A DNA stretch of 46,149 nt from an uncultured Bacteroidales bacterium (GTDB taxonomy: Bacteria; Bacteroidota; Bacteroidia; Bacteroidales; Paludibacteraceae), in NCBI GenBank assembly GCA_900319995.1, contig ONQO01000008.1, positions 1-46,149 of the forward strand, written 5' to 3'. The notes beneath the pieces were generated by a model, which saw only the letters and a list, made by a program, of their open reading frames with translations, had not been told where the DNA came from and did not search any database. Positions 1-46,149 of the stretch are shown piece by piece (position 1 is the stretch's first letter; every line of letters starts with the position of its first letter). The position numbers were made by a program, and so were the translations under genes.

Positions 1-1385
1 GGGATAACCAAGTCGGTAATAAGTGCGCCATTTAGATATAGATTATGTGCATAGTACAGCGGGTTGGCATCATCACTATCAAAACTTATCTTGCACCATG
101 CTGCCATGTCTGAGATATGCACTTCTTTAAGTCCGCTGCAACCACGGAACGCATCGTAGCCGATACTTGTAACGCTATTAGGAATAGTAACAGAAGTCAG
201 TCCGCTGCAATCGTAGAACGCATAGCTACCGATAGTTGTGACACTATTCGGAATAACTAAATCAGTTACTAATTGGGCGTTAAGATAAAGTTTATGTGCT
301 TGGCTCAATGGGTTTGTGTAATGTGAATAACCATAATAAGTGGCAAAACGAATCTTGCACCATGCTGCCATGTCTGAGATATGCACTTCTTTAAGTCCAT
401 TGCAATCAGAAAAGGCATTATAGCCGATACTTGTAACGCTGTTAGGAATAGTCACAGAAGTCAGTCCGCTGCAATTAGAGAATGCTGACTCACTGATTTT
501 TTTCACTCCAGAAGGGATGTCAGCTCCTCCTTCTATCGCGGCAGAGCATTTAATCAACTCTGTCTTTGTGGCATCGCTATAGACAAAATGTCCATCTACA
601 TATCCATTAACGCTCCTTGCACCCCATAGCGAGCCGGTAGCGGTTCCATTATAAGCAATATTAAGCACATTATAAAACGCATAGCTGCCGATACTTGTAA
701 CGCTATTAGGAATAGTAACCGAAGTCAGTCCGCTACAATTGTAGAACGCACTGCTGCCGATACTTGTGACGCTATTAGGAATAGTAACCGAAGTCAGTCC
801 GCTGCAATCGTAGAATGCATAGTTGCCGATACTTGTGACGCTATTCGGGATAACCAAATCGGTAATAAGTGACCCGTTCAAATATAAATTATGTGCATAG
901 TAAAGTGGGTTGGCAAAATAACTACCAAAACCAATCTTGCACCATGTTGCCAAATCTGATATATGCACTTCCTTCAGTCCGCTGCAATTGTAGAACGCAT
1001 AGTTGCCGATACTTGTAACGCTGTTAGGAATAGTAACCGAAGTCAGTCCGCTGCAACCACGGAACGCATCGCTACCGATACTTGTAACGCTGTTAGGAAT
1101 AGTAACCGAAGTCAGTCCGTTGCAATTGTAGAACGCATCTTTGCCGATACTTGTAACGCTATAAGTTACGCTATTATAGAATACAGACATAGGAATATCG
1201 GCTGTCGTAATAGTTGCTGACCAATACGGATAACTGCTATATTGTGATGTTACTTCTGCCATTTTGTTAGTGGCATCGAGGTTATAATACAAATCGCCGA
1301 TTTGGACGTGTTCATAATCCCAAGCGAAAAGCGTTCCAAGACTTGCCGTTACCGCAAGCAAAAGTGTAAATAGTTTTTTTCTCAT
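1..1385 (-). CDS. BspA-like leucine-rich-repeat surface protein, partial (3' end outside window)
   Basis: The frame is open from an ATG at 1385-1383 to the left edge, giving 461 codons. A signal peptide (MRKKLFTLLLAVTASLGTLF) is followed by a short N-terminal motif (IGDLYYNLD), then many copies of a repeat close to GLTSVTIPNSVTSIG-x-x-AF, which is the BspA/LRR_5 type of leucine-rich repeat. Two spacer types interrupt the repeats: KEVHISD-x-A-x-WCKI and LYLNG-x-LITDLVIP. Each recurs, so the protein is built from larger super-repeats. Proteins of this family are exported and often bind host or matrix ligands. The DNA of the repeats is nearly identical from copy to copy, so it can recombine. How the protein is anchored cannot be judged because the C-terminus is missing. 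A remnant of a related gene lies at 40859-41050. Confidence 0.9.
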   Translation of the reverse strand, partial: MRKKLFTLLLAVTASLGTLFAWDYEHVQIGDLYYNLDATNKMAEVTSQYSSYPYWSATITTADIPMSVFYNSVTYSVTSIGKDAFYNCNGLTSVTIPNSVTSIGSDAFRGCSGLTSVTIPNSVTSIGNYAFYNCSGLKEVHISDLATWCKIGFGSYFANPLYYAHNLYLNGSLITDLVIPNSVTSIGNYAFYDCSGLTSVTIPNSVTSIGSSAFYNCSGLTSVTIPNSVTSIGSYAFYNVLNIAYNGTATGSLWGARSVNGYVDGHFVYSDATKTELIKCSAAIEGGADIPSGVKKISESAFSNCSGLTSVTIPNSVTSIGYNAFSDCNGLKEVHISDMAAWCKIRFATYYGYSHYTNPLSQAHKLYLNAQLVTDLVIPNSVTTIGSYAFYDCSGLTSVTIPNSVTSIGYDAFRGCSGLKEVHISDMAAWCKISFDSDDANPLYYAHNLYLNGALITDLVI

Positions 1386-1642
1386 AATGATTCCCTAAAT
1401 CCGTGTCGGGCACAACTTAAATGGTTCATAAATTATGTTGATTTTGTTTGGTTATTTCTTAATCAGTGTACATTTTTCCGCCCCTTTCATGTGCCGTTTG
1501 TATCTCGGTTGTCTCCCGCTCGTCGCTCGGTCCGTGGCTTGTGTTGTCCACATGTCCGCAATCTTAACGAGGGTACATTTCTTGCAGGGACTCTACTGCG
1601 ACATTTATACAACGAAAAAGCGTGCGCTTTCGTTCGCTTCAT

Positions 1643-1778
1643 TTGATTCTTTGAGGTTCTGGACTACCTATATCTATTCAAATAAATGCACGGAAAACTC
1701 ACGCTGATACGTGAGCGTGCATAAACCGTACTTGAATAGATAATGATTTTTGAAAGTGTCCAGTTTTCAAAGAATCAA
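1643..1778. repeat. long imperfect inverted repeat (136 nt), MITE-like or structured RNA
   Basis: The outer arms are TTGATTCTTTGA at 1643 and its exact complement TCAAAGAATCAA ending at 1778. Pairing resumes inward with CTGGAC/GTCCAG, TCTATTCAA/TTGAATAGA, TGCACG/CGTGCA and CTCACG/CGTGAG around a 6-nt apex near 1705. No target-site duplication is visible on the flanks. It could be a miniature transposable element, an old insertion end or a structured transcript. Confidence 0.6.
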
Positions 1779-1804
1779 GTTTCTCGGCTTATAACGCTTA
1801 TTTT

Positions 1805-1820
1805 GCGCAACGCTTTGCGC
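1805..1820. repeat. 16-nt palindrome, copy 1 (left of the toxin-antitoxin pair)
   Basis: GCGCAACGCTTTGCGC folds into a stem of GCGCAA/TTGCGC with a 4-nt loop. An identical copy lies at 2551-2566, so the two bracket the toxin-antitoxin genes. On the minus strand it follows the toxin stop and is followed by AAAA, so it is not a classical T-tailed terminator in that direction. Confidence 0.7.
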
Positions 1821-1864
1821 TGTTTGCTATGTCCTTCTGTTTAGCGTCAGTAAGTGACGATATA

Positions 1865-2176
1865 TCATGTCGTTTTCTTTGCTTGTTTCTTTGGCTCACG
1901 ACGTGTGTCCCAAATAGAAGAAACATAAATACAATCAGCCTCTATAGAATAAACGAGTTTATTCTTTTTAGTAACCACAATACTTCTATAGACACGTGAT
2001 CGATGGGCTAAAAGTGGTTCTACCTTACCTAATTCAGGGAAAGACAATAACTCCGTTTCTATTTTTTCCAGTTTGTTATAAAAATCCCGAAGAGCTTTCT
2101 CTCCGAATTCATTATATATGTATTCCGCAACTTGATTTTGCTGCGTTTGAGCCTTACGTGACCAACGAATAATCAT
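1865..2176 (-). CDS. ParE/RelE-superfamily toxin of a type II toxin-antitoxin pair
   Basis: This 103-residue basic protein begins MIIRWSRKAQTQQNQVAEYI and contains RSRVYRSIVVTKKNKLVYSI and a late SSIWDTRR. That layout is typical of the ParE/RelE fold: an N-terminal helical hairpin, then an antiparallel sheet with a conserved arginine strand and a C-terminal W-D-x-R-x-x-P. Such toxins inhibit gyrase (ParE) or cleave ribosome-bound mRNA (RelE); the sequence alone does not say which. The ATG overlaps the stop of the upstream gene by 4 nt (2173-2176), the usual antitoxin-first arrangement with translational coupling. The lysine-rich tail (KKQAKKTT) is dispensable-looking. Confidence 0.85.
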   Translation of the reverse strand: MIIRWSRKAQTQQNQVAEYIYNEFGEKALRDFYNKLEKIETELLSFPELGKVEPLLAHRSRVYRSIVVTKKNKLVYSIEADCIYVSSIWDTRREPKKQAKKTT

Positions 2177-2433
2177 TTTTTGATGAGTTCAGCTAAATGA
2201 GCGTTACGTAATTTACGGGATTCCTCCAATGAGTAATATCGTCCGGCAGCAAAATCTGCTTCCGACTCATCTATCATGGCATCAATTTCTGCCATTGTAT
2301 ATGGCTTCAACTGCTCTTTGGTTTCTGCCTCTACTTGCTCGATAAGATGCTCCGCAATCCAACGTTTGTTCTCTGTCGTCAGATTAAAACCAAGAATGGT
2401 ATTCCATACATTTTGTAATGCCGTTGTGCTCAT
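2173..2433 (-). CDS. antitoxin of the ParE/RelE-type pair
   Basis: The protein has 86 residues from the ATG at 2433. This start is preferred over an upstream one at 2505 because AAAGGAG lies just upstream and because the promoter boxes at 2475-2506 fall inside the longer frame. The C-terminal half (YTMAEIDAMIDESEADFAAGRYYSLEE, shown in part) resembles the toxin-wrapping tails of addiction-module antitoxins with an acidic segment followed by a hydrophobic helix. An N-terminal DNA-binding motif is not obvious. It precedes and overlaps the toxin gene, so the two are co-transcribed, and the dyad at the promoter is a plausible autoregulation site. Confidence 0.8.
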   Translation of the reverse strand: MSTTALQNVWNTILGFNLTTENKRWIAEHLIEQVEAETKEQLKPYTMAEIDAMIDESEADFAAGRYYSLEESRKLRNAHLAELIKK

Positions 2434-2474
2434 AATTATTCTCCTTTGAATTAGAGTTATTACATTTTGCGCTG

Positions 2475-2506
2475 CAAAATTACACAAAAAAAATGACACT
2501 TGCAAA
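2475..2506 (-). promoter_or_regulatory. promoter of the toxin-antitoxin operon
   Basis: On the minus strand a -33 TTTG (2506-2503) and a -7 TAATTTTG (2482-2475) are separated by exactly 20 nt. Transcription would start near 2470, giving a leader of about 37 nt. The -33 box lies in the loop of the hairpin at 2491-2520. Confidence 0.75.
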
Positions 2507-2520
2507 TAAAAGTGTCATTT
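2491..2520 (-). terminator. deoC intrinsic terminator overlapping the toxin-antitoxin promoter
   Basis: The arms AAATGACACTT (2491-2501) and AAGTGTCATTT (2510-2520) form a perfect 11-bp stem with an 8-nt loop. On the minus strand the stem runs into an uninterrupted T tract, 50 nt after the deoC stop. The same DNA carries the -33 box of the downstream operon, so the dyad may also be an operator. Confidence 0.8.
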
Positions 2521-2550
2521 TTTTGTCTTTTATGTAATAAAATTCTTTAT

Positions 2551-2566
2551 GCGCAACGCTTTGCGC
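2551..2566. repeat. 16-nt palindrome, copy 2 (right of the toxin-antitoxin pair)
   Basis: This is an exact copy of the GCGCAACGCTTTGCGC hairpin at 1805-1820. It starts 4 nt beyond the deoC stop codon in the minus direction. Confidence 0.7.
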
Positions 2567-2569
2567 CTA

Positions 2570-3448
2570 TTAGAAATACTTGGTCTCTTTGCCTACGATG
2601 GAAGAAAGGAGGTTATTGGCAAGGCGGGAAGCGCCGAAACGGAATGATTCGTTGTTGAGCCACTCTTCGCCGAGGATTTCCTTAACCAGCGTGAAATGCT
2701 GTACTGCTTCTTCCGTAGTAGAAACACCACCGGCAGGTTTGTAACCCATTTTGATTCCCGTCTTCTCGCGCCAAGCTTTGATGGCGTGACACATAACGAA
2801 AGTCGCCTCCGGCGTTGCGTTCACACTGATCTTGCCAGTTGAGGTCTTGATAAAATCGCAACCTGCAGCCATAGACAGAATGGATGCCTTCCATATATTC
2901 TCAGCACTCTTCAGCATACCCGTCTCCAGAATTACTTTCAAATGCTTGTCGCCGCAAACGGCTTTCAACTCGCTGATCTCGTCGAAGCACTCCTGGTAAT
3001 TGCCTTCGAGGAACTTACCGACACTCAGTACGATATCTATCTCCGTTGCTCCGGCTCTGAGCGCCATTGCGGTCTCTGCCACTTTGACCTCCAGAAAAGT
3101 CTGCGAAGCAGGAAAACCTCCGCTTACGCAAGCGATATTGAACTTCGGATCTTTGAGCGCTTTGCGTACATATTCCGCCATAGCGGGATAAACACAGATA
3201 GCTGCCACATTCGGGATACCGGGGAAGTCTTTCTCAAAGTTATTTACCGCATTCGCCATTTTCTCCACCTTCGCGATGGTATCATCGGCGCTCAGCGTGG
3301 TGTAATCAATCTGATGGAGGCACTCTTTCCACACCTCAACATTATTGTTCTCAGCGAAATGTTTCGCTTCGATGTCAGCAACTTGAGCTTGCACTTGCTC
3401 ATCCGTAAAAGGGCAGGGATACTGCGCAAATAATTCTTCAAAATTCAT
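2570..3448 (-). CDS. deoC: deoxyribose-phosphate aldolase
   Basis: The enzyme splits 2-deoxyribose 5-phosphate into glyceraldehyde 3-phosphate and acetaldehyde in deoxynucleoside salvage, in the cytoplasm. It has 292 residues, the long form usual in Bacteroidota. Family motifs are all present: EIDIVLSVG with the proton-relay Asp138, VILETG, DFIKTSTGK with the Schiff-base Lys201, and GYKPAGGV with Lys237. It lies 18 nt downstream of psd on the same strand and ends at the terminator at 2491-2520, so it is probably the last gene of the SRPBCC-psd-deoC transcript. There is no metabolic link to psd. The start ATG at 3448 gives a normal N-terminus. Confidence 0.97.
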   Translation of the reverse strand: MNFEELFAQYPCPFTDEQVQAQVADIEAKHFAENNNVEVWKECLHQIDYTTLSADDTIAKVEKMANAVNNFEKDFPGIPNVAAICVYPAMAEYVRKALKDPKFNIACVSGGFPASQTFLEVKVAETAMALRAGATEIDIVLSVGKFLEGNYQECFDEISELKAVCGDKHLKVILETGMLKSAENIWKASILSMAAGCDFIKTSTGKISVNATPEATFVMCHAIKAWREKTGIKMGYKPAGGVSTTEEAVQHFTLVKEILGEEWLNNESFRFGASRLANNLLSSIVGKETKYF

Positions 3449-3466
3449 GGTCTTATTATGTTAATG

Positions 3467-4171
3467 TTATACATTCTTTTCCGCTTTTGGAGCGTTTTCG
3501 TCCGTCAGGCGGGCGATAATAGTTTCGTTTCCGCGCACGGAATCCCCCACTTCGACAAACATCTCCGTATCCAGCGGCAGGTACATGTCCACTCGTGAGC
3601 CGAGTTTGATGAAGCCAAGATGTGTGTTTCGATGGCATTGTTTGCCCGCTTTGGCATAGGTGACGATGCGTCTTGCCATGGCGCCGGCAACCTGTCGTAC
3701 GGCGATTAGCACTTTGGAAGGTGTTTCAATCACGACAAGCGAACGCTCATTTTCCGTACTGGATTTAGGCAGCCATGCACCTTTATGGTGTCCTTTCTGA
3801 TGCTCGCTGACCAAAATCGTTCCCTCAATGGGATACCAATTGGCGTGCACATTGAAAGGTGACATAAAGATAGACACCTGCAACTTGCGCTCATGGAAAT
3901 ACTCGTTCTCGTCGGTAGGTTCGATCACCACTACGCGTCCGTCAGCCGGAGCGATAATAAAGTTCGGATCGTCTATCTCAAGTACACGTACCGGATTGCG
4001 GAAGAAATAAGAGACGAAGACTAACAGCAAGGCTGTGATCACCAGAGTCACTCCGAAAATCCAGTGGTTCTCTGCCGTGAACATGTACACCGGAATATTA
4101 ATAATAAACAAGAGAAGCACCAAACCGATGATGGTGTTTCTTCCTTCTCTATGTATGCGTGGACGCTTCAT
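3467..4171 (-). CDS. psd: phosphatidylserine decarboxylase proenzyme (short form)
   Basis: This membrane enzyme converts phosphatidylserine to phosphatidylethanolamine. It is self-cleaved at a Gly-Ser bond, and the new N-terminal serine becomes a pyruvoyl group. Here the cleavage motif is IKLGSRVD, Gly191-Ser192 of 234, giving a large membrane-bound beta chain and a small alpha chain. Residues about 13-55 contain two hydrophobic segments. FIIAPADGRVVVIEP and FMSPFNVHANWYPIEG are the other family motifs. The short length matches the archaeal/Bacteroidota type rather than the longer E. coli type. pssA, often adjacent in this phylum, is not in the window. The gap from the upstream SRPBCC gene is 62 nt. 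Confidence 0.96.
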   Translation of the reverse strand: MKRPRIHREGRNTIIGLVLLLFIINIPVYMFTAENHWIFGVTLVITALLLVFVSYFFRNPVRVLEIDDPNFIIAPADGRVVVIEPTDENEYFHERKLQVSIFMSPFNVHANWYPIEGTILVSEHQKGHHKGAWLPKSSTENERSLVVIETPSKVLIAVRQVAGAMARRIVTYAKAGKQCHRNTHLGFIKLGSRVDMYLPLDTEMFVEVGDSVRGNETIIARLTDENAPKAEKNV

Positions 4172-4233
4172 GTAGATTGTAAAAATTTAAACTATATTAT
4201 AAGAATCTTGTCGAAAGGAATGGAACGGTTTCC

Positions 4234-4665
4234 TTATTGCCATTGCGCATAGGGGAACTGCGAAAGCATTTCTGCCGCCTGGTCAAGGCCGGTCTGTATT
4301 TTGCCGCCAATCATCATCTTGAACATCATTGGGATGTCCGCTTTGAGCGTCAGTTTGATGCGTGTATCCACCGGTGACACTTCTTTGAGTTGAATCCAGA
4401 AATTCGCATCCATAGGAACGCCCTCTGCGCCGAACTTGACGGTGTCGTTCTCTATCTTATCCACTATGGCAATGGTGATTATCTGCGCTAAACCATCCAC
4501 CTTGAGGCGGATACAGTCCGGCTCTATCTCCATTTCCTGAATTTTGTCTTGAGGTATCTTGTCGCGCACTCGCTCAAGATTCTGCAAGTTGCTTATAACG
4601 CGATAAATCTGCTGGGCTGAGCAGTTCGCGGATGTTATTTTACTCTCGTATTTCGTTTCGCTCAT
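4234..4665 (-). CDS. SRPBCC (START-like) family protein
   Basis: This 143-residue cytoplasmic protein has the pattern of the Bet v1/START-like fold: an N-terminal strand (YESKITSANCSAQQIYRVI), a helix with LQNLERVRDKIP, alternating strands, and a long C-terminal helix (GGKIQTGLDQAAEMLSQFPY). The fold forms a cavity for lipids or other hydrophobic ligands. The ligand cannot be read from the sequence. It is the first gene behind the promoter at 4740-4771 and is followed by psd, so a lipid-related role is conceivable, but that is only context. Confidence 0.8.
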   Translation of the reverse strand: MSETKYESKITSANCSAQQIYRVISNLQNLERVRDKIPQDKIQEMEIEPDCIRLKVDGLAQIITIAIVDKIENDTVKFGAEGVPMDANFWIQLKEVSPVDTRIKLTLKADIPMMFKMMIGGKIQTGLDQAAEMLSQFPYAQWQ

Positions 4666-4739
4666 AATTCCATGTATTATTTAGTATTAACTATGTTCCG
4701 TTTCAGGCATTTGCAGTATGCCGTTTATCTTAGAGCGTG

Positions 4740-4771
4740 CAAAGATACATAAAATCCCTCATATATGCAAA
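4740..4771 (-). promoter_or_regulatory. promoter of the SRPBCC-psd-deoC operon
   Basis: On the minus strand, -33 TTTG (4771-4768) and -7 TATCTTTG (4747-4740) have a 20-nt spacer. The expected leader before the ATG at 4665 is about 70 nt. Confidence 0.8.
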
Positions 4772-4798
4772 TATTCGCCGCTAATAATGCAATATAAA

Positions 4799-5296
4799 TT
4801 ATTTTTGCAAGCGTTTTTGATATTTTTGTATCTCCAAAGAGGTCTGATTGATGCGTTTTTCCAGTTCTTGGATATCAAGTATTACAATTTGCAGATGTTG
4901 CGCCCTTTCGAGCGCATCGTTGTATTCTCCGCTCAACTTTTCGTAGTTATTGCGCTCCACTCTTTTCCCGTTGTGATAGACAAGCAGTTCTTTTCCATCG
5001 TCCCTGACCAGCACCCGCAGATTCTCTCCTTTCGGCCTGCGTTTTTCCACCACGTAATACCCGCGACTCTGGTATTTGTCATTTTTCTCGTATTTGAAAA
5101 GCGGCAGCAGGGAGTCCGCGAGAGGAATGAGGGAATCCCTTTGATGCTGGTAAAAAGCAATGCTGCGCAATTGGTCCGCAAGCCCGACCGAATCGCGTAT
5201 TTGCTGCTCCGCAAGGTATTTCTCCGTCTTGGACTGACCGCCGGTACAAGCGACACACAGCCACACGCAAAATATATATGAAATCCATTTTTCCAT
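4799..5296 (-). CDS. putative lipoprotein with coiled-coil C-terminus, unknown function
   Basis: From the ATG at 5296 the protein has 165 residues: MEKWISYIFCVWLCVACTGG gives a short hydrophobic segment ending in a cysteine, a loose lipoprotein signal. A start 13 codons upstream is possible but lies before the promoter. The middle has a beta-rich stretch (GYYVVEKRRPKGENLRVLV; KELLVYHNGKRVE). The last 45 residues (ALERAQHLQIVILDIQELEK onward) look like a coiled coil. I do not recognise the family. It sits between the divergent-facing SRPBCC promoter region and the VWA gene and has its own promoter with an almost absent leader. Confidence 0.65.
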   Translation of the reverse strand: MEKWISYIFCVWLCVACTGGQSKTEKYLAEQQIRDSVGLADQLRSIAFYQHQRDSLIPLADSLLPLFKYEKNDKYQSRGYYVVEKRRPKGENLRVLVRDDGKELLVYHNGKRVERNNYEKLSGEYNDALERAQHLQIVILDIQELEKRINQTSLEIQKYQKRLQK

Positions 5297-5304
5297 ATCC
5301 GGTG

Positions 5305-5336
5305 CAAAGGTACTGCTTTTTTTTGATATATGCAAA
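5305..5336 (-). promoter_or_regulatory. promoter of the 4799-5296 lipoprotein gene
   Basis: On the minus strand, -33 TTTG (5336-5333) and -7 TACCTTTG (5312-5305) have a 20-nt spacer. The ATG begins only 9 nt beyond the -7 box, so the mRNA would be almost leaderless. Confidence 0.8.
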
Positions 5337-5368
5337 AAAAAAGCGCTTTTCGGCGCTTTTTCCCATAT

Positions 5369-6055
5369 CTATTCCGTGTAGAATTCTTCGGCGAAAGCCA
5401 TTCTCTTGCTCTTTCGTTCCTCCACCGGCATACAGCTGCAACACTCCGCCATTTTGTCGAAGAACCGTGTACTGGCGCCGTTGTTGGTGTCAAACATCCG
5501 CTGCGTTCCTTCTGCCGTTTTTTCCCATACGACCGTATTGGAGATGGAAATGGTGGATGCCACTTTGACGATGTCTTCTCCGGCTCCGATAAAAGCGAAT
5601 ACCCAGCCTTCTTGTTTACAGCCTTCGATGAGTTGTTTGACGGCTGCACCCGTCCATTCCTTGGAAGCATTCTCATAACCATCGGTAATAATGGTAATAA
5701 TAACGGCAGCATCTTCATCGCTCTGAATGTCTTTTTTCAGTTTCTTGATAGTCGAACCGATAGCATCATAGAGCGGTGTAACACAACATGGTTCATACTG
5801 GTTCTGTGTGAGTTGTGAAACTTCCGCAATCGGTTTCTTGTCGAAAATCATTTCAACTCCGCATCCGCAGAAAGCCGCGAGCGAGACGAAATGGTTCTGC
5901 GTATCCTGATGTTTGTTTTGTGCGGCACGAATAGTACCAAGTGTTTCGTTGTAACCGTCAACGGCTTCCTTACGGATACTCTCCATTGAGCCGGATTTGT
6001 CAAGAATAACGAGATTGTACACGTTAGTCTTCATGATTGTTTCTTTCGTTTCCAT
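5369..6055 (-). CDS. von Willebrand factor A (VWA) domain protein
   Basis: The protein has 228 residues and consists of a single VWA domain. The metal-ion-dependent adhesion site is intact: NLVILDKSGSM (D19-x-S21-x-S23), the TPLYDAIG threonine, and the TDGYENAS aspartate. No signal peptide is seen, so it probably acts in the cytoplasm, like VWA proteins that pair with ATPases or kinases, though none is adjacent. The C-terminal part carries a cysteine cluster (ECCSCMP) that might bind metal. An internal ATG at codon 8 is an alternative start. It is transcribed from the promoter at 6246-6277, across a leader of about 186 nt, with a palindrome next to the -33 box, so it is likely to be regulated. 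Confidence 0.9.
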   Translation of the reverse strand: METKETIMKTNVYNLVILDKSGSMESIRKEAVDGYNETLGTIRAAQNKHQDTQNHFVSLAAFCGCGVEMIFDKKPIAEVSQLTQNQYEPCCVTPLYDAIGSTIKKLKKDIQSDEDAAVIITIITDGYENASKEWTGAAVKQLIEGCKQEGWVFAFIGAGEDIVKVASTISISNTVVWEKTAEGTQRMFDTNNGASTRFFDKMAECCSCMPVEERKSKRMAFAEEFYTE

Positions 6056-6241
6056 AGTGATGAGTTTTTAAAGCGTTAATAATCTTTTATCCATTCTCGC
6101 GGTATGTACCGCGCGTCTTCTTTTTTATCAATTGTCATTCCCCTGCCTTTTACCTGCTTTTTACCTGCTTTTCACAAAGGGCTTAAGCATCCTTATTTCA
6201 TTCCGAACGCACGCTAAAATTGCACCGGACTTTTGAAATCC
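6056..6241 (-). promoter_or_regulatory. long 5' leader of the VWA gene
   Basis: About 186 nt separate the predicted start point from the VWA ATG. The leader contains three imperfect 11-nt tandem units of the type AAAAGCAGGTA (6140-6175), a perfect stem CGCGGTA/TACCGCG with a 2-nt loop (6098-6113), and two tiny reading frames. It matches no riboswitch I recognise. Confidence 0.5.
6076..6138 (-). CDS. possible 20-residue leader peptide
   Basis: The ATG at 6138 opens a frame MTIDKKEDARYIPREWIKDY ending at 6076. A purine-rich AGGGGA directly precedes the ATG, too close for a normal ribosome binding site. The hairpin at 6098-6113 lies within it. It is rich in charged residues but too short to judge; it may be chance. 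Confidence 0.2.
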   Translation of the reverse strand: MTIDKKEDARYIPREWIKDY

Positions 6242-6245
6242 GATG

Positions 6246-6277
6246 CAAAGGTACGACATATTTCCGATACAGACAAA
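6246..6277 (-). promoter_or_regulatory. promoter of the VWA gene
   Basis: On the minus strand, -33 TTTG (6277-6274) and -7 TACCTTTG (6253-6246) have a 20-nt spacer. The palindrome at 6278-6297 abuts the -33 box. Confidence 0.8.
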
Positions 6278-6297
6278 AGTTTGTAACGTTACAAACT
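6278..6297. promoter_or_regulatory. perfect 20-bp palindrome, likely operator
   Basis: AGTTTGTAACGTTACAAACT is a perfect inverted repeat with no loop. It abuts the -33 box of the VWA promoter and covers the last codons of the upstream gene (stop at 6289-6291). This position and symmetry suit a dimeric DNA-binding regulator. The regulator is unknown. Confidence 0.65.
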
Positions 6298-7314
6298 CTT
6301 TTTTTGCCGCAATTCTTCCGGCAAGGAAACCAGCGAACGGTCAAGATTGATTCTATGCGGCTGCCCACGGTTGACTTCAATCTCGTAATACCTTCTCATT
6401 TCGTATTCGGGAATGGCACACGAAATAGCAGCATTGCATTGTGATTTTTTGACATTCAACGCGTTAGGATTGCATACATCCAACAATTTCTCCACCGACC
6501 ATCGTAATTTATCAATGTCGGAACGGTTAGTAAGACATAGATATAGTTGTTTGTATTCCTCTTTGTAATCCTCAATCTCTTTCATTCGTATGCCCTCCGG
6601 ATGGTTGAGAAAGAGCACATATAGCGCCTTTACCTGCGCGGTAAAATGAATCTCGCGTTCATAATCAGGCAATAGCACATCATACGTACAAGGCGTGATT
6701 TGCAGGCGACTCGGTTCACTAAGTGAACGCCGCATACGCGAACTCCCGAATGAAAACATACGGTCAGCACGTTCTCCACTCGCTGAGGACGGTTTCAGCT
6801 TTCTGTCATAAAATGCATCCACACTTGGTTCTACGCAGGAATAATCGCAACTTTCTGCCATTAGGCACTCAGCATCCGGCATAAACAGAGATTCTTCATT
6901 CAAAGGGGAAAAGAAATTATCTTCTCCATCCAAAGCATCATCAAACGCATGCTGCAGGGATTCGAAATAAGCATCAAAGAGCGCAAAAAGATGCGGTTCC
7001 GGCTCATGAAGCGTTGCTTTCAGAAACGGGTATGCTCCTTCTGCATCATTTTCAGAGGGTATCAACGCGCTATAAAGCACAGCATCCGGTCCAGAGGCAA
7101 AAAGAGGATTGTGAGCATCAAGACACACCAGACTGCATGTGACCCAATTGCGTTCGTCATGATTCACCCGCTCTTCCATCTTTTTCGCGTTCGCACGTAT
7201 ATATTCATTAAGGAGAGAGGAATCAGAACCCTCCACAAAATACACCTTGCCGTACTCCATTGTCCGGTACAATTCGTCCGGCATTGACAATATCTCTTTC
7301 TCTATTCTATACAT
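6289..7314 (-). CDS. uncharacterised protein, possible C-terminal winged-helix-like domain
   Basis: The 341-residue protein has no signal peptide or membrane segment. The N-terminal 150 residues are acidic (ERNWVTCSLVCLDAHNPLF; ALDGEDNFFSPLNEESLF). Residues about 150-205 are serine-rich and probably disordered. The C-terminal 130 residues begin CTYDVLLPDYEREIHFTAQVK and contain ALYVLFLNHPEGIRMKEI, then helices and a final INLDRSLVSLP. The order of a helix after 'hPEGI', a long helical stretch and a basic beta-wing (RRYYEIEVNRGQPHRI) suggests a winged helix, but I do not recognise the family. It has its own promoter at 7337-7367, with a small dyad at the -33 position, and ends within the palindrome of the VWA promoter. 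Confidence 0.7.
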   Translation of the reverse strand: MYRIEKEILSMPDELYRTMEYGKVYFVEGSDSSLLNEYIRANAKKMEERVNHDERNWVTCSLVCLDAHNPLFASGPDAVLYSALIPSENDAEGAYPFLKATLHEPEPHLFALFDAYFESLQHAFDDALDGEDNFFSPLNEESLFMPDAECLMAESCDYSCVEPSVDAFYDRKLKPSSASGERADRMFSFGSSRMRRSLSEPSRLQITPCTYDVLLPDYEREIHFTAQVKALYVLFLNHPEGIRMKEIEDYKEEYKQLYLCLTNRSDIDKLRWSVEKLLDVCNPNALNVKKSQCNAAISCAIPEYEMRRYYEIEVNRGQPHRINLDRSLVSLPEELRQKKSL

Positions 7315-7336
7315 TGTTGTTTCTGCAAATACGTTG

Positions 7337-7367
7337 CAAAGGTACTAAAATAAACTGACATGCACAA
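7337..7367 (-). promoter_or_regulatory. promoter of the 6289-7314 gene
   Basis: On the minus strand, a -33 TTG (7367-7365) and -7 TACCTTTG (7344-7337) have a 20-nt spacer. The -33 box is part of a stem GCACAA/TTGTGC (7362-7377). Confidence 0.75.
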
Positions 7368-7414
7368 GGTTTTGTGCCCTAAAAAGGATAAAAAACTTTT
7401 TTTTTTACTAAAAT

Positions 7415-7446
7415 CTTGCGTAATTGAAAAAAAAGTTGTACCTTTG
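7415..7446 (+). promoter_or_regulatory. promoter of the OmpA/TPR lipoprotein gene
   Basis: A -33 CTTG (7415-7418) and -7 TACCTTTG (7439-7446) have a 20-nt spacer. The leader is about 37 nt to the ATG at 7488. It diverges from the promoter at 7337-7367. Confidence 0.8.
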
Positions 7447-7487
7447 CGCTCAAATTACAAAAACTAATTTTAACAAACAATTTTTAT

Positions 7488-9179
7488 ATGCGTATGAAGA
7501 AAGGTTTATTTCTTAGCCTCATCGCTTGTGTAGCGGTGTTGGCATCGTGCAACAAGACGTTGCCGAATCCTGACGAACTTTCTGTCACCCCCAATCCGCT
7601 GGTATTGAAAGGCGACAAAGTGGACGCAGACATTACGGGTACTTTCCCCGAGAAGAAATTTGCAAAGAAGGGTGTTCTGGTTGTCACCCCGGTGCTGAAA
7701 TTCAACGGCAAAGAAGTTCTGGGACAGCCTGTTACCTATGTAGGTGAGAAAGCTAAAGAGAACGGAAAAACCGTTAATTACAAAAAGGGCGGCACGTATT
7801 CACAGCACTGCTCGTTCGATTTCGTTCCCGAAATGAGAGAATCAGAATTGTATCTGCGTTTTGATGCTCATGTTGGAAGCAAAGTCATTGAGATTCCTGA
7901 CATCAAAGTAGCAGACGGTGTCATTGTTACCCCGGAACTGGTAAAAGCCAATGACAACTCACTGGCCGGCACACCGGACAAGTTCCAACGTGTTATCCAA
8001 CAGAAGACCGAGGCAGAAATCCGCTTCCTCATCCAGCAAGCCGAACTCCGTTCTTCGGAGACTCGTTCGGAGAGTGTAAAAGCGCTGCAGGCAGCTATCA
8101 AAGACGCCAACAAGAGCGACAACAAAGAGATCAACCAGATTATGGTAGCAGGATATGCTTCTCCGGATGGTTCGCAGGAGTTGAACCAAGGTTTGGCTCA
8201 GCGTCGTCAGAAAGCAGCCGCTAACTTCCTCAAGAACGACTTGAAGAAAAACAAAGTTCAGAAAGAGGTTGGTCAAGACATTACCGCTGAGGACTGGGAA
8301 GGCTTCAAGAAGAAAGTAGAGGAGAGCAATATTCAGGACAAAGACCTTGTTCTCCGTGTATTGTCCATGTATGATGATCCTGAAGAGCGCGAGGCACAAA
8401 TCAAAAACTTGAGCGCTGTATATAGCACTTTGGCAGAGGATGTTCTTCCTGCACTGCGCCGCAGCCGTCTCCTCATCGTTACCGATGTAATCGGCAAGAG
8501 CGATGATGAGATTCGCGAGTTAGCGAAGAACGACGCGTCTCAGTTGAGCGTTGAGGAGTTGCTTTATGCAGCTACGCTGACCAACGACCATGCAGAGAAG
8601 ATGGCTATCTATGAGAAAGCCGCTAAGATTTACAATGATTACCGCGCATGGAACGGCCAGGGTCAACTCTATTTCGAGTCCGGCAATGTAGCAGAGGCAC
8701 GCCGTTGCTTCGCAAAGGCTTTGGAAATCCAGCCGAACAATCCTGACCTGAACTACAACGCAGGTATCGCTGCTCTGGCAGACGGAGACTTTGCAAAAGC
8801 TGAGGAGCATCTGGGCAAAGCAGCAGGCACAAGCGCCAACCTTGACGCAGCTCTTGGTACTCTCTATTCGAAGAGAGGCGAGTACTCTGCCGCTAAGAAA
8901 GCATACGGTAGCCAGGCCACCAACAACGCCGCTGTACAGCAGATTCTGAACGAAGAGTACGCCGACGCAGCCCGCACGCTGGATGCTGTCAAGAATCCGA
9001 ACGCTGTCACCTCTTATCTGAAAGCTATCGTAGGTGCCCGCACCAACGACCGTGAGGCAGTACTGAGCAACCTGAAGTCCGCTATCGCACAAGACGCTTC
9101 CCTGAAGGCTCGTGCACAGAAAGACCTTGAGTTTGCCAAGTTTGCAGAGGACGCAGAGTTCAAAGCTATCGTCAAATAA
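7488..9179 (+). CDS. lipoprotein with OmpA-like and TPR regions
   Basis: The 563-residue envelope protein has a lipoprotein signal (FLSLIACVAVLASCNK, lipid attachment at the Cys about residue 21). Residues about 30-150 form a beta-rich segment. VAGYASPDGSQELNQGLAQRR (about 218-238) is the peptidoglycan-contacting motif of an OmpA-like domain, here interrupted by a long helical insertion before RRSRLLIVTDV. Residues about 350-480 contain TPR-like repeats (AWNGQGQLYFESGNVAEARR; NPDLNYNAGIAALADGDFAK). It is probably a periplasmic scaffold tethered to the outer membrane. Codon use (strong preference for GCA, AAG, CGT) suggests high expression. The start may be the ATG at 7488 or 7494. Confidence 0.85.
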   Translation: MRMKKGLFLSLIACVAVLASCNKTLPNPDELSVTPNPLVLKGDKVDADITGTFPEKKFAKKGVLVVTPVLKFNGKEVLGQPVTYVGEKAKENGKTVNYKKGGTYSQHCSFDFVPEMRESELYLRFDAHVGSKVIEIPDIKVADGVIVTPELVKANDNSLAGTPDKFQRVIQQKTEAEIRFLIQQAELRSSETRSESVKALQAAIKDANKSDNKEINQIMVAGYASPDGSQELNQGLAQRRQKAAANFLKNDLKKNKVQKEVGQDITAEDWEGFKKKVEESNIQDKDLVLRVLSMYDDPEEREAQIKNLSAVYSTLAEDVLPALRRSRLLIVTDVIGKSDDEIRELAKNDASQLSVEELLYAATLTNDHAEKMAIYEKAAKIYNDYRAWNGQGQLYFESGNVAEARRCFAKALEIQPNNPDLNYNAGIAALADGDFAKAEEHLGKAAGTSANLDAALGTLYSKRGEYSAAKKAYGSQATNNAAVQQILNEEYADAARTLDAVKNPNAVTSYLKAIVGARTNDREAVLSNLKSAIAQDASLKARAQKDLEFAKFAEDAEFKAIVK

Positions 9180-9219
9180 CAAAAAGGAAAAAGACTGACA
9201 CTTATTTATAACTGACAAG

Positions 9220-9453
9220 ATGTCTGTACTTTTTCCAAAAGTACCGAAACCCCGTGAGTGGGACTACCGCCCCATTTACTTCGACAAAGAAAAGGAGGCG
9301 CGCAAGGATAAAAAACTTGCGCGTCTTCAGCACGGGTCGTTCCGGGAAGAGCATGAGAAAAATATGACCGAGCTGCGCAAAAAGAAGAATTCCCGTCTGG
9401 GATTATGGATTGCCCTGCTTTTGGCCATTCTGTTAGCTTTTCTGCTATTATAA
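9220..9453 (+). CDS. small C-terminal-anchor membrane protein
   Basis: The 77 residues start MSVLFPKVPKPREWDYRPIY, followed by a highly charged segment (KEKEARKDKKLARLQ) and one C-terminal membrane helix (LGLWIALLLAILLAFLLL). Short proteins with this K-V-P-K-P-R opening and a terminal helix commonly precede mutL in Bacteroidales. Their function is not known. It lies 40 nt downstream of the OmpA/TPR gene and 53 nt upstream of mutL. Confidence 0.75.
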   Translation: MSVLFPKVPKPREWDYRPIYFDKEKEARKDKKLARLQHGSFREEHEKNMTELRKKKNSRLGLWIALLLAILLAFLLL

Positions 9454-9506
9454 TATATTATATATAATAAGGTGTCGCGATGGTGGAATCGCGTTACCTG
9501 TTTACT

Positions 9507-11315
9507 ATGGATATCATTCATTTATTACCGGACAGTGTAGCGAACCAGATAGCCGCTGGCGAGGTGATTCAACGCCCTGCATCGTGTCTGAAAGAGCTTG
9601 TAGAGAACAGTCTGGATGCGAAAGCCAAACGCATTCAGGTGATTGTTCGTGATGCAGGCCGAACACTGTTACAAGTGATAGATGATGGTATCGGGATGAG
9701 CGAGATGGACGCACGCCTTGCTTTTGAACGCCATGCCACAAGCAAGATCAGCGAGGCGCAGGATCTGTTTTCTCTCCGCACAATGGGGTTCCGCGGCGAA
9801 GCTTTAGCAAGTATATGCGCTGTGGCGCAAGTCGAAATGACCACACGCCGCGCACAAGACGAAACAGGTACGCTCATTGAGATACACGGTTCCAATATCG
9901 TGCGTCAGGAGGTATGCAGCTGCCCTGTTGGAACAAACATCAAAGTAAGTAATCTGTTCTTCAATGTACCGGTACGCCGCAAATTTCTAAAGACAGACCA
10001 AACAGAGTTACGTAATCTGCTGACTGAGTTCTACCATATCGTGCTCGTCTATCCGAAAGTGACCTTCACTTTCGTACACAACGACGAGATTCTGTTAGAA
10101 TTACCTGCAGGCACAGAGAAACAACGTATCGAAGCCGTTTTTGGCAACACGAAAAGCAATGTCTATACCTCTGCATTCGTAGAAGTGGCAACGGAAACGG
10201 ATTTGGTAACCATTCGAGGCTTTGTCATCAAGCCGGAGAACGCTACCCGCAAAGTTGAGCAGTTTTTCTTTGTCAACGGGCGATACATGCGGCATCCGTA
10301 TTTTCAGAAAGCGGTACTAACCGCTTATTCGGGCATGCTGCCTAATGACTACCAACCATCCTTCTTTATTTATTTTGATATTGCCCCTGAATCCATCGAT
10401 GTGAATATTCATCCTACCAAAACGGAAATCAAGTTCGCTGACGAACAGACCATCTTTCAGATTCTGATGGCAGCGGTGAGGGAGGCATTAGGCAAATTTA
10501 CGCTGGCGCCGACCATAGATTTTGACACAAGTGGCAGTCTTGACATACCGCTGCCTCAAGATAAACCGATTATACGTCCGGACATACAGACCGATCCGAC
10601 CTATAACCCATTCCACAAACGAGGTGTTATTTATCCGGACAAGGTGGTAAAAAACTGGGAAAGCCTGTACCAGAATCTTCCGGACACCCAGAATAATCCG
10701 GTTATCTCGAATAATCTGAGTATTCCGGGTGTATTGGAGGGCACAGATACCGAGAGTTGTCCGCTATGGCAATACGGGGGAAAATATATTCTCGTTCCAA
10801 GCGAAAACGGATTGGTGTTTGTCAACCAGCACAGAGCCCATGTGACCATACTATTCGCTCAGTTTATGGAACAACTGGCACACACACAAGGTGCTATCCA
10901 ACAATTGCTTTTCCCCGAAATACTAAGTTTATCTCAGGACGACATGATTCTATTGGCACAACTGACAGACGATCTGCGGGCTATCGGTTTCGATATTGAG
11001 CAACTGAGCCCGGACAGTTGGTCCATACAAGGTGTTCCGGCACAGATAGTGGACCAATCGTCTATTCCGGTGCTGCAACATATCCTCGCGCAGGTTCGTG
11101 AACGCGGCGCCAACACACGCCGTGAATGGCAAGAGCAAATAGCTCTGGCGCTTGCAGAAAGTGCCGCCATTCCGTACGGTAAGAATCTGACAGACGCTGA
11201 GATGCGTGACCTGATTTCGCGTTTGAAGACATTATCGGGTTACCAACACACTCCGGAAGGAAAAACAATTATCTCGCTGCTTTCCGATGACGAGATAAGC
11301 AAGAGATTCCATTAA
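9507..11315 (+). CDS. mutL: DNA mismatch repair protein MutL
   Basis: MutL couples mismatch recognition by MutS to strand removal. The N-terminal GHKL ATPase motifs are complete: ELVENSLDA (Mg-binding Asn34), DDGIGM, and GFRGEAL. A C-terminal dimerisation domain is present, for 602 residues. The start at 9507 (MDIIHLLPDSVANQIAAGEV) matches the usual family N-terminus. A start at 9480 with AAGGTG upstream would add nine residues. The endonuclease motif DQHA-x2-E-x4-E is not preserved: the equivalent stretch reads NQHRAHVTILFAQFMEQ, with Asp changed to Asn. The enzyme may therefore lack nicking activity. It is followed after 16 nt by the metallophosphatase gene. Confidence 0.96.
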   Translation: MDIIHLLPDSVANQIAAGEVIQRPASCLKELVENSLDAKAKRIQVIVRDAGRTLLQVIDDGIGMSEMDARLAFERHATSKISEAQDLFSLRTMGFRGEALASICAVAQVEMTTRRAQDETGTLIEIHGSNIVRQEVCSCPVGTNIKVSNLFFNVPVRRKFLKTDQTELRNLLTEFYHIVLVYPKVTFTFVHNDEILLELPAGTEKQRIEAVFGNTKSNVYTSAFVEVATETDLVTIRGFVIKPENATRKVEQFFFVNGRYMRHPYFQKAVLTAYSGMLPNDYQPSFFIYFDIAPESIDVNIHPTKTEIKFADEQTIFQILMAAVREALGKFTLAPTIDFDTSGSLDIPLPQDKPIIRPDIQTDPTYNPFHKRGVIYPDKVVKNWESLYQNLPDTQNNPVISNNLSIPGVLEGTDTESCPLWQYGGKYILVPSENGLVFVNQHRAHVTILFAQFMEQLAHTQGAIQQLLFPEILSLSQDDMILLAQLTDDLRAIGFDIEQLSPDSWSIQGVPAQIVDQSSIPVLQHILAQVRERGANTRREWQEQIALALAESAAIPYGKNLTDAEMRDLISRLKTLSGYQHTPEGKTIISLLSDDEISKRFH

Positions 11316-11331
11316 GATGGAGAATTGAACC

Positions 11332-12162
11332 ATGAAACACATTTTTCTATACTGTTCCGCCTTCCTTATATTGGTCAGCTGTACCCCTCATTCCGACCAC
11401 CTGACCATTTTGCATACCAATGATACCCATTCGCAAGTGCAGCCCAAACACGATATTAACCTCGGAGGCTACGCACGACGCATGGGCCTCATCGCTCAGG
11501 AACGGAAAGCAGACAAAAACCTATTGTTGCTGGACGCAGGAGATTTCTGTCAGGGCACACCGTATTTTAATTTCTACAACGGACGAGTGGAAATAGAGGC
11601 AATGAACAGGATGGGTTACGATGCCGCCACGCTGGGAAACCATGAGTTTGACAATGGGCTTGACAGTTTGGCTATGCTCATCCGCATGGCAGATTTTCCG
11701 TTCGTTTGTGCCAACTATGATTTTACCGGCACTCCATTGGATGGACTTGTCAAGCCTTATATCATTCTTAACAAAGGTGGTTTGAAAGTGGGAATCTTTG
11801 GTTTGGGGTGCCAGCCGAGAGGTTTGATTTCTACCGCCAATTTCGGAAACTGCACTTACCATGACCCATACCCCGTTGCCCAAGCAATGGCGGACACTCT
11901 TCGTGCTCTGAAATGCGATGTTGTTATATGCCTCAGCCATGTAGGCACTGCCGAAAAAACACCCGGTGCGGCGAGTGATTCGGCAATGGTCCGCCTCACC
12001 AAAGGAATTGATCTCGTCATCGGAGGACACACTCATGTTCCACATGTCAACTACCGTGTTCCTAATTGCAATGGCGATAGTGTACCTTTGTGTCAAATGG
12101 CTAAGAGCGGTACCTTTTTAGGCAAAATAATGCTATATTTAAGTGACAAAATCGAAAAATAA
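11332..12162 (+). CDS. 5'-nucleotidase, N-terminal metallophosphatase half (lipoprotein)
   Basis: The 276-residue protein has a lipobox (ILVSC-T, Cys17) and so faces the periplasm or cell surface. All calcineurin-like metal ligands are present: LHTNDTHSQ, DAGDFCQGTP, GNHEFD, LSHVG and GGHTHV. In UshA-type 5'-nucleotidases this domain is followed on the same chain by a substrate-binding domain. Here the chain stops after the catalytic domain. The matching C-terminal domain is a separate lipoprotein gene at 21410-22150 on the same strand. The two may assemble into one enzyme releasing phosphate from extracellular nucleotides. Confidence 0.9.
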   Translation: MKHIFLYCSAFLILVSCTPHSDHLTILHTNDTHSQVQPKHDINLGGYARRMGLIAQERKADKNLLLLDAGDFCQGTPYFNFYNGRVEIEAMNRMGYDAATLGNHEFDNGLDSLAMLIRMADFPFVCANYDFTGTPLDGLVKPYIILNKGGLKVGIFGLGCQPRGLISTANFGNCTYHDPYPVAQAMADTLRALKCDVVICLSHVGTAEKTPGAASDSAMVRLTKGIDLVIGGHTHVPHVNYRVPNCNGDSVPLCQMAKSGTFLGKIMLYLSDKIEK

Positions 12163-12172
12163 GACAAAAAAA

Positions 12173-12204
12173 TTTGCACAATTCAGAAAAAAGCAGTAAC
12201 TTTG
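12173..12204 (+). promoter_or_regulatory. promoter of acpP
   Basis: A -33 TTTG (12173-12176) and -7 TAACTTTG (12197-12204) have a 20-nt spacer. The leader is about 84 nt. Confidence 0.8.
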
Positions 12205-12292
12205 CGCACTTTTTCGCGGAGTGGGCGGAAATGATAACAAAAAGAATATTTAACTAACACACATACATATTAACTTTTAAAGATTTAGTATT

Positions 12293-12532
12293 ATGGCAGA
12301 AATTGATGCAAAAGTAAAAGCAATTATTGCTGATAAACTGGGCGTTGAGGAGTCACAAGTTGTTAACGAAGCTAACTTCCAGACTGACCTTGGTGCAGAT
12401 TCTCTGGATACCGTAGAGATGATTATGGAATTCGAAAAGGAATTTGAGATTCAGATTCCTGATGAGGATACCCAGAAGATTGCAACCGTAGGCGATGCAA
12501 TAGCTTATGTAGAGGAGAAATTAGGCAAATAA
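12293..12532 (+). CDS. acpP: acyl carrier protein
   Basis: This 79-residue acidic four-helix protein carries growing fatty acyl chains on a phosphopantetheine arm. The attachment site is Ser37 in [10 protein letters not shown]. Length and acidity are typical. It has its own promoter, is followed by a hairpin that may terminate most transcripts, and then by fabF, the standard acpP-fabF pair of fatty-acid synthesis. Confidence 0.98.
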
Positions 12533-12553
12533 TTTTCTTTTCACATCAGTGAG

Positions 12554-12590
12554 CGAGTTTACGGGAATACTGTAAACTCGTCTGCTTTTT
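12554..12590 (+). terminator. hairpin between acpP and fabF, likely partial terminator
   Basis: CGAGTTTAC (12554-12562) pairs with GTAAACTCG (12572-12580) and is followed by TCTGCTTTTT. This would let acpP be made in excess over fabF, with some readthrough. No separate promoter for fabF is visible. Confidence 0.65.
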
Positions 12591-12609
12591 ATTGTACGAG
12601 GGGAGACAA

Positions 12610-13869
12610 ATGCAGTTAAAAAGGGTTGTAGTTACGGGTCTTGGAGCGCTTACACCGGTAGGCAATTCAGCACCAGAGACGTGGCATTCATTAATCAATG
12701 GCGTGAGTGGTATCGCGCCTATTACTTCGTTTGATGCATCGCGCTACAAGACACATTTTGCAGGCGAAGTAAAGAATTTCAATCCGCTAAACGTCCTCAA
12801 CCGGAAGGAATTGAAAAAGATGGACCGCTATGCACAATTTTCTGTGTGCGTTGCGGATGAGGCTTTACGCGATAGCGGACTGGATCTGGAGCAAGAAGAC
12901 CGTAGCCGTGTAGGTGTCATATGGGGCAGCGGAATGGGAGGTTTGCTGTCCACCGAGGAGGAAATAATGGATTTTGCAAAAGGTGACGGAGTTCCCCGTT
13001 TCAACCCGTTCATGATTCCGAAAGCCATTCCGAGCATAGCCGCCGGACATATATCCATCCGTTTTGGACTGGGAGGTTTGAGTTTCTCCGTCAGCACAGC
13101 TTGTTCATCATCGTCCCATGCCGTGGCCTCTGCATTCGACCAAATTCGTCTGGGGCATGCAGATGTACTTCTAACCGGCGGAGCAGACGCAGATGTGACA
13201 TACACCGGTATCGGTGGTTTTAATTCGCTTCATGCTCTCTCCACCAACAATGACTCTCCCTATACTGCCAGCCGACCCTTCTCCAAATCGCGTGACGGAT
13301 TTGTGCTTGGTGAAGGTGCTGCTTGCCTTATTTTGGAGGAATTCGAGCATGCCAAGGCGCGCGGGGCAAAGATTTACGCAGAGATGATAGGCGAAGGCAT
13401 GACGTCCGATGCATACCACATGACTGCCCCTGATCCGGATGGCAAAGGAGCGGAACGCGTAATGCGTTTAGCCATTGAGGACGCAGGTCTGCAACCGACA
13501 GACATCGACTACATCAACACACACGGCACATCCACTCCTTTAGGAGATGTGACAGAGTTGAAAGCGATCCAGCGCGTATTCGGAGAGCACGTCTATGAGA
13601 TGAATTTAGACTCCACTAAATCCATGACCGGACATATGATTGGCGCCACGGGTGCAGTAGAAGCATTAGCTTGTATCATGGCCCTGAAGGATGGTATCAT
13701 ACCTCCCACCATCAATCATGATTCTGAGGATATAGACGAGAATATCGATTACCGTATCAATTTCACGTTTGGCAAAGCCCAGAAACGCGATATCACATAT
13801 GCACTGAGCAACACGTTCGGCTTCGGAGGACATAACGCTTGTCTGGTGTTCAAGAAATGGGAGGAGTGA
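12610..13869 (+). CDS. fabF: beta-ketoacyl-ACP synthase II
   Basis: The enzyme condenses malonyl-ACP with acyl-ACP in chain elongation. The Cys-His-His triad is Cys165 (VSTACSSSS), His305 (THGTSTPLGD) and His342 (MTGHMIGATGAVE). The start at 12610 gives 419 residues and the normal N-terminus MQLKRVVVTGLGALTPVG, with GAGGGGAG just upstream. A TTG at 12592 would add six residues and is less likely. It follows acpP. Confidence 0.97.
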   Translation: MQLKRVVVTGLGALTPVGNSAPETWHSLINGVSGIAPITSFDASRYKTHFAGEVKNFNPLNVLNRKELKKMDRYAQFSVCVADEALRDSGLDLEQEDRSRVGVIWGSGMGGLLSTEEEIMDFAKGDGVPRFNPFMIPKAIPSIAAGHISIRFGLGGLSFSVSTACSSSSHAVASAFDQIRLGHADVLLTGGADADVTYTGIGGFNSLHALSTNNDSPYTASRPFSKSRDGFVLGEGAACLILEEFEHAKARGAKIYAEMIGEGMTSDAYHMTAPDPDGKGAERVMRLAIEDAGLQPTDIDYINTHGTSTPLGDVTELKAIQRVFGEHVYEMNLDSTKSMTGHMIGATGAVEALACIMALKDGIIPPTINHDSEDIDENIDYRINFTFGKAQKRDITYALSNTFGFGGHNACLVFKKWEE

Positions 13870-13918
13870 CCCATATAATATCACTCGATTAGTCACAAAT
13901 TTATTTAAGTTATTTATT

Positions 13919-14113
13919 ATGATTACTAAAATTGGCGAAAATGCAGGCCTTGTATGGGCTGCACTCCAGAACGGAGCACAGGGCTTGAAAGCTCTGAAGA
14001 AAGCCACCAAACTGAAAAACGACGAGCTCTTTTTGGCTCTCGGATGGTTGGCCCGCGAAGGTAAACTGAACTTCACAGAAGAAGAGGCTGACACCATTGT
14101 AGCATTAGCTTAA
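13919..14113 (+). CDS. small winged helix-turn-helix protein (DUF2582-like)
   Basis: The 64-residue protein starts [16 protein letters not shown], then [28 protein letters not shown] and a terminal [11 protein letters not shown]. This is the compact winged-helix layout of the DUF2582 family found in Bacteroidota and Archaea. The DNA or protein partner is unknown. It ends 1 nt before asd and is probably co-transcribed with it. Confidence 0.8.
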
Positions 14114-14114
14114 T

Positions 14115-15134
14115 ATGGTCATCGCTATCGTAGGCGCTTCTGGCGCCGTCGGACAGGAACTGTTAGCTGTGTTAGAACAGCGACAGTTTCCGGTTTCCGA
14201 ATTAAGGCTTTTCGGTTCCGAGCGAAGTAAAGGAACAAAGTATAAATTTCACAGCAAAGAGTACGAGGTACAACTGCTGGAACACAACGACGCTTTCAAA
14301 GGCGTCGATATTGCTTTTGTCTCCGCGGGCGCAGGTGTGTCACGCACATACGCGGAAGATATCACCCGTTTCGGTGCTGTCATGATTGACAACTCGTCCG
14401 CATTCCGCATGGACGCAGATGTGCCTTTAGTGGTACCCGAAGTGAATGCGGCGGACGCGCTGAACCGTCCCCGCAACATCATTGCCAACCCGAACTGCAC
14501 AACGATACAGATGGTAGTGGCATTGCAGGCGATAGAGCGTCTGAGCCATATCCGGCGCGTACACGTATCGACTTATCAGGCCGCCTCGGGTGCAGGAGCT
14601 CAAGCGATGAAAGAACTGGAGACGCAATACCGCCAAGTGCTGAACGGCGAAGAAGTGACGGTCAACAAGTTTGCGTACCAGTTAGCCTACAATCTGATTC
14701 CCCATATCGATGTTTTTACCGAAAACGGTTACACGAAAGAGGAAATGAAGATGTACCATGAGACACGTAAAATCATGCATTCGGACATCCGGGTGAGTGC
14801 CACCTGCGTACGGGTTCCGTCGCTTCGGGCACACAGCGAGAGCGTATGGGTGGAAACGGAGCGTCCGATAAGCGTCCAAGAAGCACAAGAGGCGTTTGCA
14901 CACGCAAAAGGCTGCATCCTCATGGATGAACCGGAGAACAAGATTTACCCGATGCCTTTATTCCTCAGCGGCAAAGACGAAGTATTTATCGGTCGTGTCC
15001 GCAAGGACCTGACGGATGATTGCGGACTGAGTTTCTGGTGCGTAAGCGACCAGATACGCAAAGGTGCGGCGCTTAACGCCGTACAGATTGCAGAAGTTAT
15101 AACAAATTATAGTGACGTTATAGTGACATTATAG
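14115..15134 (+). CDS. asd: aspartate-semialdehyde dehydrogenase
   Basis: The enzyme reduces aspartyl phosphate to aspartate semialdehyde with NADPH, the branch point to lysine/diaminopimelate, threonine and methionine. It has 339 residues. The nucleotide-binding motif is [11 protein letters not shown], the catalytic Cys128 lies in NPNCTT, and the base His240 in [10 protein letters not shown]. It starts one nucleotide after the small winged-helix gene. The C-terminus runs into a spacer with tandem repeats before the U32 gene. Confidence 0.97.
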
Positions 15135-15163
15135 CGCCATTAGCCGAATAACCAAGTAATAAC

Positions 15164-15190
15164 TAACTAATCACTAACTAATCACTAACT
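15164..15190. repeat. 11-nt tandem repeat upstream of the U32 gene
   Basis: TAACTAATCAC occurs twice (15164-15174, 15175-15185) and begins a third time (TAACT, 15186-15190), ending 8 nt before the GTG start at 15199. Confidence 0.7.
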
Positions 15191-15198
15191 CCACTCTC

Positions 15199-16461
15199 GT
15201 GAAAGATACGGATATCGAAATAATGGCTCCGGTAGGATGTTGGGAGAGTTTGGCAGCGGCAATTAATGCGGGTGCGACGAGCATCTATTTCGGTATTGAG
15301 CACCTCAACATGCGTGCCCGCAGTTCTGTCAATTTTACGACAGACGATATGGCTGCTATTGTTGCACGATGCCGCGAAGCGGGAGTGAAAACATACCTGA
15401 CGGTCAATACCGTCATGTATCCGGAAGACCTGCCGTTGATGCGTGAGATTGTGGATAAATCGCATACTGTAGGCGTGGATGCAATAATTGCGAGTGACGT
15501 TGCTGTGATGCAGTACGCGAATAGCATCGGTCAGGAAGTGCATTTGTCCACCCAACTGAATATAGCCAATACGGAAGCGCTGAAGTTCTATGCGCAGTTT
15601 GCGGATGTAGTGGTATTAGCCAGAGAGTTGAATATGGATCAAGTAGCGTCTATATGGCACGACATCCAGACACAAAATATCTGCGGCAGAAATGGAAAAC
15701 AAATACGTATTGAGATGTTCTGCCACGGCGCGTTGTGCATGGCCGTTAGCGGCAAATGCTATCTGAGTCTCAATAACTACGGTCTGTCCGCCAACCGCGG
15801 AGCATGCGTACAAGTATGTCGAAGAGGCTACACGGTGAAAGACAAATCGTCGGATATGGAATTGGATATTGACAACCAATATATCATGTCCCCGAAAGAT
15901 TTGAAGACGATTCATTTCTTGAACAAACTACTGGATGCAGGAGTTCGTGTACTGAAGATAGAAGGTCGTGCCCGCGGCGCGGAATACGTTGATACCGTTG
16001 TGCGCTGCTACAAAGAAGCGGTTGAAGCTTGGAAGAACAGCGAGTACAGCGATGATAGAATTATTGTGCCGAAAATTAAGGATTGGGACGAACGATTAAG
16101 TCATGTCTTCAACCGCGGTTTCTGGGATGGTTACTATCTGGGGCAGCGGCTCGGTGAATGGACCCATTCATACGGCAACAAGGCTACACGCAAAAAAGTG
16201 TATGCTGCCAAATGTACCAATTTCTTCAAGAATCTCAGCGTAGCAGAATTCATCGTTGAAGCGGTTGACTTCATTGCCGAAGGACAGGAACTACTGATTA
16301 CCGGCGAGACAACAGGTGTCTATGAATGCATCGCGAAAGATCTTCACGACGAGAAAGGAGAATCGGCAAAACGTATAGAAAAAGGACAATTCTTCGCCAT
16401 CAAGACAGATTGTCTCATCCGAAGAGGAGACAAACTATACTTGTGGGAACCGGAAAAATGA
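15199..16461 (+). CDS. U32-family peptidase-like protein (tRNA hydroxylation type)
   Basis: The 420-residue cytoplasmic protein has the U32 signature IEMFCHGALCMAVSGKCYLS (positions about 173-192), containing two of the cysteines associated with an iron-sulphur cluster, and an N-terminal TIM-barrel opening (IEIMAPVGCWESLAAAINAG). Characterised U32 members (TrhP, RlhA, UbiU/V) act in RNA or quinone hydroxylation rather than as classical proteases. This one most resembles the TrhP-like class, an inference. The start is a GTG at 15199. Its stop overlaps the next ATG by 4 nt (ATGA). Confidence 0.88.
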   Translation: MKDTDIEIMAPVGCWESLAAAINAGATSIYFGIEHLNMRARSSVNFTTDDMAAIVARCREAGVKTYLTVNTVMYPEDLPLMREIVDKSHTVGVDAIIASDVAVMQYANSIGQEVHLSTQLNIANTEALKFYAQFADVVVLARELNMDQVASIWHDIQTQNICGRNGKQIRIEMFCHGALCMAVSGKCYLSLNNYGLSANRGACVQVCRRGYTVKDKSSDMELDIDNQYIMSPKDLKTIHFLNKLLDAGVRVLKIEGRARGAEYVDTVVRCYKEAVEAWKNSEYSDDRIIVPKIKDWDERLSHVFNRGFWDGYYLGQRLGEWTHSYGNKATRKKVYAAKCTNFFKNLSVAEFIVEAVDFIAEGQELLITGETTGVYECIAKDLHDEKGESAKRIEKGQFFAIKTDCLIRRGDKLYLWEPEK

Positions 16462-17111
16462 ACGGAATAGCACACATATTATCCCCGTCAAGTGCAGCAT
16501 GGTGCAGTTGGACGATGTTAGGATTACTTCTCTGCGCCATTATGAGCGAGCAGTTCCAACCTGGCATCATTACACAGGCCAAGAGTTCGTTATTAGCCAA
16601 GAGCGACCGGACCTATAAGGAGTCACCTGTGACATTCATGGGGCAAGTAATGATGGCACTTTTCCGACTGGGCACTATAACGATGGCGCTTTGTCTATGT
16701 TGCGCGGATACGGAACAATTCTTATTCTCCGGCTTTTGGATAACAAGCGGTATTGTGTTTGCTATAGTGATTATTAAAATGGCCGGTAATCTGTGCCTGG
16801 ATTACGCTTTCCGTCTATCACGCCGTTTCGGTGCCATTTATGAACACTATGGAAACATTATGACGCTCGTTGCTATTATCCTCTATCCCATTCTTTTGGG
16901 ACTGCTACGTTTTGGCAACTTGACGATTAACCGTTGGATTATAAGCGGCGCAGCCTTCCTTTTCATCCTGCTATGGTTATATCGCTCCGTACGGCAGTTT
17001 GCCATTTCACCAAAAGCGATTATCTATCTGCTATTCTATTGCTGCACGATGGAAATCGTTCCGTTGGTACTGATGTATATTTTATCTGAACAAACATTAT
17101 CTATCCTATGA
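16458..17111 (+). CDS. DUF4271 membrane protein
   Basis: From the ATG at 16458, which overlaps the U32 stop, the protein has 217 residues with about six hydrophobic segments (for example LGLLLCAIMSEQ, ITMALCLCCAD, ITSGIVFAIVIIKMAG, LVAIILYPILLGLLRF, AAFLFILLWLY, AIIYLLFYCCTMEIVPLVLM). The Y-EHYGNI and E-IVPL signatures match DUF4271, a Bacteroidota family of unknown role that regularly sits between a U32 gene and a uroporphyrinogen-III synthase-like gene, as here. Confidence 0.82.
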   Translation: MNGIAHILSPSSAAWCSWTMLGLLLCAIMSEQFQPGIITQAKSSLLAKSDRTYKESPVTFMGQVMMALFRLGTITMALCLCCADTEQFLFSGFWITSGIVFAIVIIKMAGNLCLDYAFRLSRRFGAIYEHYGNIMTLVAIILYPILLGLLRFGNLTINRWIISGAAFLFILLWLYRSVRQFAISPKAIIYLLFYCCTMEIVPLVLMYILSEQTLSIL

Positions 17112-17857
17112 TACAGAAAATTCTTTTTTCCCAACCGCGTCCTGAGACCGCTCACAACCCGTACTCCCGTTTGGAGGAGCAGTATGGTGTCCAGTGTGAT
17201 TTTTACCAGTTTATCCATATCGAGGGACTTTCTGCACGTGAGTTCCGACAACAGCATATCAACCCTCTGGATTTCACGGCTGTTATCCTGAACTCCAAAT
17301 TAGGAGCAGAACACTATTTCCGTATGTGCGAGGAAATGCGGCTGAACGTGCCGGACAGTATGCATTATTATTGCAATTCAGAGCAGGTGGGATTATATTT
17401 GCAGAAGTTCATAAACTACCGCAAACGGAAAGTTTTCTTCCCTGAAAGCGGTCATAAATTTGAGGACATCTTGCCGGCAATGCATCGTCGCCCAAATGAG
17501 AAATACCTGATGGTTCTTTCTGATATACATACACAGGACCAGATAAATATGTTTGCAGAGAACCATATCGAAGTGCAACCAGCTATCATGTACCGAACTG
17601 TAACTACTCCTTGGCCTGCCGAAAAACCATTCGATTATGACCTGATTGCCTTGTTTACACCGGCAGGTGTAACATCGTTACGCGAAAATTTCCCTGATTG
17701 GAAACAGGGAAAGACCCTCATTGCCGCATTCGGAGAAGGAACCATTCGGGCGCTTGAAGAGGCAGGATACCGAATTGATATAGAGGCAGGACAGGGGCGC
17801 GAATTCGCATCGTTGCCGATGGCTATTGCTGATTATATAGAAAAAAACGATAACTGA
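17108..17857 (+). CDS. uroporphyrinogen-III synthase-like protein (HemD family)
   Basis: The 249-residue protein has the two-lobed HemD pattern: an opening KILFSQPRPETAHNPYSRLE, then VILNSKLGAEHYFRMCEE, and a second lobe YDLIALFTPAGVTSLRENFP followed by IAAFGEGTIRALEEAGYRID. HemD closes hydroxymethylbilane to uroporphyrinogen III in haem synthesis. The other haem genes are absent nearby, and Bacteroidota homologues of this locus diverge from the classical enzyme, so the activity is uncertain. The start overlaps the DUF4271 stop by 4 nt. The rnpA start lies 10 nt downstream. Confidence 0.82.
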   Translation: MIQKILFSQPRPETAHNPYSRLEEQYGVQCDFYQFIHIEGLSAREFRQQHINPLDFTAVILNSKLGAEHYFRMCEEMRLNVPDSMHYYCNSEQVGLYLQKFINYRKRKVFFPESGHKFEDILPAMHRRPNEKYLMVLSDIHTQDQINMFAENHIEVQPAIMYRTVTTPWPAEKPFDYDLIALFTPAGVTSLRENFPDWKQGKTLIAAFGEGTIRALEEAGYRIDIEAGQGREFASLPMAIADYIEKNDN

Positions 17858-17867
17858 GCGCTGAACA

Positions 17868-18230
17868 TTGAACCGCTTTCCAAAAAATAACAAACTCTGC
17901 GGTCAGATCCGTATTGCTGCTTTGTTCAAAGAGGGCAAACGCTTCGTATCTTGGCCATTACGCGTGACATATATGCCGACGGAAGGAGATACACAAGTGC
18001 TGATATGGGCTCCCAAGTCGCTCTTCAAACGCGCTGTAAAACGCAATCGATTGCGCCGGTTAATGCGCGAAGCTTTCCGCTTGAACCAAGATAGTCTGAA
18101 ACCGGACAATGATAGCATAAAGCAGAATTTCCTCATCGCTTTCAATTATATGGACAAGGAGGAACAGTCTTATTCTATTATAGAAAAAGCCGTCAAAAAA
18201 GCGATGGCTAAAATAAAAAAGGAAAGATAA
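17868..18230 (+). CDS. rnpA: ribonuclease P protein component
   Basis: This small basic protein (120 residues) is the protein subunit of RNase P, which trims the 5' ends of tRNA precursors. The RNR motif is present as [17 protein letters not shown]. The start is a TTG at 17868, supported by the normal spacing to the N-terminal K-L-C...LF-x-x-GKRF segment. The gene is followed 11 nt later by yidD, the usual partner. Confidence 0.95.
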
Positions 18231-18241
18231 AAGAGGATAAG

Positions 18242-18472
18242 ATGGCTAACTGGAAGATTATAGTGCGTAAGGCGTTTTTGCTGCCCGTCTATTTTTACCG
18301 GGTATTCATCTCGCCGCTGACACCTCCTTCGTGCCGCTACACGCCGACATGCAGCCAATACATGGTAGAGGCGGTTCTCAAATACGGCATATTCAAAGGC
18401 GGATGGCTCGGAATCAAACGCATTCTACGCTGCCATCCATGGGGCGGAAGCGGATATGACCCTGTACCCTAA
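18242..18472 (+). CDS. yidD: membrane protein insertion efficiency factor YidD
   Basis: The 76-residue protein shows the full family signature: [18 protein letters not shown] and [14 protein letters not shown]. An N-terminal amphipathic or hydrophobic segment ([15 protein letters not shown]) attaches it to the inner membrane, where it assists YidC-dependent insertion. It follows rnpA, as in many bacteria. Confidence 0.96.
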
Positions 18473-18513
18473 CAACAATCAACCATCATGGTTGATAAAG
18501 AACAGATACTACT

Positions 18514-19191
18514 ATGAGAATCGATATCATCACTTGTTGTCCCGAACTGCTTGAGTCACCGCTCAACCACTCAATTATTCAACGCGCAAAGGATAAAGGT
18601 CTTTGCGAAATCTACGTGCATAACCTGCGCGATTGGACACTGGACAAACACCGTAAAGTGGACGATTATGCTTTCGGTTTCAGCGCAGGAATGGTGTTGC
18701 AGATAGAACCGATAGACCGTCTAATCTCTCATCTCAAATCAGAACGGCACTATGATGAGATCATCTTCACCGCCCCTGATGGTCAGCGTTTTGACCAGAA
18801 AGCAGCGAATGAACTGTCGCTCAAAGAGAACATCATCATCTTATGCGGGCATTACAAAGGCGTTGACCAACGCGTGCGCGATCATTTGATTACGCGCGAG
18901 TATAGCATCGGCGATTTTGTACTGACTGGTGGAGAAATGCCGGCAGCATTGATGACAGACGCCATCGTGCGCTTACTTCCCGGAGCTTTAGGAGATGTAG
19001 AGAGCGCCCTGAACGACTCATTCCAGGACGGACTGCTCGAAGCCGGTGTATATACGCGGCCTGCTGAGTACAAAGGATGGAAAGTGCCGGACATTCTGCT
19101 AAGCGGACATCAGGCAAAGATAGAAGAGTGGATGTACGAGCAATCTTTGGAGCATACACGGCAAAGAAGACCGGATTTATTAAAAGAGTGA
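18514..19191 (+). CDS. trmD: tRNA (guanine-N1)-methyltransferase
   Basis: The enzyme methylates G37 next to the anticodon and so prevents +1 frameshifting. The deep-trefoil knot SAM-binding motifs are [12 protein letters not shown] and [17 protein letters not shown], with the catalytic domain entry [18 protein letters not shown]. In place of the usual GGGAGMV-M, this protein has GFSAGMVLQ, common in Bacteroidota. It has 225 residues, normal length. It is the last gene of the plus-strand housekeeping run. Confidence 0.96.
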
Positions 19192-19297
19192 AATCCTGAC
19201 TTTTTGCTTACATTTTGCTTTTTACGGCCCATTAAATGCCTCTTTTGCAAAGTAAATATGACATTTTTACGATTTATTACATTTTTTTTAAGAAATA

Positions 19298-19329
19298 TTT
19301 GGTCATATCGCTAAAAAGCAGTACTTTTG
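19298..19329 (+). promoter_or_regulatory. promoter of a candidate small RNA
   Basis: A -33 TTTG (19298-19301) and -7 TACTTTTG (19322-19329) have a 20-nt spacer. Transcription starting near 19334 meets a terminator about 70 nt later, with no reading frame in between. Confidence 0.75.
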
Positions 19330-19333
19330 CACC

Positions 19334-19406
19334 GTGTTTTTCATGGTATTAGATTTAAGGTTAAGTAAAAAGATTGGGTTGTCGGGAGACAACCTTCTTT
19401 GTTTTT
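19334..19406 (+). ncRNA. candidate small RNA or leader, about 70 nt
   Basis: The unit has its own promoter and ends in a strong hairpin with a T-rich tail. Its body includes CATGGTATTAGATTTAAGG, a stretch that looks conserved rather than random and may belong to a Bacteroidales-wide RNA; I cannot confirm this. If the terminator is leaky, the RNA would be the leader of psuK. Ends are estimated from the boxes. Confidence 0.55.
19377..19406 (+). terminator. intrinsic terminator of the small RNA
   Basis: GGTTGTC (19377-19383) and GACAACC (19388-19394) pair around a GGGA loop, with AAAGA/TCTTT extending the stem. TTTGTTTTT follows. Confidence 0.75.
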
Positions 19407-19447
19407 ATACATTTAGGTCTTAAAATTGCATAAAATCAGCGTACAAA

Positions 19448-19479
19448 TTTGCGTATGTCAAAATTTTGTTGTACCTTTG
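19448..19479 (+). promoter_or_regulatory. promoter of psuK-psuG
   Basis: A -33 TTTG (19448-19451) and -7 TACCTTTG (19472-19479) have a 20-nt spacer. The leader to the ATG at 19504 is about 20 nt, with AAAAGG in it. Confidence 0.8.
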
Positions 19480-19503
19480 CAGCATCAAATGGCAAAAGGT
19501 ATC

Positions 19504-20400
19504 ATGAATGCACTTATTTCAGTCATAGGCGGAGCAAATGTAGATTTGTCAGCGACACTCAATGACGCTTTTATCGCTTCGGATTCTAACCCCGGACATA
19601 TAGAAATCGGTTACGGAGGCGTAGCGCGTAACATTGCGCATAATTTAGCCTTGCTCGGTGCACGGACACAGTTGGTTACCGTTTTCGGTGGTGATTTATT
19701 CGGAGGTTTATTACATGACCATTGCAAACAGCAGGGAATAGACGTTCATTTGTCTGAACGCGATTCGAATCTGCGCTCAGGTATATATCTTTGTATCAAC
19801 AATCATGGCGGAGAAATGATAGCCGCCGTTGCTGACACCGAGGCCATACGCGCCATTACACCGGAATGGTTGGATAAACGGAGCGGAGAAATCAATGTCT
19901 CTGACTTCATTGTTGCTGATACCAATATCGGTGAGGACGCTATCCGATGGCTGATGGACAACGTGACTGTACCTTTGTTTATCGACGGTGTTAGCACCAC
20001 CAAAGCGCACAGGGTGACCAATGCACTGCATAAGGCCAAACTACCGTACTTACATTCGCTCAAACTGAATCTGAAGGAGGCGCTGGCTGTGACCAATTGT
20101 TCATCGTATGCCGATGCCGCACAACAATTGCTAAACATCGGAGTGGCTCATGTCTATATCACGCTGGGCAGCGATGGCGTTTATTGCCGCAACGCCGCCG
20201 AAGAATGGCTCTTCCCTGCCCTCCCCGGAGAGATAGTCAATACCACCGGAGCAGGAGATGCTTTCCTCGCCGGAGTAGTCTATGCGCACGCTAAAGGAAT
20301 AGATTTCCCGCAAACGGCGCAGTACGGTCTAATGGCTGCGCGTGCCACACTCATGAGCCCCAAAGCCGTCAATCCTGAAATAGCCAATATACTGTTATAA
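19504..20400 (+). CDS. psuK: PfkB-family carbohydrate kinase, probably pseudouridine kinase
   Basis: From the ATG at 19504 the protein has 298 residues. Upstream starts (19426, 19489) precede or crowd the promoter, so 19504 fits best. PfkB signatures are both present: GYGGVARNIAHNLALLG near the N-terminus and the ATP/anion-hole NTTGAGDAFLAGVVYAHA near residues 247-264, with catalytic Asp in GAGDAF. The family phosphorylates ribose-like or nucleoside substrates. Assignment to pseudouridine rests on the neighbour: psuG follows 84 nt later. Together they turn pseudouridine into uracil and ribose 5-phosphate. No transporter gene is present. Confidence 0.85.
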   Translation: MNALISVIGGANVDLSATLNDAFIASDSNPGHIEIGYGGVARNIAHNLALLGARTQLVTVFGGDLFGGLLHDHCKQQGIDVHLSERDSNLRSGIYLCINNHGGEMIAAVADTEAIRAITPEWLDKRSGEINVSDFIVADTNIGEDAIRWLMDNVTVPLFIDGVSTTKAHRVTNALHKAKLPYLHSLKLNLKEALAVTNCSSYADAAQQLLNIGVAHVYITLGSDGVYCRNAAEEWLFPALPGEIVNTTGAGDAFLAGVVYAHAKGIDFPQTAQYGLMAARATLMSPKAVNPEIANILL

Positions 20401-20414
20401 TTTAAACAAAAAAT

Positions 20415-20450
20415 CCTCGTAAAAAGGTGGTTAAAACCTCGTTAAAAGGT
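20415..20450 (+). repeat. 22-nt tandem repeat, copy at the psuK-psuG gap
   Basis: A 22-nt unit starting CCTCGTAAAAAGGTGG is followed by the first 14 nt of a second (CCTCGTTAAAAGGT). The same structure occurs in reverse orientation at 26235-26270. Confidence 0.6.
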
Positions 20451-20484
20451 TGTAGCCGTCAGTTAAAAGCCAAAACATACCATT

Positions 20485-21399
20485 ATGAATAAATATTTAT
20501 CTGTTTCGCCGGAGGTGCAGGAAGCGCTGAAGGCAGGCAAGCCGGTAGTGGCTCTGGAGTCAACCATCATCAGTCACGGCATGCCCTATCCGCAAAATGT
20601 GGAAACCGCCCTGCGCGTTGAACAAACGATCCGCGACAACGGAGCCGTTCCGGCTACTATCGCTATTATCGGCGGACGTCTCAAAGCGGGTTGTACGCCT
20701 GAGGAAATCGAGTACCTCGGCAAGAAAGGCCAGGCTGTCATCAAAGCTTCGCGCCGTGACCTGCCGGTACTTATTGCAAGAAAGGAAGATGGCGCCACAA
20801 CAGTCACAACAACCATGATTATCGCCGCTATGGCAGGTATCAAAATCTTTGCAACAGGCGGCATCGGAGGTGTACACCGCGGCGCCCAGCAGACTTTCGA
20901 CATATCTGCCGACCTTGAGGAACTCGCACAAACACCGGTGATGGTCGTATGTGCCGGCGCGAAATCTATCCTTGACCTCGGCCTCACACTTGAGTATTTA
21001 GAGACCAAAGGAGTTCCTGTCATCGGTTATGGCACAGACGAACTGCCGGCTTTCTATACACGACATAGCGGTTTTAAAGTCGATTACCGCATCGACACAC
21101 CCGAAGAACTGGCAGCGGCATTCATGGCTAAAATAGACTGTGGTCTGAAAGGCGGCATGTTGGTGACCAATCCTATCCCGGAAGAGTACTCCATGCCCAA
21201 AGAGACAATTGATGCCGCAATCAACCAAGCTCTCAAAGAGATGGACGAAGCAGGAGTACACGGCAAACAGTGCACACCTTTCCTGTTAGCCAAAGTGAAA
21301 GACCTAACAGGGGGAGAAAGCCTTGCTTCCAATATACAATTAGTGCTCAACAATGCTCGCTTGGCAGCGCTAACAGCCAAAGCACTTTGTGCAAATTGA
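20485..21399 (+). CDS. psuG: pseudouridine-5'-phosphate glycosidase
   Basis: The enzyme cleaves the C-C glycosidic bond of pseudouridine 5'-phosphate to uracil and ribose 5-phosphate. It has 304 residues with strong family identity: [17 protein letters not shown] at the N-terminus, [23 protein letters not shown], the [13 protein letters not shown] loop and [17 protein letters not shown]. It is paired with the kinase just upstream. It ends 10 nt before the second 5'-nucleotidase half, which may share the transcript and fits a nucleoside-scavenging theme. Confidence 0.96.
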
Positions 21400-21409
21400 C
21401 TCTGACCTT

Positions 21410-22150
21410 ATGGAACGAAGCAGAATCATATTTATCCTCTGCGCATTATGTTTTGTGGCATGCCATAAACAGCCCAAAAACATTATCCGCATCACAACGG
21501 AAGCAATTCCTGTGGACTCTACACTGGACGCCATTCAGGATAGTGATTATATTGCATATCTGTCTCCGACCAAAGATGTAGTGGACAAACGGACAAGCAC
21601 CGTGATAGGTTATGCGGCGGAAGATTTATGGGTGGGCAGACCGGAATGTCCTATGCTCAATTGGGCAACGGATGCTTTGTGGGAAGAAGCCAAACGCCTC
21701 TTTCCCGGAAAAGTGGACGCCGCTATCACTAATGCCGGAGGAATAAGGGACTGTTGGTTTGCCGGAGAAATCACAACAGGCATGGTTTTTGAACTGATGC
21801 CTTTTGATAACAGTCTTGTGGTTTTGACGCTCAAAGGCGCCGATTTGATTGACCTGTGCGATACGATGGCGGTGCAGATTCCGCATGGGATAGCCGGCAT
21901 GCGCGTTGTCATCAAAAACAAACAAGTACAAAGTGTCACTGTAGGAGGAAAGCCCGTTAATCCGGATGCACTATATACTATCGCCACCAATAGTTACCTC
22001 ATTGAAGGTGCTGACCATCTAACCGCGTTTGCACGTCATGTGGATTGTTGGGACAGTGGTCAGAAAATAAGGGATTTATATGAGCACGCCATCCGTACGA
22101 AGGGCACTATTCATGCCGCTGTGGATGGTCGTATGCATATTGAACCATAA
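21410..22150 (+). CDS. 5'-nucleotidase, C-terminal substrate-binding half (lipoprotein)
   Basis: From the ATG at 21410 the protein has 246 residues with a lipoprotein signal (IIFILCALCFVAC, lipid on the last Cys). It contains the C-terminal 5'-nucleotidase domain motifs: NWATDALWEEA, AAITNAGGIRDCWFAGEITTG (shown in part), the substrate-stacking region FELMPFDNSLVVLTLKG, and the closing YTIATNSYLIEGADHL. It lacks the metallophosphatase domain, which lies at 11332-12162. Its last 25 codons overlap the end of the convergent ldcA gene. An earlier in-frame start (21389) would overlap psuG. Confidence 0.88.
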   Translation: MERSRIIFILCALCFVACHKQPKNIIRITTEAIPVDSTLDAIQDSDYIAYLSPTKDVVDKRTSTVIGYAAEDLWVGRPECPMLNWATDALWEEAKRLFPGKVDAAITNAGGIRDCWFAGEITTGMVFELMPFDNSLVVLTLKGADLIDLCDTMAVQIPHGIAGMRVVIKNKQVQSVTVGGKPVNPDALYTIATNSYLIEGADHLTAFARHVDCWDSGQKIRDLYEHAIRTKGTIHAAVDGRMHIEP

Positions 22151-22972
22151 TGGCACATTATGCTCCACATGTCCTATGGGAGCATTGAAAAGAACGGGGT
22201 AGTCGTAATCTGCGACTACCTCTTTTATTGTCTCATAGACGGTACAGCCCATCGAAGGATCATCCTCACAATCGCTGAACTGACCGACAATGAGCCCGCC
22301 TATGTTTGCCAATACACCGCTCATGCGCAGATTACGTAGCATGCGGTCAATATGATAATGCCGCTCTGCGATATCTTCTATCAAAAGAATAGGTCTCTGA
22401 TTATCCGGAATCGGAGATCTGGAATCTAAAATTGACCGCAAGTCGTATCGCGTTCCTTGCAGACCGTATAGTACGGAAAGGTTTCCTCCGATGAGGACTC
22501 CTTCGGCTTCACCATTCCGGTTTAATGGATGCGCTTCCCATGTGTATTCTATTGCTTCACCTGCCAATATCTTTCGTAGCGCAACTATAGGTTCGCTTTC
22601 TTCAGGAAGACTTGCTATATGCTTGCACATTATCCCATGAACAGAAGGCTCATTATTGATAGCGGCCAACTGATGTAATTCCGTGATGTCGCTGAAACCG
22701 ATTATCGGTTTGGTTACTGGTGGTATTTGGTCTATGATGCGCTGCAAACCATAGCCCCCTCTCGAACAAAGAACAGCATCCACCGTCGGGTCTAAGAGCG
22801 CGTCCTTGATATCTGCCAGACGCGCTTCGTCTGTTCCGGCAAAACGACCGAATACATCACGAGCATGCTCACCTTCGCTCACTGCGAAACCCCATGAGCG
22901 CAAACGTACGACGGATTCGTCTATGTAAGCAGGGTCTATTACTCCTGAAGGAGATATGATGCGAATGTGCAT
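22076..22972 (-). CDS. ldcA: LD-carboxypeptidase (S66 family)
   Basis: The enzyme trims the terminal D-alanine from tetrapeptides in murein recycling. The Ser-Glu-His triad is recognisable: Ser94 (IGFSDITELH), Glu199 (LLIEDIAE) and His268 (APIGHVEHN). It has 298 residues. No signal peptide is present, as expected of the cytoplasmic form. The C-terminal 25 codons are read antisense to the end of the 5'-nucleotidase half and may be atypical, although the last residues (DGVLI) still resemble the closing strand of the family. It is the last gene of the mdh-spt-SDR-ldcA run. Confidence 0.92.
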   Translation of the reverse strand: MHIRIISPSGVIDPAYIDESVVRLRSWGFAVSEGEHARDVFGRFAGTDEARLADIKDALLDPTVDAVLCSRGGYGLQRIIDQIPPVTKPIIGFSDITELHQLAAINNEPSVHGIMCKHIASLPEESEPIVALRKILAGEAIEYTWEAHPLNRNGEAEGVLIGGNLSVLYGLQGTRYDLRSILDSRSPIPDNQRPILLIEDIAERHYHIDRMLRNLRMSGVLANIGGLIVGQFSDCEDDPSMGCTVYETIKEVVADYDYPVLFNAPIGHVEHNVPLWFNMHTTIHSGMNSALRTDGVLI

Positions 22973-22993
22973 GATTAATGAATAAATATACGA

Positions 22994-23803
22994 TTATGAG
23001 TAGAGTTGATGTTCGATCCAGTTTACCAGACGTTTGGGCAAGATACGATCGAGCAAACAGATCACGCGATAACCAAATCCGCCTACATACTGCGGTCTGG
23101 GAGAGATACAGGTAGCTATGTGGTAGAACAACTCTGCCATCTGACGGGGAGCCATTCCTGCGCGCTCATCACGCTCCATATTCGCTATCGCTTTATTTGC
23201 AGAGGGATAGACATCTTCACCTTCAGTGGACTTGTTACGGGCATCCGTAAAACCTGTGCTGACATCGCCGGGCATCATAATCGACACAGAGATATTGAAG
23301 TCTTTTACCTCGTTTGCTAACGCTAATGCCATCGCATTAATCGCTGCTTTGCTTGCGGAGTAGAAAGCTTGGTAAGGCACGGGCAGTTGGGCTGCGACCG
23401 ATGAGGTATAAATGATGCGACCGTGGCGCTGTTGACGTAACTGTGGCAAAACGGCTTGCGTAAACCGAACAGCTCCCATAAAATTGACATCCATTTGGTG
23501 CTCAGCATCGGCAATCTTTGTGAACTCAATAGGCCCGGAGATACCATAACCGGCATTAGAAATCACCACATCAACATGATCCGTTTGTTTCATCACCTCC
23601 CCTATCGCCTGCTTGCAACTCTCCTCCGAACAAACATCACATAGGACATGTATCACTTCCCCTTGGGTACTTGGTGCTTGGTCATCTTGTCTTTCGGCTC
23701 CATGCCTACTCAACTCAAAAACACGCCAGCCCCGCTCCGCAAAGAGCGAGGCTGTCGCTTTTCCTATACCTGAACTACCTCCGGTGATGACTATTGTTTT
23801 CAT
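22994..23803 (-). CDS. short-chain dehydrogenase/reductase, possible 3-ketosphinganine reductase
   Basis: The 269-residue enzyme has a classical SDR core: TGGSSGIGKA for the cofactor, NAGYG, and the catalytic Ser135, Tyr148 and Lys152 (YSASK). It starts 1 nt after the stop of the serine palmitoyltransferase gene, so the two are translated together. The product of that enzyme, 3-ketosphinganine, needs reduction to sphinganine. The tight pairing and the hydrophobic C-terminus (YVGGFGYRVICLLDRILPKR) make this the natural candidate, but substrate is inferred from context only. Confidence 0.85.
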   Translation of the reverse strand: MKTIVITGGSSGIGKATASLFAERGWRVFELSRHGAERQDDQAPSTQGEVIHVLCDVCSEESCKQAIGEVMKQTDHVDVVISNAGYGISGPIEFTKIADAEHQMDVNFMGAVRFTQAVLPQLRQQRHGRIIYTSSVAAQLPVPYQAFYSASKAAINAMALALANEVKDFNISVSIMMPGDVSTGFTDARNKSTEGEDVYPSANKAIANMERDERAGMAPRQMAELFYHIATCISPRPQYVGGFGYRVICLLDRILPKRLVNWIEHQLYS

Positions 23804-23804
23804 T

Positions 23805-24989
23805 TTACATTTCCGGCGCTCCTTCGCGCAGTACGCGGGCTATGATTTCCACAGCTTCATCAATAATCGGCTCCGTATGGGTGGCCATTAGCGTGGTACG
23901 TAGCAGACATTCACCCTCAACACATGCCGGAGCTATTACCGGATTCACATAAACGCCCTCGTCGAACATTTTCTTACCATAGAAGAGCGTATCAAGTGTC
24001 TTATAAGTGAAGATAGGCACAATGGGCGTTGGAGCCTCAATGATTTTAACACCTGCCGACAATAACTGTTTCTGGAAATATTTAGCTATTTTCATCAAAC
24101 GGTCAGGACGTTGCGGGTCAAGAATGAGCTGATGGAGCGCCTCCAACGCCGTAGCGGCGGAGCAAGGCGTGATAGACGCGGAAAAAATGAACGGACGGCT
24201 CACATGACGTAACCAATCAGCTACGCGATGACTCGTCAGCATACATCCGCCTATCGAAGCCAAAGACTTGGAAAAAGTCAGCATCGTGATATCCACTTTG
24301 TCAGTCAATCCGAAATGCGCAGCCGTGCCACGACCACCGGGACCTAACACGCCGAAGCCGTGAGCGTCGTCAACCATTACCCGCGCTCCGTATTTCTCCG
24401 CTAACGCACATATCTCCGGTAATTTGCAAATATCGCCACGCATGGAGAATACACCATCGGTGATAATCAGTTTGCCTGCGTTCTCCGGAATGGATTTCAA
24501 CTGACGCTCCAAATCCTCCATGTCCGAGTGACGGTAACGAAGTACCTTCGCATAACTCAACCGACATGCGTCATAAATAGAAGCGTGGTTCTCACGGTCA
24601 TTAAGAATATAATCGTCCTTGCCGCAAATGGCGGAGATGATAGCGAGGTTGGTCTGGAAACCTGTCGAGCAGGTCATACACTCCTCGTAACCCGTGAACT
24701 CAGATATCTCTTTCTCAAGCTGTAGATGCAAGTCCAGTGTGCCATTCAGAAAACGGCTGCCGCTTACACCTGATCCGTATTTATCTAACGCCTTATGACC
24801 GGCCTTGATAACCTCCTCGTTCTCTGTGAAACCCAGATAGTTATTCGAGCCCAGCATGATCACACGGTGGTTCTCCATCTGCACCACAGGGGCCTGACGG
24901 CTTTCCAACTCGTGGAAATACGGATAGATTCCTAATTGGCGAACATACTTGAGTGTCTCAAAATGATCGCATTTTTCAAATAGATCCAT
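23805..24989 (-). CDS. spt: serine palmitoyltransferase (alpha-oxoamine synthase family)
   Basis: This PLP enzyme condenses serine with an acyl-CoA to give 3-ketosphinganine, the first step of sphingolipid synthesis, a Bacteroidota trait. It has 394 residues from the ATG at 24989. PLP contacts are visible: NHASIYD (His135), VDDAHGFGVLG (Asp207, His210) and TFSKSLASIGG with the Schiff-base Lys241. The opening FEKCDHFETLKYVRQLGIYP and GYEECMTCSTGFQTN resemble Bacteroides serine palmitoyltransferases more than KBL or BioF. The neighbouring SDR supports this. A glycine C-acetyltransferase role cannot be excluded from sequence alone. Confidence 0.88.
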   Translation of the reverse strand: MDLFEKCDHFETLKYVRQLGIYPYFHELESRQAPVVQMENHRVIMLGSNNYLGFTENEEVIKAGHKALDKYGSGVSGSRFLNGTLDLHLQLEKEISEFTGYEECMTCSTGFQTNLAIISAICGKDDYILNDRENHASIYDACRLSYAKVLRYRHSDMEDLERQLKSIPENAGKLIITDGVFSMRGDICKLPEICALAEKYGARVMVDDAHGFGVLGPGGRGTAAHFGLTDKVDITMLTFSKSLASIGGCMLTSHRVADWLRHVSRPFIFSASITPCSAATALEALHQLILDPQRPDRLMKIAKYFQKQLLSAGVKIIEAPTPIVPIFTYKTLDTLFYGKKMFDEGVYVNPVIAPACVEGECLLRTTLMATHTEPIIDEAVEIIARVLREGAPEM

Positions 24990-25026
24990 CAAATTTGAAA
25001 TTTGAAATTATAAATCCTAAATGATT

Positions 25027-25968
25027 TTAAAGGACATTGAGCTCCTTTAAAATCGCCGTTGTCTTACGAACGGCAGCCTCGCTCTCGTGCAGTTTGGCGC
25101 GCTCCTCTTCACTGATGTTCAACTCCAAGATCTTCTCTATTCCGTTCTTACCGATGATACAGGGTACACCGATGGTGATATCTTTCATTCCATACTCTCC
25201 CTCAAGAGCTGCGGAGCAAGGAATCATCTTCTTCTGGTCCTTGATAATAGCCTCAGCTACAGAAGCTGCTGCAGCGCCCGGAGCCATCCATGCACTCGTT
25301 CCTAACAGACCGGTCAGAGTTGCTCCACCTACCATCGTGCTCTTAACCACGTTCTCCAACTCCTCTGCACTCAAAAACTCGCTCACGTTGATACCCTTGT
25401 AGGTCGTATAACTCGTCAATGGAATCATCGTCGTATCGCCGTGACCACCGATAACGAAGCCATCTACATCGTTGGCATTACACTTCAGCGCTTGGCTTAA
25501 GAAGTATTTCAGACGTGCGCTATCGAGCGCGCCACCCATACCGATCACGCGGTTACGAGGCAACTTCAAAGCATGCAGCGTCAAATAGGCCATCGTATCC
25601 ATCGGGTTGGAAACAACAACGAGAATAGCATTCGGGCTGTATTTGAGCACTTGGTCGCAAACGCTCTTCACGATACCTGCGTTCACGCCAATCAACTCCT
25701 CACGAGTCATTCCCGGTTTACGGGGAAGACCCGACGTGATAATCACTACGTCACTGCCTGCTGTCTTACTGTAGTCATTAGTTACACCCTCTACGACGGT
25801 GTCGAAACCCATCAACTGAGCGGTTTGCATGATATCCATCGCTTTACCCTCGGCAAAACCCTCTTTGATATCAATCAGACATACTTCGTTAGCCACCTCA
25901 TTTACGGCCAACACATTCGCGCAAGTAGCTCCTACGTTGCCTGCGCCTACTACGGTTACTTTACTCAT
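25027..25968 (-). CDS. mdh: malate dehydrogenase
   Basis: The enzyme interconverts malate and oxaloacetate with NAD(H). From the ATG at 25968 it has 313 residues. An upstream frame to 26064 crosses the promoter and is ignored. Motifs are GAGNVGATCANVLA, IDIKEGFAEGKAMDI (NAD-specific acidic residue), SGLPRKPGMTREELI (substrate-binding arginines) and GGHGDTTMIPL (catalytic His). It is of the LDH-like MDH class common in Bacteroidota. spt follows 37 nt downstream on the same strand, and no terminator is visible between them. Confidence 0.96.
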   Translation of the reverse strand: MSKVTVVGAGNVGATCANVLAVNEVANEVCLIDIKEGFAEGKAMDIMQTAQLMGFDTVVEGVTNDYSKTAGSDVVIITSGLPRKPGMTREELIGVNAGIVKSVCDQVLKYSPNAILVVVSNPMDTMAYLTLHALKLPRNRVIGMGGALDSARLKYFLSQALKCNANDVDGFVIGGHGDTTMIPLTSYTTYKGINVSEFLSAEELENVVKSTMVGGATLTGLLGTSAWMAPGAAAASVAEAIIKDQKKMIPCSAALEGEYGMKDITIGVPCIIGKNGIEKILELNISEEERAKLHESEAAVRKTTAILKELNVL

Positions 25969-26019
25969 AATTGTATATATTTTAAATTTTCTTTTTATGC
26001 TTGTTATCGAAAAAGCGGG

Positions 26020-26051
26020 CAAAGGTACGAAAAATTTTGTATATATACAAA
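26020..26051 (-). promoter_or_regulatory. promoter of mdh (and probably spt-SDR-ldcA)
   Basis: On the minus strand, -33 TTTG (26051-26048) and -7 TACCTTTG (26027-26020) have a 20-nt spacer. Confidence 0.8.
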
Positions 26052-26234
26052 TTTTCAAGCGCAAAAGTGAAAAATTTATGTATTTTGTACGCTACATGAC
26101 ACATTTGCTTGCATTTTTGCATATTTTTTCTTTTACCGATAATCACGCAATCATGTAATCACATGACCACCTAATTCCCAAATCCCCTCCCCCCCCCTAA
26201 AAAATATCCAATAATTCCGGTCGAGACCTCATCG

Positions 26235-26270
26235 ACCTTTTAACGAGGTTTTAACGACCTTTTAACGAGG
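26235..26270 (-). repeat. 22-nt tandem repeat, inverted copy of the 20415 element
   Basis: ACCTTTTAACGAGG occurs at 26235-26248 and 26257-26270, a period of 22 nt. It lies in the 577-nt spacer between mdh and the adhesin operon. That spacer also carries a run of nine C (26189-26197) and otherwise only the two divergent promoters. Confidence 0.6.
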
Positions 26271-26478
26271 TTTACTTTAAACCTCAAATGTTCTATTTTA
26301 TATCACTATCCGACAACCGACATCCTGTAGCCGGATGAAACCGTTTTTAGAGGTCATTTCGTTTCTTTTTGACACCATCTCTGCTACGCGTATTCTATCC
26401 TCCGGTTATTTCTAAAAAATGGAGAGATAAGCTCTATTGAATATTTTTTAATAAAAATATCCAAAAAATAGCAAAAAA

Positions 26479-26510
26479 TTTGCATATGTGCATTTTTTGT
26501 TGTACTTTTG
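26479..26510 (+). promoter_or_regulatory. promoter of the surface-protein operon
   Basis: A -33 TTTG (26479-26482) and -7 TACTTTTG (26503-26510) have a 20-nt spacer. The leader is about 30 nt to the ATG at 26546. Confidence 0.8.
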
Positions 26511-26545
26511 CGCCTTAAACCGCAAATTCGGTAAATAGTTAATGA

Positions 26546-29500
26546 ATGAAAAGACGTATTCAAGCCATATTGGTAGGTTTGTTTTGTGTTTGTGGAGTTT
26601 ATTCACAAACTCACTTTACCGATAAATATACGATTGTGGGCGACGCGGAGGTGGTGAACGGAAATGTAGCGTGGGATCCGAATGCTCCAGCCAACGACAT
26701 GAGGGAAGCCGGCAATATCATGCAGTTAGCCGTCAAGAATGTAACCCTTTATAAGACCGGAACAGGATGCTCACACTCCTATTATTTCGCCGTCGCTCTC
26801 AACCACGACCTCAATACTACCGTTCCTGTGGTACTCGAAGAGGGTACTATGGACCGGACATGGGGTGTGGAAATCAAAGTGGACAAGAGCGGTGTATATG
26901 ATATCTTGTACTCCTACCGGGGTGGCGCCGCCAAACCCACTTACACACTCACCAAACTATCTGAAATAGACGACCTCTACACCATTACCACGGTGGCAAA
27001 AGAAGCCACAATGGGCAAAGTGACAGGAGGTGGAAAATACGAATGTGGCACACGCGTCAAACTGACCGCCACAGCCAACAACGGGTTCCGATTTGTGGGA
27101 TGGGAAGACGGAGTAACAACTGCTTCACGCACCATTACCGTAACGGAAGATGCAACCTACACAGCACTCTTTGCGCAAGGAGGATTCACACTCGTAGGAA
27201 ATGCACAAATAACCAACAACAACGCCGATTGGGATGCCACCTCTACCGCCAACGACATGACCTTTAATGAGAATGGCGAATGGGTCATAACGGTGGAAGG
27301 AAAAACGCTGTACAAAACGACCAACGGTTGCCAACCTGTTTATCGTTTTGCCGTGGTCGAAGACCACCTACTGGACAAAGCGCGACCTGTCTTGTACTCC
27401 GGTACTACTTTCAAACCGACATTAGGAAGACCGCTCAAGATTGACCAGTCAGGCGTCTATGACCTGACGTTCACATACAAGGAATCAAAAAGTTACCCAA
27501 CCGTGGTTGCTACACTGGTAACCGCCTTGCCCGATCCTACCGTCCATATCACCGCTGAAGCCTCACCATCCAACGGTGGTTTGGTGTCTGCCGGAGGACA
27601 GCCACAAGCGGCACGTTCGGAGACGGATATCGAATGTGGCACCTCGACCGAATTGACAGCTACCGCCGCTGAAGGATACCGTTTTGTGGGGTGGAGTGAC
27701 GGCAATAACGCTGCGGTACGTACGGTGACATCCAAAACGGACGAGACCTATATCGCTAATTTTGTTCCGCTGAGCAACTCTTTCACTTTGGGAGGCTCAC
27801 TGTCAGGAATAGGAGGCGGCGGTGGTAGTGGCAGTGGAGGAGGCGGAGGAGGAGGTACGTTCGTTTCTGACGGGAACGGCGGATGGACGCTTGTCATGGA
27901 GGGCGTGACGCTCATCAAAACAGGTACTGCTTGTTCCGAGTCCTACACTTTCTATGTCGTTCGAGATGATGATGCTACCGACCGTTACCCTACCAGCGGG
28001 GATGGCATTTCGCTTACGGTGCCGCAGACTGGTGTCTATAATATTACCATTACCTATAAAGAAGGTTCTTCTAAACCAACCTACTCTCTTGATTTACTGG
28101 AAGAATTGCCCAACCCCAAGATAACTATCAATGTACTGTCCGATGATGAATCCATGGGTACCGTGAGCGGAGGAGGTACAGCGGATTGCGGATCAAAAAT
28201 GACCATTTCCGCCACTCCGCTACCAGGATATATATTTGTACAATGGTTGGATAAAGACGGTAACAAAAGTACGTCAGCCACACGTACTATCACGCTGACC
28301 GCCGATAATACTTATACCGCTTATTTCGCGCCGGTTATTTATACCGTCATCGGAGATAAAGAATTGGTAGGCGGAGAAACGACATGGGATCCCACGAATA
28401 CAGACTATGACATGCAAGTAAACGAGGATGCTGTGACGTGGGTCTATACAGCAGAAAACGTCCGGCTTGACAAAACGGATGACAACGGTTATTGCCGTCT
28501 GCCCTATTATTGTGCTGTATCTAAAGACCACGCTATCAAACCGAAAACATGGCCGAATGTGCGATCCGGGAATTCATACGTGCGCACGTGGGGATATAAG
28601 GTAAACATTTCTCAAACAGGTATATACAACCTCACCTATACTTTTAATTCGTCTTCAGGGACCCTGACCGTACAAGCGACTCTGGTGGAGGCTCTTGATA
28701 ATCCGACCTATACGATTACTGCTGTGCCGAACAACCCCGCTTGGGGCGAAGTGACCGCATCCAAAGAGCCTGTTTCCGGTGACTTTTCCACAGGAGCTGT
28801 CTATGAATGCGGAACTACGGTACGCATCACGGCCACCAATTATCCCGGTAATCGCTTCCTCAAATGGGAAGATGGACCAACGGCTGTTTCAAGAACCATC
28901 CATGTGCAAAAAGACGTCAGCTTGGTGGCGAACTTCGAACCTACCGACTATACCCTGATCGGTGACGCCGATGTGATTACTACCGGTAGTAACGAATGGG
29001 ACCCAACGGACGCAAAAAACCAAATGACCCTCAGCGAAACAGGCGCATGGCGTATTGAGGTGAAGAACAAAACACTCTTCAAGACCGGCACTGGATGCCA
29101 TGGTTTGTATTATTTCGCTGTCGCGCTTGATCACGGGTTCACACTGACATGGCCAAAAGGTATCAAATCCGCTTCCAATCGGACAAAAGGTGTATCTATT
29201 TCCGTGCCTCAATCCGGTATATACAATATCGTTTATACCTATATTGACGGACAGACGGAACCGTCTTATTTCCTCGATTTGGTAACACCTTTAGACAACC
29301 CGACCTATACGATTACCGCCAATCCCAATCAGACCGATTGGGGAAAAGTGACGGCAAGTCCGGATCCTATCTCCGGTGATATTTCCACTGGAGCTGTCTA
29401 TGAGTGCGGAACCCAGGTCACGCTCACCGCGGCGACCGTCGGTACGGTGTCCAAATGGGTCAAATGGTCAACGGAAAGCACCAGCAAAACACTGACCTTT

Positions 29501-31096
29501 ACCGTCACCAAGGATGCGGATTATATTGCCGAGTTCAATGCAAATGTATATAGTGTGTGGGGAGATTCCGCTATCTTGTACGGCAAACCATTCGATATCA
29601 ACGAACAGCGGAACGACCTTACTTCGGTGTATGATATGGTTGAGGGTAAAACGGTCAGGGAACTATGGGTATATAGGCGCTATCTCACTACATGCAACAG
29701 TCCGTATTTCTTCCAGTTTAATTACAACCGCGGTACCACATATTATCCCTCCAAGACTGAGAATTTATCTTTGAGCGTCAAGCGGAACGGATTGTATGAC
29801 CTCCGATATGTGTTTATTACTTCCCCAAAATCCTATCGTTGTGACACGTTCCTGATAGAAGCCTATCCCGACGAGTTTGTCGTATCGGGCAAGCCGAACG
29901 TGGAAGCACGAGGCACGGTGACGGGCGGCGGCAATATTGCTTGCGGAGCGCAGACGACGCTCCAAGCGACCGCCAACAGCGGGTTTGTATTCAAGTACTG
30001 GAAAGACCTGTCCACACAACCGGGAGTTGATGTCAACGGTACTCCGGTGGACGGTTATACCAATCCGTCTATCACTGTCCGCGCCGACCATAACATCACA
30101 CTTGTCGCTGTATTCGATTGTGTTGGAGGATGCCCGGATATAGAAACACTATACCTGGACCACGCCGCTACTGAGGTGCCGGGCGAATATGATGGCACGC
30201 ACCCACTGTATCTCGCTTATCCCGAAACGGTCGAATCCGACTTGCCTCAAATGGAATGTGTGCCTCCCGTTTCTGCGGACGAGGAAGGAGTATTGCCGGG
30301 TTTGTTCTCTGTGAGCGAGACCGCCAAAGTACGTTTCTCGCAGGGAAACCTGCAATACCGCGCTTCCACCAACACATGGCGTTTGGCTGAACATCAATGG
30401 GACTATGTAGGAAGTAGCAGTGCCTATTACGGTAACGTCTATCAGGACGGTGAAAAGAGCAGCAACGCCAAAATGTCGGCAGAATACGACGGATGGATTG
30501 ACTTGTTCAACTGGGGAAATAGCGGATGGGAGAACAGTTTCCCGCCTTATAATTATAAAAAATACTACGGTGACGACATCAACAAAGCAATTACGCTGAC
30601 CGCTGAGCACGCGAACGCCGATTGGGGTGTGTTCAATCCAATTATCAACGGAGGCGACCAAGCGGGATTGTGGCGAACTTTGTCTTATAACGAATGGAAC
30701 TATCTCTACAGCAAACGTACCAACGCGAAGAATCTACGAGGTAGTGCTACAGTCAACGGTGTGCGCGGATATATCTTCCTTCCGGACGACTGGGTGTTAC
30801 CTGCCGGATTAACATTCAAAACCGGCACCAGTTTCACCAATAACCAATATTCTCCTTCCCAATGGGATAGGATGGAACAGGCAGGAGCAATCTTCCTTCC
30901 CGCTGCTGGATATACGGAGTTTGAAGCCCGTACACTATCCAATGTCGGTGTCTATGGACATTATTGGACGGCAACGAGTTATACAAATAGCTACTACGCG
31001 CGGTTTTTCCAGTTCTCCAGTGGCAGTGTAACATTCAATTATAACTATAAATCCTATGGACGAAGTGTCCGGTTGGTAAAAGATACTAAAAAATGA
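26546..31096 (+). CDS. large repetitive surface protein with InlB-type B repeats and FGE/Fib_succ-like C-terminal domain
   Basis: The 1516-residue protein has a signal peptide (RIQAILVGLFCVCGVYSQ). Six modules of 180-210 residues follow, starting near residues 28, 213, 412, 597, 801 and 1001. Each opens with a strand like YTIVGDAEVV...WDP, contains YYFAVALDH-type and SGVYD/NITYTY-type strands, and most end with a beta repeat of the divergent InlB B-repeat type (VTGGGKYECGTRVKLTA...GFRFVGWEDG). Module 3 carries a glycine-rich linker (about 415-440). Residues about 1250-1516 form a globular domain (KVRFSQGNLQYR...LFNWGNSG...GYIFLPDDW...YGRSVRLV), the Fibrobacter major paralogous type. No T9SS tail is seen. 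Its stop is 7 nt before the next gene. Confidence 0.85.
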   Translation: MKRRIQAILVGLFCVCGVYSQTHFTDKYTIVGDAEVVNGNVAWDPNAPANDMREAGNIMQLAVKNVTLYKTGTGCSHSYYFAVALNHDLNTTVPVVLEEGTMDRTWGVEIKVDKSGVYDILYSYRGGAAKPTYTLTKLSEIDDLYTITTVAKEATMGKVTGGGKYECGTRVKLTATANNGFRFVGWEDGVTTASRTITVTEDATYTALFAQGGFTLVGNAQITNNNADWDATSTANDMTFNENGEWVITVEGKTLYKTTNGCQPVYRFAVVEDHLLDKARPVLYSGTTFKPTLGRPLKIDQSGVYDLTFTYKESKSYPTVVATLVTALPDPTVHITAEASPSNGGLVSAGGQPQAARSETDIECGTSTELTATAAEGYRFVGWSDGNNAAVRTVTSKTDETYIANFVPLSNSFTLGGSLSGIGGGGGSGSGGGGGGGTFVSDGNGGWTLVMEGVTLIKTGTACSESYTFYVVRDDDATDRYPTSGDGISLTVPQTGVYNITITYKEGSSKPTYSLDLLEELPNPKITINVLSDDESMGTVSGGGTADCGSKMTISATPLPGYIFVQWLDKDGNKSTSATRTITLTADNTYTAYFAPVIYTVIGDKELVGGETTWDPTNTDYDMQVNEDAVTWVYTAENVRLDKTDDNGYCRLPYYCAVSKDHAIKPKTWPNVRSGNSYVRTWGYKVNISQTGIYNLTYTFNSSSGTLTVQATLVEALDNPTYTITAVPNNPAWGEVTASKEPVSGDFSTGAVYECGTTVRITATNYPGNRFLKWEDGPTAVSRTIHVQKDVSLVANFEPTDYTLIGDADVITTGSNEWDPTDAKNQMTLSETGAWRIEVKNKTLFKTGTGCHGLYYFAVALDHGFTLTWPKGIKSASNRTKGVSISVPQSGIYNIVYTYIDGQTEPSYFLDLVTPLDNPTYTITANPNQTDWGKVTASPDPISGDISTGAVYECGTQVTLTAATVGTVSKWVKWSTESTSKTLTFTVTKDADYIAEFNANVYSVWGDSAILYGKPFDINEQRNDLTSVYDMVEGKTVRELWVYRRYLTTCNSPYFFQFNYNRGTTYYPSKTENLSLSVKRNGLYDLRYVFITSPKSYRCDTFLIEAYPDEFVVSGKPNVEARGTVTGGGNIACGAQTTLQATANSGFVFKYWKDLSTQPGVDVNGTPVDGYTNPSITVRADHNITLVAVFDCVGGCPDIETLYLDHAATEVPGEYDGTHPLYLAYPETVESDLPQMECVPPVSADEEGVLPGLFSVSETAKVRFSQGNLQYRASTNTWRLAEHQWDYVGSSSAYYGNVYQDGEKSSNAKMSAEYDGWIDLFNWGNSGWENSFPPYNYKKYYGDDINKAITLTAEHANADWGVFNPIINGGDQAGLWRTLSYNEWNYLYSKRTNAKNLRGSATVNGVRGYIFLPDDWVLPAGLTFKTGTSFTNNQYSPSQWDRMEQAGAIFLPAAGYTEFEARTLSNVGVYGHYWTATSYTNSYYARFFQFSSGSVTFNYNYKSYGRSVRLVKDTKK

Positions 31097-31103
31097 TATC
31101 CTG

Positions 31104-34100
31104 TTGAAGAAACTGCTCACCATAGTATCCTTGCTCTGTTGTCTCATGACAACTCGGATGTACGCCGCCGGCTCCTCCACCGAAGGAACCGAGTTCTGGC
31201 TTACGTTCATGAGTAACCTCAAATGGCAGGCTTCCGATAATGCGCTGCAACTAAAGCTGATTGTCTCTTCACGCTACACCACCAGCGTGACCGTCAGCAA
31301 CCCGAACACCTCATGGAGCACTTCGGTTAATGTGGCTGCCAATGGCATTTCCGAAGTCACTATTCCTGTGGCTCAGGCATACACCACCTTGGTGGAGAAA
31401 GCCGCTCCAACAGGTCTGAGGGTAGTATCGTCCAAACCTATATCCCTCTATGCTTCCAATTATGCCGACGCTTCCTATGATGCAACGAATGTGCTACCTC
31501 TTCCCGCGCTTACAGGCAATTATATCATACAGACTTACGAGAGTAATCTGTTCTACGAAGATATCCATTACGCCAAAGAGTTCATCATTGTGGCTACAGA
31601 TAATTGCACCGTCGATATTACCCCTCATGCCCGTACGACCACCGGAAGACTGCGCAACAGTCCGTTCTCCGTGTCTCTGAAGAAAGGTGAAGTGTATCAG
31701 GTGATGTCCACAGATGAGAACAACGACTTGTCCGGTACTGTTATACGCGCCTCAAGACCCATTGCCGTCTTCGCCGGACACCAGTGCGCTACCGTCCCTT
31801 CCGACAACGAGTGGTGTGACCATATAGTGGAGCAGTCCATGCCGGTCAGCCAATGGGGAAAACAATTCCCGGTCACGGCTTCTATGATTCAACAGACCAA
31901 CCATGTTCTGATAACTGCCCTCTCCGGTAATACGGAAGTCAGTGTGAACGGTAGCATTGTGGCTACCCTGGGTGCGCTGGAGACCTACGAATATCTGCTT
32001 ACCGAGCAGTCCTGCTTTATTGAGACATCCTCACCTGCGGCATGTTATCTGTATCTGGAAGGAGGAATGACTAACAACCGATGGGGAGACCCCAGTAGCG
32101 TGTATATCAGTCCGACGGAACAGATGATACAGCTCATGACGTTTTCTACGTTCCAGACTCCGCGTTCCCAGTACCACTACGTCAATATAGTTACAACAAC
32201 GGATGGGAAAGAGAGTATCCGTCTGGACGGCGCACCCATACGAGCTTCTTTTGCTCCTCTGGAGGGAAATCCGGAACTTGTGTTTGCGCGTATCAAAGTG
32301 GAACACGGTACCCATACTATCCAGACCGACGTGGACGGATTCACGGCATGGGTTTATGGTATGGGCGACGGAGAGAGTTATGCTTATACGGCGGGAAGTG
32401 CCACCAATGCGCTCGACGCTCAGATAATAGTGGACGGACGAAGTGGTACGCAGATTGAAATGGAGGATTTCTGCTACAATCATATTTTTACCTTTACGCC
32501 CTTGGTTAATATCCCTTATTCGACCGCTGTTTGGGATTACGGCGACGGTTCCGGTAAGGGAAACGGTTCCAACGTGACACATCAGTACACCAAAGCCGGC
32601 AATTATACCGTCACGATGAAGGTAAGCAATTCTTCTGAGGAACAGACTGTCACTACCGTCTTGCACCTTGTCAGCACTCGTAAGGATACCGTCTATGCCA
32701 CCATTTGTAAAGGCGAGAAATATGTCTTCAACGACAACGAATATTCCACAACAGGCATATATACCGTCACAGGACTCCTTTCCGCAGACGGATGTGACAG
32801 TATAGCTGTTCTCAAATTACAGGTGAACGATTCATATTTCTTCGAAGAGGAAAAAAGCATCGCCAAAGGGCAGACCTATCGGTGGCACGGAAAACGATAT
32901 ATTGAAGGAGAGTATTACGACAGCTTGCTTACCGTGGACGGATGTGATAGCGTGTTCAAACTGACACTCAAGGAGGTGGATCCGCCGCAGAAACAGTATG
33001 ACACTATTTGCTATGAACCGACTTACACCTTTCACGGACATGAGTTCCCTATTCCGCCTGTGGACAAATATAAAGACAAGGAGTATGTGGATTACGTGCT
33101 CGAATACAGGGATAACGAGGCATGTCTTACTTACAAACTGTACCTTGCCATAGTGCCTACGGCGGAAGAGCACAAGGAGTTTGAGGTTACTATTGAAAAC
33201 GGGCAATCGTATGATTTTCACGGACAGATACTCAATGCTACAGGAGACTACACTTATGAGGAACCTCTCGGCTGTCACGGTACTTACAGCGAGACGTTGC
33301 ATTTGTTTGTCAAACCCTATCCGGTTATTGAGACGGAAGAAGTGTTGTGCAAACAGAACGATTCTTATGAGTTCTTCGGAAAAACACTCACCGCCGGTGG
33401 AATATATTTTGATACGGTGTATTCGATATCGGGTATATCGGAGTTGCGCAAACTGACACTCATAGATAACCGCAGTTATAATGAGATAAACATCAGCACG
33501 ACCGAAGCCTCCTACACTTATCTTGGGACGACTTACACACAGACAGGTACGTATACTGTAGTTATCAAAAATGCAGCCGGCTGTGACAGTATCATTACGC
33601 TGAATATCGGTATAGGAGGAAAATGCAAACTTGAAACCGAATGGACGGATTATATCTGCAAAGATGGAGAGTATGTTTGGAACAGTAGCACCTATACCTC
33701 TCCGGGCGATTATACACAGACTTTCGAAACAACAGCACACTGTGACAGCGTAGTGACTCTCCATTTGCTTGAAGCCAAACCGGCGTCAACATCCTTTTCC
33801 GCTTCTATTTGCGAAGGAGACTATTACAAATGGAACGGCGAAAAATATGATACGGAAGGTCCGCATGCGCAAACACTCACTACTATTCACGGTTGCGACA
33901 GTGTGGTGACGCTCAACCTTACCGTAAACGATACCTACTATACCACCAAAGACGAATCGATTGTTTTGGGAGAGACCTTCAAATGGGACGGTGATGAATA
34001 TACGGAAGAAGGCGTTTATACCAAAGATTATATTGCCAAAAACGGTTGCGACAGCGTCGTGCAAATCAACCTCTCTGTCATTACTACTGTCTATTCTGAA

Positions 34101-35027
34101 TTCAAAAAAGAAATCTGCGAAGGCGGTTTTTACGAATGGAACAATGAGAAATTAAGCGTTCAAAAAGATTACCGGCACACTTATCTGCGTCCGGGGAAGG
34201 CGGATAGTGTAGTGACTCTGCATCTCATTGTTCATCCTTCCTATGATAAGCCGGCAGAGAATGTTACGGTAAAAGAATCTGAATTGCCATATTTATGGCA
34301 AGGAGTTGAACGCTACGAAGAGAAATACTATACGGAAATGCTGAAAACGGAAACGTTCCTGTGCGACAGTCTTGTACATTTGAACCTGAAAATTCTGCAC
34401 ACTATCTACAAGACGGTGGACTCCACTATCTGCAAGGGCAGTTATATCCTGTGGAACGACCTTCATTGCGATGAGGCGAAGGATTATGTGGCACATCTGA
34501 CCACAGCCGCCGGTTGTGACAGTATCGTGACGCTACATCTGAAACATTACGCCGACCCTAAAGAAGAATCAAAGGATGGCGGTACTTGCAAAGGAACACC
34601 GTATATCTGGCATGACCAGCCATATTCGGAGCCGGGCGTACATAAACTGACACTGAAAAACAAAGCCGGGTGCGATTCGGTATATGCGACTTTGAACCTG
34701 ACGGTCTATGAACCGGTAGAGACCACCGACGAGGATGGTTTTGCTTGTTATGGCAAGGAGTTCAAATGGAATGATCAAACCTATACAGAAAGCGGCACCT
34801 ACACACAACATCTCAAAACCGTTCACGGTTGTGATAGTACCGTGACGCGTAAGGTAACCATCCTGCCGGAAGCGGTGAGCCATGAGGACAAGTTTTTGTT
34901 CACCGGAGACAGTTATGAGTGGAACGGCAAGACCTACGATGCGACCGACGACTATGAGTTCCATACAACCACCGACAGAGGTTGTGACAGTACGGCATAT
35001 CTGCACCTAACAGTAAGTAGGTTGTGA
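31104..35027 (+). CDS. giant modular T9SS-type surface protein, N-terminal fragment (frameshifted)
   Basis: A TTG start at 31104 with a good signal peptide (LLTIVSLLCCLMTTRMYA) opens 1307 codons. Residues about 25-430 resemble the IgGFc-binding N-terminal domain found in Bacteroidota surface proteins (GTEFWLTFMSN; PISLYASNYA; RPIAVFAGHQCA). A PKD domain follows (WDYGDGSGKG...HQYTKAGNYTV, about 473-515). From about 530 onward are modules of about 65 residues of the form ICKGEKYVFN...Y...G-Y...GCDSIVTLHL. The frame ends at 35027 after a 40-bp tandem duplication. The continuation is in two other frames up to 37360. Without these breaks the protein would have about 2080 residues. Confidence 0.82.
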   Translation: MKKLLTIVSLLCCLMTTRMYAAGSSTEGTEFWLTFMSNLKWQASDNALQLKLIVSSRYTTSVTVSNPNTSWSTSVNVAANGISEVTIPVAQAYTTLVEKAAPTGLRVVSSKPISLYASNYADASYDATNVLPLPALTGNYIIQTYESNLFYEDIHYAKEFIIVATDNCTVDITPHARTTTGRLRNSPFSVSLKKGEVYQVMSTDENNDLSGTVIRASRPIAVFAGHQCATVPSDNEWCDHIVEQSMPVSQWGKQFPVTASMIQQTNHVLITALSGNTEVSVNGSIVATLGALETYEYLLTEQSCFIETSSPAACYLYLEGGMTNNRWGDPSSVYISPTEQMIQLMTFSTFQTPRSQYHYVNIVTTTDGKESIRLDGAPIRASFAPLEGNPELVFARIKVEHGTHTIQTDVDGFTAWVYGMGDGESYAYTAGSATNALDAQIIVDGRSGTQIEMEDFCYNHIFTFTPLVNIPYSTAVWDYGDGSGKGNGSNVTHQYTKAGNYTVTMKVSNSSEEQTVTTVLHLVSTRKDTVYATICKGEKYVFNDNEYSTTGIYTVTGLLSADGCDSIAVLKLQVNDSYFFEEEKSIAKGQTYRWHGKRYIEGEYYDSLLTVDGCDSVFKLTLKEVDPPQKQYDTICYEPTYTFHGHEFPIPPVDKYKDKEYVDYVLEYRDNEACLTYKLYLAIVPTAEEHKEFEVTIENGQSYDFHGQILNATGDYTYEEPLGCHGTYSETLHLFVKPYPVIETEEVLCKQNDSYEFFGKTLTAGGIYFDTVYSISGISELRKLTLIDNRSYNEINISTTEASYTYLGTTYTQTGTYTVVIKNAAGCDSIITLNIGIGGKCKLETEWTDYICKDGEYVWNSSTYTSPGDYTQTFETTAHCDSVVTLHLLEAKPASTSFSASICEGDYYKWNGEKYDTEGPHAQTLTTIHGCDSVVTLNLTVNDTYYTTKDESIVLGETFKWDGDEYTEEGVYTKDYIAKNGCDSVVQINLSVITTVYSEFKKEICEGGFYEWNNEKLSVQKDYRHTYLRPGKADSVVTLHLIVHPSYDKPAENVTVKESELPYLWQGVERYEEKYYTEMLKTETFLCDSLVHLNLKILHTIYKTVDSTICKGSYILWNDLHCDEAKDYVAHLTTAAGCDSIVTLHLKHYADPKEESKDGGTCKGTPYIWHDQPYSEPGVHKLTLKNKAGCDSVYATLNLTVYEPVETTDEDGFACYGKEFKWNDQTYTESGTYTQHLKTVHGCDSTVTRKVTILPEAVSHEDKFLFTGDSYEWNGKTYDATDDYEFHTTTDRGCDSTAYLHLTVSRL
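34416..34850 (+). repeat. near-identical module repeat A, copy 1
   Basis: This stretch (GTGGACTCCACTATCTG onward) recurs at an offset of 829 nt (35245-35679) with only scattered single-base differences, and its first part again at 36011. It encodes the modules DSTICKGSYILWNDLHCDEA, then DGGTCKGTPYIWHDQPY and ACYGKEFKWND. Confidence 0.85.
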
Positions 35028-35058
35028 CAGTACGGCATATCTGCACCTAACAGTAAGT
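34979..35058 (+). repeat. perfect 40-bp tandem duplication causing a frameshift
   Basis: 34979-35018 and 35019-35058 are identical over 40 bp (beginning AGGTTGTGACAGTACGG). As 40 is not a multiple of three, the second copy shifts the frame by +1, and a TGA follows at once. Removing one copy restores a continuous GCDSTAYLHLTVSDKP junction, the same as at the next module. Confidence 0.9.
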
Positions 35059-35793
35059 GACAAACCTATCAAAGACAGTACGGAAACGGATACACGTTGC
35101 GCCGGAGAGACGTTTATTTGGTATGAGCACACTATTGTCGCCAAAGAGACCACTAACTCTTATACTCATCGCATAGAGGGAGAAGAGACAGATACAATCA
35201 TACACCTCAGTCTGACGGTCAATCCTTCGTATCCGAATGTAGAAGTGGACTCCACTATCTGCAAGGGCAGTTATATCCTGTGGAACGACCTTCATTGCGA
35301 TGAGGCGAAGGATTATGTGGCACATCTGACTACAGCCGCCGGTTGTGACAGTATCGTGACGCTGCATTTGAAACATTACGCCGACCCTAAAGAAGAATCA
35401 AAGGATGGCGGTACTTGCAAAGGAACACCGTATATCTGGCATGACCAGCCATATTCGGAGGCGGGCGTACATAAACTGACACTGAAAAACAAAGCCGGGT
35501 GCGATTCAGTATATGCTACCTTGAACCTGACGGTCTATGAACCAATCGAGACCACCGACGAGGAAGGTTTTGCTTGTTACGGCAAGGAGTTCAAATGGAA
35601 CGATGAGACCTATACGACGAGCGGCACCTACACACAGCATCTCAAGACCGTACACGGTTGTGATAGTACCGTGACGCGTAAGATAACTATTCCGACAAAA
35701 CCGGCAACCAGTTCCGAGTCACAAACCATCTTCAAAGGAACAAGCTTTACATGGAACGGCAAGACCTACGATGCGACCGAACAGAGGTTGTGA
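35020..35793 (+). pseudogene. giant surface protein, middle fragment in frame +1 relative to the N-terminal part
   Basis: This frame has no own signal or start. It reads GCDSTAYLHLTVSDKPIKDS at once after the duplication, then DTRCAGETFIWYEHTIVAKE and copies of DSTICKGSYILWND, DGGTCKG and ACYGKEFKWND. It stops at 35791-35793 where, compared with the parallel module at 34930-34985, about 26 nt are missing between GATGCGACCGA and ACAGAGGTTG. It is part of the same original gene as 31104-35027 and 35771-37360. Confidence 0.8.
35245..35679 (+). repeat. near-identical module repeat A, copy 2
   Basis: Second copy of the stretch at 34416-34850. A separate long repeat (35020-35340 against 35786-36106, offset 766 nt) overlaps its start, so the modules interlock as a higher-order repeat. 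Confidence 0.85.
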
Positions 35794-37360
35794 CAGTACG
35801 GCATATCTGCATCTGACGGTAAGCGACAAGCCTTTCAAGGATAGTACGGAAACGGATACATGTTGCGCCGGAGAGACGTTTATATGGTACGAACACACCA
35901 TTGTAGCCAAAGAGACCACTAACTCTTATACTCACCGCATTGAGGGCGCAGAGACGGACACCATCATCCACCTTGATTTGACGGTTAATCCTTCGTATCC
36001 GAATGTAGAAGTGGACTCCACTATCTGTAAAGGCAGTTATATCCTGTGGAACGACCTTCATTGCGATGAAGCGAAGGATTATGTGGCACATCTGACCACA
36101 GCCACCGGTTGTGACAGTATTGTGACCCTACATTTGAAACTCTATCCGAAGTATGACCAGGTGACCGATGAGCAGACGATATACACCGGAGAGAGTTATG
36201 AGTGGCAGGGAGAGACCTATACCGAGACAACAACTGTCACCAAAACGCTTCATACTGTACACGGTTGCGATTCCGTCGTAACGCTACAACTGACGGTCAA
36301 TGACCATAAAACAGAGTACCGCGACATAGATGCGGACATATGTGAAGGTGAGACCTATCTGTTCTACGGCGAAGCGCTCACGCAGCCGACGGAAAAAACC
36401 GTCACGCGTCAAGGTGACAATACCGATACCATTGTGACGCTGCATCTGTCCGTATGGTCGGATTTCTACCGCGAGATAACGGACACCGTTCCACTGGGAC
36501 AGTCCTATACCCTCGGTGACCGTATGTTTGAGGAATCGGGTGATTATACCATAACCGGTACTACTGTACACGGCTGTGACAGCACTGTTGTCCTGCATTT
36601 GGCTACCAACCAAGTGGACATATTGGCGATTGAAGCGGATGAACAATGCGCGGATGACGATATGCTGGAGTTCAAGGTGGACTTCACCGGCGTCGCACAT
36701 GAGGTTCGTATTAATTTTACCGGAGAACGTGCACACGCACAAGGATGGCGGGATACAACCGTAGCAATGAATCCGGACGGTATCGTCCAACTGCCATACC
36801 ACGGAAAAGCCGGGCATTATACGGCAACCGTTGAACTGCTCTTCCGCGGACAAGTAGTAGCATCCTCTGACCTCAATCTGACACTCCTCTATCCGTCTTC
36901 GGTCTTGGAGCAGGGATGGAATGATGCAGTACTCGTCCTGACGCACGATTACAATGGCGGATATGATTTTGTGGCATTCCAGTGGTACGAAAACGGCATA
37001 CTGTTACTCGGAGAGACGCATTCCTATATCTATCGGCCTCTGATTATGGGCGGTGAGTACAGCGCCATGCTCACAGAGCAGGATGGTACGAGACTTATGA
37101 CCTGTCCGCTGATAGCGGTACCGCATACGGATATAACCTTGTATCCGACCGTTGCGGCGCCGGCACAGAGGATTCGTTGCTACACTAATGAGGATGCAGA
37201 ACTTATACTCAGCGATGCTGTAGGACACAGGATGATGCTAATGGATGTTCCTGCCGGAGGAAAAGAATTTAATGCACCTCTTACGGAAGGACTATACATG
37301 GTGCATGTCCGAATACTTCCTTCCGGTGCTCCCAGAATATACAAACTTCTTGTCCGCTAA
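35771..37360 (+). pseudogene. giant surface protein, C-terminal fragment with T9SS sorting domain
   Basis: The 529-residue frame starts at an ATG that is only the module sequence GATGCGACCG read in the third frame. It lacks a signal peptide. It contains GCDS modules (SDKPFKDS; DSTICKGSYILWND; EQTIYTGESYEWQGETY; ADICEGETYLFYGE; DTVPLGQSYTLGD), a non-repeat region (36600-37100) and a C-terminal type IX sorting domain: DITLYPTVAAPAQRIRCYT, LILSDAVGHRMMLMDV, LTEGLYMVHVRI and a final YKLLVR. T9SS exports such proteins and attaches them to the cell surface. In this state the tail is out of frame with the signal peptide. Confidence 0.82.
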
Positions 37361-37377
37361 CCCTGTGCATTCATTTT

Positions 37378-37409
37378 TTTGCATATGTCAAAAATTTGTT
37401 GTACCTTTG
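37378..37409 (+). promoter_or_regulatory. promoter of the DUF2147 gene
   Basis: A -33 TTTG (37378-37381) and -7 TACCTTTG (37402-37409) have a 20-nt spacer. The leader is about 34 nt. Confidence 0.8.
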
Positions 37410-37447
37410 CAGCGTCAATTACGAAAACAAATAAATAACACTATACA

Positions 37448-37915
37448 ATGAAACGAATTGGTATTTTACTTGTATTAGCATTGTCAAGCTCTATAATGTG
37501 CTTGGCAGACAGTCCTAAAAAGAACAACATTGCCTCTCAACAGGCGCTTATCCTCGGCGACTGGAAGACCGTAGATGACCGGACGGGAGAGAACTTCTCC
37601 ATTATTACTATATACAAAGGTTCGGACGGTTTGTTCTACGGAAAAGTATCCAAAATGCTTGTCGGTCCTCCGGATTTGAGGTGTGACAAGTGTCCCGGTG
37701 CAGACCATAACCAACCGTTAGAAGGATTAGTTATCATCCGTGGTATGCGGTATGATGCAGAGGACAACCAACTTGTCGGAGGTAAAGTGCTGGATCCGGA
37801 GTCCGGTAAGTTCTATTACGGAAAGATTTACCCGAAAGACGGTAAATTAGTTCTTCGCGGCTCTATAGACAGACATGGTTTTTTAGGCCGCAACCAGACA
37901 TGGGTAAGGAAATAA
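37448..37915 (+). CDS. DUF2147 family exported protein
   Basis: The 155-residue protein has a signal peptide (IGILLVLALSSSIMCLA). The mature part matches DUF2147: LGDWKTVDDRTGENFSIITI, LFYGKVSKM, a CxxC pair (DLRCDKCPGA), GLVIIRGM and GGKVLDPESGKFYYGKI, ending HGFLGRNQTWVR. The family is a small beta-barrel fold of unknown function in the envelope. Its stop is 15 nt from the end of the convergent phosphatase gene. Confidence 0.9.
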   Translation: MKRIGILLVLALSSSIMCLADSPKKNNIASQQALILGDWKTVDDRTGENFSIITIYKGSDGLFYGKVSKMLVGPPDLRCDKCPGADHNQPLEGLVIIRGMRYDAEDNQLVGGKVLDPESGKFYYGKIYPKDGKLVLRGSIDRHGFLGRNQTWVRK

Positions 37916-37930
37916 AATTGAAAGAGTCTT

Positions 37931-38482
37931 TTAACTTTGCTGCTTGATTATCATTTTCCGCTCTTTGAATGTTTGCCGTGACATAGGTTCGACACCGTTG
38001 CGTTCGGTAAATGCCGCGTACAGCGCATTCATCACGCGGTTGATTTTGTCGGTGTTATGACCGTCTTCTTCGCGGTAACCGCGTATCTGAGGCGGCTGGA
38101 TACCTTTGTCCGCGGCATAGAACATCCAATAGGCACAAAGGGCTATATCCGTTCGGTGCAAACCCATCGCACAGGCGATGTAGAAATCACCGGCATCAAT
38201 CTGCTGACAGAACTCAGAGAAATGCTCCACCATCTCCTTTATCGTTTCGGGGCATGTATGTACCGGATAATGGAAATAACGCATCTCATGCAGCCGGCAT
38301 AAATCTATCAGACGGGCTGTCGTGTCCTTCTCCCGCAGGTCAATAATGATTTTTATTCCTGCCTCCCGCATAACATCCCATGCATACGCCTGATGACGTG
38401 ACGACATCGTACGTCCCCTTGCCCCGCCATAGACAGGTGCAAGATCCGGAATTTGGGTCTTTTCTAAACGTGCAAAATCCAT
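37931..38482 (-). CDS. CX5R (dual-specificity/tyrosine phosphatase-like) protein
   Basis: The 183-residue cytoplasmic protein has the phosphatase P-loop IACAMGLHRTDIAL, with nucleophile Cys and Arg in C-x5-R (CAMGLHR). An upstream loop IIIDLREKDTTARL carries a candidate general-acid Asp. The N-terminus YGGARGRTMSS is typical of small phosphatases acting on proteins, inositides or RNA/nucleotide ends. It is the last gene of a tight operon with an ADP-ribosylglycohydrolase and a metallophosphoesterase (6 nt gap to the gene before). The substrate is unknown. Confidence 0.78.
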   Translation of the reverse strand: MDFARLEKTQIPDLAPVYGGARGRTMSSRHQAYAWDVMREAGIKIIIDLREKDTTARLIDLCRLHEMRYFHYPVHTCPETIKEMVEHFSEFCQQIDAGDFYIACAMGLHRTDIALCAYWMFYAADKGIQPPQIRGYREEDGHNTDKINRVMNALYAAFTERNGVEPMSRQTFKERKMIIKQQS

Positions 38483-38488
38483 TTTCTG

Positions 38489-38887
38489 CTAAAAGTTATC
38501 GTTAATAATACGCACAAAAGATTCCGGCAGAAGGATGTTCTCAATGTCCTTTGCTTGCGAGAACAACGGTGCAATCTCTTCTGCAGTAAAACCAGCTATA
38601 CCGCAACCGATAGGAGTAACGAGAAATGTGTATTCTGGATGCCCTTGGGCAAAAGCGATAAACTCATCCACATAGGGTTTAATCGTTTCTACGCCGCCTT
38701 GCATGGTAGGGATAGCATAACTCTGACCTTGCAGTCCGACTCCCTGACCCCATTTTGCGCCAAAACGGTCCATCGCAACACGCGCTGCGCCACCTCCATG
38801 CATGCCTGCCAGATTACTGCCGAAGACAAATACTTCATTCGGCTTCAACTCCGTGATAAACTCCGGTGTAAATGGTCTGTTGTACAT
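38489..38887 (-). CDS. GSNLAG-family protein, macro-domain-like
   Basis: From the ATG at 38887 the protein has 132 residues (a GTG at 38914 would overlap the upstream stop). The core is EVFVFGSNLAGMHGGGAARV, then GAKWGQGVGLQGQSYAIPTM and FLVTPIGCGIAGFTAEEIAPLF. Glycine-rich loops spaced this way recall the ADP-ribose-binding loops of macro domains. Similar proteins are annotated as a phage-associated non-structural family (A1S_2505-like). Lying directly behind an ADP-ribosylglycohydrolase, it may bind or process ADP-ribose or a related nucleotide. Function is inferred. Confidence 0.72.
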   Translation of the reverse strand: MYNRPFTPEFITELKPNEVFVFGSNLAGMHGGGAARVAMDRFGAKWGQGVGLQGQSYAIPTMQGGVETIKPYVDEFIAFAQGHPEYTFLVTPIGCGIAGFTAEEIAPLFSQAKDIENILLPESFVRIINDNF

Positions 38888-38913
38888 AATTAAAATGGTA
38901 TAGTTATAGTACA

Positions 38914-39981
38914 CTATATCTTCTTTATATCTCCCAGATACAAATCATCCGCCATATGAAGAATGACATCGGTCTGCTCCAGATCATCTTTGAAATGCTG
39001 AGGGATAGCGTTATACCCCACTGCTGCGCCGAGGATATTGCCGGTCACTGCCCCGGTACTATCGCTATCACCGGGATGATTAACGGACGCGATTAGAGCT
39101 TGTTCGAAATTGTCAAAATAGCGAGTCGCACAATACAATGCGATTGCCAAAGCCTCTTCTCCAACCCAACCTCCGCCCAGAAACTCTATATTCTGTAGAT
39201 CCGATTTCTCGTTAGAGGCAAGTTGTATTGCTGAATTGGCGAGTAGAGCCATCTGGTTAACCTCATTCGGATATTGCGGGAATAGTTCTGACAGTGCCTC
39301 GATGCCCTCTTCTACATAGCGGGTCATGGCATCTTGGGACGGATGTTCATCTAATGCCAAGCGATAGATGATATGCGCCATCAGTGCGGCTGGAATGAAA
39401 CCCAATGGATTGAGGTGGGTTATTTCTGCTGCATCGGCAGCTAACCGGTCCGCCTCCAAGATGCTCATCCGATTATCCACAGCGCCATAAAGAGGAATAG
39501 GAGCTATACGCATGACACCGCCACACCCCTTGCTGTTGTTGTAAGGTTCTTTACCTCTGAAGATGGCTTCGAGCGCAGTGATGCAGGTATTACCGGGTGC
39601 GCGTCTTTTGTTTAATGCCGGAACAGCACTAAGCCAACAACTTTTGTACTTGCCGGACTTCTTACCGACTTGTATCAAATACCACTCTACATATGCTTGA
39701 GCGATGCCATACTTATAGGCGATCTTCTGCTTTTTCGCATTCAGCAGTCCATTAGCCGTATAGAGGGTCATCTGGGTATCATCGGAAAAAACGGCTTTTC
39801 CTGCCTGTTCTCCTTCCGGTAACCAATGCTGATGCGTATCCAAACGCGTAATACCGTTCTCGCCATACCGTGCTTGGATGGCTTTATAAGAGGAGATAAA
39901 CTCTATCGGATAACCCAAAGCATCTCCTATGGCGCCTCCGATGAGCGATCCTCTTATTCTGTCTTGTAATATTGTTTCCAT
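38914..39981 (-). CDS. ADP-ribosylglycohydrolase (DraG family)
   Basis: The 355-residue enzyme has the DraG/ARH signatures: RIRGSLIGGAIGDALGYPIE at the N-terminus, FSDDTQMTLYT (first metal ligands S/D-D-T), and HPGDSDSTGAVTGNILGAA (the second D-x-D-S-T cluster). A third feature is the GCGGVMRIAPI segment. Such binuclear-metal enzymes remove ADP-ribose from proteins, DNA or small molecules. It begins 7 nt after the metallophosphoesterase and ends 26 nt before the macro-like gene. No ADP-ribosyltransferase is visible in the window. Confidence 0.93.
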   Translation of the reverse strand: METILQDRIRGSLIGGAIGDALGYPIEFISSYKAIQARYGENGITRLDTHQHWLPEGEQAGKAVFSDDTQMTLYTANGLLNAKKQKIAYKYGIAQAYVEWYLIQVGKKSGKYKSCWLSAVPALNKRRAPGNTCITALEAIFRGKEPYNNSKGCGGVMRIAPIPLYGAVDNRMSILEADRLAADAAEITHLNPLGFIPAALMAHIIYRLALDEHPSQDAMTRYVEEGIEALSELFPQYPNEVNQMALLANSAIQLASNEKSDLQNIEFLGGGWVGEEALAIALYCATRYFDNFEQALIASVNHPGDSDSTGAVTGNILGAAVGYNAIPQHFKDDLEQTDVILHMADDLYLGDIKKI

Positions 39982-39988
39982 ATTATTT

Positions 39989-40690
39989 TTAGATTTCTAA
40001 TATATAAGACCTTTCTTTTGTGCCGAGGCAATCAACGCAAATGACATTATGATCTTTGGTTACTCCGGCTCCTGTTAGGGTATGACCGACGATTTGTTGG
40101 ATGTCGGTATCTGCGAACAAGTTATGCTTCACGAGTGTCTCCGGACGTATCCAAAGGGGCGAATGAGTGGGCGAAGTGCCGTAACAGTCAAACCATTCGG
40201 TAGCATTGGCATCAAACGTAAAAGCCTTCTTATCTTCTTCCCACAATCGGTTAATCTTTTCAGCCACTTCAGTTAATGATTCCGATTGATAGGCTCCGAA
40301 ATATTTATCGTACCATTCTTTGGTGACACCTGCATGGGTTACAAGTGCTTTATCCTCAATCGGGAAAGCTATGCCATGAAATAGTGTTTTTGTCTGTATG
40401 AATGCACGCCAATATTCATTGGCATACCGTGGTTCATAGCGGCTGTAGTGCTCATCGGCTATCAAATAATGGAGATCATGATTGCCATATAGCAATACCG
40501 TTTCAGGATGTTGCTGCTTGAAATTGATGATTTCCTGGAAATTAGCCATCCTCTCCACCTGCGTCACATATTCGTATGGATCGAAATAGTCTCCCACGAA
40601 GATATTGATACTGTCTTCGCGAACGAGGTTCTTCCAACACGTCCGCCCGTGTATATCTCCGATGATATTGTATAAGTTATTCGCTTTCAT
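39989..40690 (-). CDS. calcineurin-like metallophosphoesterase
   Basis: From the ATG at 40690 the protein has 233 residues. All metal motifs are present: NIIGDIHGR, VGDYFDP, LYGNHDLHYL, a His in VTHAGVTKE and VGHTLTGAG. This is the PrpE/ApaH/Pnkp-type subgroup, which acts on nucleotide polyphosphates, phosphoproteins or RNA ends. It leads the operon and has its own promoter. A longer frame to 40753 covers the promoter and is rejected. Confidence 0.92.
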   Translation of the reverse strand: MKANNLYNIIGDIHGRTCWKNLVREDSINIFVGDYFDPYEYVTQVERMANFQEIINFKQQHPETVLLYGNHDLHYLIADEHYSRYEPRYANEYWRAFIQTKTLFHGIAFPIEDKALVTHAGVTKEWYDKYFGAYQSESLTEVAEKINRLWEEDKKAFTFDANATEWFDCYGTSPTHSPLWIRPETLVKHNLFADTDIQQIVGHTLTGAGVTKDHNVICVDCLGTKERSYILEI

Positions 40691-40711
40691 AGTTGTTTTA
40701 GTTTTCGGGTG

Positions 40712-40743
40712 CAAAGGTACAAAAAATATTTGGAATATACAAA
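40712..40743 (-). promoter_or_regulatory. promoter of the phosphatase/ADP-ribose operon
   Basis: On the minus strand, -33 TTTG (40743-40740) and -7 TACCTTTG (40719-40712) have a 20-nt spacer. Confidence 0.8.
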
Positions 40744-40858
40744 GATTTGACAAAAAAACACCCCGAAGAGCGTTTTTTCGAGTATATTGTACATTAGTTT
40801 AGACTTCCAACTCTTGTACCCGTCATGTCGTACATTATACTTTGCTCACCTTCCTTTA

Positions 40859-41050
40859 TTATAACATAGAATCGGCTGTGGTTAAATCATAACCGCTATT
40901 CATATCTTTGTATGTAACCTCTGCCGTTTTGTTCTCTTTGTCAAGATTGTAGTACAAATTGCCAATCAGGATGCTGAAAATGGTTCTGGCTGTCATTGTC
41001 CCTGCGCCAATCAAAAGGAAAAAGAATAATGTAAAAATTTTTGATTTCAT
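40859..41050 (-). pseudogene. truncated N-terminus of a BspA-like protein
   Basis: The 63 residues comprise a signal peptide (KIFTLFFFLLIGAGTMTA) and the motif IGNLYYNLDKENKTAEVT. This matches the N-terminus of the BspA-like gene at 1-1385 (IGDLYYNLDATNKMAEVT) nearly residue for residue. The frame then stops at 40859, before any leucine-rich repeat, and no repeat follows in other frames. It may be a remnant of a deleted gene. It could also be a small secreted peptide. It follows the outer-membrane receptor gene by 58 nt on the same strand. Confidence 0.65.
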
Positions 41051-41108
41051 TGTGTTGAAAATAAATTGTTAATTATAATATCATTAAAACAGAAAGATAT
41101 ATGCGGAT

Positions 41109-43592
41109 TTATCTGCCCTTCCCGCCATCTCCTCCGCTGCCGATACGCGAGGATTCGTCCAGATTGCCCACATTTCGCTGCTTGGTATATTGTTGTGTGC
41201 CAAACTGCCACTGAAGGGAAACCGAAATGTTGCGCGAGTTTTCATAGGAACGCGACCAAGCGGAGTTTCCTGTCGGCAGATTAATGGAACGCGATTCCCA
41301 TACAGGTGAGAAAACAATATCGTTGGCTTGCAGACCAATAGTCAATCCCTGCTCTTTGAAACGCTTTTTGACAGCAAACGAGACACTATACCATCCTGAA
41401 TTTTTGATGTCTTGGTAAATGGATGGGGACGACCAGTAAGCGTCGGCGGAAAGCGTCCATTCTTTGGGCAGGTAACTGGTTAGTTCTCCATATACATAAC
41501 CGTTATGATGCGTGTATCTGTATGAGTTGTCATCCGTCTCGCGTATGGTGTAGTAATAGGAACCGTTGAGGGTTAACGCAAGCCAGGCACCTTCGATTTC
41601 TCTACTCCCATCTTCTTTGACGGCATATTTGGGTACAATCGGTACTTCCGTTAAACCAAACTGAATACCCATCGCCATTTGTCGTCCCATATTGGAATAG
41701 AAAATATGCTGGTCGCCGTTTGGCATGATTTCCGTTCCGCGTGAGAACAAACCCGTCGTATGATCATAATGAAACGACAGCGAAACGTATTGTGAATAAT
41801 TGGTCTGAAACATCACTGCATGCGTAAACTGCGGCTTCAGATACGGGTTACCTTCCGAGTACGAATGTGCACTATAGTAGCGAACAAAGGGATTTAGATA
41901 CCAGTAGTCAGGGCGCTCTATACGACGGGTATAACTCAAAGACAGACCCCATTTGTCTGACGGATTATAGCCGACAAAGGCGGTCGGAAAGAGATTGAAA
42001 TAAGAGTTGTGCGTAACGGAATCGGCGGATATCCAGTTGCCTGTAGAATAGGTGTATTCTCCTCGTAAACCGAGTTTGGCACTCCAATGCTTTCCAAATT
42101 GCTTGCCGGCTGTTATATATATGGCGGCAATATGTTCTCTGTAGTCGAAATCACTGCTTTCAGTGGGAAGTGGAGTCGTGTTGACTGTTGAATCCGTTTT
42201 CATCCGGTTGTCAGTAGAGGAAAGCGCCCATTTCAATCCTGTTTCCAACATCCCGGTGCCCCAGAAACGAGTCTGGAAATCCATTTTGGCTGAATAGATA
42301 TTTATCTTTTGGCGTGCATCAATCTGCACCCGATGAATACTGTCAGGAAGAGGAGAGATATACAACCGGCTGTCTTGGGTCTGGAGGGAAGTAAAACGGT
42401 TGCGGCCATAATCCACATTGACGGTCAACTCACGGTCCAAACTATCATTGAAAACATGGGTATAATTGAGATTGGCTTGATGTCTGATCATGGAAGCATC
42501 AAAGACAGAGCCGTCTCTTGAATACTCTAATGTATCACTGCCTAACGGTGTCATGCGCACGAACGTACTCGCAGAGGTCGCAGAAGGCGCGTGTGTTTTC
42601 CCAATCATTATCGGCACGCTTATAATAAATCCGATTGTGTTCTTTTTGTCAATGTACCAATCGTTTCCTAAACGGAACCGATACATTTGGTATTCTGATT
42701 TCTCTATTGAGGATGAATGGCGTTTGTATATAGTCGTGTCTGTTCCGGACACAACCGGATATTCCGAGTAGGATTCATCAGAGGACATCCCGTTAAAATA
42801 GATTTGTCCCAATTGCAGGTACGTGTACGTTTTTTCTGTGCGGTAGTTGAGGTTTGCATTCAAGAAATCGCTCTGTTTGTAGTGCTGGTGTTGGCTGTCG
42901 TACATACCCGAATAGAAACCTCCGACAGAACCGTTCAGACCTTTCATCATGTTGCGCTTTGTCTTGATGTTGATGATACCGCCTTGTCCTGCCGCATCAT
43001 ATTTCGCTGACGGGTGAGTAATGATTTCTATTTTTTCTATTGTGCTTCCGTCAGTACTTTCAAGCATCGCTTTTAACTGTTCGCCAGAGAGATTGGACGG
43101 GCGGTCGTCAATATAGACTTTGACGCCTTTCCCATTTACCGTCACATTTCCGTCTTTGTCTATGTTCACGCCGGGGGCTTTCTTTAGCAGGTCTTTGGTG
43201 TTGGAACCAAGCGCAAAGGGACTATCGGACACATTCAATACCAGTTTGTCCATTTGACGCTCTACAAGCGGACGTTTGCCTTTGACTTCCAATTCTTGAA
43301 GTTGTTCTGTCTCCTCGCCGAGAACGAAGTCGGGACCTCCGTACGCGGAGCGGTAACCGACATAGGATGCTTGTAATATATAGGATTTGTCAGGAACTTG
43401 AAGAACATATTTTCCCTCCTCGTCCGTGATAGTGCCGTCGAGTAATGTGGAGTCGGTGTCCAAAAGTGAAATGGTTACAAAAGGCATCACTTCACCATGA
43501 TCGCTGACTACATTGCCTCTAATTTCATCACAGTAGCAAACCATCGGTGCTACCAGTAAGAATAAGTAGATTAGTAATAGATATTTTCTCAT
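41109..43592 (-). CDS. TonB-dependent receptor-like outer-membrane beta-barrel protein
   Basis: From the ATG at 43592 the protein has 827 residues: signal peptide (LLLIYLFLLVAPMVCYC), a carboxypeptidase-regulatory-like domain (IRGNVVSDHGEVMPFVTISL...YVGYRSAY, about 16-95), a plug domain (ALGSNTKDLLKKAPGVNIDK to GGIINIKTKR, about 125-215) and a long barrel of alternating aromatic strands. The tail is glycine/serine-rich (SSRIGSGGDGGKGR), typical of the OMP_b-brl_3 family. These differ from SusC in length and lack a SusD partner, as here. The substrate is unknown. It has its own promoter. Confidence 0.9.
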   Translation of the reverse strand: MRKYLLLIYLFLLVAPMVCYCDEIRGNVVSDHGEVMPFVTISLLDTDSTLLDGTITDEEGKYVLQVPDKSYILQASYVGYRSAYGGPDFVLGEETEQLQELEVKGKRPLVERQMDKLVLNVSDSPFALGSNTKDLLKKAPGVNIDKDGNVTVNGKGVKVYIDDRPSNLSGEQLKAMLESTDGSTIEKIEIITHPSAKYDAAGQGGIINIKTKRNMMKGLNGSVGGFYSGMYDSQHQHYKQSDFLNANLNYRTEKTYTYLQLGQIYFNGMSSDESYSEYPVVSGTDTTIYKRHSSSIEKSEYQMYRFRLGNDWYIDKKNTIGFIISVPIMIGKTHAPSATSASTFVRMTPLGSDTLEYSRDGSVFDASMIRHQANLNYTHVFNDSLDRELTVNVDYGRNRFTSLQTQDSRLYISPLPDSIHRVQIDARQKINIYSAKMDFQTRFWGTGMLETGLKWALSSTDNRMKTDSTVNTTPLPTESSDFDYREHIAAIYITAGKQFGKHWSAKLGLRGEYTYSTGNWISADSVTHNSYFNLFPTAFVGYNPSDKWGLSLSYTRRIERPDYWYLNPFVRYYSAHSYSEGNPYLKPQFTHAVMFQTNYSQYVSLSFHYDHTTGLFSRGTEIMPNGDQHIFYSNMGRQMAMGIQFGLTEVPIVPKYAVKEDGSREIEGAWLALTLNGSYYYTIRETDDNSYRYTHHNGYVYGELTSYLPKEWTLSADAYWSSPSIYQDIKNSGWYSVSFAVKKRFKEQGLTIGLQANDIVFSPVWESRSINLPTGNSAWSRSYENSRNISVSLQWQFGTQQYTKQRNVGNLDESSRIGSGGDGGKGR

Positions 43593-43619
43593 TATTTTAG
43601 TGGGTAATATTTTCGAGTG

Positions 43620-43650
43620 CAAAAGTACTGCTTTTTTTTGATATATGCAA
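43620..43650 (-). promoter_or_regulatory. promoter of the outer-membrane receptor gene
   Basis: On the minus strand, a -33 TTG (43650-43648) and -7 TACTTTTG (43627-43620) have a 20-nt spacer. Confidence 0.75.
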
Positions 43651-43689
43651 GAATAATTTGAAAAATTAATCGTTCGAATGAAAATGAGA

Positions 43690-43724
43690 TAAGAAAAAAG
43701 CGCAAAATGTGCGCTTTTTTCTTA
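43690..43724. terminator. bidirectional intrinsic terminator
   Basis: Perfect 15-bp arms (TAAGAAAAAAGCGCA / its complement) enclose a 5-nt loop, with T runs in both directions. It separates the small-gene cluster on the right from the receptor promoter. Confidence 0.85.
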
Positions 43725-43810
43725 CTTTAGCCGTTAGCTTTTAGCTTTTGGCTTGGGGGGGCTAACAGCCAACAGCTAACAGCCAGGTCAGACCTGCAAC
43801 AGCCAAAGTA

Positions 43811-43838
43811 AAAAAACGCCCTGTGCGGGGCGTTTTTT
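43811..43838. terminator. intrinsic terminator of the small-gene cluster
   Basis: AAAAAACGCCC (43811-43821) pairs with GGGCGTTTTTT (43828-43838) around a 6-nt loop. It abuts the stop codon of the 43839-44216 gene. Between it and 43724 lie degenerate repeats of the type GCTAACAGCCAACAGC. Confidence 0.85.
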
Positions 43839-44216
43839 TTACGGCCTAGCGTCGTACGCAGCCAGTTCGAGGCTCCAGAGGTACGACTTCATGGTCTTTT
43901 TGCCGTTGGGCTCGTTACGCTGGGCAAGGAAGTTCTCCGTGTCGGTGGTCACCTTGCTCAGGTCTTTCTTACGAGCCGCCACAGCTGCGCCTACGGTGGC
44001 GAAACGCACGCGGCGTGCCATTTCCTCTGCCAGTACCGGAGTAGTACGTACCACTTTGTCTCGCATATAAACGCGGTTACAATCGCTACTGGTCGTAGCC
44101 GCCGTGCGGTGGGTTGCCAACAGCATTTTCTTGCACGAGTGCTGACCTTTCTTACTCGGTTTGCTCAATGCACCGGATACATGATCAATACCGGTGCTCC
44201 ATGTCACTTTTGCCAT
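43839..44216 (-). CDS. small basic protein of a paralogous family, unknown function
   Basis: The 125-residue basic protein starts MAKVTWSTGIDHVSGALSK. The opening resembles those at 44865-45131 (MAKVEFAPGIESVTGILTG) and 44307-44621 (MSKVQLTGAFARFRGKLNK), suggesting a family. The rest has an R-x-RFATVGAAVAARKK helix and a terminal MKSYLWSLELAAYDARP. No signal peptide. I do not recognise the family. It is last in the minus-strand cluster and runs into a terminator. Confidence 0.6.
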   Translation of the reverse strand: MAKVTWSTGIDHVSGALSKPSKKGQHSCKKMLLATHRTAATTSSDCNRVYMRDKVVRTTPVLAEEMARRVRFATVGAAVAARKKDLSKVTTDTENFLAQRNEPNGKKTMKSYLWSLELAAYDARP

Positions 44217-44220
44217 AAAT

Positions 44221-44306
44221 TTTCAATAGTTAAAGGGTTAAATTGTTAAATGGTTAAATTGTTAAAGGGTTAATGGCCAATAGCCAATAGCTAATAGCCA
44301 ACAGCC
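44221..44306. repeat. degenerate short tandem repeats between two small genes
   Basis: A run of GTTAAA-type units (GTTAAAGGGTTAAATTGTTAA and variants) is followed by AGCCAATAGCTAATAGCC-type units. The second type resembles the spacer at 43735-43783. Confidence 0.65.
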
Positions 44307-44621
44307 TTAAAAAGAGGGTTTCACATACTTCTGTTTCACCGCAAACGCAAACAGACTCCGAATCTTGTTCTGCGCATTGAATGTCGTCTCAATCTCTGTG
44401 CGTTGTGAAACGTCTGCTAACGCCGCCTTAGCCGCCTGTGCCGCTGTCTTCAACGCGTTCTGACATGCCACGTTCTTCGGGGCGTTTGCCTTACTCGGGT
44501 TCAACAGGTCCATCGCCATCTGTTCCTTGCCGCACGGACAGCCCTTGAACACCAGCGACTCACTCTTGTTGAGTTTTCCGCGGAATCGCGCAAACGCCCC
44601 GGTCAATTGTACTTTACTCAT
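44307..44621 (-). CDS. small protein of the same paralogous family, unknown function
   Basis: The 104 residues start MSKVQLTGAFARFRGKLNKS, then KGCPCGKEQMAMDLLNP (a C-x-C pair), an alanine/lysine-rich helix (NALKTAAQAAKAALADVS) and a closing NKIRSLFAFAVKQKYVKP. The lengths and N-terminus fit the family defined by its neighbours. Cytoplasmic by appearance. Its ATG overlaps the stop of a possible 27-residue frame (44614-44697). Confidence 0.6.
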   Translation of the reverse strand: MSKVQLTGAFARFRGKLNKSESLVFKGCPCGKEQMAMDLLNPSKANAPKNVACQNALKTAAQAAKAALADVSQRTEIETTFNAQNKIRSLFAFAVKQKYVKPSF

Positions 44622-44697
44622 AGTTAAGATTTGTTTTTGTTTTGTGACCGCCCCGCTTGGCCTCTTCTTCCATTTCGCGGAATGCCATTCCGCTCAT
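44614..44697 (-). CDS. possible 27-residue peptide overlapping the next gene
   Basis: The frame MSGMAFREMEEEAKRGGHKT... ends in ATGAGTAA, in which the ATG starts the 44307-44621 gene. This overlap type suits translational coupling. No ribosome binding site precedes it and part of it is a palindromic hairpin, so it may be chance. Confidence 0.25.
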   Translation of the reverse strand: MSGMAFREMEEEAKRGGHKTKTNLNYE

Positions 44698-44839
44698 GTA
44701 TCGACCATATATGGGCGATCATCTGGTTAATAATATGTGTTCTGTTCTCGGCGGTATTCCGCCGATTTTCTCTTCGTCTATTTTCCCGGCATTGTATGCC
44801 GGATTTTTAGCGTCTATGCATCGCGCACTTTTGCGCGAT
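44677..44839. repeat. cluster of short hairpins, group 1
   Basis: Four perfect short palindromes are present: GCGGAATGCCATTCCGC (44677-44693), TCGGCGG/CCGCCGA (44748-44765), CCGGCATTGTATGCCGG (44786-44802) and ATCGCGCA/TGCGCGAT (44820-44839). The last is followed by TTTTTCC on the plus strand. The third recurs at 45838-45854. Between genes at 44622-44864 nothing else is convincing. Confidence 0.75.
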
Positions 44840-44864
44840 TTTTCCTTTTTGGGAGCATTTTGGA

Positions 44865-45131
44865 CTAATCTCCAAAATCAATACTCAGTTGGTTGTGGAG
44901 TATTTTGTTGACATACTCCTCATGTTTTTGCCGCCCGTACTTCTCGCCAAACACGATGCGTGCGGTCCTTTCAGCGGCAGATGGAACATGCCCCGAACGG
45001 TTGGGGCGTGCCTGCGCGATATGCATCACTCCGCCGCCACTCTTCGGGTAACGGCGCAGATAGTACGGGTCTGTTCCCGTCAGTATGCCGGTCACCGACT
45101 CAATCCCCGGAGCAAATTCCACCTTTGCCAT
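44865..45131 (-). CDS. small protein of the same paralogous family, unknown function
   Basis: The 88 residues start MAKVEFAPGIESVTGILTG, then YYLRRYPKSGGGVMHIAQAR, PNRSGHVPSAAERTARIVFG and a charged end. The ARPNRSGH...AE-x-x-AR-x-x-FG segment resembles short proteins I have seen in Bacteroidota accessory regions, but no named family comes to mind. Its ATG overlaps the stop of the upstream smalltalk-like gene (TGATG), so the two are coupled. Confidence 0.65.
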   Translation of the reverse strand: MAKVEFAPGIESVTGILTGTDPYYLRRYPKSGGGVMHIAQARPNRSGHVPSAAERTARIVFGEKYGRQKHEEYVNKILHNQLSIDFGD

Positions 45132-45337
45132 CAGTACACAAGGTTTTTCTTCGCGTCGTAACTCTCGGTTGTCTTGGTCTGAATCATGACACTGGTGTCG
45201 CCTCTCTGGTAAAACTCGGACTTGTTCGTCACCGTCCGAACAACGTTGCAGGAGTTAAGCCCCAAAGCTGCTCCCAATGCCGTCAGCGCTGCTATCAGCA
45301 CACTGACGATGATTTTGATGATTTGTCTCTTGCTCAT
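45131..45337 (-). CDS. smalltalk-like small membrane protein or lipoprotein
   Basis: The 68 residues start MSKRQIIKIIVSVLIAALTA, one hydrophobic segment ending LGAALGLNSC. This matches the short Bacteroidota 'smalltalk' proteins, which usually end near that point. Here a 40-residue hydrophilic tail follows (SEFYQRGDTSVMIQTKTTES), suggesting a lipoprotein with an exposed tail. Such genes are often next to amidase or DNA-binding genes in mobile regions. It is coupled to the 44865-45131 gene. Confidence 0.7.
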   Translation of the reverse strand: MSKRQIIKIIVSVLIAALTALGAALGLNSCNVVRTVTNKSEFYQRGDTSVMIQTKTTESYDAKKNLVY

Positions 45338-45363
45338 AATTTCACGTTTTTTAAAATCTGGTG

Positions 45364-45371
45364 CAAAGATA
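45364..45371 (-). promoter_or_regulatory. possible -7 box for the smalltalk-like gene
   Basis: TATCTTTG on the minus strand fits TAnnTTTG and lies 26 nt upstream of the ATG at 45337. No -33 TTTG is found 20 nt away, so it is weak. Confidence 0.4.
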
Positions 45372-45381
45372 ACATTAAAAC

Positions 45382-45678
45382 CTACTTTAGTGTTCCATCA
45401 GGAGTGAAAAATTTTTCTAAAAAATCATATTTTCTTCGTTTTTTTGCTTCCCGATAGAACCAAACAGCAATGTAATGAAACCGTTTTGTGGTTATTCCAT
45501 GTTTCTCCGCCACCTGTCTCCGCGCCTCATGCGCCGGAACACCCTTGTCCCTTGCCACAAAATAGTCATCCACCACCGCCTGATTAAAAAACTCAACCTT
45601 GTGCCGTAACAAAGACATAAATGTGTCATTCGGTTCCCGCACCAAATACGGCACATCATATAACGGGTAATTACTCAT
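45382..45678 (-). CDS. small basic protein, possible HTH, unknown function
   Basis: The 98 residues start MSNYPLYDVPYLVREPNDTF, then DYFVARDKGVPAHEARRQVA and EKHGITTKRFHYIAVWFYRE. The stretch A-x-x-AR-x-x-VAEKHGIT-x-x-x-F resembles a helix-turn-helix such as in phage small subunits or regulators, a tentative reading. The start is well supported: AAAGGAG lies just upstream. It is the first complete gene of the cluster as transcribed. Confidence 0.65.
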   Translation of the reverse strand: MSNYPLYDVPYLVREPNDTFMSLLRHKVEFFNQAVVDDYFVARDKGVPAHEARRQVAEKHGITTKRFHYIAVWFYREAKKRRKYDFLEKFFTPDGTLK

Positions 45679-45708
45679 CTTTCTCCTTTCTTTTACTATG
45701 TTTATTCC

Positions 45709-45928
45709 CCGGCATGGTATGCCGGCTTCTTAGTTCTTGTCTCGCTACGCTCGAACGATTAGTTCGTTTCCTGCTCCGCATGAATTAGCGTTTGTGTGCC
45801 GTATATTTATGTGCGGCTTTTCTCTTCGTTCATTTCCCCGGCATTGTATGCCGGTATGTTCTATGTCCATTGTGCCGGATGTCATCCGGCGTTTTTTGCT
45901 TCTTTCGTTGTGCCGGATGTTATCCGGC
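45709..45928. repeat. cluster of short hairpins, group 2
   Basis: Four 17-nt palindromes with 7-bp arms and 3-nt loops are present: CCGGCATGGTATGCCGG (45709-45725), CCGGCATTGTATGCCGG (45838-45854), GCCGGATGTCATCCGGC (45874-45890) and GCCGGATGTTATCCGGC (45912-45928). The last two are followed by T-rich tracts on the plus strand. A neighbouring CTCTTCGT segment before the second copy also precedes the group-1 copy at 44786. The gap 45679-45881 has no convincing gene; a basic 36-residue frame at 45671-45781 overlaps it. Confidence 0.8.
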
Positions 45929-46149
45929 TTTCTTCCCGACAAAAACGAGACTTCAACTTTACCATCACGGGATCATCTCCCGAGACAAACCTAAGAGCGC
46001 CCCAATTTTCCCTTACCCTTTCCTCTTTCCTTGCTTCTCGTCTCTTATTTCGCACAACGGGCATAACGATGTTGTAGCAGAAGGTCAGCAGTTCATCACT
46101 GGCAAGCAGTGCCCGCATAAGGCGTTCATTGTGCTTGCGTTCTTCTTTG
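45882..46149 (-). CDS. partial gene at right edge, basic protein of unknown function
   Basis: The minus-strand frame is open from the right edge to a stop at 45882 (89 codons in the window). Readable parts are KEERKHNERLMRALLASDEL, LTFCYNIVMPVVRNKRREAR and ENWGALRFVSGDDPVMVKLK. The last residues are encoded by the two GCCGGATG hairpins. It is highly charged and resembles no family I know. The hairpins in its 3' end argue for caution. Confidence 0.45.
   Translation of the reverse strand, partial: KEERKHNERLMRALLASDELLTFCYNIVMPVVRNKRREARKEERVRENWGALRFVSGDDPVMVKLKSRFCREESRITSGTTKEAKNAG

Follow-up and report, generated by a model that had tools for sequence, protein, structure and literature searches.

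Assembly joins inside a repeat array most likely split a T9SS-type surface-protein gene into three frames in a Paludibacteraceae draft genome

The window analysed here, 46,149 bp in length and free of N, corresponds to the entire contig C53 of a 143-contig draft which is 88% complete. On its forward strand, on which all features below are located, lies a gene of the PF17517 (IgGFc_binding), PKD and GCDS-repeat type, carried by an uncultured gut bacterium of Paludibacteraceae type which has a type IX secretion system (T9SS). The surface-protein family to which it belongs is common in the genus, and the gene is in itself an ordinary representative. In the assembled sequence it is divided into three pieces, each in a different frame. 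Piece 1 (31104-35027, 1307 aa) begins with a TTG start and a putative signal peptide, recognized by eye, and continues through the IgGFc_binding and PKD domains into the first GCDS repeats. Residues 126-419 of this piece match Pfam PF17517 with 217.1 bits against a cut-off of 25.6 (E 4.2e-64), and its PKD domain belongs to PF18911 (E 1.8e-10). Piece 2 (35017-35793, second frame, 258 aa) comprises repeats, and piece 3 (35771-37360, third frame) comprises the last repeats and a C-terminal region with a T9SS-type tail; the open frame of the latter extends over 35687-37360 (557 aa), of which 529 aa follow the listed ATG at 35771. Neither piece 2 nor piece 3 matches any family above its curated cut-off. 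Directly upstream is a gene of 1516 aa (26546-31096) with five stretches matching PF18998, of the InlB B-repeat type, and genes of this type neighbour the family in other loci too. The window gave no match in a plasmid search.

The repeat array is organized in supermodules of about 790 bp. Supermodule 1 (34416-35244), in which about five GCDS-type repeats are discernible by eye, is followed by supermodule 2 (35245-36010), whose first 300 bp are 97% identical to it, and by the start of a partial third supermodule (36011-36139), where eight codons out of 43 are not those of copy 2, seven of these changes being synonymous. The frame changes twice within this array. Supermodule 1 holds a perfect 40-bp tandem duplication, with its first copy at 34979-35018 and its second at 35019-35058; Tandem Repeats Finder and a separate exact scan agree on exactly 2.00 copies at 100% identity, and the junction at 35018/35019 is therefore devoid of microhomology. 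The second change is located at 35780/35781, where 26 bases are absent from copy 2 relative to supermodule 1, the absence being bordered in a base-by-base alignment by exact matches to copy 1 of 29 bp and 31 bp. Supermodule 2 is most divergent from supermodule 1 just to the left of this point, while matching it on both sides. The two lesions occupy an equivalent position of the module, 766-806 bp apart. An earlier sequence-only reading had described the 40-bp duplication, a deletion of about 26 bp near 35780 by comparison with the parallel module, and a signal peptide and tail consequently placed in different frames; the two scans, the supermodule alignment and the open-frame coordinates bear out all of these. 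Hairpin-driven instability was also considered and rejected, as the four strands around the lesions fold no better than shuffled sequences (z +0.43 to +0.66).

The C-terminal region (36605-37357) was compared over 251 aa with two paralogues of the same genome, on contigs C61 and C91, to which it is 55% and 50% identical, respectively; both of their tails score above the TIGR04183 cut-off. The tail of the window gene itself matches nothing in Pfam or NCBIfam and is absent from the 13 TIGR04183 hits of the genome. The presence of the secretion machinery was scored on SprA (TIGR04189), which the same genome encodes in one frame of 2524 aa (2622.8 bits) and which was found in 0 of 14 control genomes. 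Export of the window protein by the T9SS is plausible, since the genome has SprA, although in the assembled sequence the putative signal peptide and the C-terminal tail do not share the one frame that a T9SS cargo would require. With the IgGFc_binding/PKD/T9SS repeat proteins of Bacteroidales the gene has in common the N-terminal PF17517 domain, the PKD domain and the repeat array, as well as a C-terminal region that recurs in its TIGR04183-matching paralogues, yet it differs from them in a frame that is interrupted twice in the assembled sequence. A literature search returned no paper joining IgGFc and type IX secretion.

Within the genus, at least 145 of the 178 genomes, the window's own among them, contain a match to the N-terminal part of the protein. 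Comparison of the locus with related strains, which the sequence-only reading had proposed, was carried out on 26 other homologous loci, these being the best-scoring ones of a longer list of matches. One uninterrupted long frame was observed in 21 of them (the C-terminus being judged by eye), three run off a contig end (in G133, G101 and contig C117 of G163), and two look broken: L075 in G113, through a 2-bp difference from G018 within a T run, and L089 on contig C30 of G104, a judgement made by eye, with ambiguous bases close to the end of that contig or locus. Paralogues encoded by the same genome as the window are open throughout on C35, C61 and C91, and C85 carries an open frame of 515 aa with one supermodule. 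The closest relative among the matches listed, G133, has an orthologue that is 86% identical over the first 499 aa, and its assembly breaks inside the repeats of this same gene: contig C11 ends there, contig C114 starts there, and exactly 94 bp are common to these two ends. Both pieces are open as far as the contig edge, and the window gene has no lesion beyond its two; disabling changes found in relatives as well, or scattered along the gene, as a pseudogene would have, are not seen here. If these ends were placed side by side, they would yield the same type of duplicate as that seen in the window. The first 13 bases of C114 are also those of the 40-bp unit; they consist mostly of a GCDS codon string, GGTTGTGACAG, which occurs six times in the window.

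A further paralogue of the draft, on C63, has near-identical internal repeats and is also divided into three pieces (2-529, 541-1276 and 1290-2881, in frames 1, 0 and 1). The first of its two breaks coincides with a gap of 11 Ns, the flanks of which carry a perfect 99-bp end-to-end overlap; overlapping ends have been placed side by side here. At the second, located at 1284/1285, the sequence jumps out of frame from one repeat copy to another. The window gene, with its duplication and its missing bases, resembles this combination of an unmerged overlap and a jump. Among 155 contig ends of the draft there are nine terminal exact matches of at least 31 bp, four of which are exactly 99 bp long and involve the contig pairs C63/C47 and C48/C81, and a single exact end-to-end overlap between contigs, of 16 bp; of the two kinds of comparison, that of contig ends with the interior of other contigs told more. 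The other two N gaps seen in the draft, in C34 and C48, have flanks without a duplicate. False duplications are described in PMC2864568 and PMC9516828, where, as at C63, overlapping ends placed adjacent to one another give rise to a false duplicate which affects genes; those accounts, however, concern vertebrate assemblies and mostly haplotype differences and gaps, whereas the window site has no N. PMC2864568 adds that duplications inside one contig are rarely mis-assembled, which speaks against a false duplicate at the window site. For ruminant drafts, PMC8199421 describes the merging of MEGAHIT and IDBA-UD contigs with an overlap setting of 100 bp; the draft of the window is possibly of another origin.

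A scan of 1,301,691 bases of this genome for perfect tandem repeats with a period of 20-400, leaving out units which are themselves short repeats, produced 21 rows. The 40-bp repeat of the window is the sole row with a period of at least 30 that is not a multiple of 3 and with a longest open frame above 200 aa, and for this reason it is not a chance repeat. Complex perfect duplications whose period is not a multiple of 3, as judged by eye from the 21 rows, number three, of 40 bp in C53 (the window), 41 bp in C73 and 35 bp in C81, and no systematic excess of 40-bp duplications was found in the 1.30 Mb. All three are situated beside a second copy of the surrounding sequence, compared with 318 of 4000 random positions; where only positions within open frames of 150 aa or more are considered, the figure is 183 of 3524. 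Second copies were sought for nine of the 21 rows; seven had some, while C43 and C58 had none, and the six rows other than the three complex ones were not counted as evidence. The duplication of C73 was dropped as boundary evidence, since its match to C43 ends at the end of copy 1 because C43 lacks the duplication.

The 35-bp duplication of C81 lies within a gene located after that of a sigma-70-type factor, a place from which it may be read as an anti-sigma gene; its first 76 aa have no Pfam hit. The frame ends after 120 aa, whereas the seven best-scoring relatives reach 191-230 aa; three partial matches of lower score within the genus are 169, 133 and 87 aa long. The informative part is the coincidence with a contig overlap of 99 bp: the 35-bp unit ends exactly where C48, which has these 99 bp in common with C81 and is without the duplication, diverges. 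Unmerged overlaps of the type proposed for the window are thus found elsewhere in the same draft, at C63 and at C81. An overlap of 99 bp would also fit the junction in the window, where a run of identity between the supermodules starts 99 bp ahead of the end of the first copy, at 34920, and such a run also ends, at 35117, 99 bp past the beginning of the second. The support which these edges lend to an assembly join is weak, as 5 of the 101 lengths considered, between 41 and 141, place both edges of the junction on identity boundaries.

These observations point, with good though incomplete confidence, to joins in the draft assembly as the origin of the three frames, and most probably a single long gene, unbroken in reality, encodes a surface protein exported by the T9SS at this locus. 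The supermodules of about 790 bp would have been recently amplified inside the gene, and an assembly which we infer to have been built on short reads may have been unable to pass them cleanly, placing neighbouring contig ends head to tail. Both lesions could have arisen in this manner: at one join a 40-bp overlap would have been left unmerged, giving the duplication, and at another about 26 bases were probably lost. Such an origin is consistent with the position of the window as one contig among 143, with the C63 paralogue, which shows the same pair of faults and has an N gap at one, with the 99-bp terminal matches of two contig pairs (four of nine rows), and with the C81 duplication, which at the C48 overlap breaks a gene that is intact in relatives. 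The second copies beside all three complex duplications, the G133 break inside the same gene with 94 bp in common between its ends, and a junction with neither microhomology nor an unusual hairpin agree with it as well. Several features nevertheless sit less easily with assembly joins. The site has no N, and its duplicate measures 40 bp, a length that short reads can span, versus 99 bp across Ns at C63; two of the three N gaps seen have no duplicate in their flanks; the draft yielded no unbroken copy of the junction seen in the window; and the family members on C35, C61, C91 and C85 of this draft are open. The 13 bases in common with G133 mostly represent a common GCDS codon string, and the overlap does not account for the 26 missing bases, which are less well explained by assembly joins than is the duplication. 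The sequence-only reading had offered assembly error, recent decay and a reversible slippage switch as options; the first is now the best supported, by C63, by C81/C48 and by G133, decay receives a lower weight, and the switch is contradicted. More generally, when a repeat gene is found split in a metagenome-type draft, its junctions need to be checked against reads before decay or phase variation is read into them, and a concrete test is to seek the same faults, and the lengths of contig-end overlaps, elsewhere in the same draft.

The perfect tandem repeat inside the present surface gene is reminiscent of contingency loci. A phase switch working by slippage at the 40-bp duplication is nonetheless extremely improbable. 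Between the lesions (35059-35780) frame 1 is free of stops, which number 12 in frame 0 and 12 in frame 2, and since one frame alone is open there, no copy number of the 40-bp unit can connect the start to the tail; neither does any copy number join or break a full frame, as it would in a phase-variable locus. The unit, moreover, has just two copies, and in 240,150 bases of relatives the six rows of perfect tandem repeats all lie outside the frame of the surveyed homologue. The literature search returned no paper on phase variation with tandem repeats together with type IX secretion in Bacteroidetes. Real and recent decay, in which this strain acquired the 40-bp duplication and the 26-bp deletion and was left with a young pseudogene or a secreted, tail-less fragment, is unlikely, though it deserves some weight. 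Both lesions are, after all, present in the assembled sequence, and two of the 26 best-scoring other loci, L075 and L089, look broken too. The gene, over about 6.2 kb, is otherwise free of stops and frameshifts, and the differences among supermodules by codon position amount to 10/5/20 in one comparison (156 codons; 15 synonymous and 13 nonsynonymous changes), 4/2/17 in another (62 codons; 18 and 4) and 1/0/7 in a third (43 codons; 7 and 1). The third position accordingly takes 20 of 35, 17 of 23 and 7 of 8 differences, the bias in the first comparison being only moderate. On account of this pattern and of the otherwise undamaged frame, the breaks, if real, would be very recent. Two lesions at the same module position and none elsewhere are, however, unlikely for random decay, and the C81 duplication lies at a contig overlap; the C63 paralogue is broken in the same double way, with an N gap among its faults, which moves the weight from decay towards assembly joins.

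Two further explanations were weighed. The lesions might be real and the repeat arrays of the family, in the window gene as in C63, might be hot spots of frame-breaking indels that are kept in the population, with cells differing between an anchored protein and a released, tail-less one; this is quite improbable. Real breaks would suggest that surface anchoring is rapidly lost in a family of T9SS repeat proteins that is widespread. A chimera, in which supermodule variants of two or more strains were joined, such that the pieces are real and their order and junctions are not, is quite improbable too. No alternative contig for the locus was found in the draft, nor any direct sign of two strains at this site. 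The true array would then possibly have another copy number, and the divergence of supermodule 2 just to the left of the missing bases, with matching sequence on both sides, would be compatible with such an origin. The ends of contigs C36 and C41 overlap by 302 bp at 95.7% identity, and near-identical variants do coexist in this draft.

The IgGFc_binding gene of the window and the gene that directly precedes it (window 26546-31104), whose product ends in a SVRLV-D-K or SVRPVQDIK-type motif, look to be a conserved pair, since the same gene order and a similar end motif recur in the window, in the closest relative (G133), in another genome of the genus (G016) and in contig C91 of the window's own draft (loci L045, L024 and L023). 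The G016 homologue (L024, contig C21) carries internal repeats of its own, at a spacing of about 610-630 bp, and thus the amplification of the supermodule, the repeat block of the window gene, may be general in the family. A paralogue within the window's own draft (L064, contig C63, 1-2884) has near-identical internal repeats and is likewise broken into three frames: one break is a jump at 1284/1285, and at the other a 99-bp duplicate accompanies an N gap.

The GCDS-type repeat, a unit of about 45-50 residues with the pattern W-G-Y ... GCDS, fills the product of the window gene (window 32600-36600) as well as the proteins of its relatives. No Pfam or NCBIfam model scores above its curated cut-off for this repeat, and the sole match of the second and third frames (35017-35793 and 35771-37360) in the family-model search is a sub-threshold one to SufE (E 0.01).

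The contig starts within a run of tandem repeats of 69 bp (window 1-1160), which also matches contigs C37, C74, C84 and C83 and is a second site where the assembly broke off in repetitive sequence. Short-period tandem repeats (window 6142-6172, 15106-15190, 26238-26273 and 44216-44273), with periods of 11, 22, 7, 14, 8 and 16 bp, recur across the genome on many other contigs, and are apparently mostly intergenic.

The sigma-factor gene and the gene that follows it on contig C81 (L178, 13119-14307; also the start of contig C48, L158) may point to a mobile region, because the draft holds a second, diverged copy of the region in which they lie, and the following gene has a counterpart of up to 97% identity in a different species of this genus and contains contig edges in some drafts.
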